Assembly: GCA_904420095.1 (NCBI GenBank)
Contig: CAJFUB010000020.1
Location: 1 to 64,000, forward strand
Source: an uncultured Clostridia bacterium
Lineage (GTDB): Bacteria > Bacillota > Clostridia > UBA1212 > UBA1255
Length of the DNA stretch: 64,000 bases
Reading direction: 5' to 3'
The notes under the pieces were generated by a model that saw nothing but the letters and a program-made list of their open reading frames with translations, had not been told where the DNA came from and searched no databases. The position numbers and the translations under genes are program-made. Shown here one piece after another: positions 1 through 64,000 of this stretch. The first letter of the stretch is position 1, and every line of letters starts with the position of its first letter.

Positions 1-122
1 CCCCGATCCGACTCATGATACCGCATTGTCATCCCTCCCCAAGGACAAAACATGCCTTTATTATATCAGAATTTTTCAAAAAATCAAGCAAGAAATATCT
101 GTAATTTATACCTTTTCTTTAC

Positions 123-215
123 TTTTTACTTTCTCCCACTGTCCCTGGTAAAAACCTCAATTTCTCTCTTGACTCTCTCTACTTTTTTACTCCCGTCCCT
201 CTCTCCAAGTAAAAA
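123..215. repeat. Two tandem 32-nt inverted-repeat units (8-16-8), locus A
   Basis: Two units of the form TTTTTACT-N16-(A/G)GTAAAAA lie at 123-154 and 184-215, with a period of exactly 61. The first right arm is GGTAAAAA, so it pairs over 7 bp. The rest of 1-246 is pyrimidine-rich and shows no convincing gene: the 62-codon frame at 52-240 has no Shine-Dalgarno and reads as low-complexity sequence. The same 8-16-8 architecture recurs three times at 14427-14576. Function is unknown; hairpins in RNA or paired protein-binding sites are both possible. Confidence 0.7.
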
Positions 216-246
216 CGGCAAAACAGTGAAATCTTTTTAATTGATA

Positions 247-275
247 TTGACCATACATCCAGTTTCCTGTATTAT
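247..275 (+). promoter_or_regulatory. Sigma-A-type promoter of the deoC operon
   Basis: TTGACC at 247-252 is followed by a 17-nt spacer and TATTAT at 270-275. Start of transcription is expected near 282, directly ahead of the operator at 287-299. This is the only good promoter seen upstream of the long co-directional gene run 339-11305. Confidence 0.75.
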
Positions 276-286
276 AAACGACATGA

Positions 287-299
287 TTGGTCATACCAA
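287..299. promoter_or_regulatory. FadR/GntR-family operator (TTGGTCATACCAA)
   Basis: The site is a perfect inverted repeat TTGGT-CAT-ACCAA. It matches the TGGTNNNACCA core typical of operators bound by FadR-subfamily (FCD domain) GntR regulators. It lies just downstream of the predicted transcription start, a good position for repression. A FadR-family regulator is encoded inside the same operon (3902-4534), so autoregulation is the simple inference. Confidence 0.7.
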
Positions 300-338
300 A
301 TTAATACAGGAGCCAAAAACAGTATTGGAGGTTTTTTC

Positions 339-1013
339 ATGGACAGACAACTCAGCAAGTATATCGATCACACAAATTTAAAGCCTATGGCGCAAAAAAT
401 GGATATTGAAAAGCTGTGCACCGAGGCGGCGAGATGGCAGTTTGCCTCGGTCTGCGTAAACCCGTACAACGTTCCCTTGGCAAAAGCCCTTTTAAAAGGC
501 ACGGATGTCAATGTCTGCACCGTAATCGGATTTCCGCTCGGGGCCAATACAACGAAAATCAAAGTGATGGAAGCCAGAGAAGCCTATGAAAACGGATGCG
601 ATGAATTCGATATGGTAATCAATATCGGAGCGCTCAAAGACGGCCTGTATGACTATGTCAGAGATGAAATCAAAGCCGTTGTGGAAGCGGTGGACGGCAG
701 GACCGTTAAAGTCATTATCGAAACGGGACTGCTTACGGAATACGAAAAATCCATGGCCACGAAGCTTGCCTGCGACGCGGGCGCGCAATTCGTCAAAACC
801 TGCACGGGAGTGTCTCCCGGGAAGGCAACCGTAGAAGACGTCAAGCTGATGCTTGAAAACATTCCGGAATACGAAGACGTCCAGGTCAAAGCGTCGTCAG
901 GGATCCGAACCTATGAAGACGCCATCGCTTTGATCGAAGCCGGCGCCGAGCGCCTTGGAACCTCCTCCGGAATCGCAATTATAGAAGGAGCGGAGATTGT
1001 TGGAGGTCTGTAA
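339..1013 (+). CDS. deoC: Deoxyribose-phosphate aldolase
   Basis: A 224-residue class I aldolase of full length for the family. It cleaves 2-deoxyribose 5-phosphate to acetaldehyde and glyceraldehyde 3-phosphate in the cytoplasm. The Schiff-base lysine lies in FVKTCTG (K153); a second conserved lysine is in VKASSGIRT (K184), and the EFDMVIN segment carries the conserved Asp91. A GGAGG ribosome binding site precedes the ATG. It is the first gene of the operon and overlaps the next gene by 14-17 nt. Because no thymidine phosphorylase or phosphopentomutase gene follows, free deoxyribose entering through a kinase is more likely here than nucleoside salvage, but this is inference. Confidence 0.93.
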   Translation: MDRQLSKYIDHTNLKPMAQKMDIEKLCTEAARWQFASVCVNPYNVPLAKALLKGTDVNVCTVIGFPLGANTTKIKVMEAREAYENGCDEFDMVINIGALKDGLYDYVRDEIKAVVEAVDGRTVKVIIETGLLTEYEKSMATKLACDAGAQFVKTCTGVSPGKATVEDVKLMLENIPEYEDVQVKASSGIRTYEDAIALIEAGAERLGTSSGIAIIEGAEIVGGL

Positions 1014-1893
1014 TATCCGCTACAAAAATAAACAGGGAATCGGGCTCCGCACCGCCAGACTCGAATGCGTCGTTTTACCAGACGAAGGCGGCAAAATGGT
1101 CTCGCTCCGCGAAAGATCCTCCGGCGAGGAATTGCTTGCCCAGGCAGAGGGCAGTGTTTACAAAGCGCTGACTTTTAATGGAAGCTATATCGACAGCGAG
1201 TGCTCCGCATTTGACGATCTGTTTCCCACGGTCGATCCCTGGTATAACGGAGAACGGGAATATGCCGATCATGGAGAAGTCTGCAGGCTTCCGAATGCAT
1301 ATGTCGTAAGGAACGACGGTATGGCGTCGCTTCATCTGTCCGTCCTTTCTCCTTTTGGAGATTATGTTTTCCGAAAAAGCTACAAAGAGATAGAGGGCGG
1401 GCTTGAAATCGCATATGAGGCGGAAAATATCGGAGACAAGCCGCTGAAGGCCATCTGGGCCTCTCATTTGATGCTGAAAGCACGCGAGGGCGAAGCCGTA
1501 ACGCTGTCAGAGGACGACGCATATGAAGCAGAGTTTATGTTTTGCGAGGATGCATCGGTCGCGCAGGCGGGCACCGTGACAAAGCTCAAGAACGGATGCG
1601 CTCTGCTGAGGAGCGCCCCCTGGAGCCACGACGGAAACGCATATAAATTTTACATAAAAAAACCGTATCTGGGAGCGTTCCGATACGGAACCTTAACAGT
1701 AAAAAGCGAAAATGCGGAATATCTCGGAATTTGGATCAATAACGGCCGCTTTAAAGGGATGTACAATGTAGCGGCGGAATTTTGCACCGGCGCGTATGAT
1801 ACGCCAGGCAAAGCGGAAGAACGCGGCGCCGACGTAACGATTCCCAAGGGCGGCGCCCGGAAATGGAAGCTGCTTCTCACGGTTTCAAAATAA
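1000..1893 (+). CDS. Aldose 1-epimerase (mutarotase)-like protein
   Basis: About 297 residues with the galactose-mutarotase/DUF4432-like beta-sandwich pattern, including the FDDLFPTVDPWY and ADHGEVCRLP segments and a central WASHLMLKA strand. Such proteins convert sugar anomers or bind sugars in the cytoplasm. The start is one of two adjacent TTG codons (997 or 1000) inside the end of deoC; AAGGAG at 984-989 favours 1000, implying translational coupling. Mutarotase-like genes accompany deoxyribose kinase genes in enterobacteria (deoX/deoM), which fits the neighbours. The exact sugar is not shown by the sequence. Confidence 0.75.
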   Translation: MEVCNIRYKNKQGIGLRTARLECVVLPDEGGKMVSLRERSSGEELLAQAEGSVYKALTFNGSYIDSECSAFDDLFPTVDPWYNGEREYADHGEVCRLPNAYVVRNDGMASLHLSVLSPFGDYVFRKSYKEIEGGLEIAYEAENIGDKPLKAIWASHLMLKAREGEAVTLSEDDAYEAEFMFCEDASVAQAGTVTKLKNGCALLRSAPWSHDGNAYKFYIKKPYLGAFRYGTLTVKSENAEYLGIWINNGRFKGMYNVAAEFCTGAYDTPGKAEERGADVTIPKGGARKWKLLLTVSK

Positions 1894-1910
1894 AAAGAAA
1901 GGAGACAGCC

Positions 1911-2834
1911 ATGGAACAGACGAAACGAGGCAAGGTCGTCGTGACGGGATCGTTTATTACCGACATTGCCGTATTCACTTCGCGGTTTCCCGCAGACGGG
2001 GAAACCGTGCCGGGCAGGAGCATCCAATTCGGCCCGGGAGGAAAAGGCTCGAATCAAGCGACAGCAGCCAGCCGTGCCGGCGCAGAAGTGATCATGATCA
2101 CAAAAATCGGTACGGATTTTATGGGTGAAATCGCACGCACACATTACAAAAACGAAAATATGACGCAGAAATACGTCTATACCCAGGAGGGCGGAGAGAC
2201 CGGCTCGGCGATTATCGAGATCAATGCCGAAACGGCGGAAAACCGGATCATCGTTCTGAAAGGCGCCAACGATGCGCTCACAAAAGAAGAGATCGATCAG
2301 GCGGAGGCGGAATTTCAGGAGTGCGACGTTTTGCTTACGCAGCTTGAAGCAAGCCAGATTTCTGTGTTGGAATCCATCCGGCTGGCTCGCAGGTATGGAA
2401 AAACCGTCGTGCTGAATCCGGCTCCCGCGGGGGAAATCGACGAGGCGCTTTTCGGAGAGATCGATTATTTTACTCCAAATGAGACGGAAGCCGAATTTTA
2501 CACCGGCATTCGGGTTACCGATGAGCAGACTGCGGAACGGGCCGCTGACCGGCTGCTGGATAAGGGCGTGAAAAACGTCATCATAACTCTGGGGAAAATA
2601 GGCGTTTATGCCAAAACGAAGGAGTTTCAGGGAATCGTACCAGCCTTCCGCGTGAAGGCCGTTGATACGACGGGGGCCGGCGACGCGTTCAACGGAGGCT
2701 TCTGCGCAGCGCTTGCAGAAGGGAAAAGCGTCCGCGACGCCGTTTCGTTTGCAAATGCGCTGGCGGCGCTCTCGGTAACGCGCCGGGGAACGTCTCCCGC
2801 AATGCCGTACCGCGGCGAAATCGAAAAATGCTGA
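1911..2834 (+). CDS. Ribokinase-family (PfkB) sugar kinase, possibly deoxyribokinase
   Basis: A 307-residue PfkB-family kinase. The N-terminal substrate-binding signature GPGGKGSNQA is at about residues 41-50 and the C-terminal DTTGAGDAFNGGF motif holds the catalytic base Asp258. It phosphorylates a pentose at O5 using ATP. The ATG at 1911 has an AAAGGAGA site; the longer frame starting upstream inside the mutarotase gene is not needed. Together with DeoC it would convert 2-deoxyribose to its 5-phosphate and then to acetaldehyde plus glyceraldehyde 3-phosphate. Ribose as substrate cannot be excluded. Confidence 0.85.
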   Translation: MEQTKRGKVVVTGSFITDIAVFTSRFPADGETVPGRSIQFGPGGKGSNQATAASRAGAEVIMITKIGTDFMGEIARTHYKNENMTQKYVYTQEGGETGSAIIEINAETAENRIIVLKGANDALTKEEIDQAEAEFQECDVLLTQLEASQISVLESIRLARRYGKTVVLNPAPAGEIDEALFGEIDYFTPNETEAEFYTGIRVTDEQTAERAADRLLDKGVKNVIITLGKIGVYAKTKEFQGIVPAFRVKAVDTTGAGDAFNGGFCAALAEGKSVRDAVSFANALAALSVTRRGTSPAMPYRGEIEKC

Positions 2835-2849
2835 AAGGGGAGTGCTGAT

Positions 2850-3905
2850 TTGGAGAAAACCATGAAAGCGGTTACCGTATACGGACCGAGGGACATGCGG
2901 ATCGAAGACGTCCCGATGCGCCCGCTCAAAAGAGACGAGGTTCTTGTCCGCGTTGCATGGACGGGAATCTGCGCAACGGATCTGGCGATTTACACCGGAG
3001 AAAGCAGCTTCGTGAAAAGCGGAGAGATCAGATATCCCTGCCGCGTCGGGCATGAGTGGTCCGGAATCGTGGAAGAGGTCGGCGAAAGCGTCACAAAATT
3101 CAAAAAGGGCGACAGAGTTATCACGGACAACGGCGTTTCCTGCGGGGAATGCGACAACTGCAAATGCGGGGACCGATTCGGCTGCACCGAGATCATGTCG
3201 GTAGGAACCATTAACTGCTGGGACGGATGCTATGCAGAATATATGTACATGCCGGAATGCCATACCTATCCCCTGGCCGACTCTGTAAGCCTGGAAGAGG
3301 CAGCGCTTGCGGAGCCCTTGTCCATTGCGCTCGGGGCGGTGAAAAAATACGAAATCCGCCCGGATACGACCGTAGCCGTGATCGGCACCGGCTCCATTGC
3401 GCTGGGAGCCGCCGCGCTGGCAAGCGTTAAGGGAGCAAAGCAGGTTATTGTAATCGGCAGAAAGGATTTTAAGCTGGAAGCCGCGCTGAAATGCGGGGCG
3501 ACGCACGTCGTCAATTCCACAAAGGAAAACGCAGAGGAAAGACTCCGAGAGATTACGGCAGGGAAAGGCGCCGACTTTGTCATTGAATCCTCCGGCGGGC
3601 CCAAAACCGTAGAGGAAGCAATGCGGATCGCCTCGAAACGCGGCACGGTAGCGCTGCTTGCATTTTACGAACGAACGCTTGACGCATTCCCGATCGATAC
3701 GCTTGTGTCAAAGGAATTGACCGTGAAAGGCGTCATGGGCGAATTCGGCCTGGTCCCGGAGGCTGCGGAATATCTTGCGAAGGGTCTGCCGGTCGAGGGC
3801 ATGATTACGCATCGGATGGAGCTCGCAGAAGTTCCCGCGTTTTTTGCCAGATCCGCCGAGACAAGCGGAGAGCGGATCAAGGCGCTTGTGAGGATTCGCC
3901 CATGA
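2850..3905 (+). CDS. Zinc-dependent medium-chain alcohol/polyol dehydrogenase
   Basis: A 351-residue MDR-family dehydrogenase. Catalytic zinc ligands Cys41 and His68-Glu69 are visible, the four structural-zinc cysteines are at 98, 101, 104 and 112, and the Rossmann glycine motif is VIGTGSIALG. The TTG start at 2850 is chosen because GAAAGGGG ends about 9 nt upstream; an ATG lies 12 nt later. The family includes sorbitol, threonine and 2,3-butanediol dehydrogenases, and the substrate here is unresolved. An acetoin/butanediol role would connect it to the E1 genes downstream. Its stop overlaps the next ATG by 4 nt. Confidence 0.85.
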   Translation: MEKTMKAVTVYGPRDMRIEDVPMRPLKRDEVLVRVAWTGICATDLAIYTGESSFVKSGEIRYPCRVGHEWSGIVEEVGESVTKFKKGDRVITDNGVSCGECDNCKCGDRFGCTEIMSVGTINCWDGCYAEYMYMPECHTYPLADSVSLEEAALAEPLSIALGAVKKYEIRPDTTVAVIGTGSIALGAAALASVKGAKQVIVIGRKDFKLEAALKCGATHVVNSTKENAEERLREITAGKGADFVIESSGGPKTVEEAMRIASKRGTVALLAFYERTLDAFPIDTLVSKELTVKGVMGEFGLVPEAAEYLAKGLPVEGMITHRMELAEVPAFFARSAETSGERIKALVRIRP

Positions 3906-4534
3906 ATATGGCGGAAGCTACAGCGTCCTCGGTGATACGAATGATTCATGAAAACCGGTATGTTGAAGGCGATCGCCTGCCGCCCGAACGCGAGCTTGCC
4001 GCTTTGCTTGGCGTCTCGCGCACGACAGTGCGGGAAGCGCTAAAACGTCTTGCGGCATGGGGGTATATCCATTCCGTACAGGGCGGAGGCAATTACATAA
4101 GCCGGGTGAGCAGCCGCACGCAGATTGAATTTCTTGAGGTCCGGCGTGTAATCGAATGCGAAACGGCACGGCTTGCAGCGGAGCGCTGCTCTGCGGAGGA
4201 CATGAAAGCGATCCGCTCCTCGCTCGCCGGGATGGAGGCGGAAATCCGCGCGGGCGGGCTCGGCGTCGGAGGGGACAGCGACTTTCATGCAGCCGTTGCA
4301 AAAGCCGCCGGGAACAATGCCATGTGTATGATCCTGGAGCAATGCTGCGATATCCTGAACTCCGGCAGATACGCCACGCTGACAATCTCCGGCCAGGGAG
4401 AAAAAACGCTCCGGGACCATGAACGCATTGCCGACGCCATCGAGGCCGGCGACGCCGAGACCGCGGCACGTGAAATGAAAGAACATATCGAAAAAGCAAA
4501 AATAAACATTTTAAAGAAAGAAGGATTACTGTAA
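3902..4534 (+). CDS. FadR-subfamily GntR transcriptional regulator
   Basis: A 210-residue regulator. An N-terminal winged helix spans about residues 8-70, with the GntR signature RLPPERELAALLGVSRTTVREAL. The C-terminal FCD all-helical effector domain shows the expected Asp/His metal or ligand residues in DSDFHAAVAKAAGN and RDHERIADAI. It overlaps the flanking genes at both ends (ATGA and TAATG), so it is co-translated with the catabolic enzymes. The perfect operator at 287-299 is its likely target. The inducer is probably an organic acid or sugar intermediate of the pathway. Confidence 0.88.
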   Translation: MNMAEATASSVIRMIHENRYVEGDRLPPERELAALLGVSRTTVREALKRLAAWGYIHSVQGGGNYISRVSSRTQIEFLEVRRVIECETARLAAERCSAEDMKAIRSSLAGMEAEIRAGGLGVGGDSDFHAAVAKAAGNNAMCMILEQCCDILNSGRYATLTISGQGEKTLRDHERIADAIEAGDAETAAREMKEHIEKAKINILKKEGLL

Positions 4535-5907
4535 TGGAGAGTATATCAGAACTGGTCCGCAGAGCCAGAGCCGCCCAGGCGGAATTTGAAAAAACGGCAA
4601 CGCAGGAAAGCGTAGACGCGATCGTGAAAGCCCTTGCGAAAACGATTTACGAGAACGCCGAGCCTTTGGCGAAGCTGGCGGCCGAGGAATCCGGCATGGG
4701 CCTGTATGAAGACAAGATCAATAAAAATAAAGGAAAAGCAAGAATCATCTGGAATTTTCTCAAAGATAAAAAATCCGTCGGCGTAATCAGCCGGGACGAC
4801 AGAACCTGCATTACGGAGGTTGCACGTCCGATGGGCGTTGTCGCCGCCATTACTCCTTGCACCAATCCCATCGTTACTCCCATGTGCAACGCGATGTATG
4901 CGATAAAAGGCAGGAACGCCATCATCCTCGCGCCGCATCCGCGCGCAAAAAAATGCGCGAAAGTCGTTACGGATCTATTTCGCAGGGAAATCGAAGCGCT
5001 CGGAGCGCCCGCCGATCTGGTGCTGCTGGTGGAAGAACCGTCTACGGCGCTTTCCGCAGAATTAATGAGCAAATGCGACGTCGTCGTAGCGACGGGCGGC
5101 ATGGGGATGGTAAAAGCGGCGTATTCCTCCGGCAAGCCGGCATACGGCGTGGGCGCGGGCAACGTGCAGTGTATTATAGACCGCGGCGTCGATTACAGAG
5201 AAGCCGCGCCGAAGATCATTGAAGGGCGCCGCTTCGACAACGGCATCATTTGCTCCGGCGAACAGACGATTATTGTTCCGAAAGAGGACTATGCGGAAAT
5301 CATAGAGATTTTCATTGAAAACGGATGCGCATATATCGAACGGCCGGAGGACGTCCGCAGGCTCAGGGACACGCTGTTTTCCGTTACGGAAACGGGCGGC
5401 TATGCCATGAACAAGAAGCTGGTCGGGCAGAGCGCCGCTTGCGTAGCGCAGGAGGCCGGGCTCGAGGTGCCGGCGGATACGAAGGTGCTTCTGGTCAGGG
5501 CAGACGGCAGCGGCAAAGACGACTGCCTGTCTAAAGAAAAAATGTGCCCTGTCATTTCCGCGTATGCGTACGATACCTGGGAAGACGCCGTGGCCGTAGC
5601 GCAGGCAAATCTCGACGTAGAGGGACGCGGCCATTCCATCGCGATCCATTCTCACAACAAAGAGCACATTGAATATGCTGCAAATCACGTTACGGTATGC
5701 CGCGTTCTCGTGAACCAGATCTGCTCCACGATGAACGGAGGCAGCTTCTTCAACAGCCTGACGCCGACCACAACGCTCGGCTGCGGCTCCTGGGGGAACA
5801 ATTCCATTTCGGAAAACTTCAGCTATAAGCATCTTATGAACATTACAAGAATCGCGTATGAGATCCCGGACGCCAAAGCGCCTTCGGACGAAGAAATTTT
5901 TCAGTAA
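4534..5907 (+). CDS. CoA-acylating aldehyde dehydrogenase (acetaldehyde-type)
   Basis: A 457-residue member of the EutE/AdhE-N/SauS class that oxidises an aldehyde with CoA and NAD(P)+ to the acyl-CoA. The catalytic cysteine is Cys240 in NGIICSGEQ, and the nucleotide-binding loop GVGAGNVQ is at about residues 205-212. The length fits stand-alone acylating enzymes. Acetaldehyde made by DeoC is the obvious substrate. Sulfoacetaldehyde dehydrogenases belong to the same class, so sequence alone does not fix the substrate. No microcompartment targeting peptide or shell gene is present. Confidence 0.85.
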   Translation: MESISELVRRARAAQAEFEKTATQESVDAIVKALAKTIYENAEPLAKLAAEESGMGLYEDKINKNKGKARIIWNFLKDKKSVGVISRDDRTCITEVARPMGVVAAITPCTNPIVTPMCNAMYAIKGRNAIILAPHPRAKKCAKVVTDLFRREIEALGAPADLVLLVEEPSTALSAELMSKCDVVVATGGMGMVKAAYSSGKPAYGVGAGNVQCIIDRGVDYREAAPKIIEGRRFDNGIICSGEQTIIVPKEDYAEIIEIFIENGCAYIERPEDVRRLRDTLFSVTETGGYAMNKKLVGQSAACVAQEAGLEVPADTKVLLVRADGSGKDDCLSKEKMCPVISAYAYDTWEDAVAVAQANLDVEGRGHSIAIHSHNKEHIEYAANHVTVCRVLVNQICSTMNGGSFFNSLTPTTTLGCGSWGNNSISENFSYKHLMNITRIAYEIPDAKAPSDEEIFQ

Positions 5908-5925
5908 AGGAGCGAAACGCCCATT

Positions 5926-7131
5926 ATGGATTTAATGGAATACAAGGCAAAAGAGCTTTTCTCTGCGGGCGGTCTTCCCGTGCAGAAATTCGCGCACATC
6001 GGAGAGGAGGCTCTCGCGCGCGGAGACGCGGAGCTGATCCGGGCGGCCGCAGAGCTTGCCTATCCGGTTGTCGTCAAAGCGCAGGTAATGACAGGCGGCC
6101 GCGGCAAAGCCGGCGGCATCAAATTTGCAGAGAATGAGACGGAGCTGGTAAAACGCACGCGGGAAATAATCGGCATGAATATCAAGGGGCACACGGTACA
6201 CAGCGTTATGATCGTGGAAAAGGCAGAGGTCATAAAGGAATTTTACCTTTCCATATTGCTGGACCGCATGACAAAGGGGCCTGTGATCATATTTTCTCCC
6301 CTGGGCGGCGTGGAAATCGAACAGGTTGCAAAAGAAACGCCGGAGATGATTTTTAAAACGCCGATCCATCCGTTCGGCGGGATTGAGGCCTACCATACGG
6401 CATATATCGCAGATAAAATAAGGCTTGTGTATCCGGAGTTCGGTATAGACCTTCAGAAGGAGCTCGGTATTCTGCTGCGGAATCTGTACGCGCTTTTTCT
6501 CAAGAGCGACTGCCTGCTTTGCGAGGTGAATCCGCTTGCGCTCTGCCGGAAGGACGGCGCGGCGCATCTGCTTGCGCTGGACGGAAAGGTTTCCGTAGAC
6601 GACTCCGCTGTGAAGCGTCAGCCGTGGCTTGCGGAGTATACCGCCGCCATGCCCAAGCACCCGCTGAGCAGGGAAGCGGAAAATTTCGGGTTTCTCTATA
6701 TTCCCTGTGAAGAGGATGGAGAGATCGCCGTTATGTCGAACGGCTCGGGCATGCTGATGAGCTGTATCGACCTGATCACGCGGGACGGGATGAGCGTCCG
6801 CGCCGTGCTCGACCTGGGAGGCGGAGCTACCGCGGAGCGGATTCAGGAGGCCGTTCGGATCATCCTGAGCGACGAACGGACGAGGCATTTGTTTATTAAT
6901 ATATTCGGCGGGATCACGCGGTGCGACGAGGTCGCCGGAGGAATCAGAAGAGCGTATGAGGCGGGACATCTGACGAAGCCTGTCATCCTCCGCTTCGAAG
7001 GAACAAACAAGGCAAGGGGACTCGAAATCATTTCCGGAATCCCCGGCGTTACTTACGCAGACAGCCTTCTGGAAGGCGTCGCAGTGCTCTCTGCAGAGAA
7101 AAACGGCAGCAAAGGAGGCGGGCGGAAATGA
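5926..7131 (+). CDS. ADP-forming acyl-CoA ligase, beta (SucC-like) subunit
   Basis: A 401-residue succinyl-CoA synthetase beta-like protein with an N-terminal ATP-grasp fold (residues 1 to about 220; VVKAQVMTGGRGKAGG motif) and a C-terminal ligase domain (NGSGMLMSCIDLI and LRFEGTNKARGL). With the following alpha subunit it would convert acyl-CoA, ADP and phosphate to free acid, CoA and ATP. It follows the acylating dehydrogenase directly, so acetyl-CoA to acetate with substrate-level ATP formation is the best inference; the canonical TCA enzyme is unlikely in this setting. Its stop overlaps the next start (ATGA). Confidence 0.85.
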   Translation: MDLMEYKAKELFSAGGLPVQKFAHIGEEALARGDAELIRAAAELAYPVVVKAQVMTGGRGKAGGIKFAENETELVKRTREIIGMNIKGHTVHSVMIVEKAEVIKEFYLSILLDRMTKGPVIIFSPLGGVEIEQVAKETPEMIFKTPIHPFGGIEAYHTAYIADKIRLVYPEFGIDLQKELGILLRNLYALFLKSDCLLCEVNPLALCRKDGAAHLLALDGKVSVDDSAVKRQPWLAEYTAAMPKHPLSREAENFGFLYIPCEEDGEIAVMSNGSGMLMSCIDLITRDGMSVRAVLDLGGGATAERIQEAVRIILSDERTRHLFINIFGGITRCDEVAGGIRRAYEAGHLTKPVILRFEGTNKARGLEIISGIPGVTYADSLLEGVAVLSAEKNGSKGGGRK

Positions 7132-8000
7132 GTATTTTAGTTGATAAGAACACGCGCCTGATTGTTCAGGGGATTACCGGCCGGGAGGGAACCTTCCATA
7201 CCGAGCAGATGCTGGAATACGGCACGAACGTCGTCGCCGGCGTCACTCCGGGGAAGGGCGGCCAAACGGTGCTCGGCGTCCCGGTATTCAACACGGTGCG
7301 TGAAGCGGCGGAGGAGACCGGGGCAAACGCGTCGGTGATTTTCGTCCCTGCCATGCATATGATGAGCGGCGCGCTGGAGGCGATCGACGCAGGGCTTCCG
7401 CTCGTCATTACGATTGCGGAGCATGTCCCGGTGCAGGACATGATGCGCGTTTATCATTACGGCCGCCTGAAAGGAACGCGCGTCATCGGGCCGAACTCGT
7501 TCGGCGTCATTTCCCCGGGAAAATCAAAGGCCGGCTTCATGGCGCATCGCATCTTCCTGCCGGGCCATGTCGGACTGATGTCCCGCTCGGCAACCAATTG
7601 CTACGAAACGGTATTTATGCTGACAAATGCCGGCATCGGGCAGTCTACCTGCGTCGGGATCGGCGGCGACATGATTGCCGGAAGCTCCTTTTCCGATCTT
7701 TTACCGCTGTTTGAAGAGGATCCGGAGACGAAGGCGATCGTCATGATCGGCGAGATCGGCGGAAATGAAGAAGAGCTGGCTGCCGCCTTGATGAAAGAAC
7801 GAATCTCAAAACCGGTCGTAGCGCTGATCGCAGGGAAAAACGCGCCGAAGGGCCGCTCCATGGGTCATGCGGGCGCGATCGTTTCTGCAGACGGGACGGG
7901 AAGCGCAGATTCCAAAATCAGGGCGCTTTCAGAAGCGGGCGCTGTCATTGCCGACAGCACGGCGGAAATTGTGTCCTGCCTGAAAAAGCTCATGGCCTAG
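7128..8000 (+). CDS. ADP-forming acyl-CoA ligase, alpha (SucD-like) subunit
   Basis: A 290-residue succinyl-CoA synthetase alpha-like protein. It has the CoA-binding Rossmann domain (IVQGITGREGTFHT at residues 12-25) and the phospho-histidine His247 in RSMGHAGAIV, matching the position in the E. coli enzyme. The pair is coupled by a 4-nt overlap. In Clostridia, similar pairs next to acylating aldehyde dehydrogenases conserve ATP from acyl-CoA; sulfoacetate-CoA ligases are also of this type. Substrate assignment here rests on context only. Confidence 0.87.
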   Translation: MSILVDKNTRLIVQGITGREGTFHTEQMLEYGTNVVAGVTPGKGGQTVLGVPVFNTVREAAEETGANASVIFVPAMHMMSGALEAIDAGLPLVITIAEHVPVQDMMRVYHYGRLKGTRVIGPNSFGVISPGKSKAGFMAHRIFLPGHVGLMSRSATNCYETVFMLTNAGIGQSTCVGIGGDMIAGSSFSDLLPLFEEDPETKAIVMIGEIGGNEEELAAALMKERISKPVVALIAGKNAPKGRSMGHAGAIVSADGTGSADSKIRALSEAGAVIADSTAEIVSCLKKLMA

Positions 8001-8026
8001 AATTTTGAGGGGAAGGAGATCGGGAA

Positions 8027-9052
8027 ATGGAAAAAAACGAAATACTAGACAGGGCGCGCGCTCTGTGGATTTATCAGATAATGAATGAAATCCGATGCTT
8101 CGAGGAAAAAGCGCTCAGCCTGTTCGAGGCGAACCGGCTCCGCGGCTCCGTGCATCTCTGCATCGGAGAGGAAGCGATTCCCGCCGCTGTTTGCTCGCTG
8201 CTTGACGACGCGGATTATATCGCCTCCACGCACAGAGGCCACGGCCACTGCATCGCCAAAGGCGCGAGCCTTGACCGCGCGATGGCGGAGCTGATGGGAA
8301 AAGCTACGGGATACTGCAAGGGAAAAGGCGGAAGCATGCATATCGCCGATTTGGAGCGCGGAAATCTCGGCGCGAACGCCATTGTAGGAGGCGGCGTGCC
8401 GATCGCTGTAGGCGCTGCGCTCGCGTCGAAGCTGCAGCATTCCGATCTGGCGGCTGAGGGAAAAATGCCGGTTGCGATTTCCTTCTTTGGGGATGGGGCC
8501 TCCAACCAGGGCGTTGTTCACGAGGCGATGAATCTGGCCTCCGTCTGGAAGCTGCCCGTCGTATTTGTCTGTGAAAATAACGGATACGGCATCTCCGTGC
8601 CGCAATGGCAGTCCACATCGGTCAAAGATATCGCAGTGCGCGGCGCTGCCTATGATATGCCGTATGAAACGGTAGACGGAAATAAGGCGCCGGAGGTTTT
8701 GGCGGCGGCGGCCAGAGCGGTCGAGCGGGCCAGAACGGGCGGCGGACCGACGCTTCTGGAATTTAAAACCTACCGCTGGCTCGGGCACTGGACGGGAGAT
8801 CCCTGCGTATACAGGACGCGGGAAGAGGTCGAGGCCTGGAAGCAGAGATGCCCGATTCAATATATGCGCGGTTATATGCTGGAAAAGAATCTGGCGTCCG
8901 AAGCCGAGCTTGACGCGATCGAAAAAAAGGCGCGGGCCGATGCGGAGGCCGCGGCGGAATACGCTCTGTCGAGCCCGGAGCCGGATCCGGCCCATGTAAT
9001 GGACGACGTATTCAACGACACGAATTTATCAGCGGAAGGAGCCGGTTTCTAA
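8027..9052 (+). CDS. Thiamine-dependent 2-oxoacid/acetoin dehydrogenase E1 alpha subunit
   Basis: A 341-residue E1-alpha of the PdhA/AcoA type. The thiamine-diphosphate motif begins GDGASNQG (residues 155-162) and ends near ENNGYGIS, and GHGHCIAKGA marks the substrate-site region. An AAGGAG site precedes the ATG, and the stop overlaps the E1-beta start as TAATG. It decarboxylates or cleaves its substrate and passes an acyl group to lipoyl-E2. Neighbouring acetaldehyde genes favour acetoin (which gives acetaldehyde plus acetyl-CoA), but pyruvate is possible. Confidence 0.85.
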   Translation: MEKNEILDRARALWIYQIMNEIRCFEEKALSLFEANRLRGSVHLCIGEEAIPAAVCSLLDDADYIASTHRGHGHCIAKGASLDRAMAELMGKATGYCKGKGGSMHIADLERGNLGANAIVGGGVPIAVGAALASKLQHSDLAAEGKMPVAISFFGDGASNQGVVHEAMNLASVWKLPVVFVCENNGYGISVPQWQSTSVKDIAVRGAAYDMPYETVDGNKAPEVLAAAARAVERARTGGGPTLLEFKTYRWLGHWTGDPCVYRTREEVEAWKQRCPIQYMRGYMLEKNLASEAELDAIEKKARADAEAAAEYALSSPEPDPAHVMDDVFNDTNLSAEGAGF

Positions 9053-10035
9053 TGAGTATTAAATCATACGCGCAGGCGATCAGAGACGTGATCGCCGAAG
9101 AAATGAGACGCGACGGAAAGGTCTTTATCATGGGAGAGGATATTGCCGAGCAGGGCGGAATTTTCGGATGCACCAGAGGCTTGATCGATGAATTCGGCCC
9201 TGAGCGCGTAAGGAATACGCCGATCTCCGAGGCAGGCTTCTGCGGCGCGGGGCTTGGCGCGGCGTGCGCGGGAATGCGTCCGATCATTGAACTGATGTAC
9301 ATGGATTTTACGCTGGTTGCGATGGATCAGATTATCAACCAAATTGCAAAAACAAGATATATTTTCGGAGGGAAGGCCGTCATCCCGCTTGTCATCCGGG
9401 GACAGCAGGGCGTGGGGCGCGGCAACGCGGCGACGCATTCGCAGTCAATGGAGGCCGTTTTCCTGCATTTTCCCGGTCTGAAGGTTGCGATGCCTTCGGA
9501 CGCAAGCGATGCGGCGGGACTGCTGCGGACCGCGATCCGTGACGACAATCCGGTGATGTTCTTTGAGCATAAGGCTTTATATACATCAAAATGCGAGGTT
9601 GATGACTCCCCGGATTTTTCAGTGCCGTTCGGGAAGGCCCGGATTTTGCGCGAGGGAACAGACGTGACGATCATCGCTACGCATACGTATGTGCAGAAGT
9701 CTTTAAATGTAGCGGAAAAATTGGCGGCTGAGGGGATTTCTGCCGAGGTAATCGATCCGCGTACGCTCGTGCCGATGGACTGGGACGCCATGGCGGCCTC
9801 CGTGGAAAAAACAGGGCGCGCCGTTGTTGTGCATGAAGCGCACCGCACAGGCGGCGTCGGCGCCGAAATTGCGGCCGAGCTTTCTGAGCGGACGTTCCGG
9901 TATCTCGACAGTCCGATCCTGCGGCTGGGCGCGAAGTCCTGCCCGCTCCCGTTTAACCTTGGCCTGGAAAACGCCGTCGTTCCCCAGGAGTCCGATATTT
10001 ATGCGGCCTGCAAAAGGGCGCTGTATCAAGCGTAA
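9052..10035 (+). CDS. Thiamine-dependent 2-oxoacid/acetoin dehydrogenase E1 beta subunit
   Basis: A 327-residue PdhB/AcoB-type subunit of normal length. It shows the transketolase pyrimidine-binding start (VFIMGEDIAEQGGIFG), RGQQGVGRGNAATHSQS in the middle and the C-terminal transketolase domain (IIATHTYV, IDPRTLVPMD, VVVHEAH). It forms an alpha2beta2 E1 with the preceding gene. No substrate-specific residue could be assigned by eye. Confidence 0.87.
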   Translation: MSIKSYAQAIRDVIAEEMRRDGKVFIMGEDIAEQGGIFGCTRGLIDEFGPERVRNTPISEAGFCGAGLGAACAGMRPIIELMYMDFTLVAMDQIINQIAKTRYIFGGKAVIPLVIRGQQGVGRGNAATHSQSMEAVFLHFPGLKVAMPSDASDAAGLLRTAIRDDNPVMFFEHKALYTSKCEVDDSPDFSVPFGKARILREGTDVTIIATHTYVQKSLNVAEKLAAEGISAEVIDPRTLVPMDWDAMAASVEKTGRAVVVHEAHRTGGVGAEIAAELSERTFRYLDSPILRLGAKSCPLPFNLGLENAVVPQESDIYAACKRALYQA

Positions 10036-10059
10036 GGAACGCGGGGAGGTCGATCGATT

Positions 10060-10878
10060 TTGATTCAGAACATTATTTTGCCAAAACAGGGGCTTCAGAT
10101 GACGGAGGGCTTTATTACCCGATGGCTGCATAAGGAGGGCGACAGGATTCGGGCAGGAGAGCCGCTCTTTGAAATGGAGACGGATAAGCTCGTGATTACC
10201 ATCGATGCGGCATATTCGGGAACGCTTCTGAAAATATTGTACCCGGAAGGCTCCACAGTCCCGATTACAACGGTGATTGCCTATGTGGGCGAGGAGGGAG
10301 ATTCCATACCGGAGGCGCCGGTTCCGGCTGCTCCGGAAAACGAGGTGCCCGCCGCCGTCCCCGCAGAGCCTCGCGCGGAACAGCCGAAAGCGCCCGCAAA
10401 ACGGGCGGAACGCCTCTTCGCTACGCCGCGTGCGAAAACGACCGCCGCTGAGCACGGCGTCGATCTGCGCGGTATTGTGCCCTCGGGTCCGGACGGGCTG
10501 ATTATAGAGCGGGACGTGCTTGCGCATATGCGCGGCGCCGGCGGACCGATTTCCGGAGCCGCGCCGTGTATTCTTTCCGCGCAGATATCTCTTTTCCGGG
10601 ACGAAGCGGTATCCCCGGAGACGATCCTCCGGCTTGCCTATCAGAAAGCGGCGGAACAGACGGGCCTTTCCTGCAGCGCGGAGCCCTGCATAAGAATCCC
10701 GGAAAACGGCGCGCTGAATTTTTGCCTGCTTCCATCTCCGGAGCCGCAGCTTACGCTGAGCGGCGGCAGTCTGACGCTTGCCTTTTACACCGAGGAACCG
10801 AAGGAGGAATCCGTTCTCGAATTCTTCCGGCTCCTCTGCCTCTTTGCGGAAAAGCCCTGGCTTGCCGCAGTAAAATAA
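10060..10878 (+). CDS. Shortened lipoyl-domain E2-like protein
   Basis: The 272-residue protein starts at TTG behind GGGAGG. Residues 1-78 form a lipoyl domain with the lipoylation lysine Lys43 in METDKLVI. A Pro/Ala-rich linker follows, then a peripheral subunit-binding domain at about 117-157 (LFATPRAKTTAAEHGVDL). The remaining ~110 residues occupy the place of the acyltransferase core (normally ~230) but lack the HxxxDG catalytic motif; only a C-terminal stretch resembling the end of the core (FFRLLCLFAEKPWL) remains. It can probably carry acyl groups for E1 but may not transfer them to CoA. No E3 gene is nearby. Confidence 0.8.
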   Translation: MIQNIILPKQGLQMTEGFITRWLHKEGDRIRAGEPLFEMETDKLVITIDAAYSGTLLKILYPEGSTVPITTVIAYVGEEGDSIPEAPVPAAPENEVPAAVPAEPRAEQPKAPAKRAERLFATPRAKTTAAEHGVDLRGIVPSGPDGLIIERDVLAHMRGAGGPISGAAPCILSAQISLFRDEAVSPETILRLAYQKAAEQTGLSCSAEPCIRIPENGALNFCLLPSPEPQLTLSGGSLTLAFYTEEPKEESVLEFFRLLCLFAEKPWLAAVK

Positions 10879-10882
10879 GACG

Positions 10883-11305
10883 ATGAAAACGTGGGAAATT
10901 TTAATCATTGATGGACAAGGCGGGAAAATCGGCTCCCAGGTGATTTCGATGATCCGGGACCGTTTGCCTGAATATTCGATTTCGATCACCGCGGTCGGGA
11001 CAAACAGCATTGCGACCGCCGCAATGCTGAAGGCCGGCGCGGATTTTGCCGCTACGGGCGAAAACCCCGTGGCTGTCGCATCACGGAGCGCAGACGTCAT
11101 CATAGGTCCGCTCGGCATTGTCATTGCGGATGCGCTGATCGGCGAGGTGACGGCTGAAATGGCCGTCTCGGTCGGACGCAGTCCTGCCGCTAAAATCCTG
11201 ATTCCCGTCAATAAATGCGGGAATCTTGTTGCGGGCGTGGAGGGCCTGAACACAACGGAGCTGCTTGCCGACGTGATTGTAAAGCTGAAAGGCTTATTCG
11301 CGTGA
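10883..11305 (+). CDS. DUF3842 family protein
   Basis: A 140-residue protein with an N-terminal nucleotide-binding-like strand-loop (LIIDGQGGKIGSQVI), a TNSIATAAMLKAGAD segment and a conserved end around NKCGNLVAGVEG. It matches my memory of DUF3842, a family of unknown function. It is the last gene of the catabolic operon, 4 nt after the E2-like gene, with a weak ribosome binding site that suggests coupling. Nothing in the sequence assigns a reaction. Confidence 0.7.
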   Translation: MKTWEILIIDGQGGKIGSQVISMIRDRLPEYSISITAVGTNSIATAAMLKAGADFAATGENPVAVASRSADVIIGPLGIVIADALIGEVTAEMAVSVGRSPAAKILIPVNKCGNLVAGVEGLNTTELLADVIVKLKGLFA

Positions 11306-11314
11306 AAAACGATA

Positions 11315-11343
11315 TTGACGGTATTGATTTATATATTTATAAT
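11315..11343 (+). promoter_or_regulatory. Strong promoter of the ABC transporter operon
   Basis: TTGACG at 11315-11320, a 17-nt spacer and a consensus TATAAT at 11338-11343. A leader of about 110 nt follows, with a direct repeat ACAGTAT-TA-ACAGTAT that could be an operator half-site pair. The transporter is therefore transcribed independently of the upstream operon. Confidence 0.75.
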
Positions 11344-11461
11344 GGTGATACAGTATTAACAGTATAAGACCATAAGGCTCAGGCTGATCCGCGGCGGCCG
11401 TATCTATAATATATGTCTGAAGAAGGACTTGTTGTCGGATAAATTATAAGGAATTTTTCGC

Positions 11462-12541
11462 ATGAGGAAAATCATTACCGTCCTAATTCATCAAATCAGA
11501 CTGAATATAGCGCATTGCAAGGCTATATTCAGTCTTTATATCGTTTCGTTGATCGTAATCAATTATATCGTCTGCTTTTTATACGGAGCGTTTAATATCC
11601 ATATCCTTGAAAAAAGAAGCGAGAACTTAGCAAAATGCACGTATATGATTGATTATAAAAATCCTGAAAAATTTGAGAATGTACAGAAATTAAAAAGCAT
11701 AAATTACGTTGGCAACAGCAGATTTTACATATATGAATCTCTTTTTGAGACGGAAGAGAATTTTTTCAGGATCCGCTCCTCCGAAACGTCTGAACTGCCC
11801 GAGAATCTTCTTCTTGCGGCGGGACGGCGCAATTTTACGGAAACAGAATTAACGGGCGATGTAAAAAGCGCGATTGTCTCTCCCAATCTGGGAAAGCTCG
11901 GCGACCGGATCTCATTATCGGCAGACGATCAATATCTGGTTGTCGGAGTGCTTGACACGCCGCAGGAAAATTTATTTTACATTCCGTTTCGTACGTATCA
12001 AGAATTGAATCTGGACGTTCATCGTTTTACTTATATCGTAAAGAATAAACTTACGGCGAAAGAGCAGGAGGAGATGCTTCATGCAATAGACGACAGTAAT
12101 ATTAATATGATTTCCTTTTATAATTCGGCCGAACAGGAAATGAAGCAGGCGGTGCTGGAACGCGCCGGCTTTACGATTATATTTATTGTTATAAATTTTT
12201 CTTTTCTTTTCCTGCTGCAGTTTATCTCAGATAAAACAAAAAAATCCTATATTCTTTATGGGATTTTAGGCGCGGAGCGCAGTACCATTTTTCTTATTTT
12301 ATACATCGAAAGAATCTTTTACGTATCGCTCACGATGATTTTTTCCTCCCTCCTGCATTTTGTCACAAAAGATGCGTTTCATAAAATCATGAATTTACCT
12401 GGAAGTAAGATGGAATTCGTGGATTACGTCGTAATCAATCTGATTGAAATCGTCTCTGTTTTTATTGTAAGTCTGCCTTTTGTGATTTCTTTTTTCAAAA
12501 AATCATATACGACGATTTTAAAAGAAAATCAAATGACATGA
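11462..12541 (+). CDS. FtsX-like ABC transporter permease
   Basis: A 359-residue membrane protein with one transmembrane segment near the N-terminus (about 22-45), a ~190-residue extracytoplasmic region and three transmembrane segments at the C-terminus. That is the MacB/FtsX-type topology used in export, or in sensing and resistance to peptides. It is the first of a permease-permease-ATPase set. AT content and ATA/AAA codon use are higher than in the preceding operon. An extracytoplasmic-peptide exporter or a mechanotransmission system is likely; the substrate is unknown. Confidence 0.7.
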   Translation: MRKIITVLIHQIRLNIAHCKAIFSLYIVSLIVINYIVCFLYGAFNIHILEKRSENLAKCTYMIDYKNPEKFENVQKLKSINYVGNSRFYIYESLFETEENFFRIRSSETSELPENLLLAAGRRNFTETELTGDVKSAIVSPNLGKLGDRISLSADDQYLVVGVLDTPQENLFYIPFRTYQELNLDVHRFTYIVKNKLTAKEQEEMLHAIDDSNINMISFYNSAEQEMKQAVLERAGFTIIFIVINFSFLFLLQFISDKTKKSYILYGILGAERSTIFLILYIERIFYVSLTMIFSSLLHFVTKDAFHKIMNLPGSKMEFVDYVVINLIEIVSVFIVSLPFVISFFKKSYTTILKENQMT

Positions 12542-12557
12542 AAAGGACGATCGCTCT

Positions 12558-13703
12558 ATGAAAACAGCATTTATGCTCATATTAAAATTTTATCATAAAA
12601 TTAAATTAAATTCTGCGCTGCTTGCCGGTGTTTTCTTCATCGCACAGCTGAGTCTTTTGTTTTTGTCGAATACTTTGGCGGATACCGTATCGATACAAAG
12701 GGCGTATCACCGGATCCCCGGAATCGAGCATTCCATTTACTATTATGAAGCGGGAAGCATGTATGATCCGGATGCAGCCATAAAAAAGCTGCCTGATTTT
12801 ACCGCGGATCAAAATATAAAATATTTGTTTCAGTGTTATGCGGCCGGCAGCGCCGAGATGGGCGGGGAAGAGCTTCCTGTTTTTGTTATGAATGAAGAAC
12901 TGGTTTCCTCCGTCTGCAAGCTGGATTATGACGCTTCGGAAAGTACGAGGGCCGTTCTTTCCGGAAAGCTGCGGGAAAGTCCCAAAAAGGGAAATGAGAT
13001 TCAGCTGACCGTCAGAAACAAAAGCGGAAGTCATCAGCTGGATGTATCCATTGCGGAAATATTATCGCAAGAAGACGCTTATTTACCCTACTTTCATATT
13101 GGAGGCAGCGGGATCTCGATCTATAACATATTCCAACAAATAGATGGCGTTATTTTGCTTGACAACGGTACGCTTACAGAACGTCTGGGACTTACTGAAA
13201 CGGAGCTTTATCCAAACGGGATCCTTGTATTTGATGCGCAGGCAGAGGGCGGGCAGGCGGCTGTCTTCGATGCGCTGCAGGAAAACGGGTACTTCTACAA
13301 AACATATGAAGCCATTCTGAAAGACTCGGAAAAAATCACGCAGGAAAACCTCAGCAGCGCTTTGCCGCTTCCGCTGCTGGCGCTGACGCTGTCTTTCTTA
13401 CTTTCCGTTTCTTTGACGGTGCTGTTTATTCATATGAAAAGCAGAACTTTTATGATATATTATATTCTGGGGCTTAGTAAAATAAAAAGTTATTTTTTGA
13501 TTTGGGGAGCGATCGGGCTTCTCTGTTTTCTCCCTCTTGCAGTAAATCTTGTGATCGTCTGCTGCAGTGCGTGTTCTGCCCTTGACTTTATCGTATTGTT
13601 TTTGTATTTTCTGATGATTTCTGCAATCGCGCTGCTTTCTGCCGCGCTGTTCTACCGCCGGAAATCGATTATTGCTCTGAAAACGAAGGAGGCCGAGCTA
13701 TGA
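12558..13703 (+). CDS. FtsX-like ABC transporter permease, second subunit
   Basis: A 381-residue protein with the same layout as the upstream permease: one N-terminal membrane segment (about 18-40), a long extracytoplasmic domain and three C-terminal segments in the last ~115 residues. Sequence similarity to its partner is low by eye, so the two probably form a heterodimer. The ATG follows a weak GGACGATCG site 14 nt after the previous gene, and its stop overlaps the ATPase start. Confidence 0.7.
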   Translation: MKTAFMLILKFYHKIKLNSALLAGVFFIAQLSLLFLSNTLADTVSIQRAYHRIPGIEHSIYYYEAGSMYDPDAAIKKLPDFTADQNIKYLFQCYAAGSAEMGGEELPVFVMNEELVSSVCKLDYDASESTRAVLSGKLRESPKKGNEIQLTVRNKSGSHQLDVSIAEILSQEDAYLPYFHIGGSGISIYNIFQQIDGVILLDNGTLTERLGLTETELYPNGILVFDAQAEGGQAAVFDALQENGYFYKTYEAILKDSEKITQENLSSALPLPLLALTLSFLLSVSLTVLFIHMKSRTFMIYYILGLSKIKSYFLIWGAIGLLCFLPLAVNLVIVCCSACSALDFIVLFLYFLMISAIALLSAALFYRRKSIIALKTKEAEL

Positions 13704-14404
13704 ATCTCATTTCTTTTCATAATATAATAAAAAGCTATCCGCTGGGAAAAGAAAGGTATACGGCGCTGCATGAGATTTCTTTTGAAATCCGGGAGGGGGA
13801 ATTGATTGCCGTTACGGGAGCCTCCGGATCAGGGAAGACGACGCTGCTGAATCTGATTGGCCTGCTGGACACCTACGACGCGGGCGAGTATTTTTTCCAG
13901 AACGAAAACGTGGGAAAGCTGAGCGACAGAAGGAAGGCGGAGCTTCGGAACAGAAGCATCGGATTCGTTTTCCAGGAATATGAATTGCTGAATAATGAAA
14001 CAGCGCTCTATAACGTATCGCTTCCGATGTACTTTAGTAAAACGAAAGTTTCCCGTATCCGGAAAACTGCCGAAGAAATGCTCCGCAAAGTCGGCCTGCC
14101 CGAAACGCATTTCAAAAAGCAGGTAAAATGCATGTCCGGCGGAGAGCGGCAGCGCGTGGCGATCGCCAGAGCGCTGGCGAATGATCCGCAGATCATCCTG
14201 GCAGACGAACCGACCGGCTCTCTGGACAGTCAAAGCGCGGACGCTGTGGCGGAAATTCTGATAAAGCTGAATGAAATGGGAAAAACGGTTGTAATTGTTA
14301 CACACAATCCGGCGCTTGCGGCAAAATGCAGACGGCAGATCGTTATGAAAGACGGAAGGCTTATAAGCGAATGTACGGCGCTCCGAGACGAAAAGACGAA
14401 GTAA
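13700..14404 (+). CDS. ABC transporter ATPase, LolD/MacB type
   Basis: A 234-residue ATPase with Walker A GASGSGKTT (about residues 37-45), a Q-loop in GFVFQEYELL, the signature MSGGERQR, Walker B ILADEPTGSLDS and an H-loop VTHNP. The LolD/MacB/SalX-like subgroup pairs with FtsX-like permeases, matching the two upstream genes. Four-nucleotide overlap with the preceding gene indicates coupling. Confidence 0.9.
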   Translation: MNLISFHNIIKSYPLGKERYTALHEISFEIREGELIAVTGASGSGKTTLLNLIGLLDTYDAGEYFFQNENVGKLSDRRKAELRNRSIGFVFQEYELLNNETALYNVSLPMYFSKTKVSRIRKTAEEMLRKVGLPETHFKKQVKCMSGGERQRVAIARALANDPQIILADEPTGSLDSQSADAVAEILIKLNEMGKTVVIVTHNPALAAKCRRQIVMKDGRLISECTALRDEKTK

Positions 14405-14426
14405 AAAAATTAGTGAAGTCGTGAGA

Positions 14427-14576
14427 TTTTTACTCAGGCCCCAAGAAGAGAGTAAAAATATTTCAGTCGGCAGAAAACAGAAAGTCTTGTGGATATTTTT
14501 ACTCGGTTGGCCATGGTAAAGTAAAAAATTAGTGGGGCATGAGATTTTTACTCAGGCCCCAAGAAGAGAGTAAAAA
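14427..14576. repeat. Three 32-nt inverted-repeat units (8-16-8), locus B, inside a near-duplicate
   Basis: Units TTTTTACT-N16-AGTAAAAA are at 14427-14458, 14496-14527 and 14545-14576. The first and third lie within a 41-nt block repeated without mismatch (14423-14463 and 14541-14581), and similarity extends upstream to 14401 and 14521. The middle unit keeps the arms but has a different 16-nt centre. The block follows the ABC ATPase stop directly and could also act as hairpins on the transcript. The same unit occurs twice at 123-215. Confidence 0.8.
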
Positions 14577-14607
14577 TATTTTTGAAACAAAAACTCAGAT
14601 ACCTGAC

Positions 14608-14642
14608 AAAAAAACGATGGCAAGCAAAAATGTCTGCCATCG
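14608..14642 (-). terminator. Rho-independent terminator of the M23 gene
   Basis: On the minus strand an 8-bp stem (CGATGGCA with TGCCATCG, 14615-14622 and 14635-14642) is followed by seven T residues (14608-14614). It lies ~150 nt after the M23 stop. Between the two, a minus-strand frame (14653-14817) encodes a hydrophobic segment but has no usable start codon. Confidence 0.8.
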
Positions 14643-14794
14643 CTGAAACAAATTATTCTTTGTACTTAGTACAGTTCATATTATATAGAACTATAATAAT
14701 TATTAGTGCGATAATCACAACGCCTGCGATGATTCCGCCTGCACCGCAGAGGACACACGCTTTATTATAAGTTCCTGACCTGCTTGCGTTGTTT

Positions 14795-15493
14795 TTATCC
14801 CCAATATTCCGTGGGATCTAATGGAATATTGTTTTCGATCAGTTCAAAATGGAGATGCGCTCCCTGCGCTTTTTCACAGAAGATGTCCTCTCCCACGGTT
14901 CCGATCACGTCGCCGGATTTTACTTCATTCCCGGGAAGCAGGCCGTCCGCCGTGCTTTGCAGGCCGCAGTAAATTGTGGTAAAGGTTTTTTCGTTGATAT
15001 CGTGATCGATCACGACCGTAAGACCGTATCTCGGATCTGATTTGACCGCGGATATTTTGCCGTTTGCAGCGGCTTTGATTTCCGTTCCGACATTTGCAGC
15101 GATGTCAACGCCGGAATGGGTGCGCCATTCCTGCAGCGTCGCATTGAATACGAGTTTTTTCGCGGCAAACTCTGTTTGAAGCTCTCCTTCCACAGGCTTT
15201 ACGATGGAAATGGTACCGGGTTCCTCGTTGTTTTCATTGTTGTTATTCTCGTTGTCGTCGATCGGCTTCGATGCAATTGTGGACTGCGGATTCGAGCCGT
15301 TCGGATTTTTCGTAGGCGTCGAAACGTCAGAGCGGTCTCCCGACGGCGTGCGGTACGCGGCAACGGGCTCGTCCGCTTCTTCATTGCTGAGATTAATGAT
15401 CGAAACGCCGGCCGCGATCACAGCGGCGAGACAGATCAGCGCGATAAAGATATAACCTTTGGATTTGAAAAATTCGAGAATCTTATCTTTCAT
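14795..15493 (-). CDS. spoIIQ: M23-family peptidase-fold protein, SpoIIQ-like
   Basis: A 232-residue protein with a cytoplasmic N-terminus, a single membrane segment (about 14-34), a Ser/Asn/Pro-rich low-complexity linker (40-95) and a C-terminal LytM/M23 domain. THSGVDIA has the first zinc-ligand His and Asp and HLHFEL the last His pair. In SpoIIQ of Bacillus and Clostridium the domain sits on the forespore membrane and forms the channel with SpoIIIAH. Size, topology and the sigma-F-like promoter upstream favour SpoIIQ over a vegetative autolysin. Confidence 0.75.
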   Translation of the reverse strand: MKDKILEFFKSKGYIFIALICLAAVIAAGVSIINLSNEEADEPVAAYRTPSGDRSDVSTPTKNPNGSNPQSTIASKPIDDNENNNNENNEEPGTISIVKPVEGELQTEFAAKKLVFNATLQEWRTHSGVDIAANVGTEIKAAANGKISAVKSDPRYGLTVVIDHDINEKTFTTIYCGLQSTADGLLPGNEVKSGDVIGTVGEDIFCEKAQGAHLHFELIENNIPLDPTEYWG

Positions 15494-15531
15494 GTATGAA
15501 GCTTCCTTTCACAGTAAATTGGTTTATGGGT

Positions 15532-15560
15532 ATTATTGCCGCGATCCATGAAAAATATTC
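15532..15560 (-). promoter_or_regulatory. Sigma-F/G-like promoter upstream of the M23 gene
   Basis: On the minus strand GAATA (15556-15560) is separated by 15 nt from GGCAATAAT (15532-15540). This fits the forespore consensus GYATA-N15-GGnnAnAnT with one mismatch in the -35. spoIIQ is a known sigma-F gene in Bacillus. The remainder of 15494-15804 holds no other gene that I can support. Confidence 0.5.
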
Positions 15561-15804
15561 CTGCCGGAGCAAGCATAAAATTTTTTATTTTGCAGGCGCC
15601 TTCTTCGCCGGGCGGAGCGAAATATTGTAATGCAAAGGCAAGAATCGTTCATGAATCCTTCCTATTACAGGAAATAATACGAAAATTGCCAGAATCTAAG
15701 GAATTTTATCTTGCAATCATTCTGTTAAAAATGTATCATAAAAGTCGTATGCATATTTACGGCATCAGACTCCAATCAAAGAATGAAAAACGGAGGAAAT
15801 TTGT

Positions 15805-17109
15805 ATGGCTGTCAAAGAAACGGTCCGATATTTCAGGGTTACGCCGCAGATTGTGCCGGCCGATCAGGAAACGACGGTTACGATTCAGAGCCTTGATCCC
15901 AAAAACGGGTTCCAGGACGGCAAAAGATACCGCCTTCGGTATTTTGCGGTTGACAGGAGCGACAATCTTTCCACGCCGCTGTGGCGCGAGCAGGAAGTCG
16001 TCGCTGCCGCCCGGTCGATTACCTTTACACAGCGCTTTTACGGAGAACAGGAGCATTACGTGGATATTGAAGGGATCGACGTCACAAAGAACCTCCGATT
16101 TTCCATTTATTCTCTTGCGCCGGATCTTTTCGGAAAGGTGCCCATGAAGGGCGATTTTCATATGCACAGCAACAATTCGGACGGCGCGGATTACGCGCCG
16201 CACGTCCCGGCCATGTGCCGCAAGATCGGCTTCGATTTTATGGCGCTTACGGATCACAGACTGTATGCTCCGTCGCTGGAAGCCATCGCGGCATACGAAG
16301 GCGTGCCGGTGGATTTGATCATGATGCCCGGGGAAGAGGTGCATCCGGAGGGCAATAATGTCCATATGATCAACTTCGGCGCCAAAATCAGCATTAATGA
16401 TTATATGCGTGAGCATCCGGCGGAATATGCCGAGGAGGTGCAGGAAATCCTGCGTACGGAAAAAAGCCTGCAGGAGGTTTCCGGAATGGGGCGCGAAATC
16501 TGCGCTTCCTGCATCTGGTGCTTCCGTAAGATTCGCGAAAACGGCGGTCTTGGTATTTTCTGCCACCCGTTCTGGTATATCCCGGAGGGCTGCCAGGATC
16601 TGAAAGAGGTCAACGAGTATCTGTTCCGTCATACGCCGCAGGATGCGGAGGAGCTGGTCGGAGGCTATTACAAAGAGCAGACGTTCAGCAACGACCTGGA
16701 AATTGCCCGCTTCCTGCAATCGTACTGGGAAGGAAACCGGCGGGGCATCGTCGGCGTCAGCGACGCTCATTCCACGGAGGGCGATGAGCTGTTTGGCTGG
16801 TATTATACTATCGTATTCGCAGACGAAGCGTGCGGCAGCGGCGTCATCGACGCCGTAAGGAACGGACGCAGCGTAGCCGTTACGCATTTGCCCGGAGAGA
16901 CGATGCATATTTACGGCGAATTCCGCCTTGTAAAATACGCGCAGTTCCTGGCGGCCAATTATTTTCCGCTGCATGACGAAATGTGTGCGGAAGAGGGCTA
17001 CCTGATGTACCAATATTGGTCGGGCTGCAAGGATCCGAATGCTGCGCAATGCCTCCGGCTCCTGCAGGGCCAGACAGGCAGGTATTACAAAAACGTTTTC
17101 GGTAAATAA
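15805..17109 (+). CDS. PHP-domain metallohydrolase (CehA/McbA-like)
   Basis: A 434-residue protein with an N-terminal beta-rich domain (about 1-110) and a PHP domain from about 115. The first metal motif is GDFHMHSNNSDG, followed by TDHRLYAP, GEEVH, FCHPFW and GVSDAHS, which supply the usual His/Asp cluster. PHP proteins of this branch are phosphoesterases or hydrolases; the substrate is unknown. GGAGG precedes the ATG by 8 nt. pheS starts 16 nt after the stop, suggesting co-transcription. Confidence 0.8.
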   Translation: MAVKETVRYFRVTPQIVPADQETTVTIQSLDPKNGFQDGKRYRLRYFAVDRSDNLSTPLWREQEVVAAARSITFTQRFYGEQEHYVDIEGIDVTKNLRFSIYSLAPDLFGKVPMKGDFHMHSNNSDGADYAPHVPAMCRKIGFDFMALTDHRLYAPSLEAIAAYEGVPVDLIMMPGEEVHPEGNNVHMINFGAKISINDYMREHPAEYAEEVQEILRTEKSLQEVSGMGREICASCIWCFRKIRENGGLGIFCHPFWYIPEGCQDLKEVNEYLFRHTPQDAEELVGGYYKEQTFSNDLEIARFLQSYWEGNRRGIVGVSDAHSTEGDELFGWYYTIVFADEACGSGVIDAVRNGRSVAVTHLPGETMHIYGEFRLVKYAQFLAANYFPLHDEMCAEEGYLMYQYWSGCKDPNAAQCLRLLQGQTGRYYKNVFGK

Positions 17110-17125
17110 GGAGGATTAATATTAT

Positions 17126-18145
17126 ATGAAGGATCAATTGGATACCATTCAAAAAGAGTTTGAAACGCGGATCGCATCGGTGTCCGGTTTGGACAGGCTG
17201 GATGAGCTGAAAGTGGCGTATCTGGGAAAGAAGGGCGCGCTGACGGCGCTTCTGAAGGGAATGGGGCAGCTGAGCCCGGAGGAACGGCCTGCCGCCGGAC
17301 AGCTCGTGAATCAGGTGCGCGCCTATATAGAGCAAAGCATCGCAGAAAAAGCGGAGGAACTGAAAGCCGCCGCTCTTCGGCTGAAGCTGGAGCAGGAAGC
17401 CGTAGACGTGACGATGCCCGGGAAGGCAAGAAGAACAGGATCCCTGCATCCGATTCATCAAATCAGCGACGAAATGAAGGACCTGTTCATCGGCATGGGC
17501 TATGAGATCGCCGACGGCCCTGAAATTGAATTCGACTATTATAACTTCGAGGCGCTGAATCTCCCGGAAGGCCATCCGGCGCGGGACACACAAGACACCT
17601 TTTACATTACGGACAAAATGCTGCTCAGAACGCAGACCTCCTCGGTGCAGATCCGTGTCATGGAACAGCAGAAGCCTCCGATAAAAATCATTTGCCCCGG
17701 AAAGGTATACCGCGCGGACAACGTAGACGCGACACACTCTCCGATTTTCCACCAGATAGAAGGCCTGGTGGTAGACAAGGGCGTTACGATGGGCGATCTC
17801 AAGGGAACGCTCGAGGTTTACGCGAAGCACATGTTCGGACCGGAAACGAAAATCCGTCTGCGGCCGCATCATTTTCCGTTTACAGAGCCGAGCGCGGAAG
17901 TTGACGTTTCCTGCTGGACGTGCGGCGGTAAGGGCTGCCGGATGTGCAAAGGAGAAGGCTGGATTGAAGTATTGGGCTGCGGCATGGTACACCCCGACGT
18001 CCTGCGGCGCTGCGGCATCGATCCGGAGATTTACAGCGGCTTCGCGTTCGGAATCGGCGTGGAAAGAACGGCTATGGCACGCTTCGGCGTAACGGACATG
18101 CGGCAGTTCTTCGAAGGAGACACGCGCTTCCTGGCGCAATTCTGA
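17126..18145 (+). CDS. pheS: Phenylalanine-tRNA ligase alpha subunit
   Basis: A 339-residue class II synthetase subunit of normal length. It has the N-terminal coiled-coil (1-90) and catalytic motifs including HPIHQ, the DTFYI motif 2 region, [18 protein letters not shown] and [13 protein letters not shown] (motif 3). A short cysteine-rich insert ([14 protein letters not shown]) near residue 265 is typical of the bacterial enzyme. It acts with PheT as an (alpha-beta)2 enzyme. No T-box leader was found upstream. Confidence 0.97.
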
Positions 18146-18171
18146 TCAGATCGAGAAAGGGGTAATTTAAA

Positions 18172-20622
18172 ATGCTGGCACCATTAAAATGGCTGTTGAG
18201 TTACACAGACTTAAAGATAAATACGAAAGAAGAAATCCACGAGCTGGCAAGCGAAATGACGCTGACCGGCACCAAGGTGGAGGAAGTAATATCGAAAGGG
18301 GAAGAAATCAACCGGGTGGTCGTGGCGAAATGCCTCGAGGTCAGAAGACATGAAAATTCGGACCACCTGTTTGTCTGCAAGCTGGATATCGGTGCAGACG
18401 AACCGATCCAGATCATTACAGGCGCGCAGAACATGCGCGCAGGCGCTTACGTTCCGGCTGCGCTGGACGGCTCGACGATCGCGGGAGGCCGCATAATCAA
18501 GGCCGGAAAGCTCCGCGGCCTGGAATCGAACGGGATGATGTGCTCCTTTGAAGAGATTGGCTTGGACTGCAATGATTATGAAGGCGGGAGCAACGACGGA
18601 ATCATGATTTTACAGGATCTCGGCGAATTTCGCGATTACAGCGAGGCCGATTTCGAGAAGCTGATCGGAACGGATATTATCCCTGCGCTTGGCGCCGACG
18701 AGACGGTCATTGATTTCGAGGTGACCTCAAACCGCGCCGACTGCTTCAGCATTCTGGGGCTGGCGCGCGAGGCGGCGGTTACCATGAACGGCCATTTCCA
18801 AAAGCCGGAAGTCAAAGTGAAAGAAGAATGCGCCGTGCGCGCGGAGGACGTTCTGGACGTCGAGGTACGCGCTCCGGAGCTTTGCCCGCGCTACGCGGCA
18901 AGAGTCGTAAAGGACGTCAAAATCGGCCCCTCTCCCAAATGGATGAGAGAACGGCTGCAGGCGGCGGGCGTGCGCTCCATCAACAACATTGTTGATATCA
19001 CGAATTACGTCATGCTTGAATACGGCCAGCCAATGCATGCCTTTGATAAACGAACCATCAAGGGAGACAAAATTATCGTGCGCCGCGCAGCGGATGCAGA
19101 GAAGCTGACGACGCTGGACGGACAGGAGCGGACGCTGGACGCGTCCATGCTTGTCATTGCGGATACGCAGAGAGGCAGCGCAATTGCCGGTATTATGGGC
19201 GGACTCGATTCCGAGATTGAACCGGATACGACCGAAATCGTATTCGAGGCCGCAGTATTTGACGCCGTTACCGTCCGCAAGGGGGCCAAAAAGGTCGGCC
19301 TGCGCACCGAGTCCTCCTCTCGCTTCGAGAAGGGCCTCGATCCCGTAACGTGTCTCGAAGCGCTTGACAGAGCCGCGCAGCTTACCGAAGAGCTGGGCGC
19401 CGGGAAAGTCTGCAAGGGCGTAATCGACCGATGTGCCTGGAAAGCGGAGGAACGCCGGATTCCCTGCAGCGTAGAAGCAATTAATGCGTTTATCGGCATC
19501 TCCGCGACGCAGCAGGAAATGGAAAGCATTCTTACGGCGCTTGCGTGCCAGCCCCATTTCGAAGAAGGCTACGTTACTGCGCCGAGCTTTCGCGGAGATC
19601 TGCTTTGCAGCGCGGACATTGCGGAAGAAATCGCAAGATTTTACGGATATAATAAAATAGAATCACGTCTCCTCACCGGCTGCTCCACCACGCTGGGGCA
19701 CAGGAACCGCCGTCAAAAAATTCAGGACCGCGTCCGGAGGCTGATGACCGGTCTCGGCTATCATGAGATGCTGACGTTCTCTTTTACCAGCCCGACCGTA
19801 TTCGAGAAGCTGGGCGTGCCGGAGGACAGTCCTCTGAGAGATGCCGTAGTGATTCAAAATCCGCTGGGAGAAGATTACAGCATTATGCGGACGACGATGC
19901 TGCCCTCCCTTTTGGATTCGCTGGCAAATAATTACGCACACCGCGTAGAGGAGGCCGCTCTGTTTGAAATTTCCTATGTATATCTGAAAACGGACAAATA
20001 TCCGTATGAACTGCCGGAACACCGAGAGCTTCTTACGTTCGGCGGATATGCAAAAGACGGAAAAGCCGATTTCTTCTCCTTCAAGGGCGACGTAGAGACG
20101 CTTTTGAATGCGCTGAAAATCGAAAAATATGAATTTGAACCGGAAAAAAGCATTCCGTATCTGCATCCTGGCCGTACGGCGCGCTTGCTGATCGGCGGGA
20201 AAGAAGCCGGCGTCCTCGGACAGCTGCACCCTGAGACGGCGCGGAATTGGGGCTGCCCGGAAAATACCTTCGCGGCAATGCTTGAAACGGAGCTGCTCGC
20301 CGCGCACGTTCCGGATGTGCCGAAAAACAAGGAGCTTCCCAAATTCCCTGCCGTTACGAGAGACCTTGCGGTCGTTCTGGACCGGGATGTTCCGGCAGGA
20401 CACGTGGAGCGCATGATCCGCGAACGCGGCGGAAAAGCGCTGGAAAGCTGCTCCCTGTTCGACTGTTATATCGGCGCGCAGGTGCCCGAGGGCAAGAAAA
20501 GCCTTGCCTATGCGCTTTCTTTCCGGGATTCGACAAAAACGCTTACGGACGAGGATGTCAATAAATATATGAAGAAAATTTTGAACGGCCTGGAAACCAA
20601 ATTCGGCGCAAGCCTCAGATGA
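18172..20622 (+). CDS. pheT: Phenylalanine-tRNA ligase beta subunit
   Basis: An 816-residue subunit with an N-terminal tRNA-binding OB fold (about 40-155; HENSDHLFVCKLDIG), the B3/B4 editing region, B5 domain and the catalytic-like core, and a C-terminal FDX-ACB anticodon-binding domain (PAVTRDLAVVLDRDVPAGHVE to the end). It lies 26 nt after pheS behind GAAAGGGG. All expected domains are present. Confidence 0.97.
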   Translation: MLAPLKWLLSYTDLKINTKEEIHELASEMTLTGTKVEEVISKGEEINRVVVAKCLEVRRHENSDHLFVCKLDIGADEPIQIITGAQNMRAGAYVPAALDGSTIAGGRIIKAGKLRGLESNGMMCSFEEIGLDCNDYEGGSNDGIMILQDLGEFRDYSEADFEKLIGTDIIPALGADETVIDFEVTSNRADCFSILGLAREAAVTMNGHFQKPEVKVKEECAVRAEDVLDVEVRAPELCPRYAARVVKDVKIGPSPKWMRERLQAAGVRSINNIVDITNYVMLEYGQPMHAFDKRTIKGDKIIVRRAADAEKLTTLDGQERTLDASMLVIADTQRGSAIAGIMGGLDSEIEPDTTEIVFEAAVFDAVTVRKGAKKVGLRTESSSRFEKGLDPVTCLEALDRAAQLTEELGAGKVCKGVIDRCAWKAEERRIPCSVEAINAFIGISATQQEMESILTALACQPHFEEGYVTAPSFRGDLLCSADIAEEIARFYGYNKIESRLLTGCSTTLGHRNRRQKIQDRVRRLMTGLGYHEMLTFSFTSPTVFEKLGVPEDSPLRDAVVIQNPLGEDYSIMRTTMLPSLLDSLANNYAHRVEEAALFEISYVYLKTDKYPYELPEHRELLTFGGYAKDGKADFFSFKGDVETLLNALKIEKYEFEPEKSIPYLHPGRTARLLIGGKEAGVLGQLHPETARNWGCPENTFAAMLETELLAAHVPDVPKNKELPKFPAVTRDLAVVLDRDVPAGHVERMIRERGGKALESCSLFDCYIGAQVPEGKKSLAYALSFRDSTKTLTDEDVNKYMKKILNGLETKFGASLR

Positions 20623-20634
20623 CGGGGCGAAGGC

Positions 20635-21591
20635 ATGAGCATCTACGAATTTCTGAAAGAGAAAAATCCGGAGGACACCGCGTCGGGCAGCTGCCCCTTG
20701 CCCGACAGCGGGGATCTGTATCTTCGCGCGGATGAGGTCTGGGTGCCGGGCGCATTTGAAGGGATCCTTCTGCGGACAGATATGCGGATCAAGCAGCATT
20801 TGCTGATTAATTACCGGATCGCCGGAGCCGTCAGGAGGCAGGCGCTTCGGCCTTCGAAGGCACGTTTGGCAAAGCTGGAAAAATTGCTGTCAAAATATTC
20901 CGCAATTTCCCTGGCGGATCCGCTTTGCTCCATCTGCGTGGCGATTGGGCTTGTTTCCTCATCCGAGAAAAAAGAAGCGCTGCGCCGTCTGGCGCTGGAT
21001 CTGGCGCTTCACGGAGACAAACGCGAGCCGGTTAAGATTGGAATCGCGCTGCTCGGAATCTGCGGGAATCCGGACGATGCGGAGCTGGTAAAGCCTTTGG
21101 GGCTTCATAATGAATTTACCTTGTACGCGGCGGGAACTGCGGTTCGGCTGCTGGAGCCGCCTGCGCGCGGCGCTTATCTGCTCGAGCTGGCCGAGCACGT
21201 ACATGGCTGGGGCAAAATTTCCGTTCTTTACGAGCTGGATTATTCGGATCCTGCCACTTGCTTGTGGGCAATCAAGCATGGCTGCGAAAATACCGTAGGC
21301 TTATCCTATCTATCGAACGTTTGCGCAACAAAAGGAAAAATGGCCGATGTGCTCTCGGAGCTGCGAGAGGGCCGTTTCTCCACGGCAGAGGAACGGGAGC
21401 TTTTTCACGGAATCTGCGATATTTTTACGGGATTGCTCCACCCGGAGGCCGGAAATGACGGACTCAGCGAATATGCCGACGCGCGCTGCGCCGCAGAACG
21501 GTTTACCGCGCTGTGTGCAGAGCGCCCCGAGCTTGCGGCCTCCGACGGCCGCGTGCCGGAAATATTGGACGGACTGAAATTTATTTTATAA
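20635..21591 (+). CDS. Conserved-looking protein of unknown function
   Basis: A 318-residue protein that I do not recognise. It is predicted to be soluble and mostly helical, with repeated Leu/Ala-rich helices from about residue 70 that resemble HEAT-like repeats, and many scattered cysteines. No signal peptide, membrane segment or catalytic motif is seen. It starts 12 nt after pheT with GGGGCGAAGGC ahead of the ATG and is followed by the SDR gene, so it is likely part of the phe transcription unit. Codon use matches the neighbours. Confidence 0.7.
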   Translation: MSIYEFLKEKNPEDTASGSCPLPDSGDLYLRADEVWVPGAFEGILLRTDMRIKQHLLINYRIAGAVRRQALRPSKARLAKLEKLLSKYSAISLADPLCSICVAIGLVSSSEKKEALRRLALDLALHGDKREPVKIGIALLGICGNPDDAELVKPLGLHNEFTLYAAGTAVRLLEPPARGAYLLELAEHVHGWGKISVLYELDYSDPATCLWAIKHGCENTVGLSYLSNVCATKGKMADVLSELREGRFSTAEERELFHGICDIFTGLLHPEAGNDGLSEYADARCAAERFTALCAERPELAASDGRVPEILDGLKFIL

Positions 21592-21616
21592 CGGATCGTG
21601 CGGAGGAAAAACGAAA

Positions 21617-22390
21617 ATGGCAAAAAGAATTGCAATCATAACGGGCGCATCGTCCGGACTGGGAAAGGAATTTCTGAAGGCGCTGCTGCCGGACGCGCCG
21701 GAGCTTGACGAAATCTGGATTATTGCAAGAAGGCTGGAAAAGCTTTCGGAGGCTGCCTCAGAATGCGGCGCAGCCGCGGAAAAGATCCGCCCGATTTCGA
21801 TGGATCTTACGGAGACGGCGGCCTATGAAAAACTGGAAGAGCTGCTCCGCACCGAGGAGGCCGACGTCCGCGTGTTGATTAACAACGCGGGCTGCGGCGT
21901 TCTTGGCAACGTGGCAGATATGCCGCCGGAGGGACAGATCCGGATGACGGATCTGAACGTCCGCGCGCTGACCGCAGTGGCTGCAGTTACCGTAAAACAC
22001 ATGAGCGCCGGCAGCTATATTATTAATACCTGCTCCATCGCCTCCTTTGCGCCGAACCCGAGAATGACGGTATACAGTTCGACTAAAGCATATGCTCTAA
22101 GCTTTACAAAAGGATTGCATGTGGAGCTTAAGCCGAAGGGCATTAATGTGCTCGCAGTTTGCCCGAGCCCGATGCGCACAGAGTTTTTAGACATTGCAGG
22201 AATCAGCGGCGGAAAATCGAAAACCTTCGAAACGCTGCCGTACTGCGATCCGGAGATGGTAGCGGTTCGGTCGATCAAACGAGCCAAAAAGGGAAAATGC
22301 GTTTACACGCCGCGGCTGTTTTATAAATTTTACAGAGTGCTCGCGAAGCTGCTGCCCCACAATCTTGTAATGAAAATGAGCAAAACATGA
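21617..22390 (+). CDS. Short-chain dehydrogenase/reductase (SDR)
   Basis: A 257-residue classical SDR. It has the cofactor motif TGASSGLG (residues 10-17), the NNAG motif, a catalytic Ser in NTCSIAS and a YxxxK motif in VYSSTKAY. The C-terminal ~45 residues are basic and hydrophobic, which could give a membrane-surface association as in 3-ketosteroid/ketoacyl-type SDRs. Substrate cannot be assigned. GGAGGAAAAACGAA precedes the ATG. Confidence 0.85.
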   Translation: MAKRIAIITGASSGLGKEFLKALLPDAPELDEIWIIARRLEKLSEAASECGAAAEKIRPISMDLTETAAYEKLEELLRTEEADVRVLINNAGCGVLGNVADMPPEGQIRMTDLNVRALTAVAAVTVKHMSAGSYIINTCSIASFAPNPRMTVYSSTKAYALSFTKGLHVELKPKGINVLAVCPSPMRTEFLDIAGISGGKSKTFETLPYCDPEMVAVRSIKRAKKGKCVYTPRLFYKFYRVLAKLLPHNLVMKMSKT

Positions 22391-22398
22391 AGTGAAGA

Positions 22399-22427
22399 TT
22401 GACACAGGAAAACCAAATCTGTATAAT
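22399..22427 (+). promoter_or_regulatory. Perfect consensus sigma-A promoter before the CapD-like gene
   Basis: TTGACA at 22399-22404, exactly 17 nt, and TATAAT at 22422-22427. Full consensus in both hexamers is rare and implies high constitutive expression unless repressed; no clear operator is seen. The gene start follows 28 nt later behind a GGGGGG tract. Confidence 0.85.
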
Positions 22428-22454
22428 ATTTCTCGCATGTATGAATAGGGGGGC

Positions 22455-24377
22455 ATGATTCTCTTGCGCGTTAAATTAAAATATCTTTTGCTGATTCCGA
22501 TCGATCTCATTGTAATTTTTACAAGTTATACGCTTTGTTTTCTATTCTGGGATCTGAACGCTCCTGCTTCCGCGCCGGAGCTGATCCGCTGTCTGCCGCT
22601 GATCTGTGCGCTGGCCGCTGTATATTTAATCGTATATTTTTTGTTCGATATGTATAATATTTCGCTCCGCCAGATCTCGTTTCCAGATCTTTTCACCATT
22701 TTTTTTGCCAACCTGTCTTCAATGGTCCTGTCGTTAGCCATAAACTTTTTCTTCGCCGGCGTTCTGAAGGACAGGCTGCCGTCCTTTCACTACGGCGTGG
22801 TGCTGATGGCATCGGCGCTCATTCTGCTGGGCTCCTGCTTCGTGCGCTGCGCGCCGCGTGCAGCCATTATCTTGCGGTATCAGGTGAAAAATAAAAGAAA
22901 TCATAATAAAACGTGTCAAAACGTTATGATATACGGAGCGGGGCAGGCCGGAAGCACGCTGTACAAAGAATTTGCACGGAATCCGGAGCTGGGAATGCGT
23001 GTCTGCTGCTACTACGACGATGATCCGCAGAAAGCCGGCGGCCGGCTGAACGGTCTGAAAATATACGGCCCGGGAAGCAGTCTTCAGAGGATCGTCAACG
23101 ATTACGCCATTAAAACTATTATTATCGCTGTTCCGTCGGCTTCCGGCGAGCATCAGGCGGAAATGGTCAACCGCTGCAAATCTCTGGGATGCCGGCTGAA
23201 AATCCTGCCGCTGCTATATGATCTGGTGATCGAAGAGGAAAGCCTGTACCGGAATCTTCGGAACATCGACGTCAACGATCTGCTCGGCCGGAAAGAAAAA
23301 AATATCAATATAGAGGACGTAAGCGGATATATCTGCGGAAGGACGATCCTTGTTACGGGAGCCGGCGGTTCCATCGGCTCCGAGCTTTGCCGCCAGATTT
23401 CCAGATTCCGGCCGCGCCGCCTTGTTCTGTTTGATATTTATGAGAATAACATGTACGATCTGATCAGCGAGCTGACGATCAATCTGCATCTCGACCAGGA
23501 AATGGAAATCGTTTCTTATATCGGCTCGGTGCGCGATTTCGAACGCATCAACGGGATCTGCGCGCAGGAACGGCCGGATGTAATTTTCCATGCGGCGGCG
23601 CATAAGCATGTTCCGTTTATGGAGGAGGCACCGGGAGAGGCTGTCAAGAACAACGTATTCGGAACGTATAACGTTGCAAAAGCAGCGGATTTGAACCATG
23701 TCGGAACGTTTGTCCTGATTTCCACGGACAAGGCCGTCAATCCTACCAATGTTATGGGTACGACAAAGCGCCTTGCGGAGCTGGTTGTCCAGGCATATGC
23801 GCAGAAAAGTCAGACGCGTTTCGTTGCGGTGCGCTTTGGAAACGTGCTGAACAGCAATGGCAGCGTCGTTCCTTTGTTCAAGCGTCAGATTGCAAACGGC
23901 GGCCCCGTGACCGTCACGCACCCGGAAATTACGCGCTTTTTTATGACGATTCCGGAAGCGGCGAGACTCGTGATCCAGGCCGGCTCTATGGCAAAGGGCG
24001 GAGAAATTTTCGTGCTGGATATGGGAAAGCCCGTTAAAATTTTAGATCTGGCGATGGACATGATCCGAATTTCCGGCTACACGCCCGGCGTCGATATGAA
24101 AATCGAGTTTACGGGGCTGCGTCCGGGAGAAAAGCTGTATGAAGAACTGCTTCAGGATGAAGAGGGCACTTCTGAAACGTCGCACGACGGAATTTTCATC
24201 GGCAGTCCGTCCCACGTGACCTGGGAAGAAATTGAAAGAATATTAAAAGAGCTTCGGGAAGCGCTCGCCGCTTCGTCCGACGAAGCAATTATCGAATGCC
24301 TGAAACGGAACGTGCCGACCTATCATCCGGAACGGAACATGGAGAAAAAAGCATATAATTCAGCGAAAGTTAATTGA
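22455..24377 (+). CDS. CapD-type UDP-sugar 4,6-dehydratase (polysaccharide biosynthesis)
   Basis: A 640-residue membrane-bound protein. Four to five N-terminal membrane segments (about 5-130) precede a CoA-binding-like Rossmann segment (YGAGQAGSTLYKEF), then an extended-SDR catalytic domain with TGAGGSIGSEL near residue 297 and STDKAVNPTNVMGTTKR (the Met-x3-Lys form typical of PglF/WbpM/CapD dehydratases). It makes a 4-keto-6-deoxy nucleotide sugar for surface glycans. It is monocistronic here, with its own consensus promoter. Confidence 0.9.
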   Translation: MILLRVKLKYLLLIPIDLIVIFTSYTLCFLFWDLNAPASAPELIRCLPLICALAAVYLIVYFLFDMYNISLRQISFPDLFTIFFANLSSMVLSLAINFFFAGVLKDRLPSFHYGVVLMASALILLGSCFVRCAPRAAIILRYQVKNKRNHNKTCQNVMIYGAGQAGSTLYKEFARNPELGMRVCCYYDDDPQKAGGRLNGLKIYGPGSSLQRIVNDYAIKTIIIAVPSASGEHQAEMVNRCKSLGCRLKILPLLYDLVIEEESLYRNLRNIDVNDLLGRKEKNINIEDVSGYICGRTILVTGAGGSIGSELCRQISRFRPRRLVLFDIYENNMYDLISELTINLHLDQEMEIVSYIGSVRDFERINGICAQERPDVIFHAAAHKHVPFMEEAPGEAVKNNVFGTYNVAKAADLNHVGTFVLISTDKAVNPTNVMGTTKRLAELVVQAYAQKSQTRFVAVRFGNVLNSNGSVVPLFKRQIANGGPVTVTHPEITRFFMTIPEAARLVIQAGSMAKGGEIFVLDMGKPVKILDLAMDMIRISGYTPGVDMKIEFTGLRPGEKLYEELLQDEEGTSETSHDGIFIGSPSHVTWEEIERILKELREALAASSDEAIIECLKRNVPTYHPERNMEKKAYNSAKVN

Positions 24378-24502
24378 ATATTCAAAAATGTTTCTTCCGA
24401 CGACATGCGCAATACAAGATACTTTTATATACTTTAAAATAATTATTCGCGCGGCGTTGCGCTATAAATGCGAAAAATGCATGGATTTCGGAGGTCGGTT
24501 GG

Positions 24503-25459
24503 ATGATTGAGATAAAAAATCTCACGAAACGGTACGGGCAGATACGGGCTGTCGACGATATTTCGCTTACAATCAAAAAAGGAGAGATCCTGGGATTTCT
24601 GGGGCCGAACGGCGCGGGAAAGTCCACCACCATGAATATATTGACGGGATATATTTCCGCCACGTCGGGTTCAGTTTCGGTCGGCGGATACGATATCATG
24701 GATTCGCCGCGGGAGGCGAAGCGTCTGATCGGATATCTGCCGGAGCAGCCGCCTCTTTATTACGACATGACGGTAAACGAGTATTTGCGGTTTATCTGCG
24801 ATTTAAAAAGCGTTCCCCTGAAACAGCGCAGGCGCCAGCTGGACGAAATTCTGTATCTCGTCAAAATCGGCGACATGAGGGACCGGCTGATCAAGAATTT
24901 GTCAAAAGGGTATAAGCAAAGAGTCGGCGTTGCGCAGGCGCTCGTCGGAAACCCTCAGGTTTTGGTTCTGGACGAGCCTACCGTAGGACTGGATCCGAAG
25001 CAGATCATTGAAATCCGGAAGCTGATCGGGGCGCTCCGCCATGAGCATACGATCATACTGAGCACGCATATTCTGCAGGAGGTTAACGCCGTCTGCAGCA
25101 CGGTAGCCGTAATCAATAAAGGAAAATTGGCGGCGTCGGGTTCCGTTTCCGATTTTACGGCGGCCGAAGGCACCGTCAGCAAATTTATGATCAGCGTCGT
25201 GGGAGGCAGCGGGAAATCCGAAATTCAAAAAGTGCTGCAGAATGTGGACGGCGTCCGCCGCGTGGATTTTGTGCGCGTAGATAAGGACGCGTTTATTTTC
25301 AATGTGGAATCCGAAAAGAAGAGCGACGTGCGGCGCGGCGTGTTCAATGCGCTGGCACATGCGAATATGGCCGAAATCGAGCTGCGCCCGGTCGGCCGGA
25401 CGCTGGAAGAAATCTTCATCGATATCGTCAGCAAGGAACAGGTCCCTGCTGCGGAATAA
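24503..25459 (+). CDS. ABC transporter ATPase, GldA/Nod-type
   Basis: A 318-residue ATPase with Walker A GPNGAGKST (about 35-43), signature LSKGYKQRVG, Walker B VLVLDEPTVGLDP and an H-loop STHIL. A ~95-residue C-terminal regulatory domain follows. It is the first of a gldA-gldF-gldG-like run, a system that is widespread in Clostridia and unrelated to actual gliding there. The probable role is export or envelope-related transport; the substrate is unknown. Confidence 0.88.
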   Translation: MIEIKNLTKRYGQIRAVDDISLTIKKGEILGFLGPNGAGKSTTMNILTGYISATSGSVSVGGYDIMDSPREAKRLIGYLPEQPPLYYDMTVNEYLRFICDLKSVPLKQRRRQLDEILYLVKIGDMRDRLIKNLSKGYKQRVGVAQALVGNPQVLVLDEPTVGLDPKQIIEIRKLIGALRHEHTIILSTHILQEVNAVCSTVAVINKGKLAASGSVSDFTAAEGTVSKFMISVVGGSGKSEIQKVLQNVDGVRRVDFVRVDKDAFIFNVESEKKSDVRRGVFNALAHANMAEIELRPVGRTLEEIFIDIVSKEQVPAAE

Positions 25460-25480
25460 ATTAAAGGTGCGTGTTTTTAT

Positions 25481-26194
25481 ATGTTAACGATTTACAAAAG
25501 GGAGATGGCCTCTTATTTCCGCTCTCCCGTAGCGTATTGCATTATGGGATTTTTCATGGCGATCGTAGGCCTGATGTTCTGGATCAACAATATTCTGAAC
25601 GCTTCAGCGCTGTTTTCCCAAACGCTGAGCTCCATAGGCGTGTTCCTGACGTTTATTGTTCCGATTATTACGATGAAGCTTCTGTCGGATGAAAAGAAGA
25701 ACGGAACGGAAGTATTGCTCAGAACGTGCCCCGTTCCGATGTGGAAGATCGTAACCGGAAAATATCTTGCTTCCGTTACGCTTTTTCTGATCATGACGCT
25801 GCTTACGTTTATCTTTCCCGTGCTGATCGCATTCCTTGCGGAGGAAGGAGCCGTGCTGGGGACCGCGCAGGATTTGGGCAGTTATATCGGGTTCTTCTTA
25901 TTGGGAGCCTCTTACTTAGCAATCAGCCTGTTTGTCTCCTCTTTTACGGAAAGCCAGGCGGTGGCGGCGGTAGCGGGAATCGTTACATTAATCATTTTCT
26001 ATTTTCTGCAGTCGATCGGCGCGTCTTTGGGAACGGGATTCGGCGCCGCGCTGCAGTGGATCGCACCGCTTGCAAGATATCAGGATTTCACGGTAGGCTC
26101 TTTTAATTTCGCTTCGCTGATCTTTTATATTTCGTTTTCGGCGATGCTCGTGTTTATGACCTATGTCAATCTGGAAAGAAAACGCTGGAACTGA
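25481..26194 (+). CDS. ABC transporter permease, GldF-like
   Basis: A 237-residue polytopic membrane protein with about six segments, matching ABC-2-type permeases. The conserved KREMASYFRSPVAY start resembles the GldF family. It follows the ATPase by 21 nt and is followed by the GldG-like protein, which supports one complex. Confidence 0.85.
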   Translation: MLTIYKREMASYFRSPVAYCIMGFFMAIVGLMFWINNILNASALFSQTLSSIGVFLTFIVPIITMKLLSDEKKNGTEVLLRTCPVPMWKIVTGKYLASVTLFLIMTLLTFIFPVLIAFLAEEGAVLGTAQDLGSYIGFFLLGASYLAISLFVSSFTESQAVAAVAGIVTLIIFYFLQSIGASLGTGFGAALQWIAPLARYQDFTVGSFNFASLIFYISFSAMLVFMTYVNLERKRWN

Positions 26195-26223
26195 GCGCCT
26201 GCTTTTGAAAGGAACGGAACTCT

Positions 26224-27720
26224 ATGCTTAAGAAAAACAGAAAAGAAAATCCTCTGGACGAACATACGGCTCCTAAAACAGGCAGCTTATTAAAGAGACG
26301 CGTTAATTACGGGATCGGGTATGTTTTGCTGATTGTCGCTACGATCGTAGTGTTCGTGGTGGTGAATGTAATTCTGGAACGGCTGCCGATGTCTGTGGAT
26401 CTGACGGCCAATGAGCAGTTTTCCATTACGGATGAAACGGAGGAAATTCTGGAGAATCTCAATGAAGACGTTGAAATCATTGCGCTTTACGATCGGGTAA
26501 AAGGAATGGCGGATACGCAGCGCGCAGAGGTGATCCGGATTCTGGATCTTTACGATGCGTATTCACATGTCAGCGTCTCCTATGTTTCTCTGGACAGCAA
26601 CCCGAATATCGTCAACGAGACGGTAGGCCAGGCGAGCGCAGCCGCCTATTCCGAAGGCGACTATATCGTTAAAAGTGGAAAACGCACGAAACGGATAGCG
26701 GCAAACGATATGTTTGAAACGTCTACACAATATATCAGCAATATTATACCGGTTACTTACGCCACCGGCAATCAGACGGAGCTCCGGGTGAGCACGGCGA
26801 TCAAATATGTGACGCTGGAAACGATCCCGAATCTGTACGTTTCTACCGGACTGCAGGAAGAAGACATGTCTTACTTTGGTAAAATATTCGAAGATCTGGA
26901 TAACATGAACATTCTTGTAAAAGAAATCAACCTGTCCCAGGTTGATGCGATCCCCGAGGATGCCGGAGCGATCCTTTTCCTGAGCCCGAAGCGGGATTTG
27001 TCCGAGCTGGAATACGACATGCTGCACCAGTGGCTTTCTTATGACGGCGGGATGGCGTTTTTTGCATTCGATTCCGATATGACGGCGACGAGCCTGGAGC
27101 GCTTCAATCTCCTGCTTTCGGAGCTGTACGGTTTATCCGTCAACAATGATATCGTATCCGACGAGGAGGCCTATCAGATCGCAGCGGCGGCAAAGCCGTC
27201 GGTCATTACGGCGTCTGCGCATAGCAACGGTCCGCTTTCTGTGAACCCTCTGAACAGAACATACTTTTCCTATGATTCCAGAAGCATCAATCTGCTCAGC
27301 ACCGCCGGATATTTTGAATCGTTTCCGCTGATTCAGACCTCGTCTACCGCTACTTCGACTGCGTACGGGACGGGCGCGGAAACGGTAGGAGTCGCGACGC
27401 TGGCTGCGTGCGGTGAGTATTACGGAAACGGGGAACATTCGCGTGTCGTCGTCTTGGGGTCAAGCCTCGGTCTTACGGATGAAAATATTCAGCAATATTC
27501 CGACACCGCATCCGAGCTTTTGTTCCTATACAGCGTCGACTGGATGCTGGGAGAGGACACCATGGAATCGCTGAATATTGAAACAAAACAGTATTCTACG
27601 ACGGTTCTTACGGTAGACAGCGCCAAGAGCAAATGGATCTTTGCTTTTTCCGTGATCATATATCCGGTCGCTATAATTGCGGTCGGTCTGGTAATCTGGC
27701 TGAAACGGCGCCATCTGTAA
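26224..27720 (+). CDS. GldG-like ABC transporter auxiliary protein
   Basis: A 498-residue protein with an N-terminal membrane segment (about 32-55), a large extracytoplasmic domain of the GldG/ABC-type auxiliary family (LTANEQFSITDETEEIL start and SLDSNPNIV) and a C-terminal membrane anchor ending in WLKRRHL. The family partners with GldA/GldF-like subunits. A clear GAAAGG site precedes the ATG. Confidence 0.82.
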   Translation: MLKKNRKENPLDEHTAPKTGSLLKRRVNYGIGYVLLIVATIVVFVVVNVILERLPMSVDLTANEQFSITDETEEILENLNEDVEIIALYDRVKGMADTQRAEVIRILDLYDAYSHVSVSYVSLDSNPNIVNETVGQASAAAYSEGDYIVKSGKRTKRIAANDMFETSTQYISNIIPVTYATGNQTELRVSTAIKYVTLETIPNLYVSTGLQEEDMSYFGKIFEDLDNMNILVKEINLSQVDAIPEDAGAILFLSPKRDLSELEYDMLHQWLSYDGGMAFFAFDSDMTATSLERFNLLLSELYGLSVNNDIVSDEEAYQIAAAAKPSVITASAHSNGPLSVNPLNRTYFSYDSRSINLLSTAGYFESFPLIQTSSTATSTAYGTGAETVGVATLAACGEYYGNGEHSRVVVLGSSLGLTDENIQQYSDTASELLFLYSVDWMLGEDTMESLNIETKQYSTTVLTVDSAKSKWIFAFSVIIYPVAIIAVGLVIWLKRRHL

Positions 27721-27740
27721 AGTTCAGGAGGAAACGAGCT

Positions 27741-29168
27741 ATGAAGCAGTACAAAACAACGATCATATCCCTTATTATAATCGCGGTGGTAGCGGCGGGG
27801 TTTTTCATTGTATCTGCCGTACTCGACCGAAATCAGACGAATGAGGATCCCGCCGGCGCCACCGCGGAAGAGCAATCGGGCGAGAAAATTTTTAATATCG
27901 AAAGCGTTTCGGAAATCGGTGCATATGAATGCAATATTGTCGACGACATCAAGCTGGAACGAGACGCCTCCGACGATTGGACTTGTACGACTTATCCGGA
28001 TCTGGCGCTCTATGAGGCCGGAATCGTCTCCGGACTTAACTCGATAAGGCAATGCATGGCGGTCCTCGTATACGAGGGTGAGATTACCGACGAAATCATA
28101 AGAAACTATGAAATTTCACGCACCGAATATATCAAGGTGCGGCTGAAGGATGGAACGGAATATACGCTGCGCTTCGGGATGCAGAAGCCGGGGACGTCGT
28201 CCTGCTTTGCCGTTGTGGAACAAACGAATAAAGTATATTTGATGAACAGCACGTATAAAGATTCCATTATCATAACGAAAGAAAATCTGCTTCACACAAA
28301 GATTTTTAATTTTAATGATGAAGGAAAAATCAAGGGAATAGAAATCCAAAAGTCCGGAGAGCAATTTGTGGTTCTTTCTGCGGTTTTGTCTAATGAAAAC
28401 AGAACGTGGACCATGGAATTCCCTCTGAACAGAGAAGGCGACGATTCGCATATCGAGGATGTGCTTACGGCGGTGACTTCCTTGTATACTGAGGATTACA
28501 TCGAGGGGGACTGCCAGGACCTTTCAAAATACGGTCTTGAAAATCCGTATTATGTTCTGCGGCTCACGGACAACAAGGGGACACAGACTCTGTCCCTCGG
28601 CAATAAGGTTCCGGCGGGAAATGCATATTATTGCATTTTCGGCGGAGAAAACAACGTTTTCACCGTAGGGACCTCTACGCTCACCTTCCTTGATGATACG
28701 GAGCTCAAGTACATGAATCCTTCCATTTTCAACAGAATGTACACGGAGCTTGAACTGATCAAAATCGACGTGACGTGCGGGGAATTTAATGAGTCGTACA
28801 CGATGGGCTTCGACATTTGGGAGGACGGAGAACAGCTGTATTTTAACGATGAGCCTCTTCCGGATGACAATACCATTATCCGGGCATTCCGAAGAATGAA
28901 TACGGCGCTTTATTCGCTCGATCTGGTCGGGCTGGCTCCCGAGCCGGAGACAAAAGGGGAACGTCTGATCGCAGTTGAATATCACACCAGCAGTGGGGAA
29001 ACGATTCTTGTAGAAGGCTTCCGAAGAGATGAAACGACGATGAGCCTTTATGAGAACGGCGTCTATTGCGGAGGCTACGATCATATCCGCCAGATCACAG
29101 GGACCAATGAAGCTTACGGAATCCTTGGAACGCTGGAAAATTTCAGAACATTATCAGGAATGAATTAA
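27741..29168 (+). CDS. DUF4340 domain-containing membrane-anchored protein
   Basis: A 475-residue protein with an N-terminal membrane anchor (about 7-29) and an extracytoplasmic domain containing repeated EYTLRFG / TQTLSLGNK strand-rich units, matching DUF4340. The ATG at 27741 has CAGGAGGAAACGAGCT upstream, so the longer open frame is rejected. DUF4340 genes regularly close GldA-F-G-like clusters. Function is unknown. Confidence 0.8.
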   Translation: MKQYKTTIISLIIIAVVAAGFFIVSAVLDRNQTNEDPAGATAEEQSGEKIFNIESVSEIGAYECNIVDDIKLERDASDDWTCTTYPDLALYEAGIVSGLNSIRQCMAVLVYEGEITDEIIRNYEISRTEYIKVRLKDGTEYTLRFGMQKPGTSSCFAVVEQTNKVYLMNSTYKDSIIITKENLLHTKIFNFNDEGKIKGIEIQKSGEQFVVLSAVLSNENRTWTMEFPLNREGDDSHIEDVLTAVTSLYTEDYIEGDCQDLSKYGLENPYYVLRLTDNKGTQTLSLGNKVPAGNAYYCIFGGENNVFTVGTSTLTFLDDTELKYMNPSIFNRMYTELELIKIDVTCGEFNESYTMGFDIWEDGEQLYFNDEPLPDDNTIIRAFRRMNTALYSLDLVGLAPEPETKGERLIAVEYHTSSGETILVEGFRRDETTMSLYENGVYCGGYDHIRQITGTNEAYGILGTLENFRTLSGMN

Positions 29169-29203
29169 GGCAAAGCTTCATACCATTATAGGGAACGACA
29201 TCT

Positions 29204-30214
29204 GTAAAGAAGCTGTTTCAGATCAAAAATGCGTTTATTGTCGGCGCCGTTTATCTTTCTGCGATTATCGGCGCCGGCTTTGCTACCGGCAGAGAAATAA
29301 TGACATATTTTGCGCGATTCGGATACCCGGGATTGATCGGCCTTTTCGCAGCGTGCGCTCTGATTGCGTTTTGCGGCGCAAAGGCGCTTCTGACAGTACT
29401 GCGCGGAGGACTTCGTGATCCGCATGCGCTGAATATCGCGCTGGGCGGAAAAGGCTTTGGGACGTTTCTTACGATCTGCTGCGGCTTGTTTGCCTATTCC
29501 GCTTATATTATCATGCTTGCAGGAATTCGGCAGCTCTGCGGCGGCAGTCTGGCGGCCGTCCTTCTCGTTTCGGTCTGTGCATATATCGTGTTATATAAAG
29601 GCTTCGGCATGCTTGTAAAGATCTGTGGGATCTGTGCGCCGCTCCTCGCGGTTGCAATCGCAATAACGGCGCTTGCGGGCTCCTTTACCGGAGACGGGGC
29701 TGCTGCGGCAGCCACTTATGAATGCAAGCCGCTTCAAATTGCAGTAAAAGCAATTCTCTATGCGGGATACAACGTACTGACTTCTATTTGCGTTCTCGGC
29801 CGTTCCCTTCATCTGCTGGAATCCGGAAAAACCGCCGTCCGGGGCGCAATCCTTGGCGCCGCAATGCTTTTTCTTTCCGGTGCGGCGGTGCTGGTCGCGC
29901 TGGTACACGGCGGTATTCCGCCGAATCGGTACGAAATGCCGGTATTGGCTTTATTTGCGGAAGAAAGTCTCGTTTTCCATGCGGTGCTTTTGATTACGAT
30001 GTTCATCTCGGCGATTTCGGGATTAACCAGTACATGCGTTTTCTTTACGGGCCTTTTGCCGGAACGGAAAATGGGGATTCTTCTGGGCCTTGCCGCAATT
30101 CCTGCGACTTATATTACATTTGGAAAGCTTATGGATGTGCTGTATCCTATATTCGGCATCGCAGGAATATTTTTGATGATTGTACTTGCGCTGATAGGGA
30201 AGAAAAATGTATAA
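29204..30214 (+). CDS. YkvI-like membrane protein with no canonical start codon
   Basis: Up to 336 residues with about ten membrane segments. The family N-terminus (GAVYLSAIIGAGFATGREI) is encoded at 29243-29299, upstream of the first ATG (29300), so translation must start earlier. Between the in-frame stop at 29189 and 29300 there is no ATG, GTG or TTG. GTA at 29204 sits 8 nt after AGGGAA, where a start codon is expected, and CTG at 29213 is the other option. A point change in the start codon or a sequence error is likely. The rest of the gene is intact and it is followed by DUF5711 and CvpA genes. Confidence 0.75.
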   Translation, partial: VKKLFQIKNAFIVGAVYLSAIIGAGFATGREIMTYFARFGYPGLIGLFAACALIAFCGAKALLTVLRGGLRDPHALNIALGGKGFGTFLTICCGLFAYSAYIIMLAGIRQLCGGSLAAVLLVSVCAYIVLYKGFGMLVKICGICAPLLAVAIAITALAGSFTGDGAAAAATYECKPLQIAVKAILYAGYNVLTSICVLGRSLHLLESGKTAVRGAILGAAMLFLSGAAVLVALVHGGIPPNRYEMPVLALFAEESLVFHAVLLITMFISAISGLTSTCVFFTGLLPERKMGILLGLAAIPATYITFGKLMDVLYPIFGIAGIFLMIVLALIGKKNV

Positions 30215-30253
30215 TATCAAAAACAGGATCATATCGGAGAGGTCGGGAAGAGT

Positions 30254-31489
30254 TTGCCGGATACAAAAGAAAAGCACGAAAAACGGTCAAAGATCATACC
30301 GCATGGAGAAATGGACAAACGCCGTGCAGCGCAGAGAAGAAAGCGCAGGCGGCTCCTAGGCCTGATTGCCGCCGTCATTGCAGCCGTTTTGCTGATCGTG
30401 TTTTTCGCAAAGGGCGGATATGAAAAATTTCTTGATCTTCTGGGCATAGAACGGAATATTGCCGTGACGCCGACCATTACGGAAGTTGCGTGCGAGCTGA
30501 AAGGCGAACCCGTCATAGCCGGCGTCGGCGGTACGATAATCATTTATGACGAACAGGGCGTAACCGGTTACGGATCGGACGGGAAATGGAAGTGGAACGA
30601 GGCCTGTACGCTGGAAAATCCCGTCGTGTCCTACTGCGGCGGCAGCGTGGTTTATACGGATTCGGGCGGCACTGCCGCATACGCGTTCGGCCCGGAGGGA
30701 ATCCTGTGGCGCTATGGCAGCGAGAAGAAGCTCATGGCCGTATTCGGCGGCGCTTCGGGGCAGATCTGCATGATCCATGAAGAAAACGAATACCTCTCGG
30801 CTGCAACGATTTTTGAATATGACGAAAAATCTTCCGCGCTGAGAGAGCTTTTCACTCGGAAATTCGGCTCGCATTATATGCTGGCGGGAGCCATTTCTCC
30901 GGACGGCAGACAGCTGGCGCTTTCCGGCGCATATTCGAATGGCGGCGACGCAGCCGGAATCGTATCCTTTCTGAGAATGTCCGACGGCGAAGTCTTTACA
31001 AGTAATGCGGAAGAGGAAATTTATGTAAAACTGTTTTACGCAGACGACGGAAGGCTGTTTGCCGCAAACAGCGATTCCGTGCGCGTTTTATATCATTCCC
31101 TGACGGCGTCCTCCGAGGAAGATTCGGATCAGGAAATCTGGAACCGAGAAAATGGACGGGAACTGCTTACGGACGCCGTACTGGTGAACGGAAAATATCT
31201 TGTAGCGGCCCTGGGCTCCGAGGAATCGGGGAAAACCGTTGTGAAGGGCTACGATACCGCAGGAAAAGAACGTTTAAATTTTGAAATATCCGGCAATATT
31301 ATCGGTATGCATACCGCCGGAGACGCCGTGCTGCTTTATACAGACAGATATATATATATGTATAATGAAAAGGGGCTCCTGATCGGGACGCAGGAGGCAG
31401 GCTTTACGATTAAGAAAGCCGTATGCACGGACAGCCGCCACGCCGCGGTATACGGGGACGGAAGAGTTCTTTCCGTATCGTTTCAATAA
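30254..31489 (+). CDS. DUF5711-type membrane-anchored beta-propeller-like protein
   Basis: A 411-residue protein with a basic N-terminus, one membrane segment (about 35-55) and an extracytoplasmic region rich in short beta repeats (GVGGTIIIYDEQGVTGY, CGGSVVYTDSGG), resembling DUF5711/PQQ-like propellers. TTG at 30254 is the likely start, with GGAGAGG upstream. It sits between the YkvI-like and CvpA genes. Confidence 0.7.
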   Translation: MPDTKEKHEKRSKIIPHGEMDKRRAAQRRKRRRLLGLIAAVIAAVLLIVFFAKGGYEKFLDLLGIERNIAVTPTITEVACELKGEPVIAGVGGTIIIYDEQGVTGYGSDGKWKWNEACTLENPVVSYCGGSVVYTDSGGTAAYAFGPEGILWRYGSEKKLMAVFGGASGQICMIHEENEYLSAATIFEYDEKSSALRELFTRKFGSHYMLAGAISPDGRQLALSGAYSNGGDAAGIVSFLRMSDGEVFTSNAEEEIYVKLFYADDGRLFAANSDSVRVLYHSLTASSEEDSDQEIWNRENGRELLTDAVLVNGKYLVAALGSEESGKTVVKGYDTAGKERLNFEISGNIIGMHTAGDAVLLYTDRYIYMYNEKGLLIGTQEAGFTIKKAVCTDSRHAAVYGDGRVLSVSFQ

Positions 31490-31509
31490 ATTTTACGGAG
31501 GTCATGGAG

Positions 31510-32193
31510 ATGTTGGTCGATATTATAGTTGTCGTAATCGTGCTTGCTTTTATTCTGGTGGGATGGAAAAGAGGCTTTATGCTTTCCGTTTATGCTCTTT
31601 TTTCCATGATTGTTGCCGTCGCGCTCGCCTGTGTTTTATCGCCCGCCGTATCGGCCGGGCTTGAAAAGACGGGGCTTCAGGATAAACTGGAAACGAAAAT
31701 TTCGGCTTATGTCGAAACCGAGCTGACAGAGAAATTCGGAGAAAACGCTGACATCAGCACGGAGGAAGCCGCTGAAGAGCTTCCGCTTCCGAGCTTTTTG
31801 ACGGGAAAAATCGCTGAGGATGCCGAAGAAAGCGCGGCGAGTCCGATAAAAAGCGTTTCCGAGCGTGTCGGAATAAAATCCGCCGAATTGATCTGCGGCG
31901 TCATTGCTTTTATTCTTATTTTTTTCATAGTAATGGTAATCATGATGGTGCTGAAGATTATATTAAAGCTGGCCTCGAAGCTCCCGGTGCTCAAACAGGC
32001 AGACGCGGTCGGCGGCGTGCTGATCGGTTTTGTACAGGGAGTTCTGTTTATCTGTGTCCTGGCGCTGCTGCTTTCCGTTTTCTCTTCGACTCAGAGCATG
32101 CGGGGGATCGTTTCGGCCGTGGAGGATTCGCATATTGCAAAATATATTTATGAAAACAATTTTATCGGCCAAATAATATCCCGTCTGTTTTGA
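31510..32193 (+). CDS. CvpA family membrane protein
   Basis: A 227-residue protein with the CvpA-family start (VDIIVVVIVLAFILVGWKRGFMLSVYAL), four membrane segments and an extracytoplasmic acidic loop (about 60-130). The ATG at 31510 is preferred because GGAGG ends 8 nt upstream; the ATG at 31504 would leave only 2 nt. Proteins of this family are linked to colicin V production and to biofilm or envelope maintenance; the molecular role is unclear. Confidence 0.8.
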   Translation: MLVDIIVVVIVLAFILVGWKRGFMLSVYALFSMIVAVALACVLSPAVSAGLEKTGLQDKLETKISAYVETELTEKFGENADISTEEAAEELPLPSFLTGKIAEDAEESAASPIKSVSERVGIKSAELICGVIAFILIFFIVMVIMMVLKIILKLASKLPVLKQADAVGGVLIGFVQGVLFICVLALLLSVFSSTQSMRGIVSAVEDSHIAKYIYENNFIGQIISRLF

Positions 32194-32210
32194 ATTTACG
32201 AAAATAGGTG

Positions 32211-32240
32211 TTGACAAACTATCTTTTTTTGTGTTACATT
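32211..32240 (+). promoter_or_regulatory. Promoter of rpmG-secE-nusG
   Basis: TTGACA at 32211-32216 with TTACAT at 32234-32239 (17 nt) or TACATT at 32235-32240 (18 nt). rpmG starts 36 nt later behind GGAGGTG. Confidence 0.7.
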
Positions 32241-32275
32241 AGTCAATGCGCTTTAGGCGATGGAGGTGTAGTGAC

Positions 32276-32425
32276 ATGAGAGTAAAGGTAACGATGGCTT
32301 GTACGGAGTGCAAACAGCGGAATTATACGACGATGAAGAATAAAAAGAATAACCCGGACAGAATGGAATTCAGCAAGTACTGTAAATTCTGCAAAAAGCA
32401 TACGCCTCACAGAGAAACGAAATAA
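32276..32425 (+). CDS. rpmG: 50S ribosomal protein L33
   Basis: A 49-residue protein beginning [19 protein letters not shown] and ending THRETK-like (HTPHRETK). It has two zinc-type CxxC pairs (CTEC and CKFC), so it is the zinc-binding C+ form. GGAGGTGTAGTGAC precedes the ATG. It is followed by secE and nusG, the standard Bacillota order. Confidence 0.96.
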
Positions 32426-32469
32426 TTTTTCGATTTGCAGAATGCCAAGCAGTTTAAGGATGTGTTTTG

Positions 32470-32712
32470 ATGGCGAAGGAAAAAGAAAAAAAAGCAAAGA
32501 AGCCGAATTTCTTTAAAAGAACAGGCACCAGGATCGCCTCTTTTTTTAAGGGAATCGTTTCGGAAATCAAAAAAGTTACATGGCCTACCAAAAAACAGGT
32601 TGTATCCAATACGCTGTCTGTTCTGGCGTTCTGTCTTGTGGTCGGGGCAATTATTTGGCTCGCAGATTTCGGATTGAAATCCCTGATGAGTCTAATTACC
32701 AGACTGAGCTGA
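32470..32712 (+). CDS. secE: Preprotein translocase subunit SecE
   Basis: An 80-residue protein with a lysine-rich cytoplasmic N-terminus, the conserved SEIKKVTWPTKKQV amphipathic helix and one C-terminal membrane segment. It is part of the SecYEG channel. The ATG at 32470 has AAGGA 9 nt upstream. Confidence 0.95.
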   Translation: MAKEKEKKAKKPNFFKRTGTRIASFFKGIVSEIKKVTWPTKKQVVSNTLSVLAFCLVVGAIIWLADFGLKSLMSLITRLS

Positions 32713-32764
32713 CCGCGGTTTCGGACGGACGGTAACCGGCAATCCAGCTGAAAGGAGGACGTGT

Positions 32765-33301
32765 ATGTTTTTAGAGGATGTATCGAGCGAGCCGATGTGG
32801 TACGTTGTGCATACTTATTCGGGTTATGAAAATAAAGTTAAGGCGAGTCTTGAGAAAGTAATTGAAAACAGAGGCATGCAGGATTACTTTTTTGATATTA
32901 TAATCCCCATGCTGGAAGAAGTAGAAATTAAAGACGGACGTGAGAAATCCGCCCTCAAAAAGATATTTCCCGGATACGTCCTTGTCAAAATGATCCTTAC
33001 CGATGATACATGGTATATCGTGCGCAATATCAGAGGCGTGACGAGCTTCGTTGGATTTGGAAATAAGCCGCAGAGCTTGTCGGAGGAAGAAGTCCGCGCG
33101 CTTGGCGTCGATCAAACGAAAACAGCAGTGGATTATGAAATCGGCGATACTGTCCGTATCATTTCCGGCCCGCTTGAGAATTTTACGGGCGTGGTCGAGA
33201 GCATAAACGTAGAAAAGTCACAGGTTAAGGTGCTCGTGTCCATGTTCGGACGCGAGATTTCAGCAGAATTGGAATATTCTCAAATTCAGAGGATATTTTA
33301 A
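32765..33301 (+). CDS. nusG: Transcription termination/antitermination protein NusG
   Basis: A 178-residue protein with the NGN domain (MWYVVHTYSGYENKVKASLE to FPGYVLVKM) and a C-terminal KOW domain (IGDTVRIISGPLENFTGVV). It binds RNA polymerase and couples it to Rho or the ribosome. AAAGGAGGACGTGT precedes the ATG. Confidence 0.97.
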   Translation: MFLEDVSSEPMWYVVHTYSGYENKVKASLEKVIENRGMQDYFFDIIIPMLEEVEIKDGREKSALKKIFPGYVLVKMILTDDTWYIVRNIRGVTSFVGFGNKPQSLSEEEVRALGVDQTKTAVDYEIGDTVRIISGPLENFTGVVESINVEKSQVKVLVSMFGREISAELEYSQIQRIF

Positions 33302-33343
33302 TTATAGATTATTTGTTCTTTTAATTTTTTGGGAGGTGGAAAT

Positions 33344-33769
33344 ATGGCAAAGAAAATAGCAGCCGTAGTAAAATTGCAGATTCCTGCGGGAAAGGCTGCT
33401 CCTACGCCACCGGTTGGACCAGCCTTAGGTCAGCATGGCCTGAATATCATGGGATTTTGTAAGGAATTTAACGACAGGACAAAGGCGGATGCCGGATTGA
33501 TCATTCCGGTTGTAATAACCGTTTATGCCGACAAGACGTTTTCGTTCATTACAAAGACTCCTCCTGCGGCGGTTCTTTTAAAGAAGGCCTGCAAGATTGA
33601 GAGCGGATCCGGAAAGCCCAACCGTGAGAAAGTTGCGAAGATCGCAAAAGCGGATCTGATGAAAATTGCGGAGCAGAAAATGCCGGATATGAATGCGGGA
33701 AGCGTGGAGGCTGCCGCAAGCATGCTGGCGGGTACCGCCAGGAGCATGGGCATCGTCGTGGAAGGCTGA
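33344..33769 (+). CDS. rplK: 50S ribosomal protein L11
   Basis: A 141-residue protein of normal length with the typical start [17 protein letters not shown] and the [11 protein letters not shown] motif. The ATG at 33344 is behind GGGAGGTGGAAAT. It forms the GTPase-associated centre and is needed for RelA activation. Confidence 0.97.
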
Positions 33770-33808
33770 GCCCCGGGGAGTATTTGTGATAAAGGAGTGT
33801 GAACAGAC

Positions 33809-34498
33809 GTGTTTAGAGGCAAAAAGTATCAGGACAGCGCAAAACTCATAGACAATACAAAGCTTTACGATCCTTCCGAGGCTCTGGATCTTGTGGTAAA
33901 GACCGCGAAAGCAAAATTCGACGAGACCATCGAGGTGCATATCAGACTCGGCGTCGACTCAAGGCATGCGGATCAGCAGGTAAGAGGAGCCGTTGTGCTT
34001 CCGAACGGTACGGGTAAGACGAAAAAAGTTCTTGTATTTGCAAAAGGTGACAAAGCTGCGGAGGCGGAAGCCGCGGGGGCGGATTTTGTCGGCGCGGAGG
34101 ATCTTGTCGCTAAGATTCAGGGCGAGAATTGGTTTGGATTCGACGTGGTGGTCGCGACGCCCGACATGATGGGCGTGGTCGGACGGCTCGGTAAAGTGCT
34201 CGGACCGAAGGGACTCATGCCGAACCCGAAAGCCGGCACCGTTACGATGGACGTCACAAAGGCGATTGAGGAATTGAAGGCGGGCAAGATCGAATACCGC
34301 CTGGACAAGACCAATATTATCCATTGCCCGCTGGGAAAGGCTTCCTTCGGAGCGGAGAAGCTGCAGGAAAACTACAGCACGCTTTATGACGCGGTCTTAA
34401 AGGCAAAGCCTGCCGCGGCCAAAGGCCAGTATATGAAAAGCATCATCGTGACATCCACGATGGGCCCGGGAATTAAAATCAATCCCGCAAAGGCGTAA
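33809..34498 (+). CDS. rplA: 50S ribosomal protein L1
   Basis: A 229-residue protein with both L1 domains and the signature [22 protein letters not shown] start with AAAGGAGTGTG upstream. In bacteria L1 also represses its own L11-L1 message. Confidence 0.97.
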
Positions 34499-34519
34499 TC
34501 CCGGTGGCATCAATAAAAC

Positions 34520-34642
34520 CGAATACCGTTTTTGACCGGAGACAGCAGGCATCGCTTTATAACGAATAAGTCCCGCCGAGGTTTTTGGAATTCCGAGTGG
34601 ATTCTTGACCCTTTTGTGTCTTCGGCGCAAAAGGGTTTTCTG
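34520..34642 (+). ncRNA. L10 ribosomal protein leader
   Basis: The 190-nt gap between rplA and rplJ holds a structured leader of the L10_leader type. It ends in a 9-bp hairpin (34608-34616 with 34628-34636) followed by TTTTCTGTTTATT, which works as an attenuator. L10(L12)4 binding to the upstream kink-turn region controls rplJL in Bacillota. The 5' limit given is approximate. Confidence 0.8.
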
Positions 34643-34689
34643 TTTATTATAAAACTGACGGAACAATTTTAGAGGAGGTGTTTGTAAAG

Positions 34690-35184
34690 ATGCCAAGCGA
34701 GAAAGTTTTAAAAGAAAAAGAAGCAATCGTCGCGTCTATCGCAGAGGAGATCAAGAATGCGGCTACCGTTGTTTTCGTAGACGCAAGAGGCCTGACGGTC
34801 GAAAAGGATACGGAACTCAGAGCCGGACTCCGGAAGGCCGGCGTCAGCTACAAGGTTCGGAAAAATACACTGACGCTGAAAGCAGTCAGAGAACTGGGCC
34901 TGGAAGGCCTGGAAGATTTCCTGAAGGGACCTACTGCGATTGCCGCATGCCCCAACCTGACGGATGCCGCAAAAATCATCAATGATTTTTCGAAAGAAAA
35001 TAAAGCGGTTGAAATCAAGGGCGGAATTATGGAGGGAAAGGCCGTCAATGCGGATACGGTCAGAGAGCTGGCGTCGCTGCCGTCGAAAGAAGTGCTCATC
35101 GCCAGAGCGCTGGGCGGTCTGAATGCGCCGATTACAAGCCTTGTGATTGCGCTGAATGCAATTGCAGAAAAGCAGGAAGCCTGA
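34690..35184 (+). CDS. rplJ: 50S ribosomal protein L10
   Basis: A 164-residue protein with the family pattern ([24 protein letters not shown]) and the C-terminal L12-binding helix. The ATG at 34690 is chosen since GAGGAGGTG ends 9-10 nt upstream; the in-frame GTG at 34678 lies on the ribosome binding site. Confidence 0.96.
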
Positions 35185-35233
35185 GCAGCAGGCGATTACA
35201 CAAAAATATAAAAAGAAAATGGAGGAATACAAA

Positions 35234-35623
35234 ATGGCCAGTGAGAAAATACAAAAATTTATCGATGATGTCAAGGCTCTGACAGTTCTGGAGCTTAACG
35301 AGCTTGTCAAGGCTCTGGAAGAGGAATTCGGCGTGTCCGCTGCCGCTTCCGTTGCAGTTGCCGCCGGACCGGCCGCCGCAGCCGCAGGAGACGCCCCCGC
35401 AGCCGCTGAGCAGACGGAGTTCGATGTCATTCTGAAGAGCGCCGGACCGAATAAAATGAACGTCATTAAAATCGTTAAGGAAATTACGGGCGCATCTCTT
35501 ATGGACGCCAAGAAGCTTGTTGACGAAGCTCCGAAGCCCTTGAAAGAGAAAATCAGCAAAGATGACGCTGCCGCAATGGAAGCGAAGCTGAAGGAAGCAG
35601 GAGCGGAAGTAGAGGTCAAGTAA
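35234..35623 (+). CDS. rplL: 50S ribosomal protein L7/L12
   Basis: A 129-residue protein: N-terminal dimerisation helices (to about 50), an Ala-rich hinge and the C-terminal factor-binding domain ([24 protein letters not shown]). The ATG at 35234 follows GGAGGAATACAAA. Normally rpoB follows; here a terminator and an AraC gene do. Confidence 0.97.
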
Positions 35624-35660
35624 TTTTTGTGCAGTTAAATTGTTCCAGTCAGAGAGGGCA

Positions 35661-35719
35661 GTAAAAAGCCCGGAAGAAAGCCACGGTTCATTAAAACAGA
35701 GAACCGTGGTTTTTTACTG
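35661..35719 (+). terminator. Rho-independent terminator after rplL
   Basis: A 9-bp GC-rich stem (CCACGGTTC 35681-35689 with GAACCGTGG 35701-35709) is followed by six T residues. An outer pairing of AGTAAAAA (35661-35668) with TTTTTACT (35712-35719) could extend the hairpin and make it work in both directions. Confidence 0.9.
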
Positions 35720-35842
35720 CAGCTTGGCAAAATGAAATATTAATGCTACAATATGCATGCTATTTAAAGCTTCGAAGCAGGGAAACGCGGCCGTGGAAAA
35801 CAAATGCAGCGATTTCTTCCTGCAGCGCCGGATGGAGGCGAA

Positions 35843-36943
35843 ATGGTGGAAGCAGAGAAAACAGAAACAGCCGGAGATCTTTTCCTGAAGAGGTATGATC
35901 TTCATTTTTTAGAGGCCTACAGCAGTGAAGAGCTGTTTTATAAACGTTATTATGAGCTTCGTTCGCAGCCGGAGGCTCTGCGTTCATTTTTGGCTCCATA
36001 TCGCGTGTCGGAATTTTGGCTTCCGGAAATCAACAGCGAGCATCAGAAGGCAAATCAGGTTCATACGATTTTCGATTATTTTGATGATGATATTATGGTA
36101 ACGAAGCATACCCGCTTTTATCCTCTGTTTATTCATAAGCATGTTTTTTTCGAAATTATGGTAGTGATCAAGGGTAGCTGTGAAAACACGGTGGGCGGGC
36201 GGCGCCTGCGGATGACTTCGGGAGACATCTGTATCATCCCGCCGGGAGAAATTCACACCATCGGCATTTTTGATGACAGCATTGCGATCAATATTCTGAT
36301 TAAGAGGGAAACCTTCGACGATGCGTTTTTCTCGTTACTGCCCCAAGAGCACTTTTTAACAGATTTTTTCAGAAAGAATCTCTACCTTGACGAGCACATT
36401 CCCGATAATTATGTACTAATCCATATAGAAGATGATCTTCCGGCAGAGACTGCAATCTGCGCGCTGATTTATGAGGATTTGCTGAGGCACAGAGGCATGG
36501 AGCAGAAGGCAAACGCACTTTTAAAGAAAAATTTGGTGCTGACAATTTTAAATTATTTTGCGTGCTACCGGAACGAAAACGGGAATATGGTAAAGGTCAG
36601 CAGCGGAAACCCGGAGAAAATGAACGAGATTCTGAAATATATCTATGACCGGCACGCTACTGCGTCTTTGGAGGAGGTGGCGGCCCATTTACATTATTCA
36701 CCGCAGCATCTCAGCAAGCTGATTCTTGAAAGCACGGGGTTTTCCTTTATTCGCATCCTTCAAAAGGCAAAAATCGCCCGGGCGTGCTTCCTGCTGGCCA
36801 CCACAAAAATGAAAATCTGTGATATTCCCGGATCTGTGGGGTATGACAGTCTGCTGTATTTCAATCGTATATTTAAAAAAGAAATGGGCGTTACGCCCAG
36901 CCGGTACAGAAGCCTGTACGTAAATCATATTCCGCGGCAGTAG
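35843..36943 (+). CDS. AraC-family transcriptional regulator
   Basis: About 366 residues. An N-terminal cupin-like sensor spans roughly residues 85-190 (HKHVFFEIMVVIKG, SGDICIIPPGEIHTIG) and a C-terminal double helix-turn-helix of AraC type occupies the last ~100 residues (LEEVAAHLHYSPQHLSKLI and GYDSLLYFNRIFKKEMGVTPSRYR). The ATG at 35843 has GGAGG 4 nt upstream; an in-frame ATG at 35804 is also possible. It precedes the surface carbohydrate locus, and the poor -35 box ahead of 37105 suggests activation by this protein. Confidence 0.88.
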   Translation: MVEAEKTETAGDLFLKRYDLHFLEAYSSEELFYKRYYELRSQPEALRSFLAPYRVSEFWLPEINSEHQKANQVHTIFDYFDDDIMVTKHTRFYPLFIHKHVFFEIMVVIKGSCENTVGGRRLRMTSGDICIIPPGEIHTIGIFDDSIAINILIKRETFDDAFFSLLPQEHFLTDFFRKNLYLDEHIPDNYVLIHIEDDLPAETAICALIYEDLLRHRGMEQKANALLKKNLVLTILNYFACYRNENGNMVKVSSGNPEKMNEILKYIYDRHATASLEEVAAHLHYSPQHLSKLILESTGFSFIRILQKAKIARACFLLATTKMKICDIPGSVGYDSLLYFNRIFKKEMGVTPSRYRSLYVNHIPRQ

Positions 36944-37063
36944 CCACTACAGGGAAAAACCTATAATCTTTCGGGGTTTGTATATAGTTTTTTCATATAA
37001 ATCTTAAGAAATGTATGTGTTTTGCGCCGGATATGTGACTATCTGTGAATTTATTTCCCACTT

Positions 37064-37069
37064 TATAAT
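37064..37069 (+). promoter_or_regulatory. Probable -10 box of an activator-dependent promoter
   Basis: TATAAT at 37064-37069 lies 36 nt before the start of the first surface gene, but the expected -35 position (ATCTGT) does not match consensus. A promoter of this kind commonly needs an activator, here plausibly the adjacent AraC protein. Confidence 0.45.
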
Positions 37070-37104
37070 ATAAAATAGCTTGCACTTGATTAGGAGGTTA
37101 TTTT

Positions 37105-38262
37105 ATGCAAAAGAAGTGGTTTTTTATTTTAACGGCTATGATTGCTGCGGTCCTTTGCGTACAGCTTTTTGCAGTCAATGCTGCGACCTTTACTTATGAG
37201 GAGACGTATGAGGACTATGATCTCGAAACGACCATGGACGACATGTACATGTCCTTCGAGTGGACCAAACTATTCGGTTCGGGAAATGCAGTGGTGCAGG
37301 GAGAGGAAAATAAATATCTGAACATCAGCGGATATTTCGCCATGGAATATGCGACCGCTCTGGATGAAAATGTCGATGCTTACAGTATTTCCTGTGATAT
37401 GCGGGTATTGGAGAACGGCGACGGTATCGGAATGTTTCTGCGCTCCGGCAACATGCTCTATAAAGACAACGTCGCCTGGCATCATATGGCAAACCCCTAC
37501 ATGCTGCCCATGCATTACTATGAGTGGGATTGGTATGCGGAAAATGGCGGCACGAAGGGTTCCTCCGGAATGGGCTCGTCCGGTATCGTGATTATGCCGC
37601 AACTCCAGGAGGGCACAAACGGAGTCATTAAAATTAATTTTAAAAGTCATGAAGAGGACGGCCTCAATGTCGGAAATATAAGCTATTCGTTTGATTCGCC
37701 AGTTCCGGTTTCGGAATTTTTCAAGATTACCGCGGAAGAACGTGATTCCGAAATCCGGATTTCCGTCAATTCCGAACTGCTGGCGACGATTACGTTTTCC
37801 GAGGAGGGTGTTTATGAGGATGACGTTTTTTATGATACCCCGGCAGATTTCAAAGAGGTATATTACAAAAACGCTGTGTTAAAGGATGCTGCCGGCAATG
37901 AAGTGCTCAGCCTCAGCAACGCGAGAATTGCCGTGGATGGGAAGTTTGCGTTTGCCTCAAGAAACGGCGCTTTTGATTTGGACAATTTCAAGGCGGACTA
38001 TATTTATGATGAGGCCGTGGAGGCCACGCCGGAAAACACCCCGTCGGATGCTTCGAATGCGACGCCTGAAGAAACGGCTTCTTTAGCGCCGATCCAGACC
38101 ACCGGGCCTTCCGAAGAAAGCAAGGGTCCGTCCGCAACGGATAACGGCACGGAAGACGGCGCGTCCCGCTCTTACGTATGGCTGATTATTGTAATTGCCG
38201 TTGCGGTATTGGCAGCCGTTGTCGTGGTTGTCATTATACGGAGCCGGAAGAAATCTGCGTAA
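37105..38262 (+). CDS. Membrane-anchored extracellular jelly-roll-like protein (paralogue 1)
   Basis: A 385-residue protein with a signal peptide (about 1-29, cleavage near VNAA), a ~280-residue beta-rich domain of concanavalin-like type, a Thr/Ser/Pro/Glu-rich stalk (about 308-350) and a C-terminal membrane segment with the basic tail RSRKKSA. It shares with the protein at 41914 the motif YYExDxYxENGG...GxGxSGI and the FSExGxY...YYKxAVL block. A surface carbohydrate-binding role is inferred; no catalytic residues are apparent. GGAGG precedes the ATG. Confidence 0.75.
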   Translation: MQKKWFFILTAMIAAVLCVQLFAVNAATFTYEETYEDYDLETTMDDMYMSFEWTKLFGSGNAVVQGEENKYLNISGYFAMEYATALDENVDAYSISCDMRVLENGDGIGMFLRSGNMLYKDNVAWHHMANPYMLPMHYYEWDWYAENGGTKGSSGMGSSGIVIMPQLQEGTNGVIKINFKSHEEDGLNVGNISYSFDSPVPVSEFFKITAEERDSEIRISVNSELLATITFSEEGVYEDDVFYDTPADFKEVYYKNAVLKDAAGNEVLSLSNARIAVDGKFAFASRNGAFDLDNFKADYIYDEAVEATPENTPSDASNATPEETASLAPIQTTGPSEESKGPSATDNGTEDGASRSYVWLIIVIAVAVLAAVVVVVIIRSRKKSA

Positions 38263-38280
38263 GAAAGGAATCAGCAACAT

Positions 38281-39777
38281 ATGCAAAAAACGAGGTTTCT
38301 CCACTTTTTGGACGAATTTGGGAAACGCTTTGCCGCTTTGCTGCTGGGGCTGTTTTTTCTGACGGCTTATGCCTGCGGGGAACGCAATGAAACTGATTTT
38401 TCCTCCTCCGGCCTTCCAACGGGACAGATCGATCCGAGTGCGACGATAGATCCATCCGTAGCGTCGGATGATCTGGAGGCAACGATCCGGCTTCTGGTCA
38501 AGAACGATCTTCGGGAAAAGGGCGACAATCAGGCCATGCGGCAGTGCATTGCGAATTATGTCAGTACCTTTCAGATGTATTATCCCAATGTTTCCGTTCA
38601 GATCCGGTATGTAGATGAAATGAATCGTGAGCTGAAGGAAGACGCGGATGTGTTTCTGCTGACTGCGGAGGATTCAACTCGCTACATGGCTGACGAAAAG
38701 TATGACGGAACCGGATATGCCCGACAGTTTCTGGATCTCTCCGATTATTATGACCGCTTCCATACGGAGCGCGACCAGCTTCTGCTTCCTGCAATGAAGC
38801 TCGGTCAGGTCGGCGGATCCCAGCAATGGGTACCGTTCCAATATGACAGAGCCGTCATATATGCGGATAAAAGCGTATTTGAAGAGGCCGGAGCGGAAAT
38901 CCCATCCGCCGACTGGACGTATGAAGATTTTACAAGACTGGTAAGCCAGCTGACCTTTGTTGGAGAAGACGGTCGATATACGGGACTTTATCTGGCCTAT
39001 CATCAGGCGTTTGTATGGAAACTGTTTGTCCGAGGCGCCGGCGGAGACTGGTTTGATTCGGAGCAAAATCAGATTGTACTGACAGAAGGAAAGACGTATG
39101 AAGGCTTTCGCATGATGTTTTCTATGCTTGAGTCAGGGACCGCGCGCGGTAAGGATTTTAATCAAAACGGATCTGCCGCCTCCGAATCGGCTATGGCGAT
39201 TGCATTTGCCTGTCAGCCTGAGCGCGACGGCGTTTATCAGGAATCTCTGGAACGTATGGAGGCAAATCCGGCAAAAAATACGGAGACCTTGATGGAGGAG
39301 GGAAATCTGGTCATGCTGCCGCTGCCCGTCTTCCCTGCCGGGGAGGTTGGAATTTCCAATACCGCCTTCTGCAAAGGCTTTGCCGTATCCATAGACAGCG
39401 GACAGAAGGAGGCGGCAGCAGCGTTTGCCTTGTTTTCCCTCACGCTGCCGGGACAACAGATCCTGAATCAGTATTTTGGAGGAATTCCGGTAAACCGCCG
39501 CGCCTTTTCGTTAGATTTTTGGAAAAAAGGTCTGCTGGCAGGAAGCAATGCAGATACCGTTCTGATCCGCATCGACGCGGATGAACGAGATGATTTCCTG
39601 GAGGCATTTGAAAGTGCGAGATATTTATACGACGGCGTCCTGCGGACGCGGACGCTGTTTGCTTCTCTGCTGTACCGGGACTATGCCACGGTACAGAAAC
39701 GGAGACCGGAAAGCTATCGGCCCACACTGGAGACATTGGAACGGCAGCTTAACGCTACAATTCGGGATTATACATAG
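38281..39777 (+). CDS. Extracellular solute-binding protein-like lipoprotein
   Basis: A 498-residue protein with an N-terminal signal and a lipobox-like LTAYAC near residue 37, followed by a Ser-rich linker and a family-1 solute-binding fold (WVPFQYDRAVIYADKSVFEEAGAEIPSADWTYEDFTRL; later GFAVSIDSGQKEAAAAFALF). Such proteins deliver sugars to ABC permeases, but no permease or ATPase gene is in this locus. It may use a permease elsewhere or act as a surface sensor. GAAAGGAA upstream supports the ATG. Confidence 0.78.
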   Translation: MQKTRFLHFLDEFGKRFAALLLGLFFLTAYACGERNETDFSSSGLPTGQIDPSATIDPSVASDDLEATIRLLVKNDLREKGDNQAMRQCIANYVSTFQMYYPNVSVQIRYVDEMNRELKEDADVFLLTAEDSTRYMADEKYDGTGYARQFLDLSDYYDRFHTERDQLLLPAMKLGQVGGSQQWVPFQYDRAVIYADKSVFEEAGAEIPSADWTYEDFTRLVSQLTFVGEDGRYTGLYLAYHQAFVWKLFVRGAGGDWFDSEQNQIVLTEGKTYEGFRMMFSMLESGTARGKDFNQNGSAASESAMAIAFACQPERDGVYQESLERMEANPAKNTETLMEEGNLVMLPLPVFPAGEVGISNTAFCKGFAVSIDSGQKEAAAAFALFSLTLPGQQILNQYFGGIPVNRRAFSLDFWKKGLLAGSNADTVLIRIDADERDDFLEAFESARYLYDGVLRTRTLFASLLYRDYATVQKRRPESYRPTLETLERQLNATIRDYT

Positions 39778-39797
39778 AGAAAGGAGGAGAAACGGGA

Positions 39798-41861
39798 ATG
39801 AAAAAAGTTATGATGATTCTTCTTGCCCAGACCATCCTTCTTTCGTTTTGCCTGGCCGGGCCTGCTCCGCAGGGAAGCGCCTCGCAGCAGACGCCGGGTG
39901 TGTACGATACCTGGGTTGCTACGGACGGCTTGGACCGCAGTCTGCCAAGCGCGGAGGAAGCGGGCGATACCCGTACGGACAAATATGTCGGATTGTTTTA
40001 TTTCATCTGCCATGACGATCCTCAAAACGGCGGCAGCGGTACGCTGATAGATAATTCAAAGGTGTTTGCGGAGGGCGGCCTGTTTGCCGTCTGGGAAATG
40101 CTTCTGCAGGATCAGACGCATGTGTGGGGCGAGCCGTATTTCGGATATTACGTGAATACGGATGAATGGGTCTACCGCAAACACGCGGCGATGTTTTCCG
40201 CTTTAAATATCGACTTCATTTTTGTAGACCTGTCCAATAGCTTCCTGCACGGAGAAGGATTATTTATCCTGTTTGAAACATGGCATAAAATTCGTGAAGA
40301 AGGCGGAACGACACCGCAGATCGCACTCTTTTGCGGCTGGAGGCCTAGCACGGCGCGTTTTACCTTGGATGCTGTCTGGGAACGGATCTATCAAAATGAA
40401 GCGTATCGGGATCTGTTTTTTGAATGGGAGGGCAAACCGCTCTTTTTAGGCAGTCCGGCGGATTTAACGCAGGAATATCTGGACTTTTTTACGATTCGGG
40501 AATCCTGGGTAGGGACCGGTTCAAGCTCGGAGTACGTCTATACGGGTGTCAATCAGTGGAACTGGTTCGATCCCTATCCGCAGACGGTAGGGAAAAACGC
40601 GCGCGGGGAAAACGAGCACATTTCCGTATCTGCGGCAGGTCATGCGAATTCAGACACCAGCAGAAGCTATGTTGGCGACGGCGGAGCCCTTTCAGCGCAA
40701 AATGCAGATTTCGGATTCTCTTTGACGACTACCGGGGAAGGGCTGTTTTTTCAGCAGCAGTGGGAGTATGCGCTGCAGGTGGATCCGATGGTTATTACTA
40801 TTACGGGATGGAACGAATTCTCGGTGGGCGCACAGTCCAACCTTGGAGAAGGGCAGGTCATGGCCGGAACCTATCACGTAAACTTCAGTGATCCGCAGTA
40901 TGACCGGCATTACATTGATCTTTTTAATACGGAATTCAGCCGCGACATCGAACCGATCAATGGATTTTTCAATGATAATTATTATTATCAGATGGCGTCA
41001 TATATTCGAAAATTCAAAGGAACGGCGGCGGTTCCCCGTGCTGAGGGTGGCCGGGACATCGATCTGTCTGCGCCCTATGAGGAACAGTGGGCGGACGTAG
41101 GACCTCTTTTTTGCGATACGGTGGGAGACATCGCCCATCGGGACAGTCCTTCTCTGGAAAATGTCTATCGCTATGTCAATACGACGGGCCGAAACGATAT
41201 TGTTTCCGTAAAGGTTTCTAAAGAAAACGGATATACGGCGTTTCTGATTACCTGCGCGGAGGAGCTTGTATACGGTGCAGAAGGTGTGGCCGGCAGGGCG
41301 GGTATTGATTTCAAGGAACTGGAAGACGGCGCCTTGCAGACCTTCGTGAATGCATCGGAAGGAGACGTGTCCGAAGCAGGTTCCAATTGGATGAATTTGC
41401 TGATCGACAGCGATCAGAATGCGGATACCGGATGGGAAGGATATGACTATATCCTAAACCGCAGCCGGGACGGCAAGACGGTTTCGGTAGAAAGATTCCT
41501 GTATAATTCCTGGGAGTTTGAACGCGTAGGCCAGGCGGAATATGTTATTGATGGAGAAAACCTTGTCATTCGGGTTGCGGATTCTCTGGTCGGATTGGAG
41601 GGACGTGATCAGTTTGATTTTAAAGCGGCGGATAATTCTGTTGCCGACGGAGATGTGCTGAAGTTTATGACGTTAGGCGATGCGGCGCCGGATAACCGAT
41701 TTAACTTTCGCTATATCAAACAAAGCGGAGGCTCCGGCGGGCATGGGGAAGGCGTTTCTGCCGCGGTGTTCAAAGGGATCGGTATTTGCGCCGGGATATT
41801 GATCCTTGCGGGATTGTGCGTGGTCGCGGTAAAAGCTTGCGTGGCCAAGCGAAAAAAATAA
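39798..41861 (+). CDS. Membrane-anchored TIM-barrel glycosidase-like protein with CBM9-like domain
   Basis: A 687-residue protein: signal peptide (1-25), a TIM-barrel-like domain (about 50-400) with GEPYFGYYVNTDEWVYRKH and the ITGWNEFSVGAQ motif reminiscent of GH99/WbsX-like enzymes, a CBM9/DOMON-like domain (about 440-620; LLIDSDQNADTGWEGYDYIL) and a C-terminal membrane segment ending CVAKRKK. An endo-acting enzyme on a surface or host glycan is inferred. The catalytic acids cannot be assigned with confidence. It is a strong candidate for biochemical study. Confidence 0.72.
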   Translation: MKKVMMILLAQTILLSFCLAGPAPQGSASQQTPGVYDTWVATDGLDRSLPSAEEAGDTRTDKYVGLFYFICHDDPQNGGSGTLIDNSKVFAEGGLFAVWEMLLQDQTHVWGEPYFGYYVNTDEWVYRKHAAMFSALNIDFIFVDLSNSFLHGEGLFILFETWHKIREEGGTTPQIALFCGWRPSTARFTLDAVWERIYQNEAYRDLFFEWEGKPLFLGSPADLTQEYLDFFTIRESWVGTGSSSEYVYTGVNQWNWFDPYPQTVGKNARGENEHISVSAAGHANSDTSRSYVGDGGALSAQNADFGFSLTTTGEGLFFQQQWEYALQVDPMVITITGWNEFSVGAQSNLGEGQVMAGTYHVNFSDPQYDRHYIDLFNTEFSRDIEPINGFFNDNYYYQMASYIRKFKGTAAVPRAEGGRDIDLSAPYEEQWADVGPLFCDTVGDIAHRDSPSLENVYRYVNTTGRNDIVSVKVSKENGYTAFLITCAEELVYGAEGVAGRAGIDFKELEDGALQTFVNASEGDVSEAGSNWMNLLIDSDQNADTGWEGYDYILNRSRDGKTVSVERFLYNSWEFERVGQAEYVIDGENLVIRVADSLVGLEGRDQFDFKAADNSVADGDVLKFMTLGDAAPDNRFNFRYIKQSGGSGGHGEGVSAAVFKGIGICAGILILAGLCVVAVKACVAKRKK

Positions 41862-41913
41862 GTTATTTTGCATAAAGCAAGAAGACAATATATTTAGAAA
41901 TGGAGGAGTTTGT

Positions 41914-43044
41914 ATGTGTGGAAGGTGTAGTTGGAAAAAGCTGGCTTTTGTAATGGCAGCAGTTCTTTTGCTGGTAACCGGTTGTATGGTACCGGCAATG
42001 GCTTCGGAGGTGCCGGAAGAATGGGGACTTCCGATAACGACGTATGAATATGATTTCTCAAAAGATACGTTTAATACGGATCTGGGGCATGCCGGCGTCG
42101 AATCGGACTTCGAGACAGACTGGAGCTGTGAATTTCCGATGGGCTTCGGAGGAGCTATCGGCTCAGAGGAAGACAGAGGAAATTTCTTTGCTTCCATGAC
42201 GTTTTTCGGCCTGAAATATAATCAGGTGATGGAGACCGCGTATCGATTTGCCCTCGATATGAAATATGATCGCGGCCCGTACGGCGGCTTTGCGGTACGC
42301 TGCGGAGTACCCGTCAAACTGACGGTGGGCACTCCCTGGACGATCAACTATTATGAATTGGATCGCTATCAGGAAAACGGCGGCGCGAATGCAGATACCG
42401 GTATAGGCCCCAGTGGAATTTATGTATTCCCTACAGCCGAGAATCAGATCCGGATTGCGATTAAAACCATAGAGACAGACGGCTCTTATCTGGCAGAAGA
42501 ACAATTTAATATTGACATGGGATACGATGTGGCGGGACGCTTCATCCGTTATACGGTGCTGGATACGGGAAGCGAACTTTCCGTGTATGCCGGCAGCGAT
42601 CTGGTTGTCAGAATTGCCTTTTCTGATGCGGGCACGTATGACGTCTTTGCCGAGGACAAGGATGAGGAATATTATAAGACGGCGGTTTTGTACAATGCTG
42701 ACGGAACGGAAATCGGAAGCGTTGACGGAAACGCCAGAATCGCGGTAAAGAGCGGCATCGCCCTGATGCAGCGGGGAGACGTTCCGGGCGGTATTTCCTA
42801 TGACAATATTCTCATAGAAACTTATGAACCGGAGCAGACGCCACCGGAGGAGGAAACACCGGATCTTCCGGATGATCCGGTGCCAAGTGTCCCGACGGAT
42901 CCCGAGCCGAATACGCCTACGGGGGAATCCGGAATGCTCGTTTTTGCAGTGGGAGTCATTTTGCTGGCCGCCCTGGCGCTGCATAGCAGAGCGCGGCTTG
43001 CCATGAGGCAGAAAGGACGCGCAGAAGAGGAGCAGAATACCTAA
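41914..43044 (+). CDS. Membrane-anchored extracellular jelly-roll-like protein (paralogue 2)
   Basis: A 376-residue paralogue of the protein at 37105, with the same order: signal peptide (1-31), beta-rich domain, a Pro/Glu/Asp/Thr-rich stalk (about 305-332) and a C-terminal membrane segment with basic tail. Shared blocks include YYELDRYQENGG, GPSGI and EEYYKTAVLYNADG. The two differ elsewhere, suggesting an old duplication with different ligands. GGAGGAG precedes the ATG. Confidence 0.75.
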   Translation: MCGRCSWKKLAFVMAAVLLLVTGCMVPAMASEVPEEWGLPITTYEYDFSKDTFNTDLGHAGVESDFETDWSCEFPMGFGGAIGSEEDRGNFFASMTFFGLKYNQVMETAYRFALDMKYDRGPYGGFAVRCGVPVKLTVGTPWTINYYELDRYQENGGANADTGIGPSGIYVFPTAENQIRIAIKTIETDGSYLAEEQFNIDMGYDVAGRFIRYTVLDTGSELSVYAGSDLVVRIAFSDAGTYDVFAEDKDEEYYKTAVLYNADGTEIGSVDGNARIAVKSGIALMQRGDVPGGISYDNILIETYEPEQTPPEEETPDLPDDPVPSVPTDPEPNTPTGESGMLVFAVGVILLAALALHSRARLAMRQKGRAEEEQNT

Positions 43045-43057
43045 ACAGGAGGGCAGT

Positions 43058-44764
43058 ATGCACAAAATTACTTCGATCCGCATAGCCGGTACGGATATCG
43101 GCCAATACACGATCCTTTACGCGTCGGACAGTCATCCCGCGGAGATTAATGCGGCCAAAGAGCTACAGCGTTATATATATAACAGCACCGGCGTCTTGCT
43201 TTCGATGTCTGAAGACGGTACGCCCGGCCGGGAAAACGCTCCCGAAATCTGTATCGGCGGTACGAACCGGAACGAGCCCGAGACATTTGACGGACAAGAG
43301 GAAGCTTTTCATATTTATTATAAGGCGCCGCGGCTTTATATTGCCGGCGGCGGCGCGAGAGGCACGCTTTACGGGGTTTATGCATTTTTGGAAACCTATC
43401 TGGGATGGCGTTGGTTCGCGCCGGACACGGAGAAATGCGTGCTCAGCGGCACGGTTGAAATCCCGGCGGACTGTAATTTGTATTGCCGCCCTGCTTTGGA
43501 GTACAGAGATGTGTATTGGTTCAGTGCTTTTGACACTCCCTGGGCGGTGAAAATGAAGCTGAATGCATCGGGAGACCATCGAAAATTAGGTCCCGAATAC
43601 GGAGGTGGAATCGGCTATGGCGGTCCGAGATTTGTTCATACCTTTTCTGATTTTATGCCGTTGTCAGAATATTTTCAGGAACATCCCGAATATTATTCTC
43701 TGCGCGGCGGCGCCCGATGCGGAGAATATCTGTATACCCAGCTCTGTCTGACGAATCCGGACGTATTGCGGATCATTACGGAGAAAATACTGGCTTATAT
43801 GGAGGTGCATCCGGATACGCGCATTATTTCTGTTTCTCAGGATGACAGTTATGTGGGGGACAGCTATTGCCACTGTGCCGAATGCGAAAAAATCCATCGG
43901 GAAGAAGGATCGCCTATGGGCTCGCTTCTGCGGTTTGTCAATGCAATTGCGGAAACCGTAAAAATACGATATCCGCATTTAAGCATCGATACATTAGCGT
44001 ATCAGCATACCTTTGAACCGCCGCTTCATACGGTACCGCGCGACAATGTAATCATCCGGCTGTGCACCTGGAATCCGATTCTTTCCCAAAAGCATATCGA
44101 AAGGCGGAACATCCGGGAAGCCCTGACGCGCTGGAAGGCAGTATGCAACCGGATTTATATCTGGGACTACACTACAAATTTCAGCGATTACCTGGCAACT
44201 TTCCCCAATTTTGCAAACTTACAGCCTAATGTGAGACTGTTTGCGGACAATCACGTAAAAGGTATTTTTGCGCAGGGAAATTATCAGTCTGTGAGCGGAG
44301 AGTTTGGGGAGCTGCGCGCCTACCTGCTGGCCCGACTGCTCTGGGAGCCTGAGATGGAGCCGGATGCTTACTATGGGCATATGGATGCGTTTTTAGAAGG
44401 CTATTATGGGAAGGGTTGGCGTTATATCAGAAACTACATCGATTATGTCCAGGGAATTGTTTCGGGTTCTTCCGTGAGCAATCGGGGGACTCCGACGGAA
44501 ATTTTGCCGCCGGAGCGGTTTGACCTGAAGCTGGCAAAGTCATGGTGGGACCAGGCGGAGGCTATGGCGGATTCACCGCAGGATCGGGCGCATATTGGAA
44601 AATCAAGGCTGCAGCTTCTGCATTGGGAATTGTTCCGTGACGGTCACACCGACGAGAAGGACGAGAAGGCGCAGGCCTTTTATGCGCTTCTGAAAAAGCA
44701 CGGGATCACTCATCTGAATGAAGGCGCGGCGGTTCCGGTTCCTTCCTGCGGCGCGGAGCAGTAA
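43058..44764 (+). CDS. DUF4838 glycosidase-like protein
   Basis: A 568-residue protein without a signal peptide. The N-terminal ~120 residues form an alpha-beta domain as in GH20b/GH67 N-termini (HPAEINAAKELQRYI, RGTLYGVYAFLETYLGWRWFAPD), and the following barrel-like part carries the DUF4838 pattern with SVSQDDSYVGDSYCHCAECEKI. The Cys cluster may bind metal. It is cytoplasmic by prediction, so it would act on imported fragments, which conflicts with the absence of a transporter in the locus. GGAGG precedes the ATG, 13 nt after the previous gene. Confidence 0.8.
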   Translation: MHKITSIRIAGTDIGQYTILYASDSHPAEINAAKELQRYIYNSTGVLLSMSEDGTPGRENAPEICIGGTNRNEPETFDGQEEAFHIYYKAPRLYIAGGGARGTLYGVYAFLETYLGWRWFAPDTEKCVLSGTVEIPADCNLYCRPALEYRDVYWFSAFDTPWAVKMKLNASGDHRKLGPEYGGGIGYGGPRFVHTFSDFMPLSEYFQEHPEYYSLRGGARCGEYLYTQLCLTNPDVLRIITEKILAYMEVHPDTRIISVSQDDSYVGDSYCHCAECEKIHREEGSPMGSLLRFVNAIAETVKIRYPHLSIDTLAYQHTFEPPLHTVPRDNVIIRLCTWNPILSQKHIERRNIREALTRWKAVCNRIYIWDYTTNFSDYLATFPNFANLQPNVRLFADNHVKGIFAQGNYQSVSGEFGELRAYLLARLLWEPEMEPDAYYGHMDAFLEGYYGKGWRYIRNYIDYVQGIVSGSSVSNRGTPTEILPPERFDLKLAKSWWDQAEAMADSPQDRAHIGKSRLQLLHWELFRDGHTDEKDEKAQAFYALLKKHGITHLNEGAAVPVPSCGAEQ

Positions 44765-44793
44765 GAGCGCGCGGCCTTCAGGAAAAACGGCGA

Positions 44794-44826
44794 CAGCGGC
44801 AGGGGCGGTATCAGCCTCTGCCGCTG
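44794..44826 (+). terminator. Terminator of the surface carbohydrate locus
   Basis: A GC-rich hairpin with a 9-bp stem (CAGCGGCAG 44794-44802 with CTGCCGCTG 44818-44826) is followed by CGTTTATTCTGTT. The T tract is imperfect, but the position right after the last gene fits. Confidence 0.65.
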
Positions 44827-44871
44827 CGTTTATTCTGTTCCGCATTCTTTTGCTCGAGCGAGCTTCCGAAA

Positions 44872-45105
44872 TTACGGAAGCATCGTAGGCGTAGCTGCGG
44901 GCGTTGCCGTAGCCATATGGTCGTTTGTTCTGTCATGCTCATCTGTCATGAGATCCTCAATCGGATTATCCGTGTGGCGCGATTCTGTCGCATGGTTTGC
45001 CCCGTCGCCGACGTTGCCGTCTTCCTTACGGCAAGCGGAAAGCGAACAAGTCATGCAGATCGCAGCCGCGGCAAGAAAACACGAAGCGATTCTCTTAAAA
45101 TTCAT
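44872..45105 (-). CDS. Small lipoprotein
   Basis: A 77-residue protein with a signal sequence and lipobox LSAC (Cys25), then a short hydrophilic His/Asp/Thr-rich tail. GGAGGTTGAGATAG precedes the ATG on the minus strand, which makes it a convincing gene despite its size. It is transcribed away from the zinc-ribbon gene. Function unknown. Confidence 0.7.
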   Translation of the reverse strand: MNFKRIASCFLAAAAICMTCSLSACRKEDGNVGDGANHATESRHTDNPIEDLMTDEHDRTNDHMATATPAATPTMLP

Positions 45106-45230
45106 CTATCTCAACCTCCGAACTCAAATTCTCGTCATTTAAAATCGCGAACGCAGCTTCCCTCCAAAACATGCGTTCGAATATTACTATTTGTAAAAAT
45201 AAAAATTTTATTCAAATCCTTGCGTGCATC

Positions 45231-45259
45231 TTGCATATTTTTACAAAATGAGAGATAAT
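45231..45259 (+). promoter_or_regulatory. Probable promoter of the zinc-ribbon gene
   Basis: TTGCAT at 45231-45236, a 17-nt spacer and GATAAT at 45254-45259. The gene starts 37 nt later behind GGAGG. Confidence 0.5.
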
Positions 45260-45295
45260 ATTAAATGTAATTTCATGTAACGGAGGTTGTAAAAT

Positions 45296-45802
45296 ATGTC
45301 CTTTTGCGGAAAGTGTGGAAAAGAACTGAATGACGGCGTAAAATTTTGCCCTGCATGCGGTGAGCCCACGGAAAACGGGACGCAGCAGAGCGAAAAAAGT
45401 ACCAGCTACGCAGGCGACGCATACCAGAATGCGAAAAGCAAAGTCGAGACAGTATTGAATACGAAGGACACGAGCGGGGAATATGCCAGAGAAGATATTG
45501 AGAAAAACAAGGTGATCTGCGCGCTGGCGTACATACCGATTCTTTTTTTCCTTCCTCTGGTAGCATGCCCCAAGGATTCAAAATTTGCCAAATTTCATGC
45601 GAATCAAGGTCTGCTGATTTTGATTTTGGCCGTCGTCTGTAATGTTATTGGAAGCTTGATCGGACTGATTCCGATTTTCGGAACGATCGTATGGGTACTG
45701 CTGGATCTCGTGATCTTCGGCGCCTTTTTGTTCGGCCTGATCAATACGCTGCAGGGCAAGGCAAAGGAGCTTCCCTTCATAGGTGGAATTCGTCTGATCT
45801 GA
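45296..45802 (+). CDS. Zinc-ribbon membrane protein (DUF4870-like)
   Basis: A 168-residue protein with an N-terminal zinc ribbon (CGKCG...CPACG, residues 4-22), a polar linker and three membrane segments resembling DUF4870/Tic20-like proteins (ICALAYIPILFFLPLVA, FHANQGLLILI). Role unknown. It converges with the divergent Spo0A gene, leaving only 2 nt between the stops. Confidence 0.75.
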   Translation: MSFCGKCGKELNDGVKFCPACGEPTENGTQQSEKSTSYAGDAYQNAKSKVETVLNTKDTSGEYAREDIEKNKVICALAYIPILFFLPLVACPKDSKFAKFHANQGLLILILAVVCNVIGSLIGLIPIFGTIVWVLLDLVIFGAFLFGLINTLQGKAKELPFIGGIRLI

Positions 45803-45804
45803 TT

Positions 45805-46578
45805 TCATTCGTTAAAATATTGTATTCGGAGCTGATCGGAAATTAATGCAATCAGTTCTTTGACGCAGATCGTGTAATTTGATGCGTCGACGTCGTAGCC
45901 CAGTATGGTGCGGAGGATATATTCTTTCCCGCAGGCATTGTTTACATGGGTAACGGCTCGGGCGATTGCACGCTCTATGTGTCGGACATTCGTGTCGAAT
46001 TCCTCTGCTAGCTTTGCATACAGGCGGGACGAAATGTCGGGGAGCTTGCTTTTGCTCAGTGTAGTATGGATTACGGCGCTTTTTAAATAATGATAACCGG
46101 CAAAATGTGCCGGTAATTTTAATTTGTGGAAAAGTTCGCTGAGGATTCTGGATAATTCGGTTTTGGACGGGCGCTCCGGAGCTTCTTCTGCTTCACGGCT
46201 GCGGACCATGTGAAGCGTATCGTAAAGTACGCGCGGATTATCTAAATTCTGCATAAACAGCTGTGCGCCTTCGCGGATCGCCTGCGGCATATAGGCCTCT
46301 CCTTCTTTGCTGGATGCTGTAGTAATGACTTTCACTCTGTTCGATGCATTCCGGCAGAGCTTACGGATAATGGCGTTCATGCTCTCGTGGTCGAGAGACA
46401 GGTCTGAAATCAAAACATCCGGCGACAGTCGTTCGCATAATTCCATGATATCTGTCGTATATTTCGAAGAAGCAATCATGCTTACATCCTCAAACGAAGC
46501 GATATTATTTGCGATTTTCTGTAAATATTCGTCGTCGCCGATCGCAGCGATAACCCTCATTGCACTTGGAAGCGCCAC
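45805..46578 (-). CDS. Divergent Spo0A-like regulator
   Basis: A 257-residue protein with Spo0A architecture: receiver-like domain (about 8-125), linker, and a Spo0A_C DNA-binding domain (about 145-250; LPAHFAGYHYLKSAV). The phospho-acceptor is plausible (Asp59) with Asp15-Asp16, but the invariant receiver lysine is replaced (FMQNLD where Spo0A has VRKPIS). The recognition segment reads RHIERAIARAVTHVN. GTG is preferred since AAAGGA is 8 nt upstream; an ATG 9 nt earlier abuts the site. It is divergent from the canonical spo0A next door. Confidence 0.8.
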   Translation of the reverse strand: MALPSAMRVIAAIGDDEYLQKIANNIASFEDVSMIASSKYTTDIMELCERLSPDVLISDLSLDHESMNAIIRKLCRNASNRVKVITTASSKEGEAYMPQAIREGAQLFMQNLDNPRVLYDTLHMVRSREAEEAPERPSKTELSRILSELFHKLKLPAHFAGYHYLKSAVIHTTLSKSKLPDISSRLYAKLAEEFDTNVRHIERAIARAVTHVNNACGKEYILRTILGYDVDASNYTICVKELIALISDQLRIQYFNE

Positions 46579-46615
46579 TGTTACCATCCTTTCAGTTATT
46601 TTTTTACGGGACAAA

Positions 46616-46644
46616 ATGATAGCATGAAATTCGAAAAAAGTCAA
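46616..46644 (-). promoter_or_regulatory. Promoter of the divergent Spo0A-like gene
   Basis: On the minus strand TTGACT (46639-46644), a 17-nt spacer and TATCAT (46616-46621). The spacer contains TTCGAA, which resembles part of a 0A box (TGTCGAA), so control by Spo0A is possible. Confidence 0.55.
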
Positions 46645-46782
46645 ACATAAATTTCTATAATTATAACATTTTTGGCAGACATGTTATTCCTTGTAAAATT
46701 TAAAAATAAATAGTTAAAATCGGGGGCTTTTTCGGATAAATTATGAGGATTTAAGAATATTTCCCGGGGAATAAAGAATTTT

Positions 46783-46817
46783 TTGACAAAATCAGAGGCC
46801 GCATGATAAAATGCGGC
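46783..46817 (+). promoter_or_regulatory. Promoter of spo0A with a palindrome over the -10
   Basis: TTGACA at 46783-46788, an 18-nt spacer and TAAAAT at 46807-46812. A perfect 7-bp inverted repeat GCCGCAT-gataaa-ATGCGGC (46798-46804 and 46811-46817) overlaps the -10 and could be an operator. The remaining 46579-46905 region holds AT-rich sequence and no gene. Confidence 0.55.
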
Positions 46818-46905
46818 TTACTCGGTAATACGAAGAAGGACAATGCAGCACGCCGACGTTACAAAATAGACATATTTCAATTTACGAAAGAGAAAGGTGA
46901 TTGCT

Positions 46906-47715
46906 GTGAGAAGAGAAAAGTATTCTATTTTTGTCGTGGACGGGGATGTCGGCTTCGCGGATGAGCTCGGGAGGCGGATCCTTGCAAGAAGCGATATGGA
47001 TTTGTGCGGAAAGGCGTACAGCGGCGATGTCGTACTGCCTATTGTAAAGGAGAAAAGACCGGATATTATTATCATGGACCTTACTCTGCCTGCACTAGAC
47101 GGAATCAGCGTGATTCGGATGCTTCAGAAGGAGCTGACGTACAGGCCGATCATCATTATTACATCCGCTTATTCCAACGACATGCAGCGATATCTTATCA
47201 ATGATATTCCCAATGCCTATTTTGTACGGAAACCGATTTCTTTCGAAAATTTACTGGACCGAGCGTCGGAGCTTGTACAGGCCGCGTCCGGATTTTATGC
47301 TAAAGCAGCCGGTGAGAATGTCGAGGCAGAACGTGCCTTTTATAGAATTCTGCGTTACAACAGCGCGGATTCTACATTTAAGAGGATTACCAGTCTTCTG
47401 CATGATCTTGGCGTTCCGGCACACCTCAGCGGATATGGATATCTTCGGGATGCAGTCTGCATGGTGATCGAGAACCCCATATTAATCAATAATATGACGA
47501 AGCAGGTATATCCCGCGCTTGCCGCAAGAAGCGGCAAAACGCCGGCAAGCGTTGAAAAAGCCATCCGGACCGCCGTAGAAGTATCCTGGAGCAGGGGAAG
47601 AGCCGAAATCCTGGAAGAGGTCTTCGGCTTTACGGTCAATTCACAAAAAGGAAAACCCACCAACACGGAATATATTGCCATGCTGGCGGATCGTTACAAT
47701 GTCTGGATGAAATAA
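46906..47715 (+). CDS. spo0A: Stage 0 sporulation protein A (Spo0A)
   Basis: A 269-residue response regulator. The receiver domain has VVDGD near the start, phospho-acceptor Asp58 in IIIMDLTLP and the conserved Lys in FVRKPIS. The C-terminal Spo0A domain shows LGVPAHLSGYGYLRDAV and ASVEKAIRTAVEVSWSRG. GTG at 46906 is preferred, with AGAAAGG 8 nt upstream. It is the master switch for sporulation. It converges with asnS at a 15-nt gap. Confidence 0.92.
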   Translation: MRREKYSIFVVDGDVGFADELGRRILARSDMDLCGKAYSGDVVLPIVKEKRPDIIIMDLTLPALDGISVIRMLQKELTYRPIIIITSAYSNDMQRYLINDIPNAYFVRKPISFENLLDRASELVQAASGFYAKAAGENVEAERAFYRILRYNSADSTFKRITSLLHDLGVPAHLSGYGYLRDAVCMVIENPILINNMTKQVYPALAARSGKTPASVEKAIRTAVEVSWSRGRAEILEEVFGFTVNSQKGKPTNTEYIAMLADRYNVWMK

Positions 47716-47730
47716 AAACGAAAAAGAATA

Positions 47731-49125
47731 TCAGAACAGCGCGGAGCCCGTCGTTCTGGGGAACGGAAGCACATCGCGGATATTGGGAATCCCGGTAGCA
47801 TACATAATGAGACGCTCGAAGCCAAGACCGAAGCCTGCGTGCTTTGTGCCGCCGAAACGGCGAAGGTCAAGATACCATTCGTAGGAGTCTTTTTCCAGTC
47901 CGAGTTCCGCGATCCGCCGCTCAAGATACGCAAGCCGCTCCTCTCTCTGGCTTCCTCCGATAATTTCTCCGATGGCGGGAACAAGAAGATCCATTGCGGC
48001 AACCGTCTTCCCGTCGTCATTGAGACGCATATAAAACGCCTTGATGTCTTTCGGATAGTCCGTAACGAACACAGGCTTCCGGAAGATCTGCTCTGTCAGG
48101 CAGCGTTCGTGCTCGGTCTGAAGATCACAGCCCCAATATACCTTATATTCAAATTTATCGTTGTACGGTTCCAGCAATGAGATTGCTTCCGTATACGTTA
48201 CGCGGCCGAACTCAGAGGACGCGACAAATTTGAGGCGTTCGATGAGTTCTTTATCGTAAAACTGATTCAAAAAGGCTAAATCAGCCGGACACGTATCAAG
48301 AATATAATTTAATATATATTTTATCATATCCTCCGCAAGCTTCATATCGTCGTTTAGATCCGCGAATGCAATTTCCGGCTCAATCATCCAGAATTCGGCG
48401 GCGTGGCGCGCTGTATAGGACTGTTCCGCGCGAAACGTAGGGCCGAACGTGTAGATCTTTCCGAACGCCATTGCCATCGCCTCGCCCTGAAGCTGCCCGG
48501 AAACGGTAAGAAAAGCGCTCTTCCCGAAAAAATCCTTTGAATAATCGACTGTGCCGTCCTCCGTACGGGGCAGGTTTTCCAGATCGAGCGTGGTGACGCG
48601 GAACATTTCGCCCGCTCCCTCACAGTCGCTGCACGAGATCAGCGGGGTGTGCGCATAGATAAAGCCTCGCGAATGAAAAAACTGGTGAATGGCAAAGGCC
48701 GCCGCCGAGCGGATCCGGAACGCGGCGCTGAACGTATTGGCCCGCGGCCGAAGATGCGCGATCGTGCGAAGATATTCCATGGAATGCTTTTTCTTTTGGA
48801 GCGGATAGTCCGGCGAGGAGGCGCCTTCTACAACGATTCGATTTGCCTTGATTTCAAATGGCTGCTTCGCCTCCGGCGTCAGCACAAGCGTGCCGGTGAC
48901 GATGAAGGCGGCGCCCACATTCTGTTTTGTGATTTCGGAAAAATTCGGAATGGCATGCTCCTCGAAAACAACCTGGATTCCTTTAAAATAGCTGCCGTCG
49001 TTCAGATCGATAAAACCGAGCGATTTGGAGTCACGTATAGTACGGACCCAGCCGCACACCGTAATTTCCTGGCCGGCGAACGCTTCGGGCGACGCATAAA
49101 TCCGAGCAATTTCTGTTCTTTCCAT
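47731..49125 (-). CDS. asnS: Asparagine-tRNA ligase
   Basis: A 464-residue class IIb synthetase: N-terminal OB-fold anticodon domain ([25 protein letters not shown]) and a catalytic core with the [15 protein letters not shown] region, [21 protein letters not shown] (motif 2; excerpted) and a C-terminal motif 3, [12 protein letters not shown]. The ending [10 protein letters not shown] is typical of AsnRS rather than AspRS. Length is normal. AAAGGAATGGTATCAG precedes the ATG. Confidence 0.96.
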
Positions 49126-49269
49126 CTGATACCATTCCTTTCAAAAATAAAGATCGGACTGCCATAAAGTACCGATTTATTTATCATAGCACAATATCCT
49201 CGTAATATCAATGATTTGCCATTAAAACGCCATATATTCGGAATACTATGAAAAAGCAGACGTCCCGGC

Positions 49270-49298
49270 ATGACAAAAACAACGGGGCTTGTTATAAT
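49270..49298 (+). promoter_or_regulatory. Promoter of the two-component operon
   Basis: ATGACA at 49270-49275, a 17-nt spacer and consensus TATAAT at 49293-49298. The response regulator start follows 34 nt later. Confidence 0.65.
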
Positions 49299-49331
49299 AT
49301 TGACAGCAACGATCTGCAATGGGGTGGTAAA

Positions 49332-50012
49332 ATGACAAAATTATTGATAGCGGACGATAACAAGCAGATTACATCGGTACTGGCCGAATATGCCAAAAAA
49401 GAAGGGTATGCGGTAGAGATCGCAGGCGACGGGGTAGAAACGCTTGAAAAATTCAAAAGCTTTGAGCCTGACCTCATTTTACTTGATGTGATGATGCCTC
49501 GCATGGACGGGTTTGAGGTGTGCCGCGATATCCGAAGAGAGTCGAATGTGCCGATCATCATGGTAACCGCCAGGGGCGAAGATTTTGAAAAGATCATGGG
49601 CCTTGATATCGGTGCGGATGATTATATCGTCAAACCGTTTTCCTGTGGGGAGGTTATGGCTCGGGTGCGGGCAATCTTGCGCAGAATCAGTCTGAGCACG
49701 GATAACAGCAAAATTTTCACCTGCGGAAATCTGATGATCAATCTGGAAAATTACGCGGTGGAAATCGATGGCGAGCCCGTACGGCTTACAAAAAAGGAAA
49801 TAGAAATATTATGGACGCTTGCGGCGAACACAAATAAGGTTTTCTCCCGCGACGTTCTGCTTGACAAGCTCTGGGGATTTGACTTTTACGGAGACAGCCG
49901 CACGGTGGATTCACATATCAAGCGGCTGCGGGCGAAGCTGGATGAACATCCGCACGAGGAATGGGATATTGAGACGATCTGGGGAGTCGGATATAAATTT
50001 GCGGTGAAGTGA
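49332..50012 (+). CDS. OmpR/PhoB-family response regulator
   Basis: A 226-residue regulator: receiver (1-115; acidic pair in LIADDNKQ, phospho-acceptor Asp in LILLDVMMPRMDG, Lys in IVKPFS) and a C-terminal winged helix with VDSHIKRLRAKL and the final WGVGYKF. The ATG at 49332 has GGGGTGG upstream. It forms an operon with the kinase, their ends overlapping by 4 nt. Confidence 0.92.
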   Translation: MTKLLIADDNKQITSVLAEYAKKEGYAVEIAGDGVETLEKFKSFEPDLILLDVMMPRMDGFEVCRDIRRESNVPIIMVTARGEDFEKIMGLDIGADDYIVKPFSCGEVMARVRAILRRISLSTDNSKIFTCGNLMINLENYAVEIDGEPVRLTKKEIEILWTLAANTNKVFSRDVLLDKLWGFDFYGDSRTVDSHIKRLRAKLDEHPHEEWDIETIWGVGYKFAVK

Positions 50013-51568
50013 ATGGTATGGCAGAGAAAAGGCGTAAAATCAGATTCAGTATAGCCAACAAGCTGGCGCTGTGCTTTACCGCCGCAATTCTTGTGCTGAC
50101 CGTAGTGATCGGCTCGGTTTTCACTGTGCTGTTTCGGAACTATTCTAAGGATGTATACCGGGACAACATGAAAAAAACGGCGAGCTCCATCGCATCCGTG
50201 ATGACGAGCGTCATACGGGACGGCGGCGGCTCTTTATGGGATGCTTTTATCGAAAATGAAATATTTGGCAATCCGGGCTATTCGGAACGGATCGACGGGA
50301 AAAATGTCGTTTATCTTGATGGTCCGATGCTGATTCGTTTTGTAAAGGAAATCACGGATGCCGACGTCTGGCTGATCGATTCTTCGCTGAATATTTTAAC
50401 AACCTCGCAGGATTCCGACGCGGAATACAGCAGTCAGTATAGTTTCAGTACGCTGCCGTATTCGGCGCAGAAATTTATTGCGAAAATTTTTGAGGATCAG
50501 GGCTACGAGGTCTATGGCGAAAACTTCAGCGAGGTATTGAATGTGGAAATCATGACGGTCGGAAGGCCGGTTTATTCGCCGGGCGGACAGGTGATCGGAG
50601 CCGTTCTTCTTCATACTCCCGTGAAGGGGATGCTGCAGACGATTAATCAAGGACTCCTGATCCTGCTTGTCAGTCTGGCCTGTGCGCTCCTGATCGGAAC
50701 GGTGTTATCCGTTTTTCTGTCGCACAATATCGTCAGACCGCTTACAAAAATCAATCATACGGCGCTGCTGCTTTCGGAGGGCGATTATACGGCACATACC
50801 AATGTGAATCGCCGCGACGAGATCGGGGAGCTTGCGCATACGATGGATGAAATGGGAGACAAACTCAGAAAGGCAGAAGAAGAAAGTGAAAAGCTGCAGA
50901 AAATGCGCCAGGATTTCGTAGCAAATATTTCCCATGAGCTGCGTACTCCGGTTACGGTGATCCGCGGCTCTTTGGAAGCGCTTTGCGACGGCGTGGTAAC
51001 GAAGCCGGATATGGTGGAGGAATACCACAGGCAGCTGCTCGGCGAAAGCATATATATGCAGCGCCTCGTAAACGATCTGCTCGATCTTTCTCGGCTTCAG
51101 AATCCGGATTTCAGCATCAACATTTCTGAATTCAATTTATATGACTGCATCAGCGATGCCGTAAGAAGCGGACATAAAATCGCTCAGGAGAAAGGACTTT
51201 CCATTGATTTTCAATACGACGCCACGCTTTATCTGATGAGAGGAGACTATGACAGGATTCGTCAGATGCTCCTGATCATTATTGACAACGCAGTAAAATT
51301 TACGGATCAGCCTTCTCATCCCATCCAGATTATTTTGGAGGGCAATACGGTTTCCATAACGAATACCGGCCCCGGTATCAAACAGGAGGATCTGCCGCTG
51401 ATTTTCGAACGCTTTTATAAGTCTCGGTCTGAGAAGAATAAAAACGGAACGGGGCTCGGCCTTGCGATCGCAAAGCAGATTGCTTCCCGGCATAATATCG
51501 GGATTTCCGTCAGCAGCATCGAGGGCGGTCAGACGACATTTCGATTTGTATTTCCGAATAAAATATGA
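50009..51568 (+). CDS. Membrane sensor histidine kinase
   Basis: A 519-residue kinase: membrane segment ~20-42, an extracytoplasmic sensor of about 170 residues, second membrane segment ~215-238, HAMP domain, HisKA with the phospho-histidine in NISHELRTP, and HATPase_c with N-box NAVKFT and G-box GTGLGLAIAKQ. The start is GTG at 50009 (overlap with the regulator's stop) or ATG at 50018. The layout resembles ResE/VicK-type kinases; the signal is unknown. Confidence 0.92.
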   Translation: MNGMAEKRRKIRFSIANKLALCFTAAILVLTVVIGSVFTVLFRNYSKDVYRDNMKKTASSIASVMTSVIRDGGGSLWDAFIENEIFGNPGYSERIDGKNVVYLDGPMLIRFVKEITDADVWLIDSSLNILTTSQDSDAEYSSQYSFSTLPYSAQKFIAKIFEDQGYEVYGENFSEVLNVEIMTVGRPVYSPGGQVIGAVLLHTPVKGMLQTINQGLLILLVSLACALLIGTVLSVFLSHNIVRPLTKINHTALLLSEGDYTAHTNVNRRDEIGELAHTMDEMGDKLRKAEEESEKLQKMRQDFVANISHELRTPVTVIRGSLEALCDGVVTKPDMVEEYHRQLLGESIYMQRLVNDLLDLSRLQNPDFSINISEFNLYDCISDAVRSGHKIAQEKGLSIDFQYDATLYLMRGDYDRIRQMLLIIIDNAVKFTDQPSHPIQIILEGNTVSITNTGPGIKQEDLPLIFERFYKSRSEKNKNGTGLGLAIAKQIASRHNIGISVSSIEGGQTTFRFVFPNKI

Positions 51569-51613
51569 TATTGTAAACATTGTTCATTTTCAGATGGGGG
51601 CGGCAATGTTTCA

Positions 51614-53656
51614 ATGTTCGACAAACAGTGGATTTTTAATATAGAGCAGCACAATCGCTATCTTTCGGAATGCAGAGCGCAGGGGAAAACACCTTCTTTT
51701 ATTGATGAGATTTTTTTTAAACGCGGATTCCAGGGAGCTCCCGGAGGGCTTGACGACCTTTCGGATCCCTATGTGCTGCCGGATATGGATCGCGCGGTGG
51801 ATCGGATCCTGGCCGCGGCCGAGGAGGGAGAGCGCGTTGCCGTATTTGGGGATTATGATGCCGACGGGGTAACAGCGTCGGCTGTTTTATATCATTTTTT
51901 TAAAAATTTTTTGGAAATGGATGTCCTTTGCCATATTCCGGACCGCCTTTCCGAGGGATATGGCATGTCGTGCGGCGCGGTGGATCGCCTCGCAGAAGAG
52001 AACGTGACGCTGATCGTAACCGTAGACAACGGGATCGTGGCCTTCGAAGAAATTGCCCATGCCGCCGCGCTGGGAATCGACGTCGTCGTTACGGATCATC
52101 ACAAATGTGCAGACCGCCTTCCAGAGTGCAGTGCCGTTGTAGATCCCTGTATTTTGACAGAGAAAACGCCGGCAAGCGATTTATGCGGCGCAGGCGTAGC
52201 ATACGCGCTGATCCGCGCGATCGCAGATGTCTTGGGGCTTTCCGACGAGATCCGTCGCTACGTCCCCATTGTAACGGTAGGAACGCTCGGCGATGCGGTC
52301 GCGCTTACGGGAGACAACCGGATTCTGGTAAAATACGGGATGGAGCATCTCACGAAGCTTGGCTGGACGGGACTGAACATGCTGGTCGATAAGATTTCAG
52401 GAGGGAAAGAAGGAAAGATCACGTCCACCTTTATTTTATTTTATCTGGTACCGAAGCTGAACGCCGCCGGGAGGCTTGGAAATGCGGACCGCGCATTTCG
52501 TCTTTTAATCTCAGAGAACGCAGAGGAGGCGGCGAGCCTGACGGAGGAGCTGATAAGCGAGAATACCAAACGGCAGGCTGCAGAGGCTGAAATCACACAG
52601 CAGGCGATGCAGCCGGAAAATTTGGTAACGGGCGAGGACGATGCGGTGGTCGTGGCACTCGGTACGGACTGGCACCCCGGCGTGATCGGAATCGTAGCGT
52701 CACGGCTGACCGAGAAATACGGGAAGCCGTCGTTTGTTCTGGTAAAAGACTCGGAAGACACGGCAAAGGGTTCTGCCCGCTCGGTAAAGGGCTTTGATCT
52801 GCATAAAGCGCTGTCCGGCTGCGCCGGACTGCTGGAACGGTTCGGCGGACATGAAATGGCGGCGGGACTTGGAATCCGCTTGGAAAACCTCCGGCCATTT
52901 ATAGATTCTCTGAATAAATACGGCGCTGAGCATTCACAATATATAACGGAGCCGCCGAATCTGGAAATCGACGCCGTCGTTTTGCCTGAGGAACTGACGG
53001 TTGAAACGGTATCTCAAATTTCAGAGCTTGAACCGTACGGGACGGGCAATCCGCAGCCGCTGCTTTGCGTCAGAAGGCTTCGGATTCATCACTGCACGAA
53101 GGTCGGAGAAACGGGAAAGCATCTCAAAGTGTCTTTCTCCGGGGAGACTGCAGACGGCAGGAAGCTTTTGCTGGATGGCATAGCGTTTTCCCAAAGCGGC
53201 TATGAGGCGATCGTCCGGCGGATCGGCTGTATGTGCAGCGTAGTATGCCGGGCGGAATTGAACGAATGGATGGGAAAACGGAGTGTTTCGCTCCTGATTT
53301 CGGATCTGCACGATGCGGATTACGATATTGATAACGGCCTGAAATGCGTGTATAATAGCGATTATATCACCGGACGCGGCTTCGCTCTGGAACGCAGGCT
53401 GCTGGCGGTGATGTATAAACAGCTCCTGGCTTATGGAGATTCATTCAAATTCAGCGATCTGTACCGCATCAGGGAAAATATGAGGAAACTGGGTCTGGAA
53501 TGTACCTGGTACGAAATCAGAAACGCGATCGATATTTTTACGGAACTCGAGCTGATCAAAAGAAAGGACAAGCAAAATTTCAGCATCGTGAAGCAGCCGG
53601 GGAAAACGGAGCTCGGCGCATCCGCTGTTTATTGCAGGGCGCAGGTGCAAGGGTGA
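51614..53656 (+). CDS. recJ: Single-stranded-DNA exonuclease RecJ-like
   Basis: A 680-residue DHH-family nuclease. Metal motifs are VFGDYDADGVTA and VVTDHHKC; DHHA1 (FGGHEMAAGLG) and the OB domain follow. The length is larger than E. coli RecJ but common in Clostridia, with a ~110-residue C-terminal extension that reads like a winged helix (FKFSDLYRIRENMRKLGL). It degrades 5'-single-stranded DNA in repair. It begins 45 nt after the histidine kinase. Confidence 0.9.
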   Translation: MFDKQWIFNIEQHNRYLSECRAQGKTPSFIDEIFFKRGFQGAPGGLDDLSDPYVLPDMDRAVDRILAAAEEGERVAVFGDYDADGVTASAVLYHFFKNFLEMDVLCHIPDRLSEGYGMSCGAVDRLAEENVTLIVTVDNGIVAFEEIAHAAALGIDVVVTDHHKCADRLPECSAVVDPCILTEKTPASDLCGAGVAYALIRAIADVLGLSDEIRRYVPIVTVGTLGDAVALTGDNRILVKYGMEHLTKLGWTGLNMLVDKISGGKEGKITSTFILFYLVPKLNAAGRLGNADRAFRLLISENAEEAASLTEELISENTKRQAAEAEITQQAMQPENLVTGEDDAVVVALGTDWHPGVIGIVASRLTEKYGKPSFVLVKDSEDTAKGSARSVKGFDLHKALSGCAGLLERFGGHEMAAGLGIRLENLRPFIDSLNKYGAEHSQYITEPPNLEIDAVVLPEELTVETVSQISELEPYGTGNPQPLLCVRRLRIHHCTKVGETGKHLKVSFSGETADGRKLLLDGIAFSQSGYEAIVRRIGCMCSVVCRAELNEWMGKRSVSLLISDLHDADYDIDNGLKCVYNSDYITGRGFALERRLLAVMYKQLLAYGDSFKFSDLYRIRENMRKLGLECTWYEIRNAIDIFTELELIKRKDKQNFSIVKQPGKTELGASAVYCRAQVQG

Positions 53657-53662
53657 TCTTAC

Positions 53663-55861
53663 ATGGAGTATGCGGAACAATTTCAAAAATTGGAAGAACT
53701 GCTGAAGGCGCACAATCCGGGCGTTGATCTTACCATGCTCGAAAAAGCGTTTGCGCTTGCAAGCGAAAAGCATAAAGATCAAAAACGGAAATCCGGGGAG
53801 CCCTTTATCATACACCCTGTTGCCGTAGCCACGATGCTGGCGGAAATGGACATGGACATGCCGTCCGTCATTGCGGGCATGCTGCATGACGTGGTGGAAG
53901 ACACCTCTGTCACGATTGAGGAGATTCGGGAAATCTTCGGCGACGAAATTGCGTATCTGGTAGACGGCGTAACAAAGCTGAAGCGGATTCCCACGTCTAC
54001 AAAAGAAGAGCTCCAAAACGAGAACCTGCGTAAAATGTTCCTTTCCATGGCCTCCGATATCCGCGTCATTGTGATCAAGCTTGTAGACCGCCTGCACAAT
54101 ATGCGGACACTGCAGTATGTAAACACAGACGCCCAGATTACAAAAGCGCGTGAAACGCTTGAAATTTACACGCCGCTGGCGCATCGTCTCGGTATGACAA
54201 AGATCAAATGGGAGCTCGAGGACCTGTGCTTCAAGTATCTGGAGCCGGAAGCGTACAACAGTCTTGTGACGCAGATTACTCAGCGGCGAGATCAGCAGGA
54301 GGCATATATCAAAAAAGTGCTTGACGCGATTCGCATCCGGCTGGACGAGGCCGGCATCAAAGCGTTTCTGGACGGAAGACCGAAGCATTTTTACAGCATT
54401 CACAAAAAAATGATCGCACAAAATAAAGCGCTCAATCAAATCTATGATCTCTTAGCCATCCGCGTCATCGTAGATACCGTGCAGGAATGTTATACGGTGC
54501 TTGGGATCATCCATGAAATGTATACGCCGATGCCGGGACGCTTCAAGGACTATATCGCCATGCCAAAGCCGAACATGTATCAGTCGCTCCATACCACGCT
54601 GATCGGCCCGGACGGACAGCCCTTCGAGGCGCAGATCCGAACGTGGGAGATGCATAAAACGGCAGAAATCGGAATCGCGGCGCACTGGAAATATAAAGAA
54701 GGCGGAAAGAACGGAAAAACCTCCGACTATGACGGAAAGCTGGAATGGGTAAGAAATCTGCTGGACAATCAGAGAGAAGTGGAAGATCCCGACGAATTTG
54801 TGGAAACATTCAAAATGGATCTTTTTACAGACGAGGTTTTCGTATTTACCCCGAAGGGCGACGTCAAATGCCTGCCGAAAGGCTCTACTCCGATTGACTT
54901 TGCTTATGCCATACACAGCGCCGTCGGAAACCGCATGATCGGCGCAAAAGTAAATGGCGAAATCAAGCCTCTGAACTATAAGCTTTGCACGGGGGATTTC
55001 GTGGAGATCATTACGTCTCAGTCCAACCATGGGCCCAGCAGGGATTGGCTGAACATTGTGAAAAGCTCCGAGGCAAAGAGCAAGATCCGCCAGTGGTTCA
55101 AGAAAGAATGCCGCGACGAGAACATCGAGCGGGGAAAAGAAATTATTGAGCGGGAACTAAAGAAGCAGGGCTTCCGGCACGAACAGCTTTTTAAAACGGA
55201 GTGGCTTGAGCCGATTCTCAAAAAATATAAATTTTCCTCATACGACGATCTGCTTAACGTGATCGGCTTTGGCGAGCTGAGCGCGCAGAAAATTGTCAAT
55301 ATGCTGAAGGAGGAATATCAGAAATCCATTTCCGGAAGCAAGGAGGAAGAACTGCTCGCCAAGCTGGAGGCGTCGAAAAATCCCAAAAAGGAGCGGCAAA
55401 AGCAGCATGCCTCCGATAACGGCATCATCGTAAAAGGAATCGACAACTGCCTCGTGCGTCTGTCGCGCTGCTGCAATCCCGTCCCGGGCGATTCTATCGT
55501 TGGATATATCACAAGGGGACGCGGCGTATCGGTCCATCGAACAGACTGTCCGAATATCGTCGCCATGAGCGAGCTGGAAAATCGTGTGATCGACGTGCGA
55601 TGGGCGGAAAAGAGCAAGAGCTCCTATATTGTAGACATTTCCATTAAAGCGGTCGACAACAGCAACCTGCTGCTGCAGATCGCAAAGCTCATTGCGGAAT
55701 CCAAGCTTCCGATGAAAGCGATTAATGCGCGGACGACGCGCGACCATTATGAGCTGATAGACCTGACGGTCGAAATTACGGACAGAAGCGAGCTCGACAA
55801 GCTGGCGAAAAAAATCAACGGCATGGAGAACGTCGTTGAAGTCAGCAGAACGGTTAAATAA
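53663..55861 (+). CDS. relA: Bifunctional (p)ppGpp synthetase/hydrolase
   Basis: A 732-residue Rel protein. It has an intact HD hydrolase domain (HDVVEDT and VDRLHNMRTL), the synthetase domain (GRPKHFYSIHKKM, RFKDYIAMPKPNMYQSLHT), TGS (VFTPKGDVKCLPKGSTPIDFAYAIHS), a zinc-finger-like region (RLSRCCNPVPGD) and a C-terminal ACT domain. Both activities look preserved. It starts 6 nt after recJ and is followed by the hydrolase gene. Confidence 0.95.
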   Translation: MEYAEQFQKLEELLKAHNPGVDLTMLEKAFALASEKHKDQKRKSGEPFIIHPVAVATMLAEMDMDMPSVIAGMLHDVVEDTSVTIEEIREIFGDEIAYLVDGVTKLKRIPTSTKEELQNENLRKMFLSMASDIRVIVIKLVDRLHNMRTLQYVNTDAQITKARETLEIYTPLAHRLGMTKIKWELEDLCFKYLEPEAYNSLVTQITQRRDQQEAYIKKVLDAIRIRLDEAGIKAFLDGRPKHFYSIHKKMIAQNKALNQIYDLLAIRVIVDTVQECYTVLGIIHEMYTPMPGRFKDYIAMPKPNMYQSLHTTLIGPDGQPFEAQIRTWEMHKTAEIGIAAHWKYKEGGKNGKTSDYDGKLEWVRNLLDNQREVEDPDEFVETFKMDLFTDEVFVFTPKGDVKCLPKGSTPIDFAYAIHSAVGNRMIGAKVNGEIKPLNYKLCTGDFVEIITSQSNHGPSRDWLNIVKSSEAKSKIRQWFKKECRDENIERGKEIIERELKKQGFRHEQLFKTEWLEPILKKYKFSSYDDLLNVIGFGELSAQKIVNMLKEEYQKSISGSKEEELLAKLEASKNPKKERQKQHASDNGIIVKGIDNCLVRLSRCCNPVPGDSIVGYITRGRGVSVHRTDCPNIVAMSELENRVIDVRWAEKSKSSYIVDISIKAVDNSNLLLQIAKLIAESKLPMKAINARTTRDHYELIDLTVEITDRSELDKLAKKINGMENVVEVSRTVK

Positions 55862-55878
55862 CGGACAAAGGTGATTTC

Positions 55879-56505
55879 ATGATCAGTTTTAAACGGTTTA
55901 CAGAAGGGATTTTGGGATCCAATACATATCTTGTGTGGGATTCGGAATCGAAAGAGGCAGCCCTGATTGACGCCGGCAACCGTCCCGGCCCGATTGCGGA
56001 GCTGCTGGAAGAACAAAAGCTTACCGTAAAGTACATCATTCTGACGCACGCACATTTCGATCACATTTATTATCTTCCGGAATACAGAAAGACGTTTTCC
56101 TCCGCGCAAACCGTAATTCATGAGGAGGACAATGAGCTGCTGGCAAATCCGCGCCTGAATGCGTCTACGCTGTTTGGCTCGGCACGCGTTTTTGAGAAAG
56201 CGGACCTGACGGTGCGAGAGGGAGACACGCTTCAGCTTGGAAAAGAAACGCTGAAAATCCTTTCCACGCCCGGTCATACGCCGGGGAGCATCTGCATTCT
56301 TGCTGGAACGCTGCTTTTCTCCGGAGATACGCTGTTTTATTCCGGGTTCGGACGCACGGATCTGGGTGCGGGAAGCGTGAAAGCGCTTTCCGCCTCGATT
56401 GAACGGCTTTATACGCTGCAGGAGGACATTGAAGTATATCCGGGACACGGGACGAAAACCACGATCGGACGCGAAAAATCCTGCAGTCCCTTTTTAGATT
56501 TCTGA
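55879..56505 (+). CDS. Metallo-beta-lactamase-fold hydrolase (glyoxalase II-like)
   Basis: A 208-residue protein with the zinc motif THAHFDHI, downstream His in GHTPGSICI and Asp in FSGDTLFYSGFGRTDL, and a final His in YPGHGTKT. It is of YcbL/GloB-like type, a thiolester hydrolase family; the substrate is unknown. AAAGGTGATTTC precedes the ATG. Its stop overlaps the hemZ start (TGATG). Confidence 0.9.
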   Translation: MISFKRFTEGILGSNTYLVWDSESKEAALIDAGNRPGPIAELLEEQKLTVKYIILTHAHFDHIYYLPEYRKTFSSAQTVIHEEDNELLANPRLNASTLFGSARVFEKADLTVREGDTLQLGKETLKILSTPGHTPGSICILAGTLLFSGDTLFYSGFGRTDLGAGSVKALSASIERLYTLQEDIEVYPGHGTKTTIGREKSCSPFLDF

Positions 56506-58006
56506 TGAGCGGTCCGGAAGAACGGGAACATCTTATTTATATGGGTTTTCCGGGAGAGCGCCCGCCGTACCACGTCTATGAAGCGGTACAGATCTTTAAC
56601 GACTGCGGCGCTTTTCCCGTGCTTGTACCGAACAGCGCCTCGCCGCAGGATGCTTGCGGCGATGGCTGCAGCGGAATTTGGCTTGCAAAGGACAGCGTGC
56701 GCGCTGAGATTCCTGCGTTTGAGACGGCCGGGGAGAAAATGGCGCATAAGCTGCAGAAACGGGAAATCTATAAGATTATGTGTCAGTTCACGGGGTACCA
56801 TTCTCCCTGGGGCTGCATGACCGGCGTCCGCCCTGCGAAAATTGTGAACAGCCTGCTGCGTTCCGGTATGACGCCCGACGAAGCCGTCCGGGAGCTTAAA
56901 GCATTTTATCTTGCGTCTCCGGAAAAGGCGGAGCTTGCGGTAGAAACGGCCTGCAATCAGGAGCGTTTCCTGCAGCAGCAGCGGCGGCATCCGGAGAACG
57001 TTGCGGTTTACGTCGGAATTCCGTTTTGCCCCACGCGCTGCCTGTATTGCTCCTTCCCGTCTCATCCGATCGGTAAATATGTAAAATCCGTGGATCGCTA
57101 CCTTACGCTGCTGGAGCAGGAGCTTGGTGCCGTGATCCCGGCTGTACGGAACCGTGGGCTTCGGATCGAAAGCCTTTACGTCGGCGGCGGTACGCCTACC
57201 GCGCTTGAGGAGAATCAATTCCGCACGCTGCTGAACATTCTTGTGAATGCGGTCGGAACGGAAGGTCTCGCCGAATTTTCCCTCGAGGCCGGCCGGACAG
57301 CATCACGGCGGCAAAATTAGAAGCGGCGCGAGAAGCCGGCGTAACACGCATCAGCATTAACCCGCAGACAATGAATAACGACACATTAGAGCTCATCGGC
57401 AGACGCCATACGGCGGAGGAAACGGAGCGGGCTTTTTTCCTTGCAAGAACGGCAGGCTTCTGCAATATCAATATGGATGTCATCGCGGGACTTCCCGGAG
57501 AGTCTCCTGAGGATTTTGCGGAGACGCTGAACCGAATCACCGGGCTGCGGCCCGACGCCCTCACCGTGCATACGCTGAGCGTCAAGCGCGCGGCGGATCT
57601 GAAGCGCGATGCCCGCGCCGCGATGCTCCGGCATGACGTTACGGGAAAAATGCTTTCTCTTTCTCGGATCGCTGCGCGCGAAATGGGAATGATTCCTTTC
57701 TATATGTACAGACAGAAAAATATGCTGGGAAACCATGAAAATGTTTCGTACTGCCGGCCGGGCTGCGAGAGTCCGTATAACATTCATATCATGGAAGAGG
57801 ATCAGACCATTTTCGCATTCGGAGCAGGAGGCGTCAGCAAGCTTTCCGTTCCGGGCCCGAATGCGGAGCATAATATCTTGCGCTCTTTTAACGTGAAAAG
57901 CGTCGAGGACTATCTTGCGCGCTCCGGAGAAATGGCGGAACGCAAGCTCCGCCTGCTGTCGGCGTCTCCTGATGGGCGGGATCTTACGGGAGCTTTTTCT
58001 CTTTGA
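56505..58006 (+). pseudogene. hemZ: Coproporphyrinogen III dehydrogenase-like HemZ, frameshifted
   Basis: Two frames together cover one ~500-residue radical-SAM protein. Frame 1 (56505-57320) holds the N-terminal domain and the CxxxCxxC cluster motif in CPTRCLYC, then SLYVGGGTPT. The expected EAGRPDS block is broken at 57287-57296, where the DNA has two GGCC units plus GG; one more GGCC would restore the frame. Frame 2 continues through SINPQTMN to the C-terminal end at 58006. The fault is either a slipped tetranucleotide, a real disruption or an assembly error. The protein oxidises porphyrin precursors or acts as a heme-related radical enzyme. Confidence 0.85.
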
Positions 58007-58430
58007 CCATCTGCCTGTAGTCCAAGGGCTCAAAGCCAAGACGGCGATACAGGCGTTCCGCTTTTTCGTTTCCGGGCTCCAGCTCAAGCCGGAAGCGTGA
58101 GACCGATTTGTATTCGGTCTCCAGATAGTCGAAAAATTCTTTGCCGAGACCGTTTCCCCTGAACTCTGGGGCGATATAGATTTCTTCGATCCAGAGGACC
58201 ATTCCCCCGCATTCGTGAGAATATGTCTTGGCAAGAAGCGCATAGCCGGCGGGGCGGGCATCCTGCTCGATGAGATAGCCTTCCACATATTGCTCTGAAC
58301 GCATCATTTCCTCAAATGCGTCTATATGATAAGCGTCGGGAATTGAATGCAGCACGGCGTCCGAAGCATAGAAATCCCTTGTTAAACGTAAAAAAAGCTC
58401 TTTATCTTTTCGCTCCAATTTCCGTATCAA
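57984..58430 (-). CDS. GNAT-family N-acetyltransferase
   Basis: A 148-residue protein with the acetyl-CoA-binding motif in EEIYIAPEFRGNGLGKEFFDYLE (excerpt RGNGLG) and the C-terminal motif ERLYRRLGFEPLDYRQM. Converges with and overlaps the end of the hemZ frame by 23 nt. Substrate unknown. GAACGAAATTGATACGG precedes the ATG weakly. Confidence 0.85.
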   Translation of the reverse strand: MIRKLERKDKELFLRLTRDFYASDAVLHSIPDAYHIDAFEEMMRSEQYVEGYLIEQDARPAGYALLAKTYSHECGGMVLWIEEIYIAPEFRGNGLGKEFFDYLETEYKSVSRFRLELEPGNEKAERLYRRLGFEPLDYRQMVKEKKLP

Positions 58431-58449
58431 TTTCGTTCCCTCCTGATAA

Positions 58450-59373
58450 TCAGTTGTTTAAAATATTATATTGCAGGCTGAAGGTCAGCGAAAGCTTCCG
58501 CGTTACGGCCTGCCCGTCGTTCTCATACGTTTCCGTTCCCTTCAGATTGCTTTGCTCATATCCCTCCCGAAACGGGCTGCCGCTTCCGGAGCTCTCATAT
58601 ATTTTCATTTTGCCCGTTGTTTCTCCCGTTAGATCAAATTGGATTCCGGTGTATTCGTGCTTGGCGGAGACGCTTCCGGAAAGATCGAAATCATGGGAGC
58701 TACCGGTCGCTCCATTGTATTGAAACACCGTGCTGAAATCGCAGCCATACGGAAGAATGTTTGTGGACTCGGCAGCGATTTCAGAGTCTGCCGCGATTTC
58801 CCGGAACGGAATCTGAGCGGTCATCCGTTCCATAAGAAATTTTAACGTGTCTTCGCTGAAATAATCGTAAAACGTCCGTTTGATCTGGTATCCCGTCTCG
58901 GAATGTCCGGCCTGCCGGTCCAGCGCCTCCGTCACGGTATCATACCCCTCCATTTCCGAGACGCGACCGTTTTCATCGAACTGCAGCACAAATTTTTGAT
59001 TCAAAAGAACCGAGAACGGGGTGTTTCGGAGAATATCGCGTTCGTCCGTATATGTTTGAGAGGAATCGTAGCTGAATTCCACTTCGCCGGCACCAATTTT
59101 AACTTTTATTTCCTGAATTGCAAAGGTACAGGTGTCCTTCCGGTACTCCAGCGCTGCGGAGCCGGAAATTTGTGTTAAAACCGTATTGATCACATTGGCG
59201 TCGATCTCTTCCGCGGAATTGATAACGCACTGAAACTCCAGCGTTCTGGACTGCGCGTAGGTCCACGTCCGGGAATAATCCAAACCCGAGGAGACTTCCG
59301 AGCGGCAGGAGGATAAACACAATAGGAAAAAAAACACGCTTGCGATTTGAAATAATTTTAAACGTTTTTTCAA
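58450..59373 (-). CDS. Secreted lipoprotein of unknown function
   Basis: About 307 residues with a signal sequence and lipobox LSSC (near Cys23), then a beta-rich extracytoplasmic domain. TTG at 59373 is preferred since AGGTG lies 9 nt upstream; longer frames would start before the signal peptide. No family recognised with confidence; it resembles the general LppX/DUF6612-type lipoprotein layout. Confidence 0.72.
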   Translation of the reverse strand: MKKRLKLFQIASVFFFLLCLSSCRSEVSSGLDYSRTWTYAQSRTLEFQCVINSAEEIDANVINTVLTQISGSAALEYRKDTCTFAIQEIKVKIGAGEVEFSYDSSQTYTDERDILRNTPFSVLLNQKFVLQFDENGRVSEMEGYDTVTEALDRQAGHSETGYQIKRTFYDYFSEDTLKFLMERMTAQIPFREIAADSEIAAESTNILPYGCDFSTVFQYNGATGSSHDFDLSGSVSAKHEYTGIQFDLTGETTGKMKIYESSGSGSPFREGYEQSNLKGTETYENDGQAVTRKLSLTFSLQYNILNN

Positions 59374-59507
59374 TGTAAGGTTCACCTGCCCGAGTCCGCT
59401 ATTTGTGATGCCGTTGGATCCGTCTCCCAAAACAAAAATTATTATATCAATAAAATATTATAAATACAATAAAAATCTAAAATACAGGATGATTTTCGAA
59501 TATATTT

Positions 59508-60599
59508 TCAGCGGGACGGCGCCGAAGCTGAAAAATAATTTTCCATCAAATCCAGGGCTTCTCCCAGCGTTTCTGTACCGAAAATCTGCTCCCGGACCGC
59601 AGCTGCGCCGCGGCGGCCCTTGGTATACCAAGCCAGGTGCTTTCTGAGCTCACGGATTCCGGCCTGTTCCCCTTTAAAGGAGACGGCATATTCGATATGG
59701 CGTTTTATGATCTCTAAAATCAGGGAGGGCTCTGCCTGCGGTGCTTCGCTTTGACTGAGCAGCTCGTAAAAAATCCAGGGACGCCCCAGTGCGGCTCTTC
59801 CGACCATGATCGCGTCGCAGCCCGTTTCTTCAAACATTTTGAGCGCGGTACCTGCGGAGCAAATATCTCCGTTCCCGATTACCGGAATTTTAACGGCCTG
59901 TTTAACGGAGGCGATCGAGGCCAAATTGCTGGTGCCGGAATAATATTCATCCCGGAAGCGTCCGTGAACGGTAACCGCTGCAGCGCCTCCTGCTTCTGCG
60001 GCCAGCGCTGCCTCGACGCAGCATTCTTTGCCGGTTTCGAAGCCTCTGCGGATCTTGACCGTAACAGGAAGACCGGAGGCGTCTGCAACAGCAGACACGA
60101 TGTTTTCCACAAGCGCGGGATTTGTAAGAAGTGCGCTTCCTTCTCCGTTGGCGGTAATTTTATGCATGGGACAGCCCATATTGATATCGATCGCACAGCA
60201 GCCGGAAGCCCGAAGAAGCAGGGCACTTTCCGCCATGATTTCGGGATCAGATCCGAAGAGCTGAACCGAAAGGGGCTGCTCTCGCGGGTCGGAATCCGCC
60301 AGCCGGATACTGTTGTTTCCCTTATAATGAAGGCCTTTTGCGCTGATCATCTCCGTAAAGACAAGTCCGGGCGCCGCTTGGGGTTCTCCTGCGGCCGCGC
60401 CGCATTCCTTGCAGACCAGCCGGAACGCGAGATCGGTAACGCCGGCCAGCGGCGCGAGCCAAACATTATTTTCGAGTTTCAGCGAAGTGTTTTTTCCTTT
60501 CAGGACAAGGCTGTGGATATGTCTGTGGAAAAGTTTGCGGATTTCCCTGCTTTCCTCTGTTCTATCGCGCTTTTCTATACCGCTTCTTTCAAAATTCAT
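59508..60599 (-). CDS. dusB: tRNA-dihydrouridine synthase, DusB-like
   Basis: A 363-residue flavoprotein. The FMN-barrel start LAPLAGVTDLAFR, the active-site region INMGCPMHKI (catalytic Cys), TVKIRRGF, TVHGR and VIGNGDI, plus MVGRAALGRPW, are all visible. ATG at 60599 follows AGGAAAGGAATCGAT, so the longer upstream frame is rejected. It reduces uridines in tRNA D-loops. The insertion GEPQAAPGL near residue 70 is unusual but in frame. Confidence 0.92.
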   Translation of the reverse strand: MNFERSGIEKRDRTEESREIRKLFHRHIHSLVLKGKNTSLKLENNVWLAPLAGVTDLAFRLVCKECGAAAGEPQAAPGLVFTEMISAKGLHYKGNNSIRLADSDPREQPLSVQLFGSDPEIMAESALLLRASGCCAIDINMGCPMHKITANGEGSALLTNPALVENIVSAVADASGLPVTVKIRRGFETGKECCVEAALAAEAGGAAAVTVHGRFRDEYYSGTSNLASIASVKQAVKIPVIGNGDICSAGTALKMFEETGCDAIMVGRAALGRPWIFYELLSQSEAPQAEPSLILEIIKRHIEYAVSFKGEQAGIRELRKHLAWYTKGRRGAAAVREQIFGTETLGEALDLMENYFSASAPSR

Positions 60600-60623
60600 A
60601 TCGATTCCTTTCCTAAAAGCAAG

Positions 60624-60658
60624 TGTTCCGTAATTCCGAGGCTCGAAATTACGGAACA
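60624..60658. terminator. Strong hairpin between the surface gene and dusB
   Basis: A perfect 12-bp stem (TGTTCCGTAATT 60624-60635 with AATTACGGAACA 60647-60658) with a small inner stem. On the minus strand it follows the surface-protein stop by 24 nt and is followed by CTTGCTTTT, so a terminator or attenuator ahead of dusB is likely. Confidence 0.55.
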
Positions 60659-60682
60659 GTCTAACCGAGGATTGTTTTTCTG

Positions 60683-61531
60683 TCAATGCGTTACGCTTTT
60701 CTTCTTCAAGACGGCAAATGCCGAAACAGCTGAGAAGGCGAGCAGAATTGCGTATCCAAGCTCTCCGGTATTCGGCTGCTTGCCGGGATCGACGGGCTCG
60801 GGTTCTGGCTCGGTATCGCCAGGCTCCGGCTTCTCTTCTTCCTCTTTCTCAAAGGACGCCTTTACGATTTTGGTTTCGTCTTCGCTGCGCTCGGAGATCA
60901 CAAGCCGATAGCCGTCGCCGGCGATAAACGCTTTCTCGATCGTATTGTTTGTCGTATTTCCTTCTCCGATCAGGAGATCGCCGCTCAGCTCGGCGCCGTT
61001 CACGGTAATTATGCTGTCGTTGTTCACCTTCAGCGCGTTGTTTCCGGAGGAATATGTACCGCCGTTGATCGTTACTTCGCCGCCTTTGTTCTGCACGGCC
61101 GAGCTGATTGCGGTAATGGTGCAGTCATTAATGACGACCTTGCCGCCCGTAACAAAAATTCCGTCGCAGCCGCTGGCATTGCCTTCAATTTTGATTCCCG
61201 TCGCCGTCAGACTGCCGCCTTCCGCCATAATGACGTCATTATCCGCAGCGGTCATCAGGCCCGAATGATCGGAACTGGAATCCGTGATTGTAACGGCTGC
61301 CCCCTGAATCGTAAGAGAACCTGTCCAGGTGTTTCCGTTGAGATCAATTGTATAAGTTCCGTCTGAAAGCACTGCGCTTCCCTCAATATCGCTTGCGAGC
61401 GTGTAGTCGCCCGGCGCATCGATTTCATCTGCGCTGTCGATCTCGGCGGCAAAAGCAACTGCGGAACCAAGCAGCAGCGTTAACGACATAACAGCCGCTG
61501 CGGCCGTGATTCTGAAAATTGTACCTTTCAT
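60683..61531 (-). CDS. Surface protein with beta-helix repeats and LPXTG-like anchor
   Basis: A 282-residue protein: signal peptide (1-29), a right-handed beta-helix-like region with short repeats of Gly/Asn/Thr turns (about 40-205), an acidic Glu/Pro linker, and a C-terminal sorting-type signal KQPNTGE followed by a membrane segment and the tail KKKS. QPNTG differs from LPXTG at the first residue. Cell-wall attachment by a sortase is inferred. GGAGG precedes the ATG. Confidence 0.75.
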   Translation of the reverse strand: MKGTIFRITAAAAVMSLTLLLGSAVAFAAEIDSADEIDAPGDYTLASDIEGSAVLSDGTYTIDLNGNTWTGSLTIQGAAVTITDSSSDHSGLMTAADNDVIMAEGGSLTATGIKIEGNASGCDGIFVTGGKVVINDCTITAISSAVQNKGGEVTINGGTYSSGNNALKVNNDSIITVNGAELSGDLLIGEGNTTNNTIEKAFIAGDGYRLVISERSEDETKIVKASFEKEEEEKPEPGDTEPEPEPVDPGKQPNTGELGYAILLAFSAVSAFAVLKKKSVTH

Positions 61532-61551
61532 GATTTACCTCCAAGTCTGTT

Positions 61552-61570
61552 TGATAAAATTATTTTATCA
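61552..61570 (-). promoter_or_regulatory. Palindrome at the promoter of the surface gene
   Basis: TGATAAAAT-T-ATTTTATCA is a perfect 9-bp inverted repeat. On the minus strand TTGACA about 30 nt upstream (near 61593) pairs with a TAAAAT -10 that overlaps this palindrome (spacing 16), which fits a repressor site. Confidence 0.45.
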
Positions 61571-61676
61571 TAACGAAACAATTTGTCAATATTAATTTGC
61601 CGGTAAGCAGTGGAATTTTAACGAATATATGGTAAAATATAAAAAATGTTATAATCTGTTTTCGGGAGGCAGAGAA

Positions 61677-62081
61677 ATGGGAAAAAGAAAGAAGATCCAA
61701 TATGAATATCGCTGGCAGGACAGGAAAAGGACGATTTTCGGATTGCCTCTGTCCTTTACAAAATATTCGCTTACGGACGAAAAGCTGCTGATCAAAACGG
61801 GTGTTTTAAATACGAACGAGGAAGAAATCAGACTTTACCGCATTTTGGACGTAACGCTTAAGAGGAGTCTCGGCCAGAGAATTTTCCGGGTCGGTACGAT
61901 TCATTGCTGCTCCGCAGATAAATCGACGCCGGAATTTGATATCAAGTCCGTTAAAAATCCGGAATGGGTGAAGGAAACGCTTTCGAATTTAATTGAAGAG
62001 GAACGCATGAAAAAACGGATCTCCGGGCGGGAATTTATGACGGACGATGAGGATTTCGAGCACACCGGCGATTTTGAATAG
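61677..62081 (+). CDS. Bacterial PH-domain (YdbS-like) protein
   Basis: A 134-residue soluble protein with the bPH_2 pattern: YSLTDEKLLIKTGVLNTNEEEIRLYRILDVTLKRSL and GTIHCCSADKS. GGGAGGCAGAGAA precedes the ATG at 61677. The C-terminal ~25 residues are charged. Function unknown; such domains are found in membrane-stress proteins. Confidence 0.8.
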   Translation: MGKRKKIQYEYRWQDRKRTIFGLPLSFTKYSLTDEKLLIKTGVLNTNEEEIRLYRILDVTLKRSLGQRIFRVGTIHCCSADKSTPEFDIKSVKNPEWVKETLSNLIEEERMKKRISGREFMTDDEDFEHTGDFE

Positions 62082-62130
62082 ACTAATAAATGTGAAAAGA
62101 CGGATTTCCGGAACGAAAGCGTTCTGGTCA

Positions 62131-62168
62131 GAGGAACTCCTTTTCAAGGGAGTCCCGTTTTTTTTGAA
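62131..62168 (+). terminator. Probable terminator after the PH-domain gene
   Basis: A short hairpin (ACTCC with GGAGT around an 8-nt loop) is followed by a GTTTTTTTTG tract at 62156-62165. The minus-strand frame of 103 codons over this area has no usable ribosome binding site and is not supported. Confidence 0.55.
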
Positions 62169-62273
62169 AAGATATTTCGCTTTGGAAGAAATGGAAGCAG
62201 AAAAACATCTCCCAAGCGTACAGCACAGCGGAGCTGCATGAAATTGTATCCTGTGATATCATAATACAAATTG

Positions 62274-62458
62274 GGAGGTGATCCCTGCTGCTCCGCACTA
62301 TTAACGCGCAGAAAAAGCCTCTGGCGGCTCGGATTTTTCTGAGAAAGGCTTGCGATTCAGCAACCGATGAAAACGCCGGCAAAGCCGGGGCCTCCTTCAG
62401 GAAACAGCAGCTCTGGTTAAGCGGTAAAATTATGAGCATAAGAAAAAATAAAAAATAA
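62274..62458 (+). other. Perfect anti-16S element followed by a start-less 57-codon frame
   Basis: GGAGGTGATCC at 62274-62284 is complementary over 11 nt to the 3' end of bacterial 16S rRNA. The frame that follows (CTG at 62285 to TAA at 62456-62458) encodes 57 basic residues rich in Lys/Arg but has no ATG, GTG or TTG start at the right distance. It may be a leader peptide, a gene with a CTG start, or a remnant. A GCCGGC-type hairpin lies inside (near 62373-62390). Confidence 0.5.
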
Positions 62459-62522
62459 TTTACGATTCACCCAATAAATGAGAAGCTTCTGACACTTTCC
62501 AGTCGAAAGGCAGGTGAGAATA

Positions 62523-64000
62523 ATGAATGCGGATATAATTGAAAGTTACATCGAAAAGGTGTACGGATATGCTGTTAACCATACATTTTCAAGAGAAGAA
62601 GCAGATGAGCTTTCACAGGAAATTCTGTTTACTGCAGTGAGAGAGCTGCCGAAGCTAAAGGACGACAGCAAATTTGAACTGTGGCTATGGGGCATTGCAA
62701 GCAATGTTACAAAAACCTTCAGGCGTTATATGGGAAAACAGCGCGCGATGTATTCCTATGATACTCTTGAGAGCTTCCCGTATGAAGAGGAACAGAAGAA
62801 CGAAAGCGAAGAGCTGTATGATGCGCTCAGGACTAGAATCGCGATGCTTTCAGAGCTATATCGCAGCATCATTATTCTTTTCTATTATGATGGCCTTTCG
62901 ATAAAACAAATTTCTGAAAAGCTGCATATTCCGGAGGGAACGGTTACCTGGCGGCTTTCAGAGGCTCGCAAAAAACTGAAAAAGGAGTGTACAGAAATGA
63001 ACGAAACCGCATTGAATCCGGTAAAACTTATGATTCGCATCAACGGAGAAGGCAATTATAAAGACCCGATCAGCCCATTCCCGTATGTTTACATCAGTGA
63101 TGCACTGTCGCAGAATATTCTGTATTATTGCTATGAAACCCCTAAAACAGTAGAAGCGCTTGCAAAATTGTGCGGCGTTCCCGCTTATTACATTGAAGAT
63201 TGTTTGGGAAATCTTATGAAGCGGGAAGCTGTATCAGAGGTGTCAAAGGGGAAATACAGAACGGATTTTATAATCTATTCAAATGAGACAAGAGAGTACG
63301 CTGAAAAGGCGAAAGGGATCTTTGCGCCTGTCGTTGAGGATTTCGTTTCGTCAATGAAAATCCTTGCCGACGCTGCTGAACGCCTTGGAATATATACTGC
63401 CGGAAAACCTAAAGAGGAACTTATCTATCTTTATGGAATTCTGGCAATGGAGCATTTAAGCGAAAAGTACAATCCGATTAAATGGGTCGAGCGTCCTGTG
63501 CGGTATGACGGCTGCCGTTGGAGCTACCATGCCTATTTGATGAACGGGAATCAAAATCCTATACGGGGGCTCGGACGTGAAGAGTCGTCGAATCTCGGAA
63601 GCAGAGGTACTTATAAGCATATTTCGTACCATTTCGGAGGTTTTTCCTATCGTGAAATGATGTTTGATAATGAAATAAATATTTGTGAGGATATCTTGCT
63701 CGGAAGAAAAATCAATGACACGGATTCGGCTACATCCGCAATTGCAAAAGGATTTATTTCCAAAAAGGAAAACGGCAAATTATTTGTTACCGTTCCGGCG
63801 TTTACAAAAGAGCAGAAGCAGCAGCTTGACCTGCTGGCCGATACGGCCTTTCAGTCCTCAATTGACGAGTATTCCGACGGTGTCCGCAAGTATGTGCATG
63901 GGTACCAGAAGCTATTTCCGGAGCACCTGAAAGAGGATGTGGCGCGCGCCTGCAGCTATATGTTTTTAACGCTATATGCCACCCATATTTGCGATATGGC
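62523..64000 (+). CDS. Sigma-70-family regulator with large C-terminal extension, incomplete at the window edge
   Basis: The frame is open from ATG 62523 to the window end, at least 492 residues. Residues ~8-70 form a sigma region 2 (EEADELSQEILFTAVREL, LWLWGIASNV) and ~105-155 a region 4 with helix-turn-helix (LSIKQISEKLHIPEGTVTWRL). From ~160 a second part starts with a winged-helix-like segment (about 205-245; VEALAKLCGVPAYYIEDCL) and a long helical/mixed domain not seen in ordinary ECF factors. AGGTGAG precedes the ATG. Codon use is more AT-rich than in the upstream genes. Confidence 0.8.
   Translation, partial: MNADIIESYIEKVYGYAVNHTFSREEADELSQEILFTAVRELPKLKDDSKFELWLWGIASNVTKTFRRYMGKQRAMYSYDTLESFPYEEEQKNESEELYDALRTRIAMLSELYRSIIILFYYDGLSIKQISEKLHIPEGTVTWRLSEARKKLKKECTEMNETALNPVKLMIRINGEGNYKDPISPFPYVYISDALSQNILYYCYETPKTVEALAKLCGVPAYYIEDCLGNLMKREAVSEVSKGKYRTDFIIYSNETREYAEKAKGIFAPVVEDFVSSMKILADAAERLGIYTAGKPKEELIYLYGILAMEHLSEKYNPIKWVERPVRYDGCRWSYHAYLMNGNQNPIRGLGREESSNLGSRGTYKHISYHFGGFSYREMMFDNEINICEDILLGRKINDTDSATSAIAKGFISKKENGKLFVTVPAFTKEQKQQLDLLADTAFQSSIDEYSDGVRKYVHGYQKLFPEHLKEDVARACSYMFLTLYATHICDM

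Follow-up and report, generated by a model that had tools for sequence, protein, structure and literature searches.

The window, the whole 64,000-nucleotide stretch of DNA analysed here (contig C20 of a 2.56 Mb assembly in 50 contigs), harbours at positions 35843 to 44826 an operon that is real, conserved, and unusual. The gene for an AraC-family regulator is followed by those for a stalked surface protein (JR1), a solute-binding lipoprotein (SBP), an enzyme-like barrel protein (TIM), a paralogue of the first protein (JR2), and a protein with a DUF4838 domain. It is proposed, with a probability of about 0.5, that together they form an AraC-controlled, membrane-tethered unit for the capture and cleavage of a glycan, with the permease encoded elsewhere and final trimming in the cytoplasm. 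The AraC regulator would control a unit at the surface of the Gram-positive cell, where the stalked JR proteins may hold the polymer and the anchored GH99-like TIM protein with its CBM9-like domain, for which the fold and the conserved acids are observed, is predicted to cut it. The SBP, present one-to-one with TIM, would catch the freed oligosaccharide at the site of cleavage and could deliver it to an ABC permease whose genes lie elsewhere, with a CUT1-like set on contig C39 as the candidate; inside the cell, the DUF4838/GH163-type enzyme would trim the imported product. More tentatively, the operon may represent an undescribed Gram-positive surface glycan machine in which a GH99-related hydrolase and an SBP are tethered side by side, sometimes as one protein by way of a two-helix hairpin, and are combined with paired stalked lectin-like proteins, no dedicated permease, and a hydrolase family that has expanded massively and is practically unclassified. 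The layout is probably a new arrangement of surface glycan harvesting and, if this is true, single-membrane gut bacteria can couple polymer cleavage to capture by physically joining a hydrolase to a binding protein.

Organisation and genomic setting of the operon

The regulator gene (35843..36943, + strand) encodes a protein in which a cupin-type AraC_binding domain and an HTH_18 domain both score above the Pfam cut-off. Its start is most likely at 35843, because a GGAGG ribosome-binding site is found there and none at the in-frame ATG at 35804. A gap of 161 bp follows (36944..37104, +), which probably contains the operon promoter. The five downstream genes, on the same strand, are separated by 13-52 bp and are each preceded by a purine-rich ribosome-binding site, and the operon closes with a terminator-like hairpin with a 13-bp stem (44794-44826, +). 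Coordinates, ribosome-binding sites, and terminator thus agree with the six genes as the earlier note on this DNA had placed them, including the AraC start, and its proposal that every extracellular part is tethered by a membrane helix or a lipid is supported. That note had missed the GH99-like nature of TIM, its CBM9-like domain and the huge expansion of its family, as well as the role of the SBP as a dedicated partner of TIM and the status of the window locus as a diverged second copy.

Housekeeping genes lie on both sides, encoding ribosomal proteins upstream and a Spo0A-type regulator, a histidine kinase, and RecJ downstream, so the operon looks like an accessory unit set between them. The downstream regulator (45805-46644, - strand), just 3' of the operon, belongs to the response regulators and carries the C-terminal domain of Spo0A; another one resembling it, on the opposite strand (46897-47715), was seen in the list of open reading frames only. 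AraC regulators resembling that of the window adjoin several other TIM or JR genes (L126, L124, L150, and others), which suggests a family of parallel loci.

Pairing of the SBP with the TIM protein

The SBP gene (38281..39777, +) encodes a CUT1-type lipoprotein that matches SBP_bac_8 (33.4 bits, the cut-off being 27) and the CUT1 fold and in which the GGIP and RDD motifs are conserved; it belongs to a subfamily that is linked or fused to TIM. The earlier note had made its reading depend on the genes occurring together in other genomes, and they do: the order SBP-TIM, usually followed by JR, on one strand is found in the window, on contig C10 of the same genome, and in eight further genomes of the family (G001, G003, G005, G007, G008, G010, G013, and G015), with gaps of -59 to 52 bp, and the two proteins are fused in two genomes of a sister family. 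In G011, the SBP and TIM genes abut. In 31 genomes of the order, every SBP match with E below 1e-30 is linked to TIM; the fragmented genome G001 holds a second, partial SBP fragment, detected at weaker E or by profile only, whose genomic position was not placed. The subfamily occurs in 9 of 391 sampled genomes of the class, all in two families of the order, and on the tree the SBP-linked TIM proteins require one change (support 91/90).

The fusions amount to two loci in each of the sister-family genomes. Three are proteins of 1100-1126 aa (G019:C30, G019:C136, and G021:C18) and the other (G021:C181) is partial, lying only partly on its contig. They consist of a signal peptide, barrel, CBM9 domain, helix, short basic loop, helix, and SBP, a layout in which the helix pair would place both the enzyme and the SBP outside the cell. 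That SBP and TIM work together is well supported by these genomic data, since the two are fused in the sister family and share a conserved operon, the fusion being the strongest evidence. A literature search that covered few subscription journals yielded no publication describing an SBP-glycosidase fusion or the TIM family.

The genome contains ten BPD_transp_1 matches; none (PF00528) is on C20 or C10, and no linked ABC permease was found near the window locus or the C10 locus, nor beside the other TIM-linked loci examined. Of the components of a CUT1 importer, the operon therefore has the SBP_bac_8 protein and lacks the two linked permeases. The CUT1-like set on C39 comes with its own two SBPs. 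The lack of a permease beside TIM-linked loci, the permanent joining of SBP and enzyme in four genes, and the restriction of the SBP subfamily to TIM-linked settings would also fit an SBP that has given up import and become a module with which the surface enzyme binds glycan, the products diffusing away or using unrelated transporters. Such a change of role is a serious possibility but a rather unlikely one: the CUT1 fold match and the GGIP and RDD motifs have been kept, ABC systems commonly share components that are encoded at a distance, and the DUF4838 enzyme, having no signal peptide, presupposes that some compound enters the cell. Capture followed by uptake through a distant permease is therefore the preferred reading.

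Orphan SBPs also occur elsewhere in the genome, as contig C8 carries two tandem lipoprotein SBPs (L185, 8485-9918 and 10122-11516) that are 25-30% identical to the window SBP, with no PF00528 match on that contig. In G003, the SBP-TIM pair is flanked by CotH-kinase proteins (L139, 10686-13892 on the - strand and 5408-7351 on the + strand), one of which contains RCC1 repeats, and in G005 two large proteins without Pfam matches are encoded directly upstream of SBP-TIM-JR (L133, 12056-13939 and 14776-17079).

The GH99-related family of TIM proteins

The TIM gene (39798..41861, +) encodes a signal peptide, a GH99/GH71-like barrel (residues ~58-411), a CBM9-like domain (~412-650), and a C-terminal membrane helix. 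No Pfam family, Glyco_hydro_99 included, was matched by the window protein, and 2 of 24 relatives matched Glyco_hydro_99 weakly (best 8.3e-6). A profile built from the 24 relatives matched GH99 endo-alpha-mannosidase at an E value of 2.5e-7, and an AlphaFold model of middling quality (mean pLDDT 68.6) aligned with GH99 at a Z score of 15.4 (rmsd 3.8 over 242 aligned residues) and with GH71 at about 14, its C-terminal part resembling a CBM9 module (Z 10.8). Profile and model thus both identify a GH99-type (beta/alpha)8 barrel. Searched against the PDB as single sequences, the window TIM and DUF4838 proteins gave chance matches only.

The first glutamate of the NEWHEG motif (BxGH99 E333) corresponds to TIM E340 and is invariant, whereas the second (BxGH99 E336) is replaced by Val in the window protein and by Ala in 23 of the 24 rows; because of this replacement, TIM is GH99-related and not a GH99 member as judged by the paired glutamates. 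With BtGH99, BxGH99, and human MANEA it therefore shares the barrel and the glutamate of the WNE/FNE sequence, and differs from them in the Val or Ala at the second position, in the added CBM9-like domain and C-terminal helix, and in that most members of the family score below the Pfam GH99 threshold. Among 70 TIM family members, no full-length row lacks D122, D139, D144, E340, D383, or R382, and E273, D374, E379, and E385 are invariant or almost so.

The family occupies 22 candidate places in the 2.56 Mb genome, rises to as many as about 45 per genome in the order, and is hardly covered by Pfam; it would be a large hydrolase family of ruminant-gut Clostridia that is still uncharacterised. Its named relatives are mostly metagenome-assembled genomes from ruminant and other gut samples. 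Nothing relevant to a GH99-like expansion in the rumen was found in the literature, again with few subscription journals covered.

Judged by its sequence, the window locus is a fast-evolving, diverged second copy, and the canonical SBP-TIM-JR-JR operon is that on C10. The branch leading to the window TIM has a length of 1.27, compared with 0.18 for its C10 paralogue, and near-invariant positions have changed (W71C, E320Q, and R345A), so that the protein could have lost or altered its activity. These two features are what would be expected if the window copy, as a duplicate of the C10 locus, were decaying or had become pseudo-enzymatic, its enzyme now only binding glycan. However, all genes are open, tightly spaced, and equipped with good ribosome-binding sites, the candidate catalytic acids (D122, D139, D144, E273, E340, D374, E379, D383, and E385) are intact, and two genes have been gained and none lost, and decay of this kind is accordingly deemed improbable. 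A diverged locus that still captures and cleaves glycan remains the favoured interpretation.

Stalked JR proteins

JR1 (37105..38262, +) and JR2 (41914..43044, +) share the same layout: a signal peptide is followed by a beta-rich domain, in which the motif YEWDWYxENGG contains an E-x-D, and a stalk rich in Pro and Thr then leads to a C-terminal membrane helix that ends in a basic tail. They are 28% identical over 312 aa (E 2e-22) and hence paralogues. The genome encodes about ten full-length JR paralogues, short matches to query residues of about 290-384, i.e., stalk and helix, having been left out of the count, and about nine of the ten adjoin a TIM, SBP, DUF4838, or JR gene; the chance estimate for this adjacency, 5e-14, is rough, as it ignores gene duplication in blocks.

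When these proteins were first described as two paralogous, stalked, membrane-anchored jelly-roll proteins, the paralogy, the stalk, and the anchor were correctly recognised, while the jelly-roll fold could not be confirmed. Neither JR1 nor JR2 reaches the cut-off of any Pfam family. PF06439 was matched weakly (0.03) by 1 of 19 JR members, and the JR profile matched a triple-PF06439 protein at 1.3e-4 over short pieces only; it matched neither of two strong PF06439 proteins, in a comparison whose profile was too narrow for a fair test. An AlphaFold model of the JR domain built from the two window copies only (pLDDT 38) was unfit for a fold search. A concanavalin-like fold is plausible on these data, and weakly supported.

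Paired, stalked, and anchored lectin-like proteins with no linked permease might also be regarded as surface proteins for adhesion to, or sensing of, host or plant surfaces and not for nutrition. This is very improbable, given that hydrolase-type proteins are linked to them, that rhamnosidase-type genes recur beside TIM paralogues, and that the cytoplasmic tails of the JR anchors consist of few basic residues and so contain no signalling domain. Holding of a polymer for cleavage is the role proposed here for the JR proteins.

The DUF4838 protein and the composition of the operon

The last gene (43058..44764, +) starts at its own ribosome-binding site and encodes a GH163-type protein that lacks a signal peptide and is predicted to be cytoplasmic; the C40 and C2 paralogues have hydrophobic, lipoprotein-like leaders. 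Its DUF4838 domain scores 313.8 bits against a Pfam cut-off of 26.6, and a protein of this type has been filed as GH163 (PMC9870897). A profile of three DUF4838 proteins matched only the N-terminal domains of GH115, GH67, and GH84 enzymes, with no GH163 structure found in that search. Compared with the GH163/DUF4838 endo-beta-N-acetylglucosaminidase, the window protein, a predicted enzyme, shares a DUF4838 domain far above the cut-off but has no signal peptide and is placed behind a JR gene.

The latter position is typical of its subclade, whose genes lie directly behind a JR gene at five of six places (the window, C40, C2, G019:C78, and G021:C84, the exception being G014:C78), whereas more distant DUF4838 genes are not beside JR. 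Given this JR-DUF4838 linkage and the SBP-TIM-JR linkage elsewhere, the window operon seems to combine two modules that have merged, SBP-TIM-JR and JR-DUF4838. One genome belonging to a different family in the class, G037, has about ten DUF4838 matches of the distant kind (L165-L177).

Candidate substrates and relationship to known systems

The substrate is likely to be a plant or other gut glycan. In the genome under study, 5 of 14 PF17389 genes lie <=3 kb from a TIM gene (P about 7e-4). PF17389 is also found beside TIM in G004, G012, G013, and G015, where it was read directly, and in G010, where it was inferred from gene size and order, and GH106 together with PF17389 adjoins TIM in Pedobacter (two species) and Ferruginibacter. 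Rhamnose as a constituent is a hint only, because PF17389 is not specific for rhamnose and the link with these rhamnosidase-type genes concerns TIM paralogues and one genus and has no counterpart at the window locus. The alternative would be N-glycans or mannans, which are the substrates of the GH99 founders; the founding activity of GH163 falls in the same group (PMC10154615).

Two candidate neighbours were discarded: a 1063-aa protein in G007, taken for a glycosidase, proved to be an isoleucyl/valyl-type tRNA synthetase, and a presumed rhamnose catabolic set beside TIM on C48 consists, as regards its kinase and isomerase, of xylulokinase and xylose isomerase.

The nearest named concept for the window operon is the gpPUL, whose definition requires a carbohydrate transport system (PMC5320581). 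Both unite a regulator, here of the AraC type, a secreted or anchored carbohydrate enzyme, here a putative one, and a carbohydrate-binding SBP in one locus; the place of the polysaccharide-degrading enzyme may be taken by the GH99-like protein and the DUF4838 protein, which were recognised by fold and profile and whose activity is predicted. In contrast to a gpPUL, the window locus has the SBP only and no linked transport system, its type of enzyme and SBP form a fixed pair that is fused in sister genomes, and it has an extra pair of stalked JR proteins. The suggestion that it is a Gram-positive counterpart of a polysaccharide utilisation locus (PUL) consequently holds for the regulator and the SBP, may hold for the enzyme-like proteins, and fails for the transport system. 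None of the six window proteins matched the SusC or SusD families in Pfam, and the organism, unlike the owners of Bacteroidota PULs, is a single-membrane cell with no SusC/SusD here. Large genes before TIM in Bacteroidota were considered as SusC/SusD and rejected for three loci, where Pfam identified GH106 and PF17389; a true SusC/SusD pair adjoins a TIM relative only in Dyadobacter arcticus (L056).
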